A DNA stretch of 64,000 bases from Arbacia lixula (lineage: Eukaryota; Echinodermata; Echinoidea; Arbacioida; Arbaciidae), in the NCBI GenBank assembly GCA_963669155.1, contig OZ022593.1:21238498-21302497 (forward strand), written 5' to 3'. The notes beneath the pieces are model-generated. The model was given only the letters and a program-made list of their open reading frames with translations. It did not search any database and was not told where the DNA came from. The stretch's first letter is position 1. Each line of letters starts with the position of its first letter. Below are positions 1 through 64,000 of this stretch, one piece after another. The position numbers and the translations under genes are program-made.

Positions 1-104
1 ACCCCCATCTGTAAATCTGTTTTGCTTGTGTTTGTCTTGGTATATACGTTTAACATTAAAAATGATGCTAACCATGATTGAAATGTTCGTATTTTGCCCC
101 TCCG

Positions 105-119
105 CCCCCCCCCCCCCCC
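105..119 (+). repeat. C15 homopolymer in the polypyrimidine tract of the ZM-exon acceptor
   Basis: Fifteen consecutive C residues end 15 bases before the acceptor AG. The tract that should guide U2AF is therefore mostly C rather than U, followed by a short CU-mixed stretch. It is one of about a dozen long C/G runs in the window. Confidence 0.9.
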
Positions 120-134
120 GGCTCATCTCTATAG

Positions 135-295
135 ATGCGGCGCATGGAGCCCGAGGTGATGCCGCCCCCAGGCCCTAAGGCTACCGTAGTGCACAAGCAG
201 TTCAACTCGCCCGTCGGCCTCTACTCAGCAGACAACATCGCTGACGCCTTCAAGGGCCAGGTGGAGGGCATGGGCATCGACGCAGGGGCCACCAA
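135..295 (+). CDS. PDLIM: ZM-motif exon of the upstream PDLIM gene
   Basis: The acceptor AG is at 133-134, behind a C15 tract and CTCATCTCTAT. The donor GTAAGG starts at 296. The exon starts in phase 0 and ends in phase 2, exactly like the ZM exon of the downstream gene (54241-54437). Its reading frame starts MRRMEPEV and carries the ZM core. The last 31 bases plus the donor are copied 212 bp downstream in the intron. Confidence 0.88.
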
Positions 296-3200
296 GTAAG
301 GAAACCCGTCACGGCATACACTTTATTTTAGCTATTGAATCAATCATGTCGGTTAGTCAACTTTATTGGCTTAGCCTAGACGAATTGGCCATTAACTCAG
401 TAATCTTGTAACGTCTTTCACTTCGTCTTAATGTTGATTGAATAGTTGGTATTAGCATTATTTTAAAGTGACTCTCAGGGCATGGGCATCAACGCAGGGT
501 GTGCTAAGTAATTGAAGCTTTTTCTTCTTTTGATATGGAAGCTCCTTCACACCGCCAACGAAGGCAATGGGGAGTAATCCGTCCGTTGGTTTATACTTTA
601 AAAGATTCTATCTACCCCTTTACTGCCGAAGTGCCTCCTCCATTGAGTCTTCAGAAACTACAACCAAACATATTATTTTGCCGCAGAGGAGCAAGAAATT
701 AATTTATACAAACGGATATTAGCTTTCCTTTTGTCAATACCAATGATGCCAGTATCGTTTATTTATTGCGTCCAAAGTTACTGACAATCATCTTAAGAAT
801 GATGCAGGACGATTTAGTATTGATCTGTACACTCTACGTTCTCCATCTTCCAAACATCTTCTCTTAAGATTGCCTGCCACTCCGATGTCGCCAATGTCAC
901 CTGGTTTCGGGTCGCAGGGTGGTTTCGGGTCTCCCGGCGGCTTCGGGTCTCAGAGCGGCTTTGGGTCCCCGGGAGGCTACGGCCCATCGGGTTCAACTCC
1001 CTTCAGCTCGCATCCGAGCTCCTACGAAGTTCTGCACGCCAAGCCGAAGCCCATGGCGCAGACGTACGGCCACCATGCCCCGATGGCCCAGAACTACGCC
1101 CCGCCCCGCCGGCCACCCCAGCAGCGGCCACCCCAGCAGAGGAAAGCTCCACCCCCGCAGAAGCCCCGGGCACAGCCCACCTACCAGAACCCTGCAGGCA
1201 CGCAGTCCAGGTCCTTCCGTATGCTGGAGGAGATGACCCAGGAAGAGGAGGCTAGAGGTAATGTATAGTGTAGTCCGTGAGGGCGCCCTGCAAGGAATCC
1301 TGTACGGATGACGAAATCCTGGATATACACTTCTCAATTTGATTCGAAAATCAAGATTGGTATTTCAAGAATATTCTACTTCTTGACTTTAAGATTGTGT
1401 TAAGGTCTAAAAGACAGGAAATGTGCAAATTCCTAAAACTCGTCTTCTTGTTATCATCAGAACGTTTTTAAGCAAAATAAAGACGACCCCTTTTCTTTGA
1501 ATGCTCGTCAGTCCGTTTGATTATGTAATGGTATTCCTAACACCAATGTGACCAAAGAGTACATTATGGAGCGCTTATGGCAGACAGGTACCGGACGCGG
1601 ACGGGCTGTATCACAATCATTATGTTGATATGTATTTTACTTCAAACGAATATTGTCTTTTACACCAAAATGAATACTGAGAAGAATACTATTTCCTTCA
1701 TGACGTCATCAATGAAAGTGAAATAAATGTTCGCATTATTTACCTCTTATCAGCCCTTGCCGCGGAGTACCCATACTTGGCTTAGAACACAAACGAACAT
1801 CTCACGATCATGGTATCACGTCATTTTTTCTCTCTCAATGTTAGAATTGTCAACTCACGCTAACCGAATTTGTTTGTTCTTGCCGCGAATAATCTATTTT
1901 TAAAGTGATAATTCACCCTTTCTTAAATCTCCCATTATGTATTTTAAATAATGATACTTACCTTCAACTTGATTGTTACGTATTGTAATATGTCTAACTA
2001 GGTTCAAGCTCTAACTGTAAACTGGGAGAAGTGGACGCTTGAAAAGGTGTCACACTGTCCATGTTGTTAATGCGTTCTTGCTGATGGCACCCTCGCCCTC
2101 CTAGTTCCATCTGAGTTCACTTTTACTTTCATTAAGATCTATTAACATATTTTGAGTGATGTGACTTACACAGTGACCATTTGATATTAACGTGTGCTAC
2201 AGACGTACCTATTGTTTCGAAGGTTTAGGAGCTTGGTGCAAACTGAGGTGGTAACATAAGAGCTGCAAGAAAACATGCTATTGTCCTATTTACTATGAAC
2301 GATCGTCCAGTAATGTTTACGAGTTAGTAACCATGTATACAGTTTTCTTGTTTAACCCTTTTAAATTATTTCCTCCCTTTTAATTGAAAAGCCTCTGTCT
2401 ATTTTAACGTATTACAGTTTTAGAAGCTTTTCTCTCGTGAGCCCCAAACTACCACATGTCATTAGGAATAACAAAAAATGATTGCACAGCATTAACAGTA
2501 TTTAATTCGGTATTTGATATTTTAAATTATGCCGTGGCAGCTTACATTAATTAATTTGCGATTAATATAATTTCAGTGTTGTGCGATTTGTTACATGATT
2601 TCGTTCATTTATTCAAGTTGTAATATTGATGCTACTGCAGAAATATCAATGGTGTGAATCAAATTTAAACACGGACTCAACCAAATGATTTGAACCTCAA
2701 CAGCTCAAATTCTAAATTTCTTCATGTTCCTTCGCGTTACAAATCAACTTACCCAATATTGATACTGAACGTAGCTGGCACTCGTGTTCATGCCATATAA
2801 AAACATGTAGAAATATAAGTGTCACTTTTGATGGTAAGTTGAGGTTTAAAAAAATAGATCACACAAATGTACCTCAGCATCATATCAGCAATTTTTTTTT
2901 CAGTTTTCCCCATCATATCGCACAGAATTTCTAAGATAAATAAAATCGGAAACAACACTTTGTTCCAATAATAAATCATTATTCTATGTCCTACAAATCA
3001 TAACAAAATCAATCAGGGAATGGCCATTTTTACAGAGCAGTAGTTCCGGTTTAAGACAGAGCGTCCCAATTGCAAAAGTCATGAAACTTTCCAGGAGTCA
3101 GTAGTATATATTAACAATAAAGTGAATGAAATCTCACAGTCATAGCTTCACGAGTATTTTCAGGAAAAGTGAAAAATATCCTTGTTTACGTTTGAACCGC

Positions 3201-3736
3201 AGCAAGCAATCTACATTCATTATCGTATTGTCCCTCTCAGCGCGCGTTGCTATGAACGCATGCACCGTGCGTGTAGCGGATCATGGCGCACAACGCTCTC
3301 CGGTCTGTAGGCAATAGGCTTTTGACGAACCAGCCCGAAACCTCCTCAAAATCTACGGATCGCTATAATTTATCTTAAAGTCAGTTTCCAGCTCCATTAT
3401 GGGAGAGAAGTTCTAGGACAGTATTCTCTTCGATTTCCCGTGGTTTTTACCAAAAAACAACAAAAACAAATATGTTTTTGACCTGCAAAAGGGACACCCT
3501 GTCTTAAAGTCTTAATTATGCGTCTAGCTTGTAAATATCTCATTACAACATTTTCTTGATTTCCCTCTCCAGCCTATGAGAACATGCAGGCGAGTAAGAA
3601 CCCTGCCCAGGACTACCGGTCTCCCATTGATGAGTTCGAGGGCTATGGCCGCCCGTCACGTGGCACACAATCCAGGTCATTCAGAATGCTACAACAACTA
3701 ACGGCTGAAGAGGAGGCAATGATGGATGAGCTGTAA
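135..3736 (+). CDS. PDLIM: 3' part of an upstream PDZ-LIM family gene, LIM-less (three exons, partial)
   Basis: The joined exons are 135-295, 869-1257 and 3573-3736 (stop TAA 3734-3736), giving 237 visible residues. The 5' part, presumably a PDZ domain, lies left of the window. Seen: a ZM (Zasp-like) motif [19 protein letters not shown], a Gly/Phe/Ser-rich low-complexity stretch (repeats of GFGSQGG and GFGSPGG), a Pro/Gln-rich linker, then two copies of the [10 protein letters not shown] motif found before the LIM domain in ALP/Enigma proteins. No LIM domain follows; the frame stops after MMDEL. Known: PDZ-LIM proteins bind alpha-actinin at Z-discs and stress fibres, the ZM motif contributes to this, and LIM-less short forms of Zasp and Cypher exist. 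Inferred: a sarcomere or actin-cable adaptor, paralogue of the gene at 9188. Intron phases (0, 2, 1) match those of the downstream gene, which supports the model. Confidence 0.85.
296..868 (+). other. intron of the upstream PDLIM gene
   Basis: A GT-AG intron of 573 bp between phase-2 exons. It contains no coding signal. Its only structure is the decayed copy of the preceding exon end and donor at 477-512. Confidence 0.75.
477..512 (+). repeat. decayed duplicate of the ZM-exon end and its splice donor
   Basis: This stretch matches 265-300, the exon end plus donor, at about 29 of 37 positions. AGGGCATGGGCATC is identical, as are ACGCAGGG and AAGTAA. A GTAATT donor-like site is kept at 508. It reads as an old tandem duplication, offset 212 bp, that included the splice junction. 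Confidence 0.75.
869..1257 (+). CDS. PDLIM: Gly/Pro-rich linker exon with first SRSF motif, upstream PDLIM gene
   Basis: The acceptor AG is at 867-868 and donor GTAATG starts at 1258. The exon runs from phase 2 to phase 1, the same phases as exon 5 of the downstream gene. It encodes a low-complexity GFGSQGG/GFGSPGG tract, several Pro-Gln blocks and, near the end, [18 protein letters not shown]. The exon is much richer in G+C and CpG than its introns. The acceptor tract (TTCTCTTAAG) is short and weak. Confidence 0.85.
1258..3572 (+). other. intron of the upstream PDLIM gene
   Basis: 2.3 kb of AT-rich sequence with no coding exon that I can support. One perfect cAMP-response palindrome TGACGTCA lies at 1701-1708. 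No transposon ends were recognised. Confidence 0.7.
3573..3736 (+). CDS. PDLIM: terminal exon with second SRSF motif and stop, upstream PDLIM gene
   Basis: The acceptor AG is at 3571-3572 behind TTGATTTCCCTCTCC. The exon enters in phase 1 and reads AYENMQASKNPAQDYRSP, then [24 protein letters not shown] and TAA. The SRSF motif repeats the one in the previous exon, which suggests an exon duplication. In the paralogue the exon at this position (56570) leads into the LIM domain; here the protein ends. Confidence 0.85.
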
Positions 3737-3756
3737 TCGTTTGATGACGTCATGTC

Positions 3757-3883
3757 CAGTCAAATCTGTCTATAAAGACCACTTCATTCGAATACCTACA
3801 GTTAACGTACGAAAGACCAAAAGTCCACAAAGAGCGTTTTATCTGTTCCGAGTGAAAATGGTCTTCATAGAAAGGTTTGACTG
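3757..3883. mobile_element. 127-bp palindromic MITE
   Basis: The left end CAGTCAAATCTGTCTATAAA and the right end GGTCTTCATAGAAAGGTTTG plus ACTG are inverted copies of each other over about 25 bp, with few mismatches. The interior has no ORF. It starts 20 bp after the stop codon of the upstream PDLIM gene, so it is transcribed as part of the 3'UTR and could fold into a hairpin. I recall this type of end from interspersed repeats of marine invertebrates; the superfamily cannot be fixed from one copy. A partial relative is at 60402. Confidence 0.7.
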
Positions 3884-5806
3884 AAGTCATGGTCGTCGTC
3901 TTCGACATCGTATCTTATCAATGGTATGATGATTTGGTGTAAAACAAACGCCCGAATTTGTTTCACCTTGTCACCTTACAAGTCTTACAAGTCTGATAAA
4001 ATACTACAACACATTTTCTCTGACAAAAACTGGTGTTGATGATTTGTATATCTTTGCATATCACAACTCTTTAAATATAAACAATTACTTTTCACGACGA
4101 TGCAATCTTCAGACAGTTGACATATGAAGGGTTCTTATTAAGAGACAATTTACTTATGATAAGAGGAAGTTTATTGAAAGTCGTTTGAGTTACAAGCACC
4201 GATGGTGTCATGATAATGTATTTTTCGTGCAATGCTCCTTACGTTGCTTTGGTATAAACACATAATATTGTGAAAACCCTCCTCGTTTACCAATTCTTAC
4301 ACATTTATGAATCGCCAAGTCATCCCATGTCCATTCATATATTTTTGGAGATATGTGTGCGTCATAGTATCCTCAGTTCGTTAATTGCCAAACAAGGAAA
4401 AGGGATAAGTTTGGAACAGACGCTACGAAGAACGACGAAACCAGTTTGAGCAAACCATGATGTTTTTGTTAATATCTTGGCACTCATCATGATCAAACGT
4501 GGACTTGTTGCCGTGAGATTTTAAACAAAAACAAGACATGCTTATTATGTTAGTAATTATGACGACTTCAGGTAAATGAACTTCCGAAACTGTGTGGATG
4601 TTACGTCTCGTTTCTTGTACAAGCCACCAAATAAACTGATATCGCTGCAGTCGACTGAACTGTCTGTAGTGAGAACACAATATAAACGTCCTTGTTAATT
4701 ATCATGTGTTCAAGCATTCGCGTTAACGAACCATGTTCAAAGAAATGACGTCGCCACTGTAATCAAAGTAGTCTAATGGCCTTCAAATGTTAGTTATATA
4801 TCAAAGATATCAACCGTTTGGTGATATCTAGAAAGGTGTATCAAAACGTGTGTCTTGGTTCAAAATCTACACCAATAGCAACGTGTGTATGCCATATTTA
4901 ATGCAGTTGTGTGTCTTGTGCAATAGTTTGGTAGGAGGTGTTTTAGTGCACACTCAATAATTAAAAAAGGAATCACAATAACGCTTTTAGGCTATTTGGA
5001 CATGGCAACACTGACAGCCACATATTTATTTTGATTTAATTTGATATTCTTCACACATATTTGTCATGGCAGGATGTCTATGTTGTCTATTTTGAACTTT
5101 TACTAAAATATGATTTCTCATTGATGTAGAGCAAACCATGGTATATGTTATATGTGTTTGATATAATATAGTTTCTATCATTATAGCTTTTGATTTATTT
5201 GTCTTGAAGTGGATCCAAAAATTGTTTTCTCTGTTGATTAGAATTGTTACATGTGAAATGGCAATACTGTTATATTTCACTGTTAGGCCAGTCATTATTG
5301 TATAGATGAATTCAAATCAGTTGTATTGTTTTATTTTAACTATGATTTCAGTGCTTCTCACGTTGGTACTTTTTTTATTAATATCCTTCATCTCGCCACT
5401 TGTTTATTTTCTCCCCTCCTTTATTTTCCATCACGTCTTCCATCATATTTCATCTCCATTACGTCAAATCTTGCTGGAAGCAATTAGGAAAACGGAGTGT
5501 TTGTTATTATTTACTATTAACAGATTATACAAAACTAGTTTTTCAGAATTGTAGCGCATGTAGGGAAAATTACTGTACATGAAAATCTTATCGTATCTTG
5601 CACATGAGAGAGAGAGAGAGATAAAGATGGACAGCGAGACGAGTTATGTCGCTTTCACGTTGTAATCATGATCTGATCGCTAAAATAAAATGGAGGAGAA
5701 GTACAATACGTTTGCTTTTTGTGAACAAAAGTGTTGGTGCAGTTAAACGGCACCGATTGTAAAAAAAAGTGTCTTATCCAGTATTAATGAAATTACTATG
5801 GAAAAA

Positions 5807-5855
5807 AATAAAGTGGTTGTATCTTCTTAGGCTCATATTCTGAAATTGTAATAAA
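5807..5855 (+). terminator. candidate polyadenylation signals (two AATAAA)
   Basis: AATAAA occurs at 5807-5812 and again at 5850-5855, downstream of the upstream PDLIM gene on the same strand. Cleavage would be expected about 15-30 bases after either hexamer. AT-rich sequence gives such hexamers by chance, so this is a candidate only. Confidence 0.4.
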
Positions 5856-6092
5856 GTATACATGTTTGAAAGTGTTTCAAAAGCAGTTGAAGAAAATATG
5901 TCCGTCTCTGTGTGATCAACATAAGGAAACATAAACGTTATGAGCGACATGCCACAAATCTTAATTCGAGAAACAAAGCAAATTGTCTAAATACAACTTC
6001 TGCAGTATTAGTCATCTACACAATGTTACGTAAAATACACCTGTCGTTTCATGGTTTAACAGTTATGTGTGCGTGCACGTGTCGTTTCATTG

Positions 6093-6250
6093 TGGGTGTG
6101 TGTGAATGTGTGTGTATGTTTGTGTGTGTGTGTGTGTGGGGGGGTAAGTGGGTGTGAGTGTGTATGTATATACAGTGTGTGTGACTGTGCGTGTGCGCGT
6201 GTAAACACCAACACAAAGGTTTTATGCACATTCAGAAATGTGTGTGTGTT
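6093..6250. repeat. interrupted (TG)n microsatellite
   Basis: TG dinucleotides are interrupted by a short G run, TATATA and CGCG-containing variants. They produce spurious ORFs on both strands. No coding value. Confidence 0.9.
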
Positions 6251-8099
6251 TTCCACACAGGGATAATGACAATGTGTTAATTGATTGTAGTGACCACATT
6301 AAAAAGATGGCCCGTCCCTTTTACAAACATCTGCAAACTTCATGAGAGTTTGCACATATCAGTAGCACGTATCTTTAGTATACCAACTGTGAAATTTTCA
6401 GGTCAGAGGTACTAGAACTCCCGTATGAAAATCTAACTAGTTTTCACTGAGATTTTACTATTTTTGTGGTAAGAAAAAAGAAAGCTCGATCAATTATCAA
6501 AGATTATTTTATCAAAACCGAATATTACGCTTTGCCGATTCCAGGGAAAGGTTATATAGCCACTCTCTCTCAAATGATGACAAACTTAGGAAAATTTCAG
6601 AATTAGGTCTGCAAAAGAGACGGGCTACCTTTAAATGAAAGAATAGCATCATTTGGTTTCCTATAGAACAATGATTCCAATCGATCCCAGTAGCATTAAA
6701 ATGGTATGCCAACATCTTGAGATAAGTAATGAACATGGATTACACAATAACTTTTTAATATAATCAACGAGACGTGATCTGGGACAACATGGTCAAAATT
6801 CACAGTCGGGTATAACATGATTTTGGTAAAACAACAAGCATTTTTATGAAAAAAAAAGTAGTGAATAATTTATTAAAAAATACAGATTGTAAGTTGTAAG
6901 CTTTATAATGTAGTTAACAAGGAGATGTGTCCTCAGCAATGGTCAAAATACATGGACTAACAGGAGGACTTTTAGCAAAAAAAAATAGGTCCTTATATGG
7001 ACATTGGTCAAACTTGCTTGTCAATTTTATTCATGTTCCTTAAAAAGAAAAGGGGGAATGAAATAACACACTTCAATGAATATACATACATTTTTCGTGT
7101 TTATTTTGCATCTGCACTTATGCGTTGTTTAATTGGCTATTGCGAACATAAACATGACTAATGATTAGATGGTTTGTCAAAATGATTAACGTTTACCTCA
7201 ATACAGGTGTTTCAAAAAGACCAACATATCTCGTTGTCGCCTGATAAGATGAATGCCAACTAGTCATCTAAATATATGTATCTCTGGTCTGATGATAAAT
7301 ATCGGTACGCATTGACGTGATTGTGGGATTTCGTACGTTATATAGAGCTGCGGACCTGTGTCGTTGTATAGATCCATACAATAATTTGAATATGTGCATT
7401 TACTGCATATTTGAGCCCATAGACTGATGCATTGGCGCAGGCAACCAATAAATGTTGGACTCCGAGAGCTGTGTGACTCTATTGGGAGTCTCGTGCACGA
7501 GCACCCTCTATCATCTAGGACGGGTTAGTCTTCAGTTATGATTATGGATTTTTTAAATTAAACATATTAACTCTTCCTATAGGTGTACCCACGAGGGATT
7601 CACACCCTTTCTTGTTCCATGTGGAGCATTTTGTTGTTTTTGAATATCACTAAATGAAATCAATAATACGATCTAAGTGACAATGAGAGGAAAATCAATA
7701 TGGAGCCATCATAAGAAACATGAATTGGTAATGAGAATCGTACCCTATTCTACGTTTGCAAAAGTCGATCAAGTACAAAAAACCCCACTTATCCCCTTGC
7801 CGGATTTTGATACGGCAACCCCCCCATATGGCTGGGTACATTTATGACTCCATCTCTACCAGACTCCATACTGCCCAATTGTGTCACCAGTGCAAACATT
7901 CTTAAATGGTATTTTGAAGAGTTAAAGTGGCGAAATGAAAACTAACTAACAAACAAAAGAACAACCAACACACAAAATAAACGAAAAAGCGAACGAAAAA
8001 GGAAAACAATTAAAGGGAGTAAAAGATGGAGAATAGGCTAAGCAGGAAAGGGTGATAGACGAGAAGGACGAGGAGAGGAAAGTTAGGATTGTACTAGAT

Positions 8100-8118
8100 G
8101 GGGGGGGGGGGGGGGGGG
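8100..8118 (+). repeat. G19 homopolymer
   Basis: Nineteen consecutive G residues sit in a purine-rich, GA-dominated stretch of about 190 bp. Confidence 0.95.
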
Positions 8119-9120
8119 CGAAGACGAAGGACAACGAAAGAAGAAGGACGACTAAAAGGAGGAGGAGGTGGGAGAAAGGTGGATATATTGATCACTTACT
8201 CTGCTCGGGGGTTGAGACAATGTATGATTAATATATGACTTCCCTTGCACTGCAGTTCATGTGATATGCATGTTGTCTTCATGTTTTCTCTTGTTGAAAG
8301 TTTGTACATATAGGTTCATGTACCTGCTTTATAATTTCTTTCTTAATTGATTTTTCAGGTTTTTATTACGATTTACTTACTTCGCCTCCCTCCTTTCTGT
8401 CAATTCATTATTTAAAGTTGTCATTGAGACATTATTCACGCTTGCCACTACACCCTTAGGCTTAAGTTACAAGAGTTTTTTCCCCCTTATATTTCTCTTT
8501 TCACAACCGATCCCAAAAAGCATATTATCATTCTGACGTGTAACTACGTCACTCTTTTCTCCCGTATGCTTTCGTAATCCGGGTAGTCCTTATATAGGAA
8601 TGCAGTGAAGAAAAAAAAATCTCCATTCATGCAAGTACCAATACCAAGAAACTTTTCAAGAGTCATGTTGTGTCATAGGGGTGCTGCACCTAATATTACT
8701 CGGACGTCATATAAATATCTGAGATAATATAGTACATACTATATAAGAAATAAAAACAGCACAAAATATAAAAGAAGGGTATAATAAACAAATTCATGTG
8801 GTTTAGGTACAATTTTAAAGCACATTGGAGAATAATTCAGAACATGAGTAATACATGCAGATAATAGAAATATCCAGATGTATACAGTTTGTTGCACCCC
8901 CCGTACATAGCAGACGGCCGCACGATCGAGAGTGCTCACTTCCTAGTTGTATGGTATCGCACTGAACGTACATACACGTCGTGCAATATAGCCATACATT
9001 TTACGTTGCATTCATCGATTGGCGAATGCCTTGCATGTTTGTAGTACTTTACCGTCTTCTTTTCGCACCTATTGTCATAACTCAAACCATATTCCGTGCC
9101 GATATTCTTACCATCTGTGG

Positions 9121-9130
9121 ATATTTATAA
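9121..9130 (+). promoter_or_regulatory. candidate TATA element of the ALP-type PDLIM gene
   Basis: ATATTTATAA lies 58 bp upstream of the start codon at 9188, which would place the transcription start near 9150 and give a short 5'UTR. A weak SRF-like site (CCATATTCCG, 9087-9096) is nearby but departs from CC(A/T)6GG. An upstream non-coding exon is not excluded. Confidence 0.35.
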
Positions 9131-9187
9131 CGTGAGAGAGTTTTCGGTGCTTGAAACTGGACGGGGCCCCGCTGTCAGTGAGAGAAA

Positions 9188-9286
9188 ATGACCCAGAGGA
9201 TTAACATCACGATACCCGGGCCTGGCCCGTGGGGTTTCCGCCTCGCCGGGGGGAGGGACTTCAACCAGCCGCTGTATATCTCCAAG
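9188..9286 (+). CDS. PDLIM: PDLIM exon 1 (start codon, N-terminal PDZ)
   Basis: Encodes [19 protein letters not shown] then [14 protein letters not shown], the first PDZ strands and the PWGF ligand loop. Start context GAGAAAATGA is reasonable, and the Met aligns with the Met of vertebrate PDLIM1. Donor GTACGC at 9287, phase 0. The exon is followed by a 24.8-kb intron. Confidence 0.93.
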
Positions 9287-12200
9287 GTACGCACTATGCA
9301 CCCGTTATGCAGTCCGTTATATGCAGTAGTAGTTAAGGGTACACCCATCTTTGCATACTTCACAGTTTGTTGCTAATTAATTGCTCTCAAAGTTTCATGC
9401 AATCATGTGAAGCGTTATACTTTATAAAGTGAAGAGTCTAAAAATAGTTTGATTTGAGTCTAACAACATCGATAAAGATGATATGACTAACTTTTTACAT
9501 ATCTAATTTGTTTTGAAATGATGCATATTCGTCTCAGTTTAACTGCCTTTCTACTTCTAGCATAGTCTACCCTTGTAGATACGACTGGTAGTGCAGTGCA
9601 CCCATAGAAACAGCGAGAATACTTTTTTTGTGTGCAATTTACTGGCCAGTGGCCACTTTCAATACCTGTTGAATCAAATGAAATGCAGTGAAACACATAA
9701 ACTAGAGACGACTGTGATCTGTATGTTGAAACAATTACTTTGTTTACATTGTAGAATTACATAATGGTGACGGTTATTGCAGGTCAGCAAAATAATTACA
9801 TTCTGCATAGTCTCACACTGTCACTGCTCAGTACTATAGTTTTCAAAGTAAGCATTTTTTTCTGTCATCTACAAATAATTAAAATGTGAGCATATTAAGT
9901 TCATATCTACAGTGTCGTATCTTCTGCAGTGTCTTGAGTCTTTACAGTGCCCTTGCCCTTCAGCCATGTGCAAAGATGGTGTGATGAAGTTGAGAACATT
10001 TCCTATTCAGGAGTGACCAATGCCTTTGAATGAGTGTATCATGACTGTGAATTTTGGGTAGTTGTCAGTTACTCAGAGTTTATTTCAGTTGTTAATCAAG
10101 ATAACGTATGGTGTAGGGGAGGGTACACTGACATAGACACTTTCCCAAGTGAGTCATATTAAGCTCTGAGATTGTCAATCAAACATGAAGCTTGTATTGT
10201 TCGAACAGCGTTAAACCTAATATCAGGTTTCAGGTTGGTTTAAAGCAATTTTTTTTTTTTACAAAAGTTAACCTCCCGACTTTTTAGTCTAATTTTGGTT
10301 TCTTGCTAATTCTGTTGAACTCTACATAGTGTTACAGTATACATGTAACCTGCAACCATTCAGTAGGCTGTTCTGATATACTTCAGAGTACATCTAGTAC
10401 AAGTTATAATCATTCTTCCAGTGGGTCTTTTGATCATATGGATTTCTGAAACATTTGATTGTGTAGAGAGATCATTACAGAAAATACAAGGTAAAGGAGT
10501 ACTCATGCAACCTCCTCCCCCCACCAACTCCCATCCCCATTGTTTATTATGTGGGTACATCATTCATACTATATTGTTACTTACTTCTACATGAAAACCT
10601 TTAACGACACTATAATGCTCTTGTAATGCTGCTGTAATATTAGTGCAGAATTCATTGTCACCTTTGAGTTATAAATGACAGAGTTGCAAGCTTTTATTCA
10701 GGTGATACATTGTACTAAGGGTTACAGGTATATTGTATGGAACTGTTTTTGAGGATCACTTGCCTTCAAGAGTGGTATTTGTGGTAAAGAAAAAGACCCA
10801 AAGTGGGTGCAACCATGCATGGATCACTGGTTTCAGCGTGATTCACAGTTTGAGTCAGTACTTGGTATTCAATGTACTCAATAGTTTTTAGGTCAAACGT
10901 CATAGAAACACTATTGTACTTTATGTGCTTAAATGCAGTTCAGTCCAGTCAGTTGACAATGCTGTTCAGTATTATGAGGGCATACTACCGTACTCTCTTT
11001 TTAAAAAAATATGAGAAATGATGATTGCAGAGAGAATTGACTTTCAAATAACTTACAATGTATTTACATGTTCCCATTTAGTCCTGTTATTAAATGTGGG
11101 TACAACTTCTGATAGCATGTTGCAAGAGTTTATTAACCCCCCCCCCCTATCTACCTTTTATGAAAGGCCTTGGGTAGATTCAAATATTAAACCGTGACAG
11201 ATGACATCATATTGGGACAGCCACTCCTCATATTCCTCACCCTTTACCCCCAATACTCAACATCAACCCCTTGAATTGTGGCCCTAGCTTCAAAGTAATT
11301 TGAATAATACGGTACATTCTGTTTGTTCACTGAAACCTACATGTAACTTCATTCATACGTGCATACATGGGCATGTATGTTTATGCCACCATTTACTAAC
11401 ACATTCTTCTATTTGTGGAGGTTTTGCTTTTCGACCACAATAATATTCACAGTAATTCTACTGCTGCCTAAAATCAATTCACATGCTCGTCAACTGGCAG
11501 TTACACTCCAGTGAGTCATGTAAAGCTGTGTACAGTTGTAGTAACCAGGTGTACAGTTCAATGATAGACCTGTATGATATTCGTCGTGTATATATGCCAG
11601 AGACCTTGGATAGCTCTGCCCAGGACGATGCAGAAAGACAGCTGTAATTAAAGACATGTTGTCCATGCTTGTACAGTATGTGTCAGCACTACAATGTAAC
11701 TGTGTAGCAACCTATGGAGCCTGGGTCCAACTGGTGATAGCCTTGCTCTCAGTCTGTTAGGCATTTACAATCTTTCAACATCCAAACTCCTCATAAGCAA
11801 GCCTAGGTTTGTAACCTTAATCCTAAGCCAAAAGCCATCAACGCACTGAATCATGTTGTTAAATATGTTCTAAAGATGTACGTTCGATTAAGTTCGATTG
11901 TACTTTTGATTTTGCAATCCGCGCTTTAGCTTAGTGGGGGGTAAATTACCTATCAGCCCCCATGCAACTTATTCACTACCCCCTATGGTACCAAAAACTT
12001 ATTTTCCCCTGAAGACTTCTAAGTTTGATTGTGCACCGAATGTATGTAAGTTGTAAGAACTAGTATGTATGTAAGAACTAGTGTAAGTTTGTACAAGTAT
12101 ACATAGCACACAGTATGTAGGCCTATGTAGCTCGTTATTGCAAGAGTTTGTGTTGTGAGGACAAATCTTGAGTACAGTCGTTCCTCGCTCACAAAGCAAA

Positions 12201-15200
12201 TATATTTTTGTTAGTTTTTAGGCTTTCTTCCATCAACACTCCCCTTTGCACTACCCTTTAAAAGGTAGAGAATACTTGGGAAGTCTACAGTGTAGGTATA
12301 GGAACACTGCCCATGTTCAATCAAAGTGACTCATTTTTAGCCCTCCAAATCTATGTTACTTGTGCTCCAGACCAGCCTCTGAACAGCCTATTACCATCCC
12401 ACTATATTGTAAGTGGAGAGCCAGGAGGGTGTTGATACCATAGCATTTGTACAGCAGTAGCACCTTTGTGGATCACACCCTTGTTCGGTCTTCACTTGTC
12501 ATGTTTATTATGGTATGTTAGTGGACTTATGCAACTTGTGTCAAATAATGTTTTAAAAGAACAGTTTGGGTGTTCTTTTCACATGCACAAGTATCCTTAA
12601 CTGTGTGTATTTATGGATTATTTTGCCATCACTACACACAAATCCCATAGAGCAGCATTTTGTCCAACACACAATGGGTTAAAATGTACTTGCACTACAG
12701 TATAGATTACTGGTTCTTCTTTTTTTCCTCCAGGAAGTTTGAAGCTTTGTTGTTCACAGGCTTCTCAATACTGAACATGTTCATCTTACTCTACATGCAT
12801 CAGTCTGTATCCTCTGTTATAAAGGGAGAGGTCAAGCCAGAACTAATCTCTTATGTTGTTATGTAAGACCAGGTAATCCTTTTAGCTAGGTTATGGTAAC
12901 AGATTAAATGGTCTTTTAAGGTCTGTTAATTGGTGTATCAATGGGGTGGTTTAAAGAGCTTATATTGTATGTCACTATTTGGTTTACAACAGTAACTATT
13001 GCACCTTTGTTGATTTAGTAGTAATCTTATTACAAGCTAGACAAACATAAACCTGGACATTTTGAAGTTCATTCTTGGTCTAGAATACAGTGTACAAGTG
13101 TACATGGGATTAGTGAATGAATACTATGATTACAAGCCATCATAATCTGCAGAAAAAATAGGAAAAGGAAGGAAAAGGAAGAGGAAAAGAAAGGCAGGAT
13201 GATAAAATAGTGATATAAGAAAAGGAATGCATGAATAGATTCACATACATGTAGAGGATGAAGATGGATAAATCTTGAAATATACTAAATATTCTCTATT
13301 TTCATTAATTTCATTTTAAGTGAATGCAGACATTTTTTCTGTAGCTATATGTGTTTGTCTTTTCCTGCAAGTTTTTGTTTGTTGGTTCTTTTGTCGTGCA
13401 TGAATAACATTATCAAGCACAAATCAGGGAGATTCCCCACTGCCAAGCAGCCCACAAACCTCACAATGCATTGGATTGGATCAGTTCATTATTGTTGTGG
13501 AAGCCATAGAGCACTTACATGTAAGGCTTTACCAAGTTCAACAGTGGCTTATTCAGCTTTGTGTACACATAGTACCAGTTATACCATTGTGAGCAACTGT
13601 TTCAAAGCAACACTTCGCATGTGAAAAGTTTGTTACTTGTTCACTTGCCTCACAAGCAGTTTTGTCTTGTTTGGCTGCTCCAAGCAGTAAACAGTTAAAA
13701 GCAAAGTCATGCACACACACCCATTATTATAAAGAATGCCATTGTGACGTTAGGTAGACATGACATCAGAGGCATACTATGTATGTATATTGTTTGCTTT
13801 CATGATCAGACCAAAGTACAGTAGTTTCATAGTGTAAGTCATGACAATACAATCGTCATCCCAGAAAATGCCTTCCAACTCTCAAACATAACTTCCCTCG
13901 CCCCAAGAAAAAAAAAGTAAAGAAAGACTTTGAGAAGGGTTTCTTTCTTGCTGGATAATTCAAAATCGTCAGCTCAGACATCAAACATGCTTCATTCCCA
14001 GACAAAAAAAAAAAAAAAACATGAAGAAGGAATTTGAGGAGGGTTTGTTTCTCATCCCCACCTTCTAGACATGTGACCTTTTTTGGTCACCTGCACAAGG
14101 AATGCTTTCATCAATTGCCTATTGTGTTTGTTTCCTAAACACTGCTTTTGTGTGGACATTCCTCACATTCCTGGGCATTGTGTGAGGAAACCTGAACTGT
14201 AAATACACACACATCTCACATTCCTTATGGAAAGTGATGTGAGAACACCAGGAAGGTCCCTCAGAGAATATGTAATCATGGACCCTAATTCAAATACATG
14301 TGGTATGGTCCATGATGTACTTTTTGGGTGGGAACCCAGCTGTATAGAAAACAACACAGATTGGTGCAAATCAAAGCTGGGTTGACAGGTAGAAAAGGAG
14401 ATGTTTGACATTTCTATGGCATTGTACTGTTGATCTTAAATCATGAATTGAACCTGTTACAACTGTGCTTACTATATTCTAGAAAATCAACAATGTACAC
14501 AATCCACAGCCTGAGGCAAATGTGGAAGAGTGATATATTATCAGCATACTGTGAGATTATACACAAGCTTATTAAACTCTTGGAAGTTTATATTCTTCAT
14601 ATGGCATGTAAATAATAGTGTTTAAGAATGAATGGTAACTTAATAATCCTATAATTCCACTACAAGTTGAATATCCGCATGTATAGCTATTAAACTTTTG
14701 CTCTCATATTTTGAAAAACTTATAAAAAAGAATGTTCAGCAATGTTAATGGTATGAATGTAGTCACAAGTCCACACTCTACTAGGGAGTTCACAGTATTC
14801 ATTTCACCTTCCTAATTCTACAGTGCATACATATATAGGGAGTGGTTAGTACCCACTCTCCTAGTCTTGTTAGCATTGCTAACTATCAGCTATACTGGTC
14901 TGAACTTGAGACTAGTCAGTCTCCATATTTCATGCACATTCTTGCCTGTCTCTCTGCGGACAATAGAGTCTAGACACACCCTTCTTGTACAGTCTCTGCT
15001 CTCTGAGTACATGGAGAGTAGTTTGATGGAGGGTAGTTTAGGGCACCGCGATCAAAGTAGTAGTGACAGGCAGGAAATTTACTTAATTTACAGCAAACAA
15101 AAGAGTGTTTATTTAGGCATGCAAGCAATATGACCAGCTATGAGAGCAAGTTCACTGCTGTGTTTACATTTGAGACTGACTTGTACCAATGTATAGGACA

Positions 15201-18200
15201 TTGAAATAATGTGAATACGATGATTGGGATCATTGATTATTTACATTGTAAATAGTTACATGTGTAAAAATAGATATGAGTGAATAATAATAGCTAAAAG
15301 TAATAGAGCATAACATAAGTAGCACAAAGTGTTAACTGTATATTGCATCAGTACTCGCCTGTCATTGGTACTGCTAATGTGATTCTAATCCTCACCTGTC
15401 AATACGATGTATGGATGATATGTTAGACTGCTTGTTTTGCCTGCACCTATTATTATTTGTAATGTTATCATGTACTTCTGTACATTTAAGGCGTGCAACA
15501 CTAATTTTATTCTGTACCACATTACCTTCTGACTAAATTTGGCATGTACATAGCACAGGTTGTACATACTTGACAGGCTACAAACTGTTGACAGACAGAC
15601 ATGTTCAGCGTAGAAATCAATCAGTGATTAGTCCACACTGCTCAGCAGACAGCTCACTCCTGTCTTTCTGCAGCTTTCTCTGTCTGTCTGTGCATCCTGC
15701 TCTGAGCCAAGGTTCAAGCTCCGTAGGTGCAAACCAAACCAGGGGAAACTAAACCAGGGGAAATGTGGAACAACATAAGTAATATAATAATAGCCAACCT
15801 CAAGGAGGGGTAAACAGACAGGTTTACTAACCAAGCTTGAAGGACAGTGCTTGATTGTTTCCTGCCTGCTTGCTTTTAGCCTGGCTTCCAGAATGTTTAG
15901 CATTTCTAATCAACACTCTACCAACAAGAGGTCTGGCTGTAGTAGACTAATTAATCTGTAAGTTTTATCTTGCCACATACAGACTGGGAGTAGATGAGAA
16001 TTAGTCTTTTCTGTATTAGACCTGAATGTATACAGTGTTAGTTTAGATTTGACATATCCAACAGGCTGGAAACCAGGCTGTTTTTCTTTAAAAAGTCACT
16101 TTGATCAGCCAACAGTCATTGTGAGGAGGCGTCAAGCACTTGCTAAGCACCTGTCATAGCCTGCACATACATATAGATGGGTGACAAAGAGGGTTAACCA
16201 CTAAACCAAGGGGAGGGGGGGGGGGGGGGGGGGCTCATGGGGTATGTGTACCATACGTGCATGGGGGATGGGATGCCGGATTGGGGGGGGGGGGGCAATT
16301 ACTATGGGCACGGGGTAACACACCTCTAAAGTGATAAATACGTGTTGAGGGTCTCAACAAAAAACTCTTGAAAAAAATGCCCAGCTCATATACAATGTAC
16401 GTGCAGAAACATGTAGGAATAATATTTAGTTATTTACCTGCATATTTAGCTCCCAAATCTTCCTTTAATATGAACTGGAAGTATCAAAACATTATACCAC
16501 AGCCACATTATGAATACAATATTGTATTCATAATTTGGCTGTGAATATCAAAGTGAACCAAACAGGAACTGATAGTACATTTGAGTAAAGTGCCACTGTT
16601 ATCGCTGTAAGGCTGATGTAAACATAACCCATGTCTCCTGTTATCTTGATCGGGAAGTGTTTGTGTGAGGGGAAGTGTGGTAGTGCATCCTTCCTGGATG
16701 TGAGACTTGAAGAAGACCAGAGGCAAACATTATCAGGACGTGGCTGGACTATACTCTTGACTTCTTGAGGAGGAAGTCTTTTTGCCCACTGTGTGTATCC
16801 TACATGTACATGTATGTTGGCAGTTAGTGACCTATAAGTGCTTGGAAAAAAAAAACCCACATTTTTTTTTTCTAGTCTGCCTTCAGCTGGAAATGTCACT
16901 ATACACAGTGTTTGTGCTGTGCCCACTGATATGCAGATCAGAATAATGACAAGGATGTACATATGAACATGCATGAAGCAAGCTGTTTCATACACGTACA
17001 GCACATCCTGGGTAATATGGAGGATGTTACGTGCTGATACTGAAGCAATAGGCCTACATGTACATTATGTAACTAATTCTGAGATTTGCTGTGAGAGTAT
17101 TTAACACTCTTGCCTGCAATAAAATGCTAATTGAATTTACATTACCATATAATGCAAAGTGTGGTCACATTGATCATGTTATGATAAAAATTATATGTGC
17201 TTTGGCAACATTTTGAGACATTTGAACACCCCATTTCTTCCATCAAATTGGCACTGTCTTTGCAGTATCCTATACCACACATGTCCATGTTGATGTATCA
17301 AGACCAGTGTAAATAGAAGCATGGAAGGAATTTGAGCTTTACTTCCTGGATGAAAGGATCATCATTAGGGCTGACAGTAGTATGCATTACACCTGAAGCT
17401 GAGTTTCTGTAATTTGCTTGCCCGTTGGAGCATACACTTTCCAAAGCAATTAGGCATCCTTTGTTATTACATGCTTCAGTACATACGCTGTATGGAGACA
17501 GATCCTTTTCAATAGTATTGGGGAAAAACAGGATGTAAGGATAAAAGAAAATAGCAACAAGTTCATGATGCAGAAAGTATACAGGAAGTATATTGTATGT
17601 TTGTATATTACGGGGCGTGGCATAGCATGCACATCACTTTCATCAAAAGATTTTACCATCACTGTTACTGGTCAAACAAGGTAAAGAGGGAGAGGTGGGA
17701 AGAAGGATTATGATAGATCAACAAAAACATTACCCTTCCTTGCAATTGAAATTTCTATCATTTCTACTAACTGCCATGCTCTTTTCCAAATTTTCACATG
17801 AGTACAATAACATCAGCTCGTACCATTAATACTGTCTTTTTAAGAAGTACTCGACCGGAAATTGTGCAGTAGTATATGTGCTCAAGTTAAGATCTGTCTT
17901 TTCAATCTGAGTGTGCGAACTTGAGAACTCTAAAAATCCACATGTGTCGATTATTGCTTCATATCATCTGCAGTAGCATGCACTGTCAGCTGTACAGTAA
18001 AATCAACAACCTGTGATCTTGATCCTATTCCCACCTCATTTATGAAAAAGTTTCTTCCTGAATTGGTACCCATTATGACGAACATTATAAATGATTCTTT
18101 TAGAAATGGTAGATTTCCTGATAAGTTCAAATGTGCCAATATCATTCCAAAACTGAAAGGCTCGTCTTGTGATAGTGACAATCTGAAGAATTACCGCCCA

Positions 18201-21200
18201 ATAGCAAACCTTAAATTCTTTGCTAAGATTCTAGAGAAGATGGCAGCACATCAGCTACAAGAATATCTATGTAAATCTGATCTACATGCAAAGTTTCAGT
18301 CAGGATACAGGTCATTTCATAGTGTTGAGACTGCTCTCTTGAGAGTTACAAATGACATTCTGTTGTCACTTGATAGGGGCGAGGAGGTTATGCTTATCTT
18401 GCTTGATTTTTCCTCAGCTTTTGATACCATTGATCACGATATATTGCTTAAACGCTTATCACTAAGATTTGGAATATGTGGTGAAGCACTTAATTGGATG
18501 CAGTCATACTTATCAGGACGTACTCATAATGTAGTCATTGGAAATGATCGGTCTTCAGGACATGTACTCACCAAAGGAGTACCGCAAGGATCTGTATTGG
18601 GTCCAGTCCTGTTTACATTATACACCTCTCCTCTAGAATCTTTAATTGAAAGACATAACATTTTCAAGATGTTTTATGCTGATGACACTCAGTTGTATAT
18701 TACATTCAAACAGTCACGGCTTGAAAATGTTTCTTCTCAGATAGCAAACTGTGTTCAAGCAATCAAAGAATGGTCTCACCAAAACTGTCTCAAGTTAAAT
18801 TGCAGTAAGACAGAGTTCCTTCATGTTTCATCCCGTTTTAGAAATACGACTCCAGTAATTCACTTGGATCTAGCCGGAAAGCAAATTAAAGCTACCAAAA
18901 CATGTAGAAATCTTGGGGTAATTTTCGACAATAAGCTTACATTTGACAATTTCATCACACAAAAATGCCGTTCAGCTTCGTTTGCACTCTACAAAATTGG
19001 TAAAATCCGTGATTTTATTGATAGAAGTACAACTGAACGTTTGGTTCACGCATTTGTTATGTGTCATTTTGACTTCTGCAATAGTCTCCTTTTTCAATTA
19101 CCACTTCGCCAAATTCAAAGACTACAAACTATACAAAATTCAGCAGCGCGACTTGTTACACGTACGAGGAAACATGCTTCAATATCCCCTGTCTTACGTA
19201 ATTTACATTGGTTACCAGTCCAGTCTCGCATTAAGTTCAAGATATTGTTATTAGCCTATGAATGCTTTCATGGATTAGCTCCTGCTTATCTAAATGACTT
19301 ACTCACTGTATACAAACCAACACGAAATCTTCGATCATGTAAAAAGAATTTGTTTATTGTTCCTCCTATACTCACACGAACATATGGTGAACGCTCATTT
19401 GTCCATGCTGCTCCAGTTTTATGGAATAGCCTCCCTGACAGTCTTAGGAATATTAACACCCTAGATAGGTTTAAGTCTGCTCTTAAAACACACTTATTCC
19501 AAATGGCAAAATGATTTAAGGAACTCAGTAACCTCATTTCTCTTTTTCTTTGCTCCTTGAAGCGCATAGAGACTTTCTTATGTATATGTGTTATGCGCTA
19601 TATAAACATGGTTTATTATTATTATTATTACACGCACAAAGATCTTGTTGTATTAGAGGAGAAGTTGAAGGCTTTATGAGTGGCTGGTATGGAGAATTAA
19701 AAGGGAAGGTTGGGAGAAGAAGGGCAAGGTGGAGGAAGAGGCTAGCCTTCGGTCCTGGCTCTGCAAATATGTTTCTTCCTATGTGAACTCTCTTCTTTTT
19801 ATATTATAGATAGAGAGTAAGATGAATTTATTTCATAGTTTGTTTAATTTGTTTAATTGCACAAAAACAATCCTGGAAAGGGCCTTGTATACTGATGTCA
19901 TGTTGCTTTTTTCCTTCCCCTTTTTTTTCACCCGAGACTATAGCATGTATTATATTGGGTGTAACAAATTCGGCCTAACAGCCTTAGATTTGATTTGTCA
20001 ATTACTGTAACGTTCACTCCATGAATTTTCTACCGCCAGCGCAAGATTACTGTGCTGTGGCCTACAGGAATGCATGTAGATTGTATTTGATTTCTCATTT
20101 GAGTTGAATGTAATATTGCAGTGTAGTGGTGAGGATGATGGGACTTGTCATAGTCACGGAACCATTCATATGACTATCATTTTTAAATTCCAATATCGTG
20201 AAATGAATTGAGAATGAGACACCTCATATTTACCTCCACTCTACATGACCTAGAAGTTTACCAAAGGTGTCACTTTGAGTCCATATGGCTTTTATTTTGC
20301 TTGATAGGTAAATTTGTACCTGTCAAGAAAATGTCAACACAGAAATAATACAAGGACCAAAGTTCATTGCCGAGAGTGAAAAGGTTTGCACCTGATTGCT
20401 GTACAAGCATGGGTATAAAAAGCCCCCGCAGAGATGGTGTGTGTACAGTTAGGAAGGCTTTTATTAGTTGAGTAAGATGCATAATATTATTCAAGGATCA
20501 ATATCAGTACTATAACCTGTACAATGTTAGTATGAGTGAGATACTGTGAACATTGTACTGGGCTAATGGTGGTACATACTGGTAGTAGCATAATCATGTT
20601 TTATTCTATTATGAGCTGAAAGGCAACAAATTCTGTAAATGATGGTGAACCCATACCCGACGGCCGACGCAATACAATGTAATATACATGTATTTTGCAG
20701 TGGAAATTGGAAAGAGAAAACCACAAACCCCTGAATGTGAGAAGAATTCTCATTTAGAGTTAAGGCTTGAAGACACAATGTAGACTGTTTATAATTTGGC
20801 AAAAGTCATCGTAAAGTTAGAGAAATTATGTATCCTTGAAAACATTATGATGGACAATTGTCTTTTGATTATTACAGATTTTTCGGTACATGAAAAGAGA
20901 TGCAAAATACTACCAATATCTATCCTAAGTCAACTTTGTTCATGGGGAATGTGTATATTGCAAGACCAAAATGTGAGGAGTATGTTCTGAAGTAGCATCC
21001 ATTGGCAGTGGCAGCACCTTTGTGGTATATGACCATGAAAAAGTATTCAATGGCCTACACTTATAAAACAAATAATGCATCACTGCCACAACGTTTTTAC
21101 TACATTACAGAAGAGTGATATTCATTTATACCAAAAGATACAAACTAGGCTGAAGACGACTGAATGCTGGTCCTTGAGTCCTGGCCAGCCCATTCCCAGA

Positions 21201-21942
21201 CCAGCATTCCATGGCTGGGTGTCAGTATCTAGAGTTATGGGATGTTTATTGCTGGCTGATGGGCTAATGAGTGTTGATACTAGGTCTGGCTAGTATTGAC
21301 AGATTTCACCACTCATCACAATCCATATAGACTCTACATGCCCATAAAGGGGCTGGGCTGAGTCCCTGAATAAACCATGTAGCTATTAAGATTGTACCAT
21401 GAGCCTTAAGCTATTATTAAACAGATACAATGCAGATTAGTGCTACAATGCAGCATCATGTACCAACCTATAAATGAGGCAGATACATGGAGGTAATGCA
21501 CCCCTTCTTTTTCCTTCATCTTTTGTATAATTTTTTTTCTTCGGATTATAAGTCAATAGCTTGTACTTTTAACCACATATTACTTCCAAAATGATTTTTG
21601 ATGAATAATCCTGGTGTTTAATAGTGTTTCATTATGTAAAATCAAGAATCAATATTTGTCCTCTCCAGGGACTTTCAGAGAAGTGAACAAGTGCTTATTG
21701 TCAAATTTGATAGTTGAGGTAGCCTTGAGTGGTGAATGGGGATTGTGGATGAAAAGATGCACTTTTCACATATTGTTCACTGAATGCAGTGAATTTAAGA
21801 AAACTATGTCAATTACAATCTATTTTTGATCACCTTTCTCCTCACCTTCTCTATCTGCCACTCATCACTGTCCTACATTGTACTCTACTTGTTCTCTATT
21901 CCACTGGGTCCTTTCTCTTCTTTACCCAGAACATCTCCAACC

Positions 21943-21987
<45 letters not shown>

Positions 21988-22192
21988 TACCCCCTCTCTT
22001 TCTCCATCCCTTCTCTCTTTCCCTCTTCCTCCCCTTTCTCCTTTTCTCTCCCCTTCTCTCTCTCTCTTTATCACACACAGACACACACACACACACACAC
22101 CCACCCACAGACACAGACAGACACACACACACAGACACACACACACAGACACACACACACATACACACACACACAGACACACACACACACAT

Positions 22193-22238
<46 letters not shown>

Positions 22239-25200
22239 ACACACACACACACACACACACTTTCTCTTTCTCTGCAGCCTATATCCTTGTTTCTTCCTCT
22301 TTTCCTATCTTCCATTAAATTATATTAACCTCTCCACATGATTCCTCTATTCTTCCTCCTTATCTTCTCTCGAGTGTCCATCTTTCTCCTCTGTATCTCT
22401 GTATCTCCTATTTCTCTCTTTCCATCTGTATCTCCTCTGAATGCATACTGGTCTCTGAATTACATTGATCAGTTTTTCCTCCTCCTTTCCCCCCTCTAAT
22501 ACCTCGATACTCTTCTCTATTTCCTTTGTAGAAATGGAGGCTTGACTGAATGTATATTGTGTTATAAAATGCATCCAATGTGGACCTGTGATTACTTCTT
22601 CAAATCTGGTTAGGCACAATAGGTTCGTTTTGGTCTACAAGGCCATATTAGGATGTACAAAATGAAAGCACTGTGCAGTGGTTGGTATAAGCTTGTACTA
22701 ATGCGCTTACTTAGTATGTCATTTGTGCCTAATGTAATCTGAAGTCAATGGTGGATCACCAGCTTCTTCTATACACCCAATGGACAACATTCTTCTTGTT
22801 GGTATGCCAAATAGTATAGGAGTTATTCTATTACAATTTTAAGTACCAGTTATACAATTTTTTGTCCTTGTGTTTCTTTTTTCTAAATTGTCCTCTTCCC
22901 CTTATCCTTATATGATTTCTACTCTTAAGTCTTCACTGAACTGAAAAAACAGTCAGTATCATTGATTCAATGTGACATGTGACAGGATTATAAGCATAGT
23001 ACAACGTTAAGGCTTCTAACCTTAGCTTAAATTGACTCTATTCATTAGTTTTGATTTGTGCCTCTGTCCAGGAGCTTTCATTAACTACATAATTAATTCA
23101 GAAGCAGCACATGAGGCTGCTGAGCTCTCTCTAGTACAGGTTTCATGTGGAATAAACATCATGGGTAAACTTACTGGGCGCGCTAATACCACTTGCACAA
23201 TTGTAAACTCTTTTTGTGACATACATTTGTGTAGAAATGTGGCCATAAAACAGCACCTGCTGTATGAGCCTCTGTTACACAAGAGCAAATCATATCTAGG
23301 ATGGATTAGGCTTCACTGGTTACTCATGACAAATGTACCTGTCTGCTGCTGTTGTTCTAAATCTATGACCTCTTTCATACATGTATTTAATGTAGTATAG
23401 TATATTGCATTGATATAAACTTGGTGCATGGTCATATTAAATTGTGAAGTCATGGTTAGGTGGCATAAGCAAGCCATTTCATTTATTTCAACTGGGGCAC
23501 TGAGTAGGTATGGGACTATGGGCATCTGTGCCTTTGAGAAGGATTTGCAAATACTTCTTATGCATTGGAGATGGTGCACATACCCTTCCAGTAAAGTCTC
23601 TTTTCAGGTTTTGCTAACTTACATTAGTACTGATCCACATTTTCTCAGAACATGTACAGTTAGGAGAGGACTAATGATAAGAAGTGGTAATATAGAATAG
23701 TGGTCTTAACAAATAATTCTATGTAAAGTTTCAACAGACTCAATATGCAAACAGTGATCCACATACTGCATTACCAGTCTTAATTGATAGACATATACTG
23801 GTAGGTAATTACCAATTAACTGATCAAATTAAAGGGTAACCTTAATTAGGGTTTAATTGAGCATGTTAATATGGTACTGTCGGTTCTCTTTTCCAATACC
23901 AGCAAAGTTATCCTGTACGAGGAATCAATGCTCTATGTAAGTGATCATATTACAGATCTTCTCATCATGATGTGAATGTTGATGAGAATCAGGCTGATTT
24001 GATACCATTAGTATCACGCGTATGAAAGGCCTTCCTGTCTACCTGCAGACAGTGGGTCCTAATTAGATTTCCGTTGCTCCATCTACAGGGACAATCATAA
24101 CTGGCTGGACCACTGGTTTGGTTGGGAGAGGGGACGGGGAAGGGGAAGGGGGTGGGAAGGGGGTGCATCAGGATGGCATATAGGTAGATCTCGTAGGGGT
24201 GAGTACAAGGAAGGAATTAAAGGAAATATATAATAGTTATTTCTGGATAATAATTATTTGAAAAAATAATAATGACAGGGGTCATGGTAGTAATGGACTT
24301 TTACAAATATGTTTATAGCACAGGTAATTATATACTGACATTAGACAAGTCTTTATTCATCAAAGGTTGATCAGCGATGGGTGGAATTTAGGGGAGGGGA
24401 CTCAATTATCAACTATTATTATGAGAACAAGTCCAAGTAACATACCATCCTCTCTTCTCCTTTACTGTAACTCTCTGTGTCTCTGTTACATTATAACACC
24501 AGTAATGTATGCACATACATGTAGTACATTACATTGACATCATATTGACCAGGGAGAGGAGTGGTTAACTCAGCAGCTGTGCTCAATCTAGTTGTGTATT
24601 TACCCTCTCTCTGAAGTCTGTTACATCAATCATGTAGTGAATGCCCTTTACAAAATTGCTATATGAAAGGTAGACATAGTATACCTGATGGATTGGTATG
24701 TAAGCACTGCTTCCATGCATGCGTGTTTCATATCAAGCCATAGCAATCATAGCCTACTTACTAGCCCCTTGGATTGCTTTATCATTGGTGTGATAGTCAG
24801 GGCAAAAACAATGTCCCCAGGAGGCTCTCAGCTGTAGTCTTGGTTACCATGGTTATAGAGTCTGCAGCAGGCTGCTCCTCATCCATACCAGTGCTGTTTG
24901 TGTTTTTGACGATCCTGTACTTGAACCCATGATTATATGAATGTGAAGTTTGTGTACATGGATTTGTTTCCCATTTAACTGAACCAGAGTAGGCCTTCCA
25001 TTTTTGAAGACCGATCTTCTACTCATGAAAATATGGCTGAGTGAATACACTTGTTAGAAAATTCTTAAATGAACAAATGGACAAGTAAAGAAATAAAATG
25101 AACACAAATATGAATATATGAACACATATATTGATCTCCAAGAAAGATGCATAAGTGTGTGATGGAATGTTCTGCAACTGGTTTGACAAATTACATGCTT

Positions 25201-28200
25201 AGCATACATCTTCTAATCTTGCATTTTCATTGAATACAATGTTAAAAGAATCATGCATTGATACTTGACAGGAGACTACATTCACATCCATCCAATAACT
25301 GGCAGGCAGTGGAGAGTGGCAAGGATCAATCTTATTACTGCTCAGGAAAAATGGCATTTCTGCCACAGACATGTGACCACAATTTTGACATAGAACAGGG
25401 AAAGAGGGAGAGTTAAATTGATTGGATGGGGTGTTGATTTAGAAAGAAACTGTGATCCTTCCTGGCAAATTTTCAAATGGTTTCGTTTCCTAGTTTCCAT
25501 TGAGAGTGCTGTCTGCTGCCCCCGAGGGTTAAAGGACTTGTAGATATGGGGATCATGTAGGACAACCAAGCACATGTATGTGATTAGGGGTTAGAAGTTT
25601 TGATATTAAGTATCAAAAATTATTCAAGATGCTTCAATGAAAGAGCAATATCTGCACAAGACGACCCCTTTATTGTTGTTTGGTGATACTGAATGGATAT
25701 CACCTTTCAAAGAATTTTAATGTGAAGTGAGTGTGAAATCCTCAATTGGTGATGCATTTAAGTGTATTATTACGCAGTTTATTAAATTGCCACATTAAAT
25801 TGTAATTGGCATTCTAAATTGTGTGATCAGGATAACAATGTAATCTGAATATCAATGTTGCTAATATGGAAGCCAAAATTATGATCCAAATACCCTGGTT
25901 TTGAGTGGTCAATGTTAACTTGTTGTTTCAGTGACTTTAAAATGTGACCTGACATTTGTGGAAAGCAGTGGGGGAATGAGAATAGGCTCAAACTGATTAA
26001 TAGGTCAGGAAGAAACGGCAGTCTGGGCACAGCAGTCAGACTGATATAGAACCTGCTGGTAAGATCATGGTAAGGAGGAAAGGATGTAAACCATGATTTA
26101 TGGAGCAATTATGATTGTAGAATAAACAGGATTGTTATTGCGGGAGGTTCCTCTAAGCACTTTCTCTCCCATCAGTAATACAGAGATTTGCTCTATTCTC
26201 ATAGTTGTAAACATGCACAAATGTAAGTAACACAACAAAATCAGACATTTGATACATTTGTTCATACCATTTAGGGTGAAGTTAATAGCTTGTGAGTTTC
26301 TCACAGTATCATAAAAGTTTAAGGAAGATATACTTTTAATCAGGTGCTCATGTGTGTCCAACTTCAGATTCAAGTTTTCCAGAGATTATGCAGTTTTTTT
26401 TTCTTGCAAAGACATAGTATAATGATAACATTTAGTTTTGTGAATAAAACTGTCAAACACAGTGTCTAATGGTAAGACTAGTGTCAGGTTGTAGGTCACA
26501 GGTATGTGACATTCCTTGCATTCTTGAGTACCAGTCAACCAATCAGATGCAGCGGAGTGTGTACCGTTTCAATGGTTTCCCTTTGAGTCTTCAAGAAAGG
26601 TGAGATGTCATGGGGCTTATCTTGTCAAAGTGGCACTTAACACAGTAATGGGCAGGAGGTAGTCAACATGCTTTGTACTGTATCATGCAGTCCTCAAGGG
26701 AATATGCACAGACTTTTGCATTTACAGATTCTTTTTTGTCTCGCCCACCGGAGGTGAAGGCGAGACTAAGGGATCCAAATGGCGTCCGTCCGTCGTCCGT
26801 CCGTCGTCCGTCGTCCGTCCGTCGTCCGTCGTCCGTCCGTCGTCCGTCGTCCGTCCGTCGTCCGTCGTCCGTCCGTCGTCCGTCGTCCGTCCGTCGTCCG
26901 TCGTCCGTCCGTCGTCCGTCGTCCGTCCGTCGTCCGTCGTCCGTCCGTCGTCCGTCGTCCGTCCGTCGTCCGTCGTCCGTCCGTCGTCCGTCGTCCGTCG
27001 TCCGTCACAAATGTTAAAGTTTACCTGCAAGACTCTCTTATGATCCATAACTTGGCAACTGTTACAGCAATGGCAGCCACACTTGGTTGATACAAGCACT
27101 AGGGGTATCTTCATGTTATGGTGTTGTCAGAGGTCATGTGATGATGTCAAAGGTCATTTGAGGTCATATATTAAAGAGTATGTGCAAGACTCTCTTTTTC
27201 TATGTTAAAGTTTACCTGCAAGACTCTCTTTTGACAAATAACTTCACAAAGGTTGCTTGGATTACAACCTAACTTGGGTCATAGATGCACTTGGGGTACC
27301 TTCATGTTATGGTACCGTTGGAGGTCACAGGATAAGGTCAAAGGTCATTTGAGGTCATACATTAAAGTTTACCTGCAAGACTCTCTTTTGACAAATAACT
27401 TCACATGGGTTGCTTGGATTACAACCTAACTTGGGTCATAGATGCACTGGGGGTACCTTCATGTTATGGTACCGTTGGAGGTCACAGGATAAGGTCAAAG
27501 GTCATTTGAGGTCATACGTTAAAGTTTACCTGCAAGACTCTCTTTTGACAAATAACTTCACATGGGTTGCTTGGATTACAACCTAACTTGGGTCATAGAT
27601 GCACTGGGGGTACCTTCATGTTATGGTACCGTTGGAGGTCACAGGATAAGGTCAAAGGTCATTTGAGGTCATACGTTAAAGTTTACCTGCAAGACTCTCT
27701 TTTGACAAATAACTTCACATGGGTTGCTTGGATTACAACCTAACTTGGGTCATAGATGCACTGGGGGTACCTTCATATTATGGTGCCGTTGGAGGTCACA
27801 GGATAAGGTCAAAGGTCATTTGAGGTCATACGTTAAAGTTTACCTGCAAGACTCTCTTTTGACAAATAACTTCACATAGGTTGCTTGGATTACAACCTAA
27901 CTTGGGTCATAGATGCACTGGGGGTACCTTCATGTTATGGTACCATTGGAGGTCACAGGATAAGGTCAAAGGTCATTTGAGGTCGTACGTTAAAGTTTAC
28001 TTGCAAGACTCTCTTATCACACATAACTCATCACATGTTGCTACAATGGCAATCAAACTTGGATGATGGATGCACTGGGGGCACCTGCATGTTATTGTGC
28101 TGTAAGAGGTCACATGATAAGGTCAAAGGTCATTTGAGGTCATACATTAAAGTTTACTTGCAAGACTCTTGGTGAAGGCTTCCTAACTTGTGCACAGAAT

Positions 28201-30367
28201 TCTCCCTATCGCATATAGCCGATATCCAGCGATATCACCTCGCGATACCGATATCTGATCGATTGCTCTTGGAACATATACTTCCGGTAAGAGTTTGTTG
28301 TCGGCGCAAAGTGATCTAGAAATCGCTTTTTTGGATGAATTAATCAGTGAACAATTTATCTAGGGTTAAGGTTATGGTCAGGGTTAGGTGTAGAATTAGG
28401 TTTAGGGTTAGGGTAAGGGTCAGGGTTAGCTTTAGAGTTAAAATTCATAAAATTAGTGGGAAACCGTGGTCCCTATTGTACGGGATGTACGTGGACCGGA
28501 AGTTCGTATCCCAAGAATTAAAGGTAAAATAATTAGAGCGCCACACACGTTCAGATTCGGAGGGCTATATGCGATAGGGAGAATTGTGTGAGCATGTGTG
28601 AGCATTACTGATGTAGATTTAGGCAAACATTACTCATGCACATTTATGCAAATTTATTCAAAGTCACTATTTTGTACCTGATTTTATACAATTCTTTTGC
28701 GTAGCAACGGAGATCGCGATATTTCTGGTTATTTTCGCAAGTGGGCGAGACACAATATTGCTAATGCCTTGTTTGTTATAACTGTAATGTACTTCAGATT
28801 ATAAATTTCTTTGATGATGTATCATTTTTTGTAGTAGTACTAATGATTTGCTTTCTGTAAAAAGGAGTGTTAGACTTCAGTTGTTTAAATGGCATTTATC
28901 ATTAATATCTCATATACATGGAGCAAATTTAAAAATATGCAACTGATCAACATTTTAAAATCCATTTTGGCAGCTAGCTTTTCAAATGAGTAACTATGTC
29001 CATAAATCACTACTAGACCGTGTTTACACTGAACATGTGCCCTTCAAGAATGCAATATGCACAGCAAACTGTGATCTACATATGAATTAGTGACATCACT
29101 GATCATCAAACCAAGGATTAAACACACAAGGCCTCAAGATGATGAAGCCCCTGTAATGCCTGATACCAGAATGAGCCCCTGTAAATAACAAATGAGCCCC
29201 TGTCAAAGTCTATTTTTCTCATAGGGTTTAACACAGTGCATGGTTCAGTGTTTATGGTTTGATGATGTCAGGCTTGGCCTGCCATTGTGTTGTATATTTT
29301 GCTCTGCTTGAACCCAAATCATTCATCAGCTACAGGCCTATGTGTACATGATTACATTGGGTATATACTGTAGATAGATCTAGCCAACCTCTGATGCCTG
29401 TGCCCATGCACATGTTGGGTTCACAGACCTGCAACATATAGGGTGTGTGACACAGTGTTACTAATGATGATTCTCCCATTGCCTTCATGTGTTTTTCGTA
29501 GCACATTTACGTTGTATGTGACGCATTTGACACAAATACAATAGCAGTTGTTACTGGTACAGAAATAAAAGGCTGACATACTGTAAAGTATGTAACTTGA
29601 TACACGTGTATTCTGCCCATGTTATGTTTAAATTGCCTTATATTTGACTCATTTTACACAAATACAATTCCTGCTGGTGCTGCTTACACCTGGACAGTTT
29701 ACCATGCAATGAAAAAATTACAAGGGGATTGAGGATGATTTAACCATAGCAATGCAAAAAGAACCCCTGCGAATATATTTGTCTCTCCCCCCCCCCCCCC
29801 CCCGTTACCATATCATTTTTAAACTACCTCTTACCATATTGAAGTCATTAGTGGTACATGAGGTGTTTATTATTGAAGGGACACCAGCTGGAATGTGAAT
29901 GGGAGGAAGTCAGAGCCAGGTGACATACAGTATTCCATTCAGAACCACAATACTAATGTCGCCCAGGTTAGTATCAGTAGAATGACTCTTTGGATTGGCT
30001 GCATCTGTTTCATAGATTATGTTTATTTCAGCTACTGATATGAAGTAGATTGTATAGGGTGCCATTCATATTGTCTGTTTCTTCTAATACTTCCCCTTAC
30101 ACCAAGCATACAACCAATCGTGGTGAGAGGCTGGTTGTGAGTTCACATCTACCAGAGACTCATGTACCATACAGTTAAGACTGTGACATGGCTGCCAGGA
30201 CTGGGGGGGGGGGGGGGGGGGGGGGGGGGCATCAGGCATCTGGATTGGGGTAAGAGTACTTCATCTTCAAGGATAGTTTTAGTTTTATACTTTGCTTGGA
30301 GACAAAAAGATGATTTGATGAAATGGGATTAGATCAAATGCTTAACCTGGTAATGAGTTCAAAGGGG

Positions 30368-30410
<43 letters not shown>

Positions 30411-33400
30411 GGGGTGGGGGGGGGGTTGGAGGACTGTATGCTGGTATGGGATGGGTGAGCTGAAATAATGCACCCATACCACAAGCACTCTGTCTATGTG
30501 ATATACACAATATTAAGGTGTGGCCATTCTGAGTGAAGGCAACAGGTCATTTCATATTCAATCTTCCAATCCAATCTTCTTTAGCACAGATTGTGAAAGG
30601 GCATAAGTGGCACCATATATGTGTTGTGACCACTTGGTGGCAGTGGGCATAGTGTGTTATAATATGTGCCACAGTCAGGGATCTAGTGTTTCTTTTGACA
30701 GGGAGCGTGTATGATGTTCTCTGACTGTTAATTGATTGATTTCACACAGTGTTTGAAGGGGAATTGACAGGTGAATGTTTTGTTGAGAAGGTCATTAATG
30801 TGCCTTTAGAGTCTACACAGTGTTGAACTATGAATATAAAGAATAGGAACTTTCCCCCTAGTTCTTTATCACCCCATGCATATAAAGTTCGCACTGTGCT
30901 TCAGTTGAGACCAAGATTCAGAGAGCATACATTCTATGTGTGTACGAGGTGGGGGGTGGGGATCCTCTCTGCTGTCTTTACTTTAATCTTCATCTAATGA
31001 GGTCATTAAATGTATCATACATGAACATTCACTCTACAAATTCTAATTTTATTGTGAATGGAATTCAAACAAAATCATGAATTTTTCTAATATCAATGCA
31101 AGTTTATAAATAGAAGTTTATATCAATCTCAAAACAAAGGGGGCTGTGGTATTTCAGTAGATTATGTAATTATTATTGCAAAAGTATTGGACATCTTTCA
31201 TACAAATGTCAAAATTACGTTCATGTCTTGAGAAAGATCTGAAATGTTTTGATTGGTTATGAAGAGTAGAAATCATGCAATGCCAGGTCTTGTTATCATC
31301 AGAATAAAGAAGGAAGAGGGATACGCCGTAAACCCAATTATGTGTTAACTCGTGTGTGTCATAGGGCACAGGAATAGAAACATGATGAGAAATGTAAAGA
31401 ATCTAGGTCATCTAGAATGGCAGGATTTCCAACCAAGATAGAAAAATAGCCTGGGATTGTCTTTCAGTCAGCTTTACAGGCCTTTTATACAGGGGTTGTT
31501 AGGGGTTTAAACTGTTTTAATTACCCGTCCACTTTTGGTATTAGGGACTTTTCGATTGGGTGAACGAGAGTGATGTGACGCCCGGCGGCAGGCGTATGTC
31601 AACGCGTTTACTCCCTACGTTGAGCCGCTCCTGAAATGCGTTTCGATTTCAGGCGTCACGTCTAGTCAACGTAGTGACGTCATGGCCCCTGTGAAAAGCG
31701 CGCGCGCCATCATCGGTGGATAGAGGTCAGTGGGTGGCCCGCGTGGCAATCACTGATCTCCCCACTGGTGGCAATACGGGCGCGGTTAAAATGTATATGT
31801 GGGACTGTAGTGTGCATTTGCAACTTGGTAGACGACAGAGCAAACAGGTACCTGACAGGCTGTAGTTGGTACGTCAGTGGTACTCATGTTAAGTGAGAAG
31901 AAGATGAAATTTCTGGTAATATAGCTACAGTATTTATATTTTGTTTAAAAAAATAAAAGGAAAAATAGTTGATCTTCCCACTGATTTGCTGTAACTCAGC
32001 ATAATCTTCCTCCGGCACCGTACATACCGAGAGGAGTATGACGTCATAGACAGCATGGGATGAGCCCGGCGCGAGTGAATTGGGTGATCGGTGAAAACCG
32101 TTGAAAACACGTTGAGCCGAGGGGTGTTGAGCCGAGGGGTCGACGTTGACGCATGCGCGGTGCGTAAAAGTGACGTCATTCACGGTGACGCCTGGCGGCA
32201 CGTCCAAATCGAAAAGTCCCTATTGACTGAGTGAGCCGTCTTGGTTCTGTGATCATTACTGACAAACATCAAGGCCTGCTGCGCTTCATAGACTGTGACT
32301 TCTAGACTGGGGGACTAGTCTTGGCTTTCAGACACCCAGAGATTGATAATGACCGTCACTCTCTTTTTGTTCTAGAATGATCCAGATTTGGTCATATTAA
32401 ACGAACTAAGCTATTGGTACTGTATGCTTAGTTACAATGCATAAACATTTATGACATGATGACTCAACTATATAGTCGTCATGAAATAGTTATATGCATA
32501 AGATGAGTTTGGAGTACTTCACACTATTAGTCAGTCTATTTGTGGATTGAGTGATAACTGCATGTGTTTTTATGGTACTGTACATGGAAAAGTATCTGTA
32601 GATTTATTTGACTTGAAACCAAATGTTTTTTTGTTGTAAATATGAGTTGAATAACAAGATATATTATGACTCGAGACGGTTTGGTCTTAAGGATGATAGA
32701 CATATTCATTATATGTCACAACCATTTTACAATGGTGTGTCAAAATTTCTTGTGGACTCCCATATTTCTAGAATTGAATTTAAATAAAATCATGCGATAT
32801 ATACATAAATGGACTTGCATATAATGTCATTCAGAAAGTGAAAATGTGGTAAAAATAATATAGAACACAAATAACATGATCAGTTAAAAAGAGTGATCAC
32901 TGATACGTCATTTGAGAAGTGAAAATGCATACACACTTATGGGTTGCAATACACAAATAATGATTTATTTATAGACTGTATATCTATCACTTCATAAAAT
33001 GCCCTTCAGTGAGTGGCTATGTGAAAGGCTGTGCTGTCTGGAGACGATACTAGCAGGTTTATTTAGTAATATCACACATGGCGAGGCAACATAATGCAAC
33101 TATTTTTGAGTTGCAGAGATCTAGTGTATGGAATGAACAGCTGTGCTTTCCTCTGTAGTATCAGACCCCTTGGCCTGTAGTAGAGTAAATGCTTGGTATG
33201 AGGACATGTGGACTTGTGTACGTGTGTTGGCCTTCATATATCTCTCTAGGCCAGGAGTGTGCTGTATACACCATGCATATCTAACACATGTTTCAGGAAA
33301 GCAGTCCGGTTATGATATTAGAGAAAAACAATTATGTTGTGATAATTGCAGTTGAAAATATGTACATAGAAAGAATCTAAGAATATATTTGGAATGATTA

Positions 33401-36400
33401 TTTGATTGAAATGGCATTTAGACTAAAGGGTTTAACATCTCATTTAATCAATACCTATTTCTCTGAAACCTTTATCTGTTAACTTCCCTTTAAGAGAAAG
33501 CTAATTGGAACAAGGACTATAAGCCTAAATTGTACCCCTAAATCTTAATTTCAGCATGCACTAAATTACATGCAATAGGATATTCAAAGGATCATTAAAA
33601 GAATAGATATTCGATGAAATGTCACAAAACCAGCTTCTAAAATAATTGACATACTTTGACTCCATGATGTTAAGATTTAGCTTGATTCAAGCCTTAATTC
33701 TTACAAAATTGTTTTTCAAATATGTTAATTGTGTTTTAAAACCTAGTTTCTGTGTGTCTGTTTATCTTGTTGATTATTGTTCCATTTCTCTCTGTGTTCC
33801 TTTCAAGTTGCTTGGTATATACAGTCAATGGTCTTTACAGGCAGGTGTGACTGTATTATGTCTCCCTGTGTTTATTTCATCTTAATAACAATATTCCCCT
33901 TTTTCTCTGTGTTGCTTTTAAGTTGCTTGGTATGTACAGCCAATGGTCTTTATAGGCAGGTGTGACTGTACCAAGCCTCACTGTGTTTATTTCATCTTAA
34001 TAACAATATTCCCATTTTTCTCTGTGTTGCTGTGTAGGTGACTCCAGGAGGCAAGGCACACCGGGCGGCGGTGGTAGAGAATGACACACTGCTGGCTATC
34101 AATGGGCAGGATGTACGCAGCATGACCCATCTAGAGGCACAGAACATGATCAAGGGTGTGGTGGGAAACCTCACCTTCAGCCTCGAGAGGTAGGTTCACC
34201 AACCGGCCTTGTGAATCAAATGGGTTTTGTTTTTGGATGGGGGGGATTTGAAACCTCAATCTACTGTTCTTCTGCTTTTCTGGATCCTTATAATGATGAT
34301 TCTGCTACCCCCTTGAGACAAAATGGCTTAGGATTATAACAGTATGATATTGATGATTAACAAAGTGTTCCATGTGACATAGTTTACAAATAAGGCCCAG
34401 TCAGACTATGCAAATATTACAGAAAAAATCATTCTGTGTAGTAAGGTCACACTGCTTTCAATATACCCAGAATTTTTGCTTGTAATTGTGCAGTTAGACT
34501 TCATAAATTTCAGGATTTAACATATTAGTGAAAGTCTCATCAGTGTGACTGCCCCTACCGTGGAATGAGAAGAAAGATGTCCATTGACATTCTGCATGTA
34601 AAGAGAAGGTACAAGTTCATCTAATAAATCACCAACTGTTTGTACCATTGAGCTGAATGCAAACTCAGCCATGACTGGTATGTACATTGCAGCCTGCAGC
34701 ACAAGAATGTGGCAGACAGAGTGTAGCCTTGCTTCAGGCTGCAGTGACTGTTTCTTTCTTCCGCACTTCATCTCTATTATGTCTGGACCCACAGACTACT
34801 CTCTGCATCTACTCCTGACTGTGTGACAGAGAGAAAGGAAAGACATTAGTAGTTAGTCTGCTTGTTCAGACTTAGTCATGATTGCCATGGACAAGCAAGA
34901 AATAGTTTACAGTCTTTAATTGAGGCTAGGTGGCAGCAGACCTTTCGCCAGCATTCTGTTCCATCTGAAAGCTCAGTCTATTTCTGGTTTGGTTGCAGGC
35001 ATGTGTTACCTGTGGCTGACAGGAATAACCTTTGTTTGGAATTACCCAAGTCAAGACAGCCCTCCTCCTCCTCTTCCTCCTCCTCGTCTTCCCCCTTCTG
35101 TCTCTCTCACTTTCCTGTCCATCCCAGTTTTTCTCTTCATTAGGATTTTCTTTTCCTTCGTTCCTTTCTCTGCATCTCTCCTAGTCCCTTCTAGTAGTAG
35201 ACAGCATTCCTTCGTGTCCTCCTAGTATGCTTCAGGCAAGCCTTGTTTATAAGATCGTCAGACATTTAAAGGTAAAAGGGTAGAAGTGGTATTGATGACA
35301 GCCAGAAATCATGTCAGAAACGTTCTGCCTTTATCACCGGGGAAGAATATAAAAAAAAATCCAACAATTTTATAATTTTGAGATGATTCCTCCGTGGTAC
35401 AGGTGTATATTGAATCAAACAGGACTGAGTCCCATGGTCATGGTACAATGGCCCTCTATAGATCTAAGGACCCGTAGTCTTACCACTACTACCTCTTACC
35501 TGTAAAGGGATGGCAGAACACTTTGGTTCTCCCCAGTCATCCAGAACTAGAAAACCCTGCACAGAGGAGATGTATCAATAGAAAGTGGAAGACTGCTGGA
35601 AATAAACGGCCCTCCCTGGCCTCCCTCCTGTAGGAAATATCTAAGGATTTCTAGTGAATCAAAAATGATTAAGAAATCATCAATATATGGGTGATGGCAT
35701 AAAGTGATGAGATGGCCCCACATCCAGGGTGGTGACAAGAAAGTCTTGTTCATCTGGTAGTAAAGGGTGGAAGAAGGCACAATAGCTTACTGTATGCATT
35801 GTGTAAGACTATGGAACATGTAGTGCCCAGAAAGCAAAAGCAATGTCACACATGTGCAGTGAATGTGAAAGCAGTCCAGACTTTACACATGGTAGTTGCA
35901 TCACATGTTTCTTCATCACTTCAGGGACCACCCTGCCTGCATCCCTATGGGGTGCAATAGGGGTCTAATAGCTGTTTATATGCTCTTAATTGATTAGCAA
36001 GTGCACAGACTGACCCAGGGTAATATGAACTGGCCGCTGTGTTTATAGTCTATATCTGAACTGAATACCAGGATCCTCTGACCATCCACATGCTGGGCTG
36101 ACCATTCAGGTATCCCTTTGATGGACAGATGGGTCATCTTCATTAGATGGAAGGTTGAACTAGTGAGCTATTTGTGTCTTCATCAGACTGAAGTGGCATG
36201 CTATTTGATCAAGCTTTCATTTGAACATACCTCAGGGCTATCAGTAAATGGCAAAATATTGTGCTAATGAAGTTGCAATTCCAACTTTGGTCTAATTTCC
36301 TGGGTCAGAAAAATACACCAATTTTTTGTCAGCTTTGGTGTAATGCAGACCCATATTATCTAAAACCATTGACTGTCCAATGTTTATGCTGAGTTGACCA

Positions 36401-36788
36401 GCTCTGGTGTCCAGTCTAATAATCAGGGACAGTGGTTAGGTCCTGAATGGTAATAAATGGATATGGTTAATATCAGGAGATCATAATCATGGTAGAACCA
36501 TTCTGCTGTGACCCCTGTTCTCATTTTTATTTGATTTTAATCTTAAGAAGGAATTGTCTCAATATTATATAATCATTGAGATGAAACTAGACTTGGACCC
36601 TCGATGAAAGCAGAATATCATCAATAGTGAACTATCAATTACCTTGAAGGGAGCACAATCTCCCTTTCATGGAAGCTGCAATACGAAGCCCTAAATTCTG
36701 TGATATATGTTGTACAGGTTGCTAGGTCAGGCAAGCCTTTCCCCCCTCAGATGTTCTTTGAACTATTATTGGAATGATAAGATTTACC

Positions 36789-36861
<73 letters not shown>

Positions 36862-39800
36862 CAGAGACAGAGACAGACAGACAAATAGACAGAGACAGAT
36901 AGGAAGAGAGTCAATTGTACTAAATCTGTCAACTGACAGCTATTCAAGTTCAGTTGTCATTATACAAATGTATTGGCAAATGCAATTCAGAAGAGGACCT
37001 TTGGAACTGTCTCACTATGTGTGTGTAAGTTGTCAGTAAACCTATGTACTTGTAATTAATACCTAGATACATCCTGTATTGACATAGACCCCAGATAAAA
37101 TATGGTGGTTATTAATAAACACCTTATCTTGAACATTGCATATACATAGCAGGGAAGGTAAACAGTGGTAGACTTTATGATGAAGAGCAAATATTTGTTT
37201 TCAGTTTGTGGTAGTGCATTGTATTTCTTCAGCCAAGAATCAAGTTTTTCAAGTGCATTTTAGTGGAACTTACAGATTGAAAAAAAGCCTGAGTATTTCC
37301 CATCTGTGTTAAGAAGATAGCCAGCTGAGGTTTAGCATCATTCATCCCAACCCAGTTTTAATCGTTAATTCTCAATTTAATCCCAATGTTTTCCCACCTC
37401 TCCTTACTGCTCAACCAATCCTGGCTTGAGCCCTGCTGTAGTGCCCTTGGCCATGCCAACCCCATTGACTCTCATCCTTCACTGAACCTCATTGACTGCT
37501 GGCATTCACCCAACAATCATGAAATGGCCTCCATCTTCCCCTCACCATCGTCATGGTGATGATGATGCCACCATTCCTATAGTATAACCCAACCATAAAA
37601 CACCTTCTTCATGAACTTCCTGTTTTCTCTTCCATTATCTTTTCACTTCCCATCCTTTACTCCAGCTCATCAACTCCTCTTCATCTGCCCCTTTCATACC
37701 CCTCTTAGGTTACTTTGCATACCCCTCCTCACTTTCTTTGATTTCATCACCTGCTTTATCCCTCCATCCCTGGGCTTGCTCCTCACCTGAGACTTCTTTC
37801 TCAAACTTCCTTCTCTACCTTGTCCATCCCTCCCTCTTTTGTTCCTTTCTTGCCTCCTCCCATATTCTTCCATCATTCCCCTCCCCTACTTCTCAACCCT
37901 CTTGTGCTTTTACCTTCCCCTTCCATCTCATACCAATAAACCCTATGACTCTGCCCATGTGGGTACATGATGTTCAGGAGTGATGCCCAGTCCTCATCCT
38001 TCCTCAATGACCCTCAGCAGTTGAACCTTCTCTCCCCCTCACCTCCATCCCCTCCCGCCCCCTTCCTCCCCCCTCCCCTCCCTTACACCCCCACCCCTCA
38101 TACCCCCACCCCACCCCCACATTTCCTTTCCTCCCTCCCCTTTAGCCCTCCCCTTTTCTCTTCTCCCTCCTCTCCTGCCTCTCCCTCCCCTCCACCTCTT
38201 CTCTCTTCTCCTCCCACTTCACCCTCTCATCCCCTGCTTGTCCCGCTTGTCCCCGCTTGTCCCCCCTCCCTCCTCCCCCTCCCCTTTTGCCTCTCTCCTC
38301 CCCCTCTCCTTTCACCTCCCTCCTCTCCCCTCCTCTTCCCTCCTCACTCCTCCTCTCCTCCCTCTCCCCTCATCCTCCTCCTCCCTCCTCCTCCCTCCTC
38401 CTCCCTCCTCCTCCCTCCTCTTCCCTCTCCCCCTCATCTTCCTCCCCCATCTCCTGAATGAGCTCCATTGACTCACCACTACGTTGGTAGCGCAGTAGTG
38501 TTAGTGCACTAGAGGCTGTAGCTGGGCAGTCCCGGTGATGCGGTGTTAAGCCAACATACCAGGGATGCATTCCGATGGGAGGTTCCCTACGTAGGAGAGG
38601 GACGCCCATAAAAGGACCTGTGCTCATGTGAAAGTTCATGCGGCCCTAGATCTGAGCGACCGGATCCCATTACTCCAGACAGGCAGGGGGGGGGGGGGGG
38701 GGGTCTTCTCCTTCTCTCAGTCTTTCTTGAAAACGTCTTGCATTGTTCTTAAATGTCTTGACTTGAAGTAAAGGATTTACAGGAAATTACATCCTATATT
38801 GAAAAAAAATCAGAAATGAATGCAGTGATAGACTTCGTATGTCATACCATCATTCTGCCCTGTGATAAGTCAGTTTTTAGAGATTATGGCTTTTTGTTGT
38901 TGAAATGTTTAAAATAAACCACATCTTGCCTTTATTGGACCATTGAGAAGGATGACACACCTAGCCATGGAAGACAATTTAATTTGAGGTGTTTGTTTTT
39001 GCTTGGATTTAGATAATTATCACAGGGATCAATGAACTGGGTATTTAAACAAGTCTTGATGAAATCATCAAAATGTAATTGATTTCATGTGATAAAGTAT
39101 TTCTGTTTGATATATAAAAAAAAATTAATATGTATCTACTATCTGGCTAGAAAAATGAATACTGATTAATATCATAAATCTGTCTCAGCTTGTATTGAGG
39201 CATTTCGTCAACATTTGCAAATGAACCCCCTTTCCCATATTTCTGGAAAACAACCATGGATGCACATTGACTTGATGCTTTATTAGGCAAACTGTTGGTG
39301 GTTATTGGAAGCAATTGTTCCTGATTTTATGTTAATAAACTGATTGATTAAAGTGGTAGCTATTGTCTGACTTTTATCTTTAAAGGTTGGATGGTAAAGC
39401 TAGTCGGATGACATCTAGCCATCATATCATGACAGAGAGTGGATACCTTTCATTCTGTGTTCTCACTGGGTGCTGTGAATTAAACACTGCATAAACATGT
39501 ATGAATGGGACTGTTTCCAATATGTAAAGATAAATAACATGCATTGGACCCATGTTTAAATCGGCTAGCTAGGTGCTTTTGACATATTATTCCAAATGTT
39601 CAATGACAAGATCTCCAAAATATATTGCTTATAAATCAAACTTAATCAAATGTAGTACGAATGTGCTTGATCATGCTTATGAAATATTTCCAAGGTTCAA
39701 CGATTGCACCACAAAATGAATGTATAATGCGACCATTGCAAATAAATTGAAATTACCTGTAATGAAATGTCCCTAGACATTTAGTTATGTGCTATACTGC

Positions 39801-41028
39801 CTGCATAAATGATGCACATATGTATTACTATTTTATGTGTGATGAGTCTCTTAGAACACAGCAATATGCTGATGTACACGTGCTACGTGTGTATGCTTTA
39901 TGATGCAGCTAATCTTGATTGGAATCCACACCTTTAACAGGAACAAACTTTCAAATTAGTGAGAACGCATCGGCATATTCCTGTGTTCTACTATGCTGCT
40001 AATACTGATTTAATGTAGGAGGAACCACAAATGTGAACACAGCTTTCAAGTACTTGACACCTTGTATTAATTACACTACCAGCAATGTTTCCAAAACAAA
40101 CAGGACTAGACCCTAGCCCTTCCAGTGACTGCTGGGTGTGTATTATGTGTGCACCATACTACTATACTGTGGCTGTTGGTGTCAGTCACACTATGTAACG
40201 TGTATGTCATGTATAACTAGTTGTGATTATGAAGTGACCAACAGGGTCCATATTCATGAAACATTACAAAGTCTAATCAGTTGATGAAGCACATTCAGCT
40301 ACATGTACATGCTGTTTTAGCAGGGTTTACTACATGGTTCCATAAATACAGCACTAGATTGTTTACAAGGAATGAAACCAAATGCAGTCCCAATACTAGT
40401 GCAACACTATGTGTCTGTGTTGGTTTATACTGATATTGTAGATGTAAAACTGAAGACTAGGTATAGTTTTAGTACTGGTTTTGGCACTGATTGTGGCTTA
40501 GTATTCATGCAACCAATCCCACAGGGCATTACCCAGTCCCATTCTACAGACAGGAACATGGCATAACTCATTTAGATTTATATGCAAGACCTAGATTCAA
40601 ATATGATATCCATCAGGGCTCCCATAATGCCTTCTACATGTGCTATATCACTTATTAGTGTAACTGCCATACCTTATCAGGAGATTAAGTACAGCTCCTA
40701 TTTGTGCAGTAAGCTGGATTGATCAGTAGGGGCAGGTTCATGTTTCCATAGGAGGCTTGCTAGTCACTGATTTGATTGATGATTCAAACTGGAGATGTGT
40801 ACATGTTGCAGAATTGTACCCCTTCTATCGGAGGTTACAGTAGTAGCATCATTGCCAGTAGCATGATGTTTCCTCTTCTCTTTTGTCTGACTTCTCAATT
40901 AATTATTCTTATCTTCTTCATTCTATATATTCATTTGTTTTTTTTTCTTGGTTTTTCATCTTCATATACTTGTGGTTTTTCTCCATCATTTTCCTTTTTC
41001 TTTCTGTCACCATTTCCATCATCACCAA

Positions 41029-41061
<33 letters not shown>

Positions 41062-44000
41062 TATCATCACCATCGTCACCAACATAACCATCAATATCAC
41101 CACTACTACCATTACCACTACCACCATTACATCAACATATACATTTAATGTACAGGATATAAATGTCAAGAATTCACATTCACATATATTACATACATGC
41201 ATGATATTTTTTGACTGCTAGTTCTTCCTCAAGTTCAGTCCCCCGTAACATTCTTGACTTGGTATTCCCACCCCCTACCTCTACCATCACATTCCTATCT
41301 ACTGATTCATCAAATGCCCCTTTTATCGTCTCTTTTCAGTCAATGGTGATTAGAATGTATCTGAAAATATGTTAGATGCCACAGACAATTACTCATCCCC
41401 ATTCAAGTACTTTTTTCCCCCTTTCTTCTGAGTGTACATTTGTGAAAAGAGGAAGTCTGTGTTTGGCTCAGCTAAAATACAAGTCAATGCTCTCATATCT
41501 TGCTTTCAATGGGGCAAAGCACTAAATGTCAAATGTGTGCTATTGTTGATTGGGACTGTTTAAGGATGACAAAATGAGACAATCTATGGGTATTCTAGAC
41601 TGACACAGGTTCTTTCCTTACATCATTTATTTTCTATAGTTTCTGTAGTTTCTATAGTTTTTATATATTTACATAGTTTCACTGTTAGTCATCAATGAGT
41701 GTCAACCTCTTACATTCCCCTGTTCTTAAATAACTATTCAAGTTCTGTAGAATGCCTGTACTGAGCCCTGTCTGTCTATACACACTATTATCAAGCTCAC
41801 TCTCATACTGCTTATATGACTGTATGTGTTGTTAATGTAGCACAATCATACTGCTTATATGACTGTATGTGTTGTTAATGTAGCACAATCAATAGCGTAG
41901 GTAGCCTAGGTTCAAGGCTGTAGGACATTACTAGTACAAACCTTTGAACATGTTTATTGTAGGCTAATTGCTGTTAAGTTCTTCTCTGGATGGGCAGAAG
42001 GCTATTAGTCTTGTCAGTAGTAGACATGAATGTATATTGTGGTAATTAGGACTAGAAATGTCCATCAACTTGGGAGCCAGAAGGGGAGGCAGACATAAAT
42101 TCTTGTTTTGTGTCCTTTCATGACCTTAACCTAAAGGTTTGTGGAATGCAGGAGGAACACATTTATTATCTTTGTCTGTGTGACTATTAACTCAAATATG
42201 CTGAAGGTGAAAGACTTGTTATGCCCTCGCATTAACTCTCTATGGACAAGCTGAGAGATGCTTGGTATGTGAGTGGGTGTGCTACTGGGTCTATGTGGCT
42301 ATGGTAGCCCTGAAGGGCAGACAGGTTGAGCTCATAGGGGAGATGGACTTGAGATTATCTGTGGACAGTTGAGGGTGGGACGATTGATGCGGGGTTAGGA
42401 GGGTGTGTGAGGGAGGATGCAGTAAGGGAGGAGGGAGGGAGGGAAAAAGGAGGGAGGGATGGAAGGAGGAAGGTGGAGAGAAAGATGTAAGGAGAAATAG
42501 GAGTAGGATCTTATAGGAGAGATGGACTTGAGATTATCTGTGGACAGTTGAGGGTGGGACGATTGATGCGGGTTAGGAGGGTGTGTGAGGGAGGATGCAG
42601 TGAGGGAGGAGGGAGGGAGGGGGTAGGGAGGGATGGAAGGAGGAGGGTGCAGAGAAAGATGTAAGGAGAAATAGGAGTAGGATCTTATAGGAGAGATGGA
42701 CTTGAGATTTTCTGTTGACACTTTAGGGTGGGACGATTGATATGAGTAAGGAGGGTGTGGGAGGGAGAGGAGGGATGGAGGAAGGAGGGATGGAGGAGGA
42801 AGGGAAGATGGAGTGAGTGAGAGGGAGGGGGAAGAGAGATTCAAACAACATTGGAATGGTGAGCCCATTGTATACTAGAATCTCCTGCAGTGTATATTCA
42901 TATGTTTAACAATGGGGAAAGGATTACATGGTTCCCATGCAGGGTGGGCTGTGGCATTTTATATTGAAGGATGAATGGAAGATAATGATTGGTTTGGGGT
43001 AATTGATGAGACAAGGAGAGAGAAAGATAGAAGCCAGAAATGCTATATGTGGTCTTCAGATTTGAGTAAGGAAGATGGATAAGAGAAAGCTGGATAAATA
43101 TGGCAGTGGGAATCCTTCAAACTGGCTAGACATTCTTGAGGGCCATTTGTTGAGTCACTGCTGAAGGATCTCCTTACTCATCTTCTCAAGAATGTGAGGA
43201 GATCCCAGTCTTAAGAAGTGAGGAATACCGTGACTGGAGGAATGATTCATCCCTGAGCTCATAACCTGGGAATTCTTGAGTATAATTACTTCTTTTTAAG
43301 TGACTTGTGGTTAAATATTAACCCAATTTCCCTCTGTGTCTGTTTGTCTGTGTACCTACCTGTCTGTCCCTCTGTCATGGATATCTGTCTCAACCTGTCT
43401 GTCTGTTTATCTGTCTGTCTGTCTGTCTGTCATATTGGATGAGGGAGATGACAGCAATGCATTTTTCATGACATGCTGTTGTAAACACTGTTTACTCCAA
43501 GTGTATGAGTTGACTCTACATTTTTCTCCATTCTTTGTGTCCAAAATGCACCTTGCTCACTCTCTCCCCTACACCCTCTTTATATATCTAGAACTGTAGC
43601 ACTGTCAGACTAAATTCCACACATCAAAACTTGTTTTGCATTGCTGTATGCAGCCTTGCTCAACATGGAGGTGGGAAAGTCAAAGAAAGAAAAAACATTT
43701 TGTGTGTTCTGTATTGATCTCAGTACTTCACGACAACATGAATAATTGTGATACATATGTTAAAAGAAACAGAATCAGTACTTCACGACAACATGAATAA
43801 TTGTGATACATTTGTTAAAAAAACAGAACCAACTTATTGTGGTGGTTACAAAGTTGCTCCACATATTGGAGACCCGGAGATAGTGTAGACACTCAACAGA
43901 TTTTAGAACAATTCAGCGCTGAAACAGTTTGGAAGCTTAAAGGGGGGGGGGGGGGGGGCAAACTAGCTCTCCTTTCCAACAGTTTGGTGGAAATACCAGA

Positions 44001-47000
44001 AGGTACCTAACTTAGTACTTCCCATATTTCTTGTTTGATTTTCATGGGATCATTTACTGAGTTATATCTCTTTCAGTGCTCCATTTTGAAAGCAGAATTC
44101 TGCTGGAAGTGAGTTATTGCTTATTAGGCACACCTTTACTGAATAGTCTTGTCATTACTCAGTCCTTGGGTAACATGTAAATGGCTGATCTGAAGTTAGA
44201 ACACAATTGTAGTGCCTCCAGAAGCTCTCTTGTGTAGGATGAAGTAAGCCATTATCTTTTCAGAAAATGATAAAGATGACACTGCAGAAATGATCATGTA
44301 AGCCGTTGATTTAATGACTCTTGTTCATTTAGATTTCTTTGGATATTATTAATTGAGTAATTTTCAGTTTCAGTTTCAGCATGAAAGGTGGCTTAGATTG
44401 CAAGGTACATTGTAAATTAAACTAACTTTCGCCTCTCCATAATGATTGTGGACTGGGGTAATTCCCATATGTACACTGTGTGCAGCCTAGTCAGGAGGGA
44501 TTGCATCTACATTGAGGGAAGGAGCTTAGGTGAAGAATGATTGTTTTTCTGCTCGTTGCATTTAAGCAGTGGTATGTGCTTTTTGTGAACAATAACAGGA
44601 AATTCACAGTCTTCCACTACACAGCCATTTATAAAGTAAAGGGAGGCACTGTTTGAATGATAACAGAAGTGCTAATTGGCTACATTCATGTCATGGGTGT
44701 AGGAGATTATTTGGCGAGGTTGTAAGAAAGTTGAATTATTCAATTACAATTGTGGCTTGGTGTCAGGATATGACTGGTGGGAGAATGTACACATGGGAAT
44801 GTGGCAGTAATGTACCCAACCTCAAACAATGCCAACACCCTCGTTAGGATATAGGACTAATAGCACTGCTCAAACACACACCCTCTAGAGGCCAAGGGGA
44901 AATCACCTGATATTTTAAAAATAACAGCCCCCACTCAAAGAGCAAGGAATTTGGAGATCTGTGCTAATATCACAATATGGATGTGCAGAAATGTATGTTG
45001 ACAGTGTTTCAGTTGTTTATTTGTTTTTTCTGGTATATTGACATTTTTTGCATTCTGTATTTAATTGAGATATCAGTCTAAACCCCTATGAATGATACGG
45101 AACCCTTGGGTTTATCCCTAAATGGCTTCAGTCTTCTAACCATGTCAACCAGGTTTGAAATTGATGATGCCATACAAAAGAAAAGTTATGTTTGTTGTGT
45201 GACCAGTCACAACAAACTGCTGCCTGTAAGGTCACTATTTAGCCACATAATAGAGGAGGAATTCCAATCATTGGAAGCCGCCCAGACCAATTGTTGGTGT
45301 GGCACGTTTCAGACTGTCTGCCCTTGATTCCTCACAGGTCAAATACTTACTGGCTTGTGAGAGAAACTTGTAGATAACACATCTTGACGTCAGAGCAAGT
45401 TTTTTATCCATTTTTGGAGGGCTACATCATGGAGAATCAACATTTGAATAGAATGAGATTTTGCTGGATATTAAAGTTAAAATATGATTATTTGATTCTA
45501 AATGCTGAAGAATATACGTTTCTCTTCCTGATGAACCAGAATCAGCGTTTCAAAGTAGATATCCATACATAATTAAAACATGTAAACATAAGAGAACATT
45601 TGAAGACATATTTTGCATGCCACCTTTACTGCAGAGTTCAACAAGCAAAATTACATTACTTGACTTTCTGGATTCAAACTGTAGAAAACAACATTTGGTT
45701 TGAGATTATTTTTGTATATGCTGCTTCTCAAAGAATTGAATTTGGACACACCCTTTATAAGCATTTGTACATTGATGGCTTGATGACCTATATTGTAGGC
45801 TATTTGTCTGTGTACACATGAAGCATGCCCAATGTACATGTAGGTAGAAGGCCGTTTTATCTTCCCTTTCACCTTCTACAATAATAAGCCATGTATTGCA
45901 CTTGATATGACGTCTGATATATTCCTATCTAAGTTTCCTATCTGTAAGGGTGGGAAAAGTCTTCTCATCATTCTCCTGATAAGTCCTGCTGTAGCGCCAT
46001 TGGGTTTTCCTTATACTGAATACCAGAGGAACTCATTTCAAGGGAGGAAAGAGAACTGATATCAGCTACAAGGTTTGCCTGATATGTTAATGTCCTGTAC
46101 AAGGAATGGATAGCAGAGAAGATTCATGAAGATTAATGGGCAGACTCTCAAACTTGGTGTCATGAAACAAAGACAGTAAAATACAATTTGCATTATACCC
46201 ATAGAGAAAAGTAAAGTTTTGCAAAGGGTCTGAAAAGTTGTCTATTTACAAATTTACAGACACTCTCATTCTTCTTGTGGGGGCTAAGTCATCCTGAGCG
46301 CCCCCCCCCCCACACACACATACTGCTTTACATTGCACATGACTTATTTCTGAATTTCTGATCCATCTGACAGATTGACCAGGGTTTGCCAAACCTCAAA
46401 TGAACAGTCTACAGCATAGAATCTTGGCTGACCAAGAGGTGAAGTGGGGGCATCAGCCGGTCATTGAGCCCCCAATCCCCCCACCCCACTGCTTTACACT
46501 GCGGATGACTACTTGTTACCACATTTAAGACCCATTGACCAACAGACTGACCAGTCTACAGTCTAGAATCTTGGCTGACCAAGAGGTGAAGTGGGGGCAT
46601 CAGCCGGTCACTGAGCACCCATCCCCCCACCCCACTGCTTGTTACCACATTTAAGACCCATTAACCAACAGACTGACCAATCTACAGTATAGAATCTTGG
46701 CTGACCAAGAGGTGAGGAGGGGGCATCAGCTGGTCACTGAGCCCCCATCCCCCCACCCCACTGCTTTACACTGCATTTAAGACCCATTAACCAACAGACT
46801 GACCAGTTAGAATCTAGGCTGACCAAGAGGTGAAGTGGGGACATCAGCCGGTCACTGAGCCCCCATCCCCCCACCCCACTGCTTTACACTGCATTTAAGA
46901 CCCATTAACCAACAGACTGACCAATCTACAGTATAGAATCTTGGCTGACCAAGAGGTGAAGTGGGGGCATCAGCCGGTCACTGAGCCCCCATCCCCCCAC

Positions 47001-50000
47001 CCCACTGCGTGTTACTGCATTTCAGACCCATTAACCAACAGACTGACCAGTCTACAGCATAGAATCTAGGCTGACCAAGAGGTGAGGAGGGGGCATCAGC
47101 CGGTCACTGAGCCCCCATCCCCCCACCCCACTGCTTGTTACCACATTTAAGACCCATTAACCAACAGACTGACCAGTTAGAATCTAGGCTGACCAAGAGG
47201 TGAAGTGGGGACATCAGCCGGTCACTGAGCCCCCATCCCCCCACCCAACTGCTTTACACTGCATTTAAGACCCATTAACCAACAGACTGACCAGTCTACA
47301 GTATAGAATCTAGGCTGACCAAGAGGTGAGGTGGGGGCATGAGCCGGTCACTGAGCACCCATCCCCCCACCCCACTGCTTGTTACCACATTTCAGACCCA
47401 TTAACCAACAGACTGACCAGTCTACAGCATAGAATCTAGGCTGACCAAGAGGTGAGGAGGGGGCATCAGCCGGTCACTGAGCCCCCATCCCCCCACCCCA
47501 CTGCTTGTTACCACATTTAATACCCATTAACCAACAGACTGACCAGTTAGAATCTAGGCTGACCAAGAGGTGAAGTGGGGACATCAGCCGGTCACTGAGC
47601 CCCCATCCCCCCACCCAACTGCTTTACACTGCATTTAAGACCCATTAACCAACAGACTGACCAGTCTACAGTATAGAATCTAGGCTGACCAAGAGGTGAG
47701 GTGGGGGCATCAGCCGGTCACTGAGCCCCCATTCCCCCACCCCACTGCTTGTTACCACATTTAAGACCCATTTACCAACAGACTGACCAGTCTACAGTAT
47801 AGAATCTAGGCTGACCAAGAGGTGAAGTGGGGGCATCAGCCGGTCACTGAACCCCCATCCCCCCACCCCACTGCGTGTAACTGCATTTCAGACCCATTAA
47901 CCAACAGACTGACCAGTCTACAGCATAGAATCTAGGCTGACCAAGAGGTTAGGTGGGGGCATGAGCCGGTCACTGAGCCCCCATCCCCCCACCCCACTGA
48001 GTGTTACTGCATTTCAGACCCATTAACCAACAGACTGACCAATCTACAGTATAGAATCTTGGCTGACCAAGAGGTGAAGTGGGGGCATCCGCCGGTCACT
48101 GAGCCCCCATCCCCCCACCCCACTGCGTGTTACTGCATTTCAGACCCATTAACCAACAGACTGACCAGTCTACAGCATAGAATCTAGGCTGACCAAGAGG
48201 TGAGGTGGGGGCATCAGCCGGTCACTGAGCCCCCATCCCCCCACCCCACTGCTTTACACTGCATTTAAGACCCATTAACCAACAGACTGACCAGTCTACA
48301 GTCTAGAATCTAGGCTGACCAAGAGGTGAAGTGGGGGCATCGGCCGGTCACTGAGCCCCCATCCCCCCACCCCACTGCTTTACACTGCATTTAAGACCCA
48401 TTAACCAACAGACTGACCAGTCTACAGCATAGAATCTAGGCTGACCAAGAGGTGAAGTGGGGGCATGAGCCGGTCACTGAGCCCCCATCCCCCCACCCCA
48501 CTGCTTGTTACCACATTTAAGACCCATTTACCAACAGACTGACCAGTCTACAGTATAGAATCTAGGCTGACCAAGAGGTGAAGTGGGGGCATCAGCCGGT
48601 CACTGAACCCCCATCCCCCCACCCCACTGCGTGTAACTGCATTTCAGACCCATTAACCAACAGACTGACCAGTCTACAGCATAGAATCTAGGCTGACCAA
48701 GAGGTGAGGTGGGGGCATGAGCCGGTCACTGAGCCCCCATCCCCCCACCCCACTGCGTGTTACTGCATTTCAGACCCATTAACCAACAGACTGACCAATC
48801 TACAGTATAGAATCTTGGCTGACCAAGAGGTGAAGTGGGGGCATCCGCCGGTCACTGAGCCCCCATCCCCCCACCCCACTGCGTGTTACTGCATTTCAGA
48901 CCCATTAACCAACAGACTGACCAATCTACAGCATAGAATCTAGGCTGACCAAGAGGTGAGGTGGGGGCATCAGCCGGTCACTGAGCCCCCATCCCCCCAC
49001 CCCACTGCTTTACACTGCATTTAAGACCCATTAACCAACAGACTGACCAGTCTACAGTCTAGAATCTAGGCTGACCAAGAGGTGAAGTGGGGGCATCGGC
49101 CGGTCACTGAGCCCCCATCCCCCCACCCCACTGCTTTACACTGCATTTAAGACCCATTAACCAACAGACTGACCAGTCTACAGCATAGAATCTAGGCTGA
49201 CCAAGAGGTGAAGTGGGGGCATGAGCCGGTCACTGAGCCCCCATCCCCCCACCCCACTGCGTGTTACTGCATTTCAGACCCATTAACCAACAGACTGACC
49301 AGTCTACAGCATAGAATCTAGGCTGACCAAGAGGTGAGGAGGGGGCATCAGCCGGTCACTGACCCCCCACCCCACTGCTTTACACTGCATTTACACTGCA
49401 TTTAAGACCCATTAACCAACAGACTGACCAGTCTACAGTATAGAATCTAGGCTGACCAAGAGGTGAGGAGGGGGCATCAGCCGGTCACTGAGGCCCCATC
49501 CCCCCACCCCACTACTTGTTACCACATTTAAGACCCATTAACCAACAGACTGACCAGTTAGAATCTAGGCTGACCAAGAGGTGAAGTGGGGGCATCAGCC
49601 GGTCACTGAGCCCCCATCCCCCCACCCCACTGCGTGTTACCACATTTAAGACCCATTAACCAACAGACTGACCAGTCTATAGCATAGAATCTTGGCTGAC
49701 CAAGAGGTGAAGTGGGGGCATCAGCCGGTCACTGAGCCCCCATCCCCCCACCCCACTGCTTTACACTGCGGATGACTACTTGTTACCACATTTAAGACCC
49801 ATTAACCAACAGACTGACCAGTCTACAGCATAGAATCTTGGCTGACCAAGAGGTGAAGTGGGGGCATCAGCCGGTCACTGAGCCCCCATCCCCCCACCCC
49901 ACTGCTTTACACTGCGGATGACTACTTGTTACCACATTTAAGACCCATTAACCAACAGACTGACCAGTCTATAGCATAGAATCTTGGCTGACCAAGAGGT

Positions 50001-53000
50001 GAAGTGGGGGCGTCAGCCGGTCATTGAGGTTGTCACCTCTAGATATGAATAGCAGTGAAGGGGCCATCAGTACGTCATTAATGGCTCATGTTTGTCACTG
50101 GGTATGATCTCCATGTATCAAGCAATACTCCTCATGTAATGGTGCACAGTGTGCACACTGCAGGGGTCTTGATATTGGGGATTTCATGAGGTATGAACAT
50201 TGAAACTGTCCTTCACATTATTCAATAAAATCTAACTAAATAAATTATATACATTCACCCATACTTTTATTATAAACCCTAAGCCTAAATTCTTTTCTCA
50301 AACTCCTACTCTAAACTCCAATCTAACCCTAACCCTAACCCTAATTCTAATTCTAATTCTAATCGTAAACATTTACAATAATCCCAACCCAAACCATCAT
50401 AACTCCAATCCCTATATATCAGCCTATGATTGTAAACCAAATGCCAAGGGTCCCGTTTTGAGTAGCTATGAAAGTGTGTTCCTCTATCTGAAGACACACA
50501 AGCCTATGATTTGCGGGCTTGCCTCTATGACTTCTGTTCACCCACATGATGAATCAGCCCTGATATAAATATTGACAGAGAAGATTAGATGCGATAATCA
50601 AATTTCCTTCCCCAGTCCAGCCGTGTTGGTTGGCCGGTCCTGGCCGGTCAGTCAGGCCCCCTTGTCCTCCCCAATCACCCCCAATCACCTCATATCACCT
50701 CCCATCACCCGGCAAGGTTAGGAGACAATTTGTCAGACCCTCCTTAGTAATTCATTTGCAGTTTATTTTTAACCTATAATTATTTAGTATGAAGGTGCTA
50801 GAGAGCTGCCGACCAGTAGGATTCTAGGATGATGTAAATGGTATGATATGACAGTACGACTCTACATGAGTACACATTATTAGTGTGCAGTTACTGTAAG
50901 AGTGTGTTTCACTTCTCTTTATGTCTTCCTTTCTTTGAAATATTATCTTTTTAATAGATGAAATGTTGAGGAATGCTGACCTGAATAATAAGAATTGCAT
51001 TTTTGGGAAAAGACTCTTATGGAGAGCCATGAAAATTTAAGAGATCTGAAGACTTTTGGTCCATCTTATTTTGGCTGCTACCTCAACTTTCAAATTGCCC
51101 TTTAGGAAAAAGTATACCTCTTTTCTAGTAGGAATTACTTCTATTCATTTTCATATCTCACCTCTCTCTCTTCTTCCTTCATATTTCACATGATGGCTCA
51201 AGTTTAACTTTAATGTCTTGTCTCATCTGTACTGCTAAATTCTTCCTCCTTGAGTCCTGTAGTCCCTCAATTCATGAGAATTACTTTAAGTGTGGTAATG
51301 AAAGGCCCTAGACCTAAGCACGTACGCTGTTTCCAAAACAAGCCTATTTGGCTCAGAAGTAAGAACCGCAATGTTTGGTCGCGCAGCAGTCTGTTACGGC
51401 ATCAGGATATCCGATGCTTCTCTTGTTTCCCTGTGGTGCTCCTACCATGTCTTCCTTCTCATGTATCTGCCTTCATTCTGCCTTCATAGCAGCCTGAAAG
51501 GAAGTTATTACTGAATAACTGGGCTGCTTTCCTGTCATTAATCTAGAAGGAAACATTGAACTACAGGAAGTTTTGGTGATCTGGTTGAACATGCAATGCT
51601 AGAATTGTTCACACACTCAGAAACATGAACTTTGATGGTACACAGTTTCTGAAATATCAACTCTGAAACGGCTCTGTTGTGGTTGAATATTATGAATCTA
51701 AGCATGGGGTACTTCCCAACATTCAATTATTTTTTATCTGGATGATAAATCAATGATTGCTTGAAATCAAACTGTGAGCTATTATCTATATTCCAAAGTA
51801 CATTCAGACCCAATCTATACATGTGCAACGAACCCTGTGTGCACAGGGCACATATTATTAATCACACATACCAATTTCCAATCCATGAGAATGTGCCTGT
51901 TACAATACTGTGTTGTATGAACACTATGGGTTAGAGCAGTCACACTACCACCAATTTCCCCACCACTGGACATTTTTTGGCTACTAATACCCAATGCTCC
52001 GCAATGGCAGAGACCACATGGAGTGTCACGGTTGGGTGATAGCATGATGAAAGATGTTATTCCAGAGTATGTCTTCACATACGTCTTAACATACGTCTTC
52101 ACATACAGTGTGTATCTTTAAAAACATTTATATATCTTTACATTCATCTTTACATAGGTCTTCATATATGTATTTACATACGTTGTCTCCATGACAATAA
52201 AAATGTGGCAATAAGCCTGTGCTGTCATGCTACTGCACTATGCCTAGGGCATTGCTCTACCCTCCAAGACAACATTCAAACCAGAAACTTCCTGTTATGA
52301 CAAGTACAATGGCCATGTTAGATAAAGGCGTATGAGATCGCTCTATCACACGCACATAGTCTCACAGTCAGAGAAGATGAGACATCAGTAATCTCTGGAC
52401 AGCTTCCTTCCACAACTACATTCACACCCAGGCAATTTTCATGATAAATCTGTTGCTTTTTTTTGTACTGTTCTTCATTTTATTACTTATCATGAATCAA
52501 AGATTGATGGGTCCTTAATACGTATTCTTATCTTTTCTTATCATGACGATAGTACAGAAGATAAATCTACCTTGCCTGTAATATAGGCTATATTATAATA
52601 TTTCTGCCATATCAGCACTATAAAGTCTCCTAATGTAACCCATGTCTGTGCCAGATACGGTGTTGCTCTATGGGACGGGTGTATTGCTGGTGTAAATTGG
52701 GACGATGGCACATAAAGAGGTAGTTTATTGACTGGTAATTTGAGCTGACTGTCTTCTGACAAGGAAACACTGTGGTTATGAATCCCTCTTAACATTCACT
52801 TTTTAAAGGCAGACTCAATATTATCCTGTCATTCTATATGAAGTATTGTGTATTACCTCAAGGAAACTTCTTGGAAAGAGGGAACATAAATTACAATTAT
52901 GGTTTCTAAAAGAACTGAAGCAGAAACTACATTATTGATATACTCTACTCTATCTGTAGTACTGCAGTGTAAAGCTTTATGAAGAGATTTGAAGTCATGC

Positions 53001-56000
53001 TTTAAAGATCCGGGTTATTGTACCGGGTGATTACCAAGAGGTTTTACTGCATCACTGTGGTCACATTGAAAATATTACATTACAGATGAAATGAAACCCT
53101 ATCAATCATAAAACTGATTCATAATCCCATTTTGTTGTTTACTTCCTTGAAGATCTTTGAACCATTCCCCTTTTTCAAACACCCATTTCTTATCAAAGTG
53201 TGACTTTTACCTTGCGTCTGAAGTGGACAATCTCAATGCATTGTTTGGTCACTTCACAGATGGATGAGATGTGATTTAAATGAGTTATTTTGTTTCAACC
53301 CTTGCATTATCAGGTCTTAAATCCTCCATTGACTTACTTGACAATGTCATGCCATTGTGAATTGGAGGGTTAAAGTTTCTGTCTGGGCCTTCACGTACTT
53401 GTCACACCAGAGCCCTGTAGTCTTGATATACCAGACACAACTGTTGCTGTTGCAGGACAGGGTAGTACCCACCTGCAAAACACCCCAATCCTACCTATGC
53501 CTGCAGAGTAGATTTAAGTGGTGTGAACACGTCTTCAACGGTAGAATAGGGACGAGATGAGTGGATCAGCATGATAAGATGTAATGTTATCTTTGCATAT
53601 TAACTTTTGTAATCTCCCTCTCTCTCTTCCTCCCAATCTCATCCCCCCTCCCCCCCCCCTCTCTCTCTTCTTTTACCTGTTGCTCTGGTAGGTCTGCTGA
53701 GGCGACCATCTGGACCCCTGAAGTCAGTGGGGAGGCAGACCAAGGAGGCTTCAATATATCACTCAAAGCCAACAAACAGGTACAACCTCCAGAGCCATGG
53801 CCATGTGACTGAACAAACAGACATAGCGTAACATAGCAGTGCCCAGGAGCCCTGCACACACATTACACAGGAGAGAAACCTTACACGAAGAGATAGTGAG
53901 AAAAAATGCTTTAATTTATCCAACAATTTCAACAATACAATTATAATTCAAAAGGAAGTTGATTGATTGATTGATTGATCTTATTTCAATAATGTTAAAA
54001 CACAAATATGAACAGCATTGTGAATGAATAACAAAATGGAGCAAACCTTCAATGGAAAGAGAAACTTTTAGGGAGAAGCACCATGACCTTGATGTTGTAT
54101 CATTGGATGATAGAGTAAATAGATATTATCTATACACACTGATAAATTTGTCCCATAATGAAATTTATTTCATCCAAACTTGTAAGAGGCTACTAGTAAA
54201 AGTCATTCATCAATCAAATGTGTGTATTTTTTTCTTGCAGCAATTCCAGCATGCAGGGAGTAGCCATAATGTGAAGCCTCGTCTATTCCCAGGGGGCGGG
54301 GGAGCAGGCCAGACACCTAGTCCTCAGGCCACTATGGTCCATAAGCAGTTCAACTCACCAGTCGGCATGTACTCCCGTCAGAACGTAGCAGACTCCTTTA
54401 AGGGACAGACAGATGGTCTCTCACTACAGGGAGGAGTGTAAGAAGAAATAGAAATAACCCTAACCCTAACCCTAACCCTAACCCTAACCCTAGTGCTTCA
54501 CCATTATTCCCCCCATTGACTCTTTGAGACAGACAGATGGTCTCTCACTACAGGGAGGAGTGTAAGAAGAAATAGTGATTCACCATTATTCCCCCCCCCT
54601 CATTTATTGACTCTTTTAGAGTTAATTTAATGAAGATGATGGAATTTAATCACTTATTAGACAGACAAACATTCATTACAGGGAGGAGTGTAAGAACAAA
54701 CAATTCTCAGATGAGTTATTACCCAATTTTAGGACAATGATGGAATTTAATCAGGTAGAAGACAGACTCTTACAACTGGGCAGAGTGTAAAACCAAACCT
54801 GTTCAAAAAGATTGTTCCCCCCTTTATTGACACTTTCAGAGTCAATTTCATAAAGATGATGGCATTTAATCATATATTGGCACTTTTAGGGGTAATGGAA
54901 TTAAATCTTAATTTCATTGTTACCTATTACCCAGTAACCATAATGAACAGTAGGGAGTTTTCATAAACATGGTTGAGTTAAATCAAGTACCAATCCCACT
55001 TTCTACAAATCAGTCATCTTGAAGAGCATGCAATTAAGAACTGAGATAGTTTCTGTCAATCATCTCTTCATTATCATTCAAGTATATGTCAGATTAGACA
55101 TAGTTTGCACTCCTTGGCAGAAAATGTAATATCCCTTCCTGATGAATCGATACTTTATCTAACAGCTGAATGACAGAGACAGTCTCAACTCTTTACAATG
55201 TATACAATTTGGGCACAATGCCACAATGGGCACAATAACTAAAGTCCTTTATGCATATGAAACTGAAAGTGAAGGAATGTAACATCTATGATGCTTGAGC
55301 TGCTCACTTAGATCTAACACTTCATGCTCCCTTAGATCTATAAGATACATAAGATACATATATAGCACTTTGGCATATACAGAGTTAACCATTGCAGAAG
55401 AAGCCTATAGGACAAATGATTAGAAAGAGAATCTAGATGTATGGGCTCTTAAAAGCATTCTCAATTGATATTGGCCTGCTGGTAGTGGAGATATTCAAGC
55501 ATAGTGTTATCATCAACCTTGCATAGCTGGTACTTTTGGTAACAGTGGTGATGATCATAAGAATTAATATTTGTTTCTAAACTATATCCCATTCCCCATA
55601 CCCTTCCCCCTCTTCATACCTTGCTCTTTTACCTCCCTTTATGTCTCACCCACTACTGTTCCTTTCCCCCAATCTCTTCCCTCTTTCACCTCCCTTATGT
55701 CTCTCCCACTACTGTTCCTTTCCCCAACCTCTTCCCCCTTTCACCACCACTCTGTCCTCCTGCTACCCCCTCCACCACCTGTCCTGCTGCAGTGAGGAGC
55801 CAGCCCCACCCCCAGCATGGCAGCAGCCATCTAGCTACCGTGGAGGCCAACCCCAAGCACCCAACCCTGGCACCCAATCACGCAGCTTCAGGATGGTGGA
55901 GCAGCTGGCTGCAGAGGACCAGCATGGTATGCAATCTAGGCACTCCAGGAGGGGACACACACCTAGACACTACAGGAGGGGTTACACACCTAGGCACTCC

Positions 56001-59000
56001 AGGAGGGGACACACACCTAGACACTACAGGGGAGGACACACACCTAGACACTCCAGGGGAGGGGGGGGGGGGGCACACACCTAGACACTCCAGGGGGGGG
56101 GGGGGACACACACCTAGGCACTCTAGGGGGGAACACACACCTAGACACTCCAGGAGGGGACACACACCTAGACACTACAGGGGGGGGACACACACCTAGA
56201 CACTCCAGGGGGGGGGGGGGGGGGGAGGGCATACACCTAGACGCTACATGGGGGACACACACCTAGACACTCCAGGGGGGACACACACCTAGACACTACA
56301 TGGGGGACACACACCTAGACACTACATGGGGGACACATACCTAGACACTACAGGGGGTGAACATTCAGGAATAATAATAAATAATACTATGCCTGATGGA
56401 AACTGATTGATTGTAATCGAATAAATCATCTAATCAAGTTAAATATGGCTATAAATTGATTGTATCTCTCCTTATTTTCTGCTACAATTGATTGTAATAA
56501 GATCAAATGTATTATATTACCTGATGTAGGAATGTTCTCAATATTCCTTCTCTTTGCTCTCCGCTCCAGATTACGGTGGGCCTACTCGCTCCCAGCCTGC
56601 CCAGCCGGCCCCTGACCCTGGCTACCGGCCTGGCGGTACTCGCAGCGTAAGGGCACCTGTCGCCAAGCCGTCTACAGGGGGCGCTCAGCCTGCCAGCACT
56701 CTGCCCGTCTGCAGCAAGTGCAACCGCAACATCATGTGAGTCCCTGGTGGTAGTAGCCAGGTTACTGAGTCTCTGGTAGGGGTAGGCAGGTTACTGAGTC
56801 TCTGGTGGTGTTAGCCAGGTTACTGAGTCTCTGGTGGGGGTAGGCAGGTTACTGAGTCTCTGGTGGGGGTAGTCAGGTTACTGAGTCTCTGGTAGGGGTA
56901 GGCAGGTTACTGAGTCTGTGGTGGGGGTAGGCAGGTTACTGAGTCTCTGGTGGGGGTAAGCAGGTTACTGAGTCGCTGGTGGGGTAGGCAGGTTACTGAG
57001 TCTCTGGTGGGGGTAAGCAGGTTACTGAGTCTCTGGTGGGGTAGGCAGGTTACTGAGTCTCTGGTAGGGGTAGGCAGGTTACTGAGTCTCTGGTGGTGTT
57101 AGCCAGGTTACTGAGTCACTGGTAGGGGTAGGCAGGTTACTGAGTCGCTGGTGGGGTAGGCAGGTTACTGAGTCTCTGGTAGGGGTAGGCAGGTTACTGA
57201 GTCTCTGGTAGGGGTAGGCAGGTTACTGATTCCCTGGTAGTGGTAGGCAGGTTACTGAGTCTCTGGTGGGGGTAGGCAGGTTACTGAGTCTGTGGTGGTG
57301 TTAGCCAGGTTACTGAGTCTCTGGTGGGGGTAGGCAGGTTACTGAGTCTCTGGTAGGGGTAGGCAGGTTACTGAGTCTCTGGTAGGGGTAGGCAGGTTAC
57401 TGAGTCTCTGGTGGGGGTAGGCAGGTTACTGAGTCTCTGGTAGGGGTAGGCAGGTTACTGAGTCTCTGGTAGGGGTAGGCAGGTTACTGAGTCACTGGTA
57501 GGGGTAGGCAGGTTACTGAGTCTCTGGTAGGGGTAGGCAGGTTACTGAGTCTCTGGTAGGGGTAGGCAGGTTACTGAGTCTCTGGTAGGGGTAGGCAGGT
57601 TACTGAGTCTCTGGTGAGGGTAGGCAGGTTACTGAGTCACTGGTAGGGGTAGGCAGGTTACTGAGTCACTGGTAGGGGTAGGCAGGTTACTGAGTCTCTG
57701 GTAGGGGTAGGCAGGTTACTGAGTCTCTGGTGGTGGTAGCCAAGTTACTGATTCTCTGGTGGGGGTAGGCAGGTTACTGAGTCTCTGGTAGGGGTAGGCA
57801 GGTTACTGAGTCTCTGGTAGGGGTAAAAGGTTACTGATTCTCTGGTAGGGGTAGGCAGGTTACTGAGTCTCTGGTAGGGGTAGACAGGTTACTGAGTCTC
57901 TTGTGGGGGCAGGCAGGTTACTGATTCCCTGGTAGTGGTAGGCAGGTTACTGAGTCTCTGGTGGGGGTAGGCAGGTTACTGAGTCTCTGGTGGGGGTAGG
58001 CAGGTTACTGAGTCTGTGGTAGGGGTAGGCAGGTTACTGAGTCTCTGGTAGGGGTAGGCAGGTTACTGAGTCTCTGGTGGTGGTAGCCAAGTTACTGATT
58101 CTCTGGTGGGGGTAGGCAGGTTACTGAGTCTCTGGTAGGGGTAGGCAGGTTACTGAGTCTCTGGTAGGGGTAGGCAGGTTACTGAGTCTCTGGTAGGGGT
58201 AGGCAGGTTACTGAGTCTCTGGTAGGGGTAGGCAGGTTACTGAGTCACTGGTAGGGGTAGGCAGGTTACTGAGTCTCTGGTGGTGTTAGCCAGGTTACTG
58301 AGTCTCTGGTGGGGGTAGGCAGGTTACTGAGTCTGTGGTAGGGGTAGGCAGGTTACTGAGTCTCTGGTAGGGGTAGGCAGGTTACTGAGTCTCTGGTAGG
58401 GGTAGGCAGGTTACTGAGTCTCTGGTGGGGGTAGGCAGGTTACTGATTCTCTGGTAGGGGTAGGCAGGTTACTGAGTCTCTGGTAGGGGTAGACAGGTTA
58501 CTGAGTCTCTTGTGGGGGCAGGCAGGTTACTGATTCCCTGGTAGTGGTAGGCAGGTTACTGAGTCTGTGGTGGGGGTAGGCAGGTTACTGAGTCTGTGGT
58601 GGGGGTAGGCAGGTTACTGAGTCTGTGGTGGGGGTAGGCAGGTTACTGAGGCCCTAGCAGGGGTAGGCAGGTTACTGAGTCTCTGGTAGGGGTAGGCAGG
58701 TTACTGAGTCTGTGGTAGGGGTAGGCAGGTTACTGAGTCTCTGGTAGGGGTAGGCAGGTTACTGAGTCTCTGGTGGGGGTAGGCAGGTTACTGAGTCTCT
58801 GGTAGGGGTAGGCAGGTTACTGAGTCTCTGGTGGTGTTAGCCAGGTTACTGAGTCTGTGGTGGGGGTAGGCAGGTTACTGAGTCTCTGGTAGGGGTAGGC
58901 AGGTTACTGAGTCTCTGGTAGGGGTAGCCAGGTTACTGAGTCTCTGGTAGGGGTAGGCAGGTTACTGAGTCTCTGGTGGGGGTAGGCAGGTTACTGAGTC

Positions 59001-62000
59001 TCTGGTAGGGGTAGGCAGGTTACTGAGTCACTGGTAGGGGTAGGCAGGTTACTGAGTCTGTGGTGGGGGTAGGCAGGCTACTGAGTCTCTGGTGGGGGTA
59101 GGCAGGTTACTGAGTCTCTGGTGGGGTAGGCAGGTTACTGAGTCTCTGGTGGGGGTAGGCAGGTTACTGAGTCTCTGGTAGGGATAGGGAGGTTACTGAG
59201 TCTCTGGTAGGGGCAGGCAGGTTACTGAGTCTCTGGTAGGGATAGGGAGGTTACTGAGTCTCTGGTGGGGGTAGGCAGGTTACTGAGTCTCTGGTGGGGG
59301 TAGGCAGGTTACTGAGTCTCTGGTGGGGGTAGGGAGGTTACTGAGTCTCTGGTAGGGATAGGGAGGTTACTGAGTCTCTGGTAGGGGTAGGCAGGTTACT
59401 GAGTCTCTGATGGGGGTAGGCAGGTTACTGAGTCCCTTGTAGGGATAGGGAGGTTACTGAGTCTCTGGTGGGGGTAGGCAGGTTACTGAGTGTCACTGGT
59501 AGGGGTAGGCAGGTTACTGAGTCTCTGGTGGGGGTAGGCAGGTTACTGAGTCGCTGGTGGGGTAGGCAGGTTACTGAGTCTCTGATAGGGGTAGGCAGGT
59601 TACTGAGTCTCTGGTGGGGGTAGGCAGGTTACTGAGGCCCTAGCAGGGGTAGGCAGGTTACTGTGGGACTCTATGGGGGAGTGGGGATATGGGGGTGTTA
59701 TAAGACAGTTGGGATGTGGTGAGGGGGTGTGGTTTAGTGGTTTGGAACCCTGAGACTGAGGAACTAGTATGTTCAAACTCCACCATGGCACAGTGAGGCC
59801 CAAACTTAATCCACATTGCTGCCCTCCACCCAAGGAGTCTGAACTTTTGAGAGGAGAAAGGCAAAATAACTGGGCTGAAATTCTTCTCACTTGCCTTTTG
59901 ATAGTTTGTATATTGAATGAAGTCAGAAAAGTTGTAGTTGAATATCCTCAAAATTTTACTTGCCAATATGAAATCCTTGGAAGCATGTACATGATAGATG
60001 ACCACGGGGTGGAGTGCTATATACCCATGTAGTTAGTGTACCTTGTGGATCAGTCACATCAATCATTCCTATTGCTGCAAAACCAGAACATTCTTGACTT
60101 AGCAAGTTAATAATACAGAAGTGAGTGATGTATTCACTAGCCGTGAGAAACATATGAAAGACATTAGAACATGGCGTCCAGACAGATGTATCGTTAACCT
60201 TAAGCATATATTCTTGGAGTTAAATCCACTAACAAAACTCCCTATTATGTATGTCTCTGTTTCATGCAGGGGACCATTTGTGAAGGTGCGTGGTAACCCT
60301 CTTCACGACACCTGCTTCACCTGCGAGTCATGCGGACTGTCTCTACGCAACAAAGGTGAGAAATGGTCACCACTCAGAGGATGTGCTCTTGTGATGGCAT
60401 GCAGTCAAACCTGTCTATTAAGACCACGCCAAGGCAAAGAGAAAAGGAAATCTCCATGGACTGGTGGTCTATGTATGCAGGAGCATTGTATGCTTACTGC
60501 TCCAAGTTGGGATATCTTGCAGCTGGTCTTTTATTATGTCCTTTTATTCGGCATGCTATCGTCCTGTTTAAATGTGTTTCAATACAGTATAAAATGGGTA
60601 TGGCACTATTAACACTGAATATGAACTAAACTGTGAACTTGGTACCCATAATTGCTACTACTGTATCAATACAGTGTTTTAAAAATTTGATTTTGTGTTA
60701 GGATTAGAATTTGACTTGATTCTGAACTTTAGAATGAAATGCTCTTCATTTGCTTCATTCAGAATCAGATTTGTTGCAAAATGGAAATTGTTTTATCTCT
60801 TGGACCTATCATGGTAGTTAATGCAATACATAGTTTTACGTAAGTATGGACAAGCTGAATTCCATAAGTAAAACAATGTCCATTGAGATACCAAAGATGC
60901 TGAATAGGTAAACACATCATTTTGTCTGAGTTTGAATAACCAATAATTCATGCTTTAATTGTAAAAAAGTAATGAAGTATTTCTTATGCAATGTTCTCAT
61001 GATTATTCTACAGGAGATGGAGAAGGTATGAAATGGCAAAATTTCATCGCCAAATCAAATGCTTTGCTTTAAATCACCAATTCCTTATTTAATCCTACAT
61101 TAATCAGATTAACTTTGGATCCAGGTCATCATATTTCAGAAAATGGGCATAATTAACATTCCTATTTATTATTTTGCTTAATATCATATATTTTTTCATG
61201 CCATTAATGGAAAATATGTCAATATTATATAATGTTTTAATAAACAAAATGTATTTATGGAAATTGAAATAGTTTAAAACTTCAAGCTTTCTGATTTTGT
61301 TTTCACAAATATGTGTACTAAGTATACTAATGTCATTTTTTAAAACCACACCAGGTTTTCAGGGAACCACTAACACTATTGATACTAATGCTTTAATGGA
61401 AGTTGCAAAATTGTAATTTCATGCAAATACTTGATAAAATGGGTTTAATTTTCTAATGGATAAAACCCCCTCGATCAACTAATAATGCTGTTTTTTTTTT
61501 CAGAGAAAGTACATGCAAAGCAACAACAAAAGTGACATGCTTATCATGCTTTACGATATTAATAAATGTAACATAAAAACAAAGAAGAGCAATAAAAAAG
61601 ATGCAAACATACACAAAAAGAATGTCAAAGTGTCAACAAATCTGAAAACTCATATCTCATGGATGATATGGTCAAGCAAACCCTGGCAAGAAAGCTATTT
61701 CAGAGGGTGTCAGTGGTGCACACATGAAGTCACTGTCATGATCTGTCTAAAAATTCCAATTATAGTATCATGATTGACCTACATATTATGCCCCCTGTGG
61801 ACATCTGTTTTGGATCAGATAACATTATATATTTATGCTTATGTTTCTGTCAACAAGGCATATATAATGATACCACTTTTGAAATGTTTTGTATCTCATT
61901 TAGAATCAATGTCCACAGATATTTCTTAGTGAAAAAAAGACCAACAGCTTGGCATTCTAATAAAATCCAGTATATATCATTTAAAATGTAAAACAAGGTT

Positions 62001-63387
62001 TTAGGGTATGATGATCTCTTGAGAGGAAACTAAATTGGACTTGTAGAGAGCTACATCAATGCTTTTAAACTATGATTTGATGAAGGAAATAGATTTGTTT
62101 GGTATAAAAGTTAAGGAATACAATTGAGTCTGCTGTAATTGATTGCAATGAAGGGATTGCAATCATTAGAGAGTCAATCCCAGGCTCCTCGGTTATGTCA
62201 ACCCTACACAGCCAAGAAAAGCCAAAGGTTTTTATTTAAACATAAATACAATATCAAAGAAATCTTTTGATCATTCTCACCGCTGAACATAACTCTCCAA
62301 ATTGATTTATTATCAATACAGCTTGCTAACTAAAGAAGTTAACAGCTTTTCATTTTAGTTTTATTTCAGTATTTACACATTTGTATGTTACTCCATTTTG
62401 TGAGGGACATAAATTGCCATCATACCCTAGTGGTTGCTCTACCAGTGGTGGTGGGTGTCATGGTGAATTCGGCTTCATCACATTGATATCAAATTTGATT
62501 GTAATAAAACACTGATATTAACATTTATTTGTTTGTTAAAATCTATTGCTGTTTTGTGTTTTGCAATCACCATTTTATTCATCTACAATATATGAATATA
62601 TTCTTATTTTTTGCTATAAGATCATGACTATTTGATACGGAGTTTGGAAGAAAATGAGGGATTATCAATACACATAATTTTTGGGAACATGTCAAAAGTC
62701 AATGAACTTTGTTGAAAAACACCCTTTGTACAATTGAGAAGCAGATCAACAAATGAAATGAAATGGTATTAACAGCATGTAATAAACATGTATAACCAGA
62801 TAATACAGTTCACACTGACAGAAATCTATTTCCAATCCTTTATATGTTAGAGAGGATGATCTCAATCAACTATGCAGTTATGTGTCGTACATGATTGGCT
62901 GGCATACATGAATAGCTAAAACTACTGTAACTAATGTGATCGAAAGATGCTAAATTCAGCGTCTGAATAAATAATATATGAAATTGCAACCGATATGAGG
63001 TTGTTTGTAAATGTAGCAGAACCAGTATATCACAGGCGGCGTCTCCCCCCCCCCCACCCCCATAGAATTGAAAGTAAAGGAGGTGACAGGTAAGTATGAC
63101 ATGGGTTTGCAGGTTATTGAGGGCCACATTTTGATTGTGAATTGGATCCTCTTATTTGGTGCAAACACAGAGAGTTTGAAGATATGTTGCCCTTTTCTAC
63201 TGGTATCCTTTCTGATAGAACCATGAAAACAAAATTATTGTTATTGTATGTTTATTTATCACTTTCTTTGTATACATATTCTCTCTTATTTTCCATCCTA
63301 TTTTGTCACTTTTGTTATCCAGGCTTCTTTGTGGTCAACGAAAAGCTGTACTGCGAATCTTGCAAGAACCGCGTCCAGCGCCAGTAA
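9188..63387 (+). CDS. PDLIM: ALP-type PDZ and LIM domain protein (PDLIM1/2/3/4 group), eight exons, 328 aa
   Basis: The joined exons are 9188-9286, 34038-34189, 53692-53779, 54241-54437, 55793-55926, 56570-56735, 60270-60355 and 63323-63387. All junctions are GT-AG and the frame stays open for 328 codons; human PDLIM1 has 329. Domains seen: PDZ at residues about 3-84 with carboxylate-loop PWGF at 14-17; ZM motif at 146-169 ([19 protein letters not shown]); SRSF motif near 205-211; linker [12 protein letters not shown], matching the PDLIM1 linker; LIM at 271-321 with ligands C271, C274, H291, C294, C297, C300, C318, C321. Known: ALP proteins bind alpha-actinin and recruit kinases at Z-discs and stress fibres. 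Inferred: a cytoskeletal adaptor. One LIM domain excludes the Enigma/LDB3 type, which has three. The C-terminal tail is about 16 residues shorter than in PDLIM1. Confidence 0.93.
13880..14060. repeat. diverged two-copy tandem duplicate with oligo-A core
   Basis: A module of CCCAAG or CCCAGAC, then an A run, then GAAAGACTTTGAGAAGGGTT, is repeated about 120 bp later as GAAGGAATTTGAGGAGGGTT. It looks like an old local duplication. No function is visible. Confidence 0.5.
16215..16295 (+). repeat. paired long G homopolymers
   Basis: G19 at 16215-16233 and G13 at 16283-16295 are separated by about 50 bp of GGGG-containing sequence. The DNA is strongly strand-asymmetric. Confidence 0.9.
17934..19630 (+). 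mobile_element. 5'-truncated LINE (CR1/L2-like) with open reverse transcriptase frame
   Basis: The frame is open from 17934 and contains [10 protein letters not shown] before the first Met at 18042. It runs to a TGA ending at 19514, 490 codons from that Met. Reverse transcriptase landmarks, numbered from the Met: [16 protein letters not shown] (51-66), catalytic LLDFSSAFD (120-128), [10 protein letters not shown] (179-188) and FYADD (211-215). The C-terminus reads [14 protein letters not shown], usual for CR1/L2-type LINEs. No endonuclease domain is present, so the copy is 5'-truncated. The 3' end has an 8-bp hairpin stem (AGCGCATA 19561-19568, TATGCGCT 19592-19599) and a (TTA)n tail to 19630. 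Same-strand insertion in intron 1. The long open frame points to a young copy. The exact clade and 5' boundary are uncertain. Confidence 0.88.
19631..21945 (+). other. intron 1 continued: no gene seen
   Basis: AT-rich unique sequence. No domain-bearing ORF and no transposon ends were recognised. Confidence 0.6.
21946..22260. repeat. compound (TC)n, pyrimidine tract and (CA)n microsatellite
   Basis: (TC)19 at 21946-21983, a C/T-only-like stretch to about 22070, then interrupted (CA)n with CAGACA variants to 22260. It opens long spurious frames of SLSLS and HTHTH type on + and CVCVC on -. Simple sequence, not coding. Confidence 0.95.
22261..26736 (+). other. intron 1 continued: no gene seen
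   Basis: Unique AT-rich sequence apart from a G/A-rich patch at about 24120-24170. No gene is supported. Confidence 0.6.
26738..26766 (+). other. perfect interrupted hairpin at the left end of the composite element
   Basis: GTCTCGCC pairs with GGCGAGAC, and inside it CACC pairs with GGTG around a GGA loop with an AA bulge. That makes twelve base pairs in 29 bases. Terminal hairpins of this kind fit a Helitron-like end or a protein-binding site. Confidence 0.8.
26784..27006. repeat. 18-bp CpG-rich minisatellite, about 12 copies
   Basis: The unit is GTCCGTCCGTCGTCCGTC, a fixed 4+4+3+4+3 pattern of GTCC and GTC blocks. Each unit carries five CpGs, about 60 in 223 bp. Because 18 is a multiple of three, several frames stay open (SVRRPS on +, DGRTTD on -), but there is no sign of a gene. 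Confidence 0.93.
27011..28190. repeat. 157-bp tandem repeat carrying nuclear-receptor half-sites
   Basis: TTAAAGTTTAC anchors occur at 27205, 27362, 27519, 27676, 27833, 27990 and 28147, exactly 157 bp apart. A diverged first unit starts near 27014. A typical unit has four AGGTCA half-sites on the + strand spaced 7, 1 and 4 bp, plus a GGGTCA. AGGTCAAAGGTCA (a DR1) is perfect at 27335, 27492, 27649, 27806, 27963 and 28120. AGGTCATTTGAGGTCA (a DR4) begins 7 bp into each DR1. The array forms the core of the composite element. Confidence 0.95.
28193..28590. mobile_element. nested 398-bp inverted-repeat element with telomere-like core
   Basis: 28-bp terminal inverted repeats at 28193-28220 and 28563-28590 differ at one position (shared core TTCTCCCTATCGCATATAGC). 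The interior has several GATATC/CGAT palindromes and a degenerate TTAGGG tract (28362-28436). It has no ORF and no clear target-site duplication. It interrupts the last 157-bp unit, so it is probably younger than the host element. Confidence 0.75.
28362..28436 (+). repeat. degenerate TTAGGG-like tract
   Basis: Blocks of GGGTTA, GGGTAA and GGGTCA resemble vertebrate-type telomere repeat. The tract lies inside the nested element, so it is internal, not terminal. Confidence 0.7.
30203..30229 (+). repeat. G27 homopolymer
   Basis: Twenty-seven consecutive G residues as printed. Such a run is prone to slippage and sequencing error, so the true length may differ. Confidence 0.85.
30375..30426. repeat. 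(TG)n microsatellite followed by G runs
   Basis: About 17 TG units, then G-rich sequence with a single interrupting T. Simple sequence. Confidence 0.95.
31543..32221. mobile_element. about 680-bp MITE with AGGGACTTTTCGATT ends
   Basis: The left end AGGGACTTTTCGATTGGG and the right end CCAAATCGAAAAGTCCCT are inverted repeats. Subterminal GACGCCCGGCGGCA and GACGCCTGGCGGCA blocks are similar too. ATT flanks both sides and may be the target-site duplication. The interior is CpG-rich against AT-rich surroundings and holds three perfect TGACGTCA palindromes at 31675, 32039 and 32171. A 107-codon minus-strand frame inside shows no known domain. Likely a nonautonomous DNA transposon; the superfamily is not determined. 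Confidence 0.75.
31675..32178. promoter_or_regulatory. three perfect CRE/ATF palindromes within the MITE
   Basis: TGACGTCA at 31675-31682, 32039-32046 and 32171-32178. This is the full palindromic site bound by CREB/ATF bZIP dimers. Whether they act on the PDLIM gene is unknown. Confidence 0.7.
32222..33778 (+). other. intron 1, last part: no gene seen
   Basis: AT-rich unique sequence between the MITE and the acceptor-proximal tandem repeat. Nothing is supported. Confidence 0.6.
33787..34037 (+). repeat. 115-bp tandem repeat ending at the exon-2 splice acceptor
   Basis: A TTCTCTGTGTTGC-type polypyrimidine segment followed by AG occurs three times, with the AG ending at 33807, 33922 and 34037, exactly 115 bp apart. 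The third is the real exon-2 acceptor (TGTGTAG). The first two end in TTTCAAG and TTTTAAG and are followed by TTGCTTGGTAT instead of exon. The right edge of the array coincides with the intron-exon boundary. Confidence 0.88.
34038..34189 (+). CDS. PDLIM: PDLIM exon 2 (central PDZ)
   Basis: Phase 0 to phase 2. Encodes [26 protein letters not shown], then [12 protein letters not shown] and LTFSLER, matching the PDZ core of PDLIM1 ([12 protein letters not shown] in the human protein). Donor GTAGGT at 34190. The exon itself begins GTGACT directly after TAG. Confidence 0.95.
34190..36791 (+). other. intron 2, first part: no gene seen
   Basis: Unique sequence. A short CCT-triplet stretch is at about 35060-35096. 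No coding exon is supported. Confidence 0.6.
36792..36900. repeat. (GA)n followed by (ACAG)n microsatellite
   Basis: About 26 GA units to 36843, then ACAG-rich repeats. Simple sequence; the apparent RERERE and SLSLS frames are artefacts. Confidence 0.95.
37617..38457. repeat. polypyrimidine (C/T) tract of over 800 bp
   Basis: The + strand is overwhelmingly C and T, densest from about 38030 to 38457, where CCTCC and CTCCCT blocks dominate. The complementary strand is purine-rich and gives spurious Glu/Gly/Arg frames. Such DNA can form triplexes and would appear in the pre-mRNA as a very long pyrimidine tract. Confidence 0.9.
38470..38685. other. GC-richer unexplained segment, possible SINE head
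   Basis: It follows the polypyrimidine tract and ends at a G18 run (38686-38703). TAGCGCAGTAG resembles a tRNA A box, but no convincing B box stands at tRNA spacing. Composition differs from its neighbours. A SINE is possible, not shown. Confidence 0.25.
38704..41016 (+). other. intron 2 continued: no gene seen
   Basis: AT-rich unique sequence. Nothing is supported. Confidence 0.6.
41017..41130. repeat. (ATC)n microsatellite with diverged ACC flank
   Basis: About 11 perfect ATC triplets at 41029-41061, then CACCAT-, ACTACC- and ACCATT-type triplets. Frames of poly-His, poly-Ile or poly-Ser type are artefacts. Confidence 0.9.
41804..41889. repeat. 43-bp perfect tandem duplicate
   Basis: CATACTGCTTATATGACTGT and the next 23 bases occur twice, starting at 41804 and 41847, without a mismatch. 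It is a recent duplication. Confidence 0.9.
42341..42868. repeat. three tandem copies of a purine-rich unit of about 177 bp
   Basis: AGATGGACTTGAGATTATCT anchors copies starting at 42341, 42520 and 42694 (the third reads ATTTTCT). Each has a conserved head and a variable GGGAGGA-rich tail. Confidence 0.88.
43395..43430. repeat. (CTGT)n microsatellite
   Basis: Short interrupted CTGT tetranucleotides, with related TCTGTCTGT imperfect copies just upstream from 43336. Confidence 0.85.
43721..43830. repeat. 55-bp tandem duplicate
   Basis: CAGTACTTCACGACAACATG and the following sequence start at 43721 and 43776, with few differences. Confidence 0.88.
43941..43958 (+). repeat. long G homopolymer
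   Basis: About 17-18 consecutive G residues in unique sequence. Confidence 0.9.
43959..46374 (+). other. intron 2 continued: no gene seen
   Basis: AT-rich unique sequence. A C-run at 46303-46311 followed by CA repeats precedes the satellite. Confidence 0.6.
46375..50035. repeat. 126-bp satellite, about 29 copies, with higher-order structure
   Basis: GGCTGACCAAGAGGTGA anchors recur every 126 bp in the interior, for example at 47314, 47440, 47684, 47810 and 47936. Interspersed 118-bp variants lack 8 bp after GACCAGT. Units of about 147 bp occur at the left edge (46427 to 46574) and again at the right edge. A block of six units (756 bp) starting at 47761 is repeated almost perfectly from 48517. 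Each unit carries a GC hairpin (TGGGGGC pairing with GCCCCCA, 16-base loop) and a C-rich CCCCCATCCCCCCACCCC tract. No coding function is apparent. Confidence 0.95.
50320..50364 (+). repeat. interstitial CCCTAA repeats decaying to ATTCTA
   Basis: Three CCCTAA copies are followed by (ATTCTA)3 and looser CCTAA-like motifs from 50270 to 50400. It resembles the telomere-like core of the element at 28193 in opposite orientation. Confidence 0.75.
50400..53691 (+). other. intron 2, last part: no gene seen
   Basis: Mostly unique. A short 12-bp repeat (CTTCACATACGT type) lies at about 52070-52110. The acceptor of exon 3 follows a CT-rich tract at 53610-53690. Confidence 0.6.
53692..53779 (+). CDS. PDLIM: PDLIM exon 3 (end of PDZ and start of linker)
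   Basis: Phase 2 to phase 0. Completes the split Arg84 and encodes [14 protein letters not shown] and [10 protein letters not shown], matching the SEHKVWSP segment of PDLIM1. Acceptor AG at 53690-53691, donor GTACAA at 53780. Confidence 0.92.
53780..54240 (+). other. intron 3
   Basis: A 461-bp GT-AG intron, AT-rich, with an (ATTG)5 microsatellite at about 53959-53979 and a clean TTTTTTTCTTGCAG acceptor. Confidence 0.85.
54241..54437 (+). CDS. PDLIM: PDLIM exon 4 (ZM motif)
   Basis: Phase 0 to phase 2. Encodes [16 protein letters not shown], a Gly-rich turn, [19 protein letters not shown] and ADSFKGQ. It corresponds to the ZM exon of the upstream gene in both phases. Donor GTAAGA at 54438. 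Reading through the donor meets TAA at once, so intron retention would give a LIM-less protein. Confidence 0.93.
54404..54800 (+). repeat. tandem copies of the exon-4 end and splice donor
   Basis: Bases 54404-54451 (the last 34 exon bases plus donor) recur without change at 54528-54575. Weaker copies lie near 54660-54700 and 54757-54795, each keeping a GTGTAAGA or GTGTAAAA donor-like site. Donor GT positions are 54438, 54562, 54690 and 54787. Shared spacer blocks (ATTCCCCCC, TTATTGACTCTTT, GATGATGGAATTTAATCA) show a decaying tandem array that began with the exon boundary inside the unit. Confidence 0.9.
54455..54492 (+). repeat. six perfect TAACCC telomere-type repeats in intron 4
   Basis: (TAACCC)6 starts 17 bp after the exon-4 donor. 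It is absent from the neighbouring duplicate at 54528, so it was inserted or expanded after the duplication. Confidence 0.92.
54801..55628 (+). other. rest of intron 4: no gene seen
   Basis: AT-rich unique sequence between the donor duplicates and the pyrimidine-rich acceptor region. Confidence 0.65.
55629..55792 (+). repeat. 56-bp tandem pyrimidine repeat leading to the exon-5 acceptor
   Basis: ATGTCTCACCCACTACTGTT at 55641 recurs as ATGTCTCTCCCACTACTGTT at 55697. The preceding CTCTTTTACCTCCC module appears three times, the last merging into the acceptor region before CTGCTGCAG. The polypyrimidine tract is thus itself a tandem duplication. Confidence 0.8.
55793..55926 (+). CDS. PDLIM: PDLIM exon 5 (SRSF motif)
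   Basis: Phase 2 to phase 1. Encodes [18 protein letters not shown], then [20 protein letters not shown]. The SRSF motif is shared with both terminal exons of the upstream gene and with vertebrate PDZ-LIM proteins. Donor GTATGC at 55927. Confidence 0.9.
55935..56355 (+). repeat. minisatellite of about 20-30 bp units at the 5' end of intron 5
   Basis: Units of the form CACACACCTAGACACTCCAG plus a G run of variable length (G2 to G18) are repeated about 15 times. The array starts 8 bases after the exon-5 donor. Unit length varies mainly through the G run. It opens spurious frames on both strands. Confidence 0.92.
56356..56569 (+). other. rest of intron 5
   Basis: AT-rich, ending in CTTTGCTCTCCGCTCCAG, the exon-6 acceptor. 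Nothing else is seen. Confidence 0.8.
56570..56735 (+). CDS. PDLIM: PDLIM exon 6 (linker and first zinc ligands of LIM)
   Basis: Phase 1 to phase 2. Encodes a Pro/Gln linker, [12 protein letters not shown] (GFRSVKAPVTKV in human PDLIM1) and [11 protein letters not shown] with LIM ligands C271 and C274. Donor GTGAGT at 56736 is also the first bases of the minisatellite. Confidence 0.94.
56736..59660 (+). repeat. 29-bp minisatellite, about 100 copies, starting on the exon-6 donor
   Basis: The unit runs GGTTACTGAGTCTCTGG then TAGGGGTAGGCA, with TGGGGG and TGGTGTTAGCC variants and some 28-bp units. The first unit is the splice donor itself: GTGAGTCCCTGGTGGTAG aligns with CTGAGTCTCTGGTGGTG of later units. 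Copies carry CTGAGTC instead of GTGAGTC. Shared rare variants about 350 and 600 bp apart (57726 and 58080; 57898 and 58505) show block duplications. Each unit has four GG-or-longer runs. Confidence 0.95.
59722..59900 (+). mobile_element. possible tRNA-derived SINE
   Basis: TGGTTTAGTGG (59730-59740) fits a polymerase III A box. GTTCAAACTCC (59771-59781) is a near B box 41 bp downstream, the spacing found in tRNAs. The acceptor stem is not paired, so it is not a working tRNA gene. The right boundary is unknown. Confidence 0.45.
59901..60269 (+). other. rest of intron 6
   Basis: Unique sequence up to the exon-7 acceptor (TCTCTGTTTCATGCAG). No feature is seen. Confidence 0.7.
60270..60355 (+). 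CDS. PDLIM: PDLIM exon 7 (centre of the LIM domain)
   Basis: Phase 2 to phase 1. Completes M279 and encodes [28 protein letters not shown], with ligands H291, C294, C297 and C300. GVFVKLRD in human PDLIM1 aligns with GPFVKVRG. Donor GTGAGA at 60356. Confidence 0.94.
60402..60490. mobile_element. degenerate relative of the 3757 MITE
   Basis: CAGTCAAACCTGTCTATTAA with GACCAC after it matches the left end of the 3757-3883 element. The right end (TGGTCTATGTATGCAGGAGC) is only a poor inverted match. Likely an old, decayed copy in intron 7. Confidence 0.5.
60491..63322 (+). other. rest of intron 7: no gene seen
   Basis: Very AT-rich unique sequence with a C-run at about 63047-63060. No exon or mobile element is supported. 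Confidence 0.65.
63323..63387 (+). CDS. PDLIM: PDLIM exon 8 (end of LIM domain and stop)
   Basis: Enters in phase 1 with [21 protein letters not shown] and TAA at 63385-63387. Holds the last zinc ligands C318 and C321; vertebrate PDLIM1 has His at the last position. The stop overlaps GTAAGT, so splicing onward from 63384 cannot be excluded. Confidence 0.88.
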
Positions 63388-64000
63388 GTCTTGAAACAAG
63401 CCTAACCATCCATCTCCACTTAGTCTTCCTTCTGACTCAGTGATAGAGCAAATAAGCCCTCTCTCTCAGTATGTATATTTATAAGTGAAAGAGTTTGGGT
63501 GCAAAGAAAGAATGTATTCAGAGAAAAATATCATGATAATTAAACGTATACATTTGAAATATTCAAATAAGAGTACTATTCTCCAGAAAAGTGATTTCTT
63601 ATTAAGAGTACTTGGATTTATTCCTTCACTAACTGAAAAACAATAGATATGGAATCATCATTCACCATAGGAACATTAAGTGTTAGGGTCTCCTGAGATA
63701 AGAACCAGGGTTCCTTGTGAATCTCAATTGATTCTCATTCAGAATTGGTGAGAGATTGAAAGACAAGAAGAAGAGGACAGTAAGCTCTCTGATTGAAGGA
63801 TCTACATTTCTCTCTCTCTTTCTAAAGGTTGAATTGTGGTTTCATTTTGCTGTTACACTGTTTGTGTTTCAGCTTCTTATTAATGTTTTAATAATTATTG
63901 ATTTATGAGATTTAGGGGGTTGTGTCTTGAATCACTAACATTGGTTTAAGTGTTGATAGATGTATCAGCAATCTGCAGCAACTTGAAAGTGAGTGTATGA
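63388..64000 (+). other. start of the 3'UTR of the ALP-type PDLIM gene
   Basis: AT-rich non-coding sequence to the window end. I find no AATAAA here, so the polyadenylation site is probably beyond the window. Confidence 0.6.

Follow-up and report, generated by a model that had tools for sequence, protein, structure and literature searches.

Helentron-derived HINEs are described as inserting into T-rich DNA (PMC7492417, PMC4067079). One of them, Cg_HINE of Crassostrea gigas, contains a 5' subterminal inverted repeat (subTIR) of 11–12 bp with a nearby complementary inverted repeat, followed by a GTCC-type microsatellite, central satellite-like repeats and a 3' subTIR, and inserts into T-rich sites without target duplication (PMC7492417). 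Bivalve Pearl elements, which go back to Gaffney et al. (2003) and are cited here after PMC7492417 and PMC5139131, are inverted-repeat elements without coding capacity, and their central repeats of about 160 bp form short arrays. The bivalve monomers BIV160 and Cg170 are reported to share two well-conserved motifs (PMC5139131). DINE-1 of Drosophila and the HINEs of the mite Metaseiulus occidentalis follow the same modular plan and are called non-autonomous Helentrons, the mite HINEs being described as lacking the inverted repeat (PMC4067079).

In our study, an element of this plan was found at 26738–28772 of the window, the whole stretch of 64,000 nucleotides of Arbacia lixula DNA that was analysed. 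We consider it likely that its array of 157-bp monomers, which is rich in AGGTCA half-sites, represents the central tandem repeats of a Pearl/HINE-type non-autonomous Helentron that was recently active, and that the array was copied whole with the element. All the features listed above for Cg_HINE were shared by the window element. The likeness to Pearl is one of general description, up to six central repeats being reported for Pearl (PMC7492417, PMC5139131) against seven in the window. Two conserved blocks, as in BIV160 and Cg170 (PMC5139131), were also present in the window monomers, a likeness in the number of blocks. DINE-1 and the mite HINEs were likened by plan only, and the inverted repeat of the window element sets it apart from the latter (PMC4067079).

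Ends, modules and central array of the element

The element was found to contain the following parts, listed with their positions in the window.

26733..26737, + strand, T-rich site of insertion, directly 5' of the element; TTNTT abuts the element in 39/39 copies with a recognised 5' end
26738..26749, + strand, 5' subTIR GTCTCGCCCACC; exact in 38/40 copies and with at most one mismatch in 39/40
26753..26766, + strand, internal inverted repeat GGTGAAGGCGAGAC, which pairs with the 5' subTIR to give a hairpin
26787..26999, + strand, CGTCCGTC-type microsatellite (GTCC type); 18-bp unit, 11.8 copies
27014..28146, + strand, central array; seven monomers of 157 bp and one partial duplication of the head, 34 bp long (27171–27204)
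27131..28142, + strand, 26 perfect AGGTCA half-sites in seven clusters, giving six perfect DR1 and six perfect DR4
28147..28170, + strand, truncated last monomer head
28179..28772, + strand, right flank of the element, which is a derivative by internal deletion; nested insertion included
28202..28581, + strand, nested unrelated inverted-repeat element, with AATT direct repeats at 28198–28201 and 28582–28585
28741..28751, + strand, 3' subTIR GTGGGCGAGAC
28752..28772, + strand, 3' terminus ACAATATTGCTAATGCCTTGT; contains the 8-bp palindrome CAATATTG (28753–28760)

Several features by which HINEs are recognised were found in the window element: subterminal inverted repeats of 11–15 bp at both ends, a complementary inverted repeat close to the 5' subTIR, as described for DINE-1 and oyster HINEs, and a microsatellite 5' of the central repeats, which is of GTCC type in several oyster HINEs. 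The 11-bp subTIRs GTCTCGCCCAC and GTGGGCGAGAC were exact in the window. The hairpin at 26738–26775, folded as DNA, had an energy of -11.3 kcal/mol (z -4.49), and none of 200 shuffles was equally stable. HINEs are expected to carry a palindrome or stem-loop beyond the 3' subTIR; the palindrome CAATATTG that follows it here was only 8 bp long, and its folds did not exceed those of shuffled sequence in stability (z 0.37 and 0.63). The 5' subTIR was not recognised in copy L032; in the other 39 copies, its distance to the array ranged between 60 and 324 bp. The 3' subTIR and terminus together were exact in 36 of the 40 copies and had at most three mismatches in all 40, with differing DNA beyond. 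The original prediction had labelled the array a satellite; with defined ends and differing flanks, the label should instead be central repeats of a transposon.

The monomers were found to start at 27014, 27205, 27362, 27519, 27676, 27833 and 27990. The step was exactly 157 bp, except for 191 bp between monomers 1 and 2, where the 34-bp partial copy of the monomer head was inserted. The half-sites were located at offsets 117, 130, 137 and 147 of the monomer (0-based), with typical spacings of 7, 1 and 4; all four at these spacings were contained in five of the seven monomers, the second half-site being absent from the first monomer and the fourth from the sixth. The consensus array of the 40 copies contained 27 half-sites. 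The perfect DR1 motif was taken as AGGTCANAGGTCA. The description of 157-bp units with AGGTCA clustered at spacings 7, 1 and 4 in the original prediction was accurate, and its six perfect DR1 and about six DR4 agreed with our count for the window copy. Its placement of the array in intron 1 was not confirmed, the exon calls being weak and under the Pfam cut-offs (LIM, 19.0 bits against 22.9; DUF4749, 15.1 against 28.7).

The 26 half-sites are not independent, because one unit was amplified by duplication. In the window outside the element, a stretch of 157 bp contained at most two AGGTCA per strand (61,808 stretches per strand). The window as a whole contained 55 AGGTCA against 45 expected, and 55 or more were present in 11 of 100 shuffles, so the excess is not significant. 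Some other hexamer was found at least four times in 166 of 3000 random 157-bp stretches taken from the window outside the element; the commonest of these all came from one other repeat family of the window. A fourfold hexamer within 157 bp is in itself not rare in this window, mostly through other tandem repeats.

The nested element at 28202–28581 had 19-bp ends, CTCCCTATCGCATATAGCC, and a TAGGGT-like stretch within. This end was detected at two of the 40 loci, namely the window and, at some point within it, L021. The uninterrupted site was matched letter for letter in 26 of the 40 copies.

Elsewhere in the window, tandem repeats with a 126-bp unit occupied some 3.5 kb (46508–50028) and ended in a 146-bp form. 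The window also contained a 29-bp minisatellite in about 101 copies (56737–59663) and a 526-codon open frame with a reverse transcriptase domain at 17934–19514 (PF00078, E 3.2e-34). A search of the window with Rfam at gathering scores gave no matches, and neither the head nor the tail of the monomer was matched as an exact pattern in viral_contigs or genome_contigs.

Copies of the element and the search for its parent

The genome (606,990,701 bases in 590 contigs) was searched with the 1180-bp array as query. A total of 1239 first-look candidates were found and the best 40 were scored, the window being one of them; since only the best 40 of 1239 were scored, the copy number is a lower bound. 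The scored copies matched at 98–100% (98–99% for the 39 other than the window); in 37 the match extended across the whole 1180-bp query, and in the remaining three it ended at position 1172 or 1178. A genome-wide count of the 157-bp unit had been suggested, and at least 40 near-identical arrays, the window included, were found, the larger figure being one of candidates. The suggestion that a mobile element spreads such clusters was supported by these arrays, all six perfect DR1 being kept in 29 of the 40 copies and three in L014. The copies were found through the array, so its presence in all 40 says nothing about its retention.

The other 39 copies were retrieved with their flanks, and the flanking DNA was found to vary between copies. 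The first base 3' of the element was T in 33 of the 40 copies. Among the 39 copies with both flanks, the left and right flanks were identical over 2 bp in 22, over 3 bp in seven and over 4 bp in three, and an identity of 5 or 6 bp was found in none. The identities of two to four bases were read as T on both sides, though a very short duplication is formally possible. The target was thus T-rich and without a target-site duplication, as in HINEs. No diverged relatives of the element were found in the 156,975 bp of flanks (BLAST, E 1e-4).

The copies carry differing internal deletions. When the part from the array to the 3' end was compared by simple matching of prefixes and suffixes, 26 distinct structures were obtained among the 40 copies, a count that takes the nested insertion of the window and small changes as differences. 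At the junction, the two sides shared 1–3 bp in 24 of the 40 copies, 10 bp in one and none in four; a single additional base was present in one copy, and for ten this matching gave no split.

Copy L038 was found to contain a frame starting MAYTCNRCGKSF, 231 bp past the array end as counted from the translation, which matched C2H2 zinc fingers (PF13894, E 5.9e-6; PF00096, E 6.5e-6). Part of the same frame was present in L014, L017, L019 and L022, which with L038 makes five of the 40 copies; L017 contained a stop inside the frame. These five copies differed in their internal deletions, and the longest copies show part of the sequence that is deleted in the others. A zinc finger is described for Helitron replicases (PMC4067079), and the frame is probably the start of the replicase gene of the parent. 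As the frame lies downstream of the array, the array may lie upstream of that gene.

The Helitron Rep domain PF14214 was matched by 43 of 44 candidates in the same genome and by none in 14 control genomes; the Pfam check was run on one of the candidates. Of the 43 matches, 34 had scores of 125–132 bits, and 16 of these lay in open frames, each exactly 3278 codons long. The large number of open copies suggests recent activity. The 34 Rep genes of similar score were located at loci L050–L077 of this genome and at six further places, and the translated genes contained repeated NKY..HFKQ motifs ahead of the Rep domain. Neither the subTIR nor the zinc finger was present in 30 Rep-domain loci, and no autonomous parent with both the array and a Rep gene was seen among them. 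The link between the array family and the Rep genes is therefore one that we infer.

Conservation and decay of the half-sites

The seven monomers of the window were found to be of three types, the first, the last and five alike. The number of variable positions was 2 of 24 in the half-sites, 4 of 12 in the spacers, 1 of 26 in the head, 39 of 91 in the middle and 2 of 4 in the last four bases. The half-sites were less variable than the middle (Fisher p 0.0015) and than the whole rest of the monomer (p 0.008), but no different from the head plus end (p 1.0) or from the spacers (p 0.15). When the half-site mask was rotated along the monomer, 13 of the 157 rotations, the true position included, had as few variable positions. 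The 26-bp head contained no AGGTCA and was conserved as well as the half-sites. The head and the tail adjoin across the monomer junctions; both are conserved, whereas the middle diverges. Something keeps the tail and the head alike, and it is not specific to AGGTCA.

The decay of the half-sites after insertion was studied in 40 arrays (the 39 retrieved and that of the window), L043 being entered without its first monomer. The 162 half-site positions contained 37 substitutions in 6461 base readings against 37.3 expected, the expectation being derived from non-half-site positions with the same neighbours, with CpG left out. The 95% range of the observed/expected ratio was 0.70–1.37, and when the half-site mask was shifted along the array, the rate was as low or lower in 38% of shifts. 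In the half-sites and elsewhere, respectively, the substitution rate was 0.0028 and 0.0059 for A, 0.0065 and 0.0058 for C, 0.0097 and 0.0099 for G, and 0.0028 and 0.0042 for T. The lower rate of A in the half-sites than elsewhere counts against an account of neutral decay. The rate in the monomer head was 0.0041, somewhat below that of the remainder (0.0066), whereas CpG sites reached 0.050.

The half-sites of the 40 young copies thus change at the neutral rate, and purifying selection was not detected in them. The preservation of half-sites above flanking positions among copies, which was raised in the original prediction, was not observed, and host-level selection on the half-sites was rejected for the class of young copies by the same counts. 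Half-sites that change as fast as their flanks, as in these 40 copies, are the first half of what the original prediction named as its refutation. The power of the comparison is limited, since the copies are young and were picked by their similarity to the array of the window. The result covers the young copies as a class, and weak selection or rare exapted copies lie outside its reach. In the copies examined, the motifs and the surrounding DNA decay at about equal rates, so nothing here shows that the host uses them as switches.

Origin of the array and comparison with known systems

Several other explanations of the array were considered. Tandem 157-bp monomers would also be expected of an ordinary satellite that stands free of any transposon. 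Such a satellite is hardly conceivable here and was rejected, the element ends contradicting it at this locus: fixed 5' and 3' modules lie beside differing flanks, with the 5' subTIR in 39 of the 40 copies and the 3' end in all 40. A function at the level of the host, in which the dispersed clusters would bring genes under receptor control or draw receptors off as a sink, appears quite improbable. The 40 arrays contained 225 perfect DR1 and the 156,975 bp of flanks none, although with a chance expectation of about 0.02 in these flanks the contrast shows only that the element carries the motifs. Precedents for such a function exist in the DR2 and HNF4 sites of Alu (PMC1785376, PMC3252374), but the neutral decay of the half-sites after insertion argues against it here.

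The array might instead be the own enhancer or promoter of the parent, through which host nuclear receptors would drive the Helentron replicase gene just downstream. The zinc-finger frame 231 bp past the array in L038, partial in four other copies, is consistent with this, as are the zinc finger described for Helitron replicases (PMC4067079) and the half-sites kept between otherwise diverged monomers (2/24 variable against 39/91 in the middle). We regard this reading as doubtful: no Rep or helicase domain was linked to the zinc-finger frame, the AGGTCA-free head is equally conserved (1/26), and 13 of the 157 mask rotations do as well. If it were true, hormone or metabolite signalling would be linked to transposition. 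An extended form of it appears unlikely, in which a Helentron with seven composite DR1/DR4 sites upstream of its replicase gene would be switched on to transpose by host receptor signalling, while its internally deleted offspring would scatter a receptor-responsive module. A tentative but possible explanation is that the conserved tail with its AGGTCA cluster and the head together form a recombination or protein-binding block for homogenisation of the array or for Rep binding, the likeness to receptor sites being incidental. The conserved head and tail, adjoining at the monomer junctions while the middle diverges, agree with such a block; against it, the link between junctions and motifs was without statistical support in the bivalve study (PMC5139131).

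The preferred explanation remains that of a non-autonomous Helentron with its central repeats. The array would have been copied whole with the element to many places; the copying presumably started from a Helentron parent and was of the rolling-circle type. The AGGTCA clusters would be ancestral sequence of the monomer, multiplying because the element multiplies, and in the young copies they decay neutrally after insertion. The head and the tail, as the conserved parts of the monomer, may matter to the element and not to the host, through its own transcription, replicase binding or homogenisation of the array. The copies examined, as a class, are not maintained for receptor binding, and the receptor-type motifs are most likely passengers of copying. 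Host receptors that bind DR1 or DR4 could be expected to bind these motifs in vitro. As numerous young copies of a single array stand at different sites, they form a natural experiment on the fate of receptor motifs supplied in bulk, which may be put to use, ignored or silenced. A striking cluster of motifs thus becomes a testable case of a transposon dispersing perfect receptor motifs.

A literature search that took the two subjects separately gave no example of HINE central repeats with perfect DR1/DR4 clusters. The general idea is not new, since Alu provides precedents for both receptor motifs and a receptor sink. Alu is a SINE. It is likewise a transposon family with many nuclear-receptor motifs, as described in two reports (PMC1785376, PMC3252374): 90% of human consensus DR2 motifs were found in Alu repeats (PMC1785376), and Alu also holds many HNF4 sites, for which a sink effect is discussed (PMC3252374). 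The motifs of Alu are accompanied by ChIP and reporter data, whereas those of the window are perfect, clustered DR1 and DR4 sequence motifs in a Helentron-type central array. The window element differs from Cg_HINE (PMC7492417) in its genome, its nested element and its weak 3' palindrome, and the likeness between the two is one of plan.
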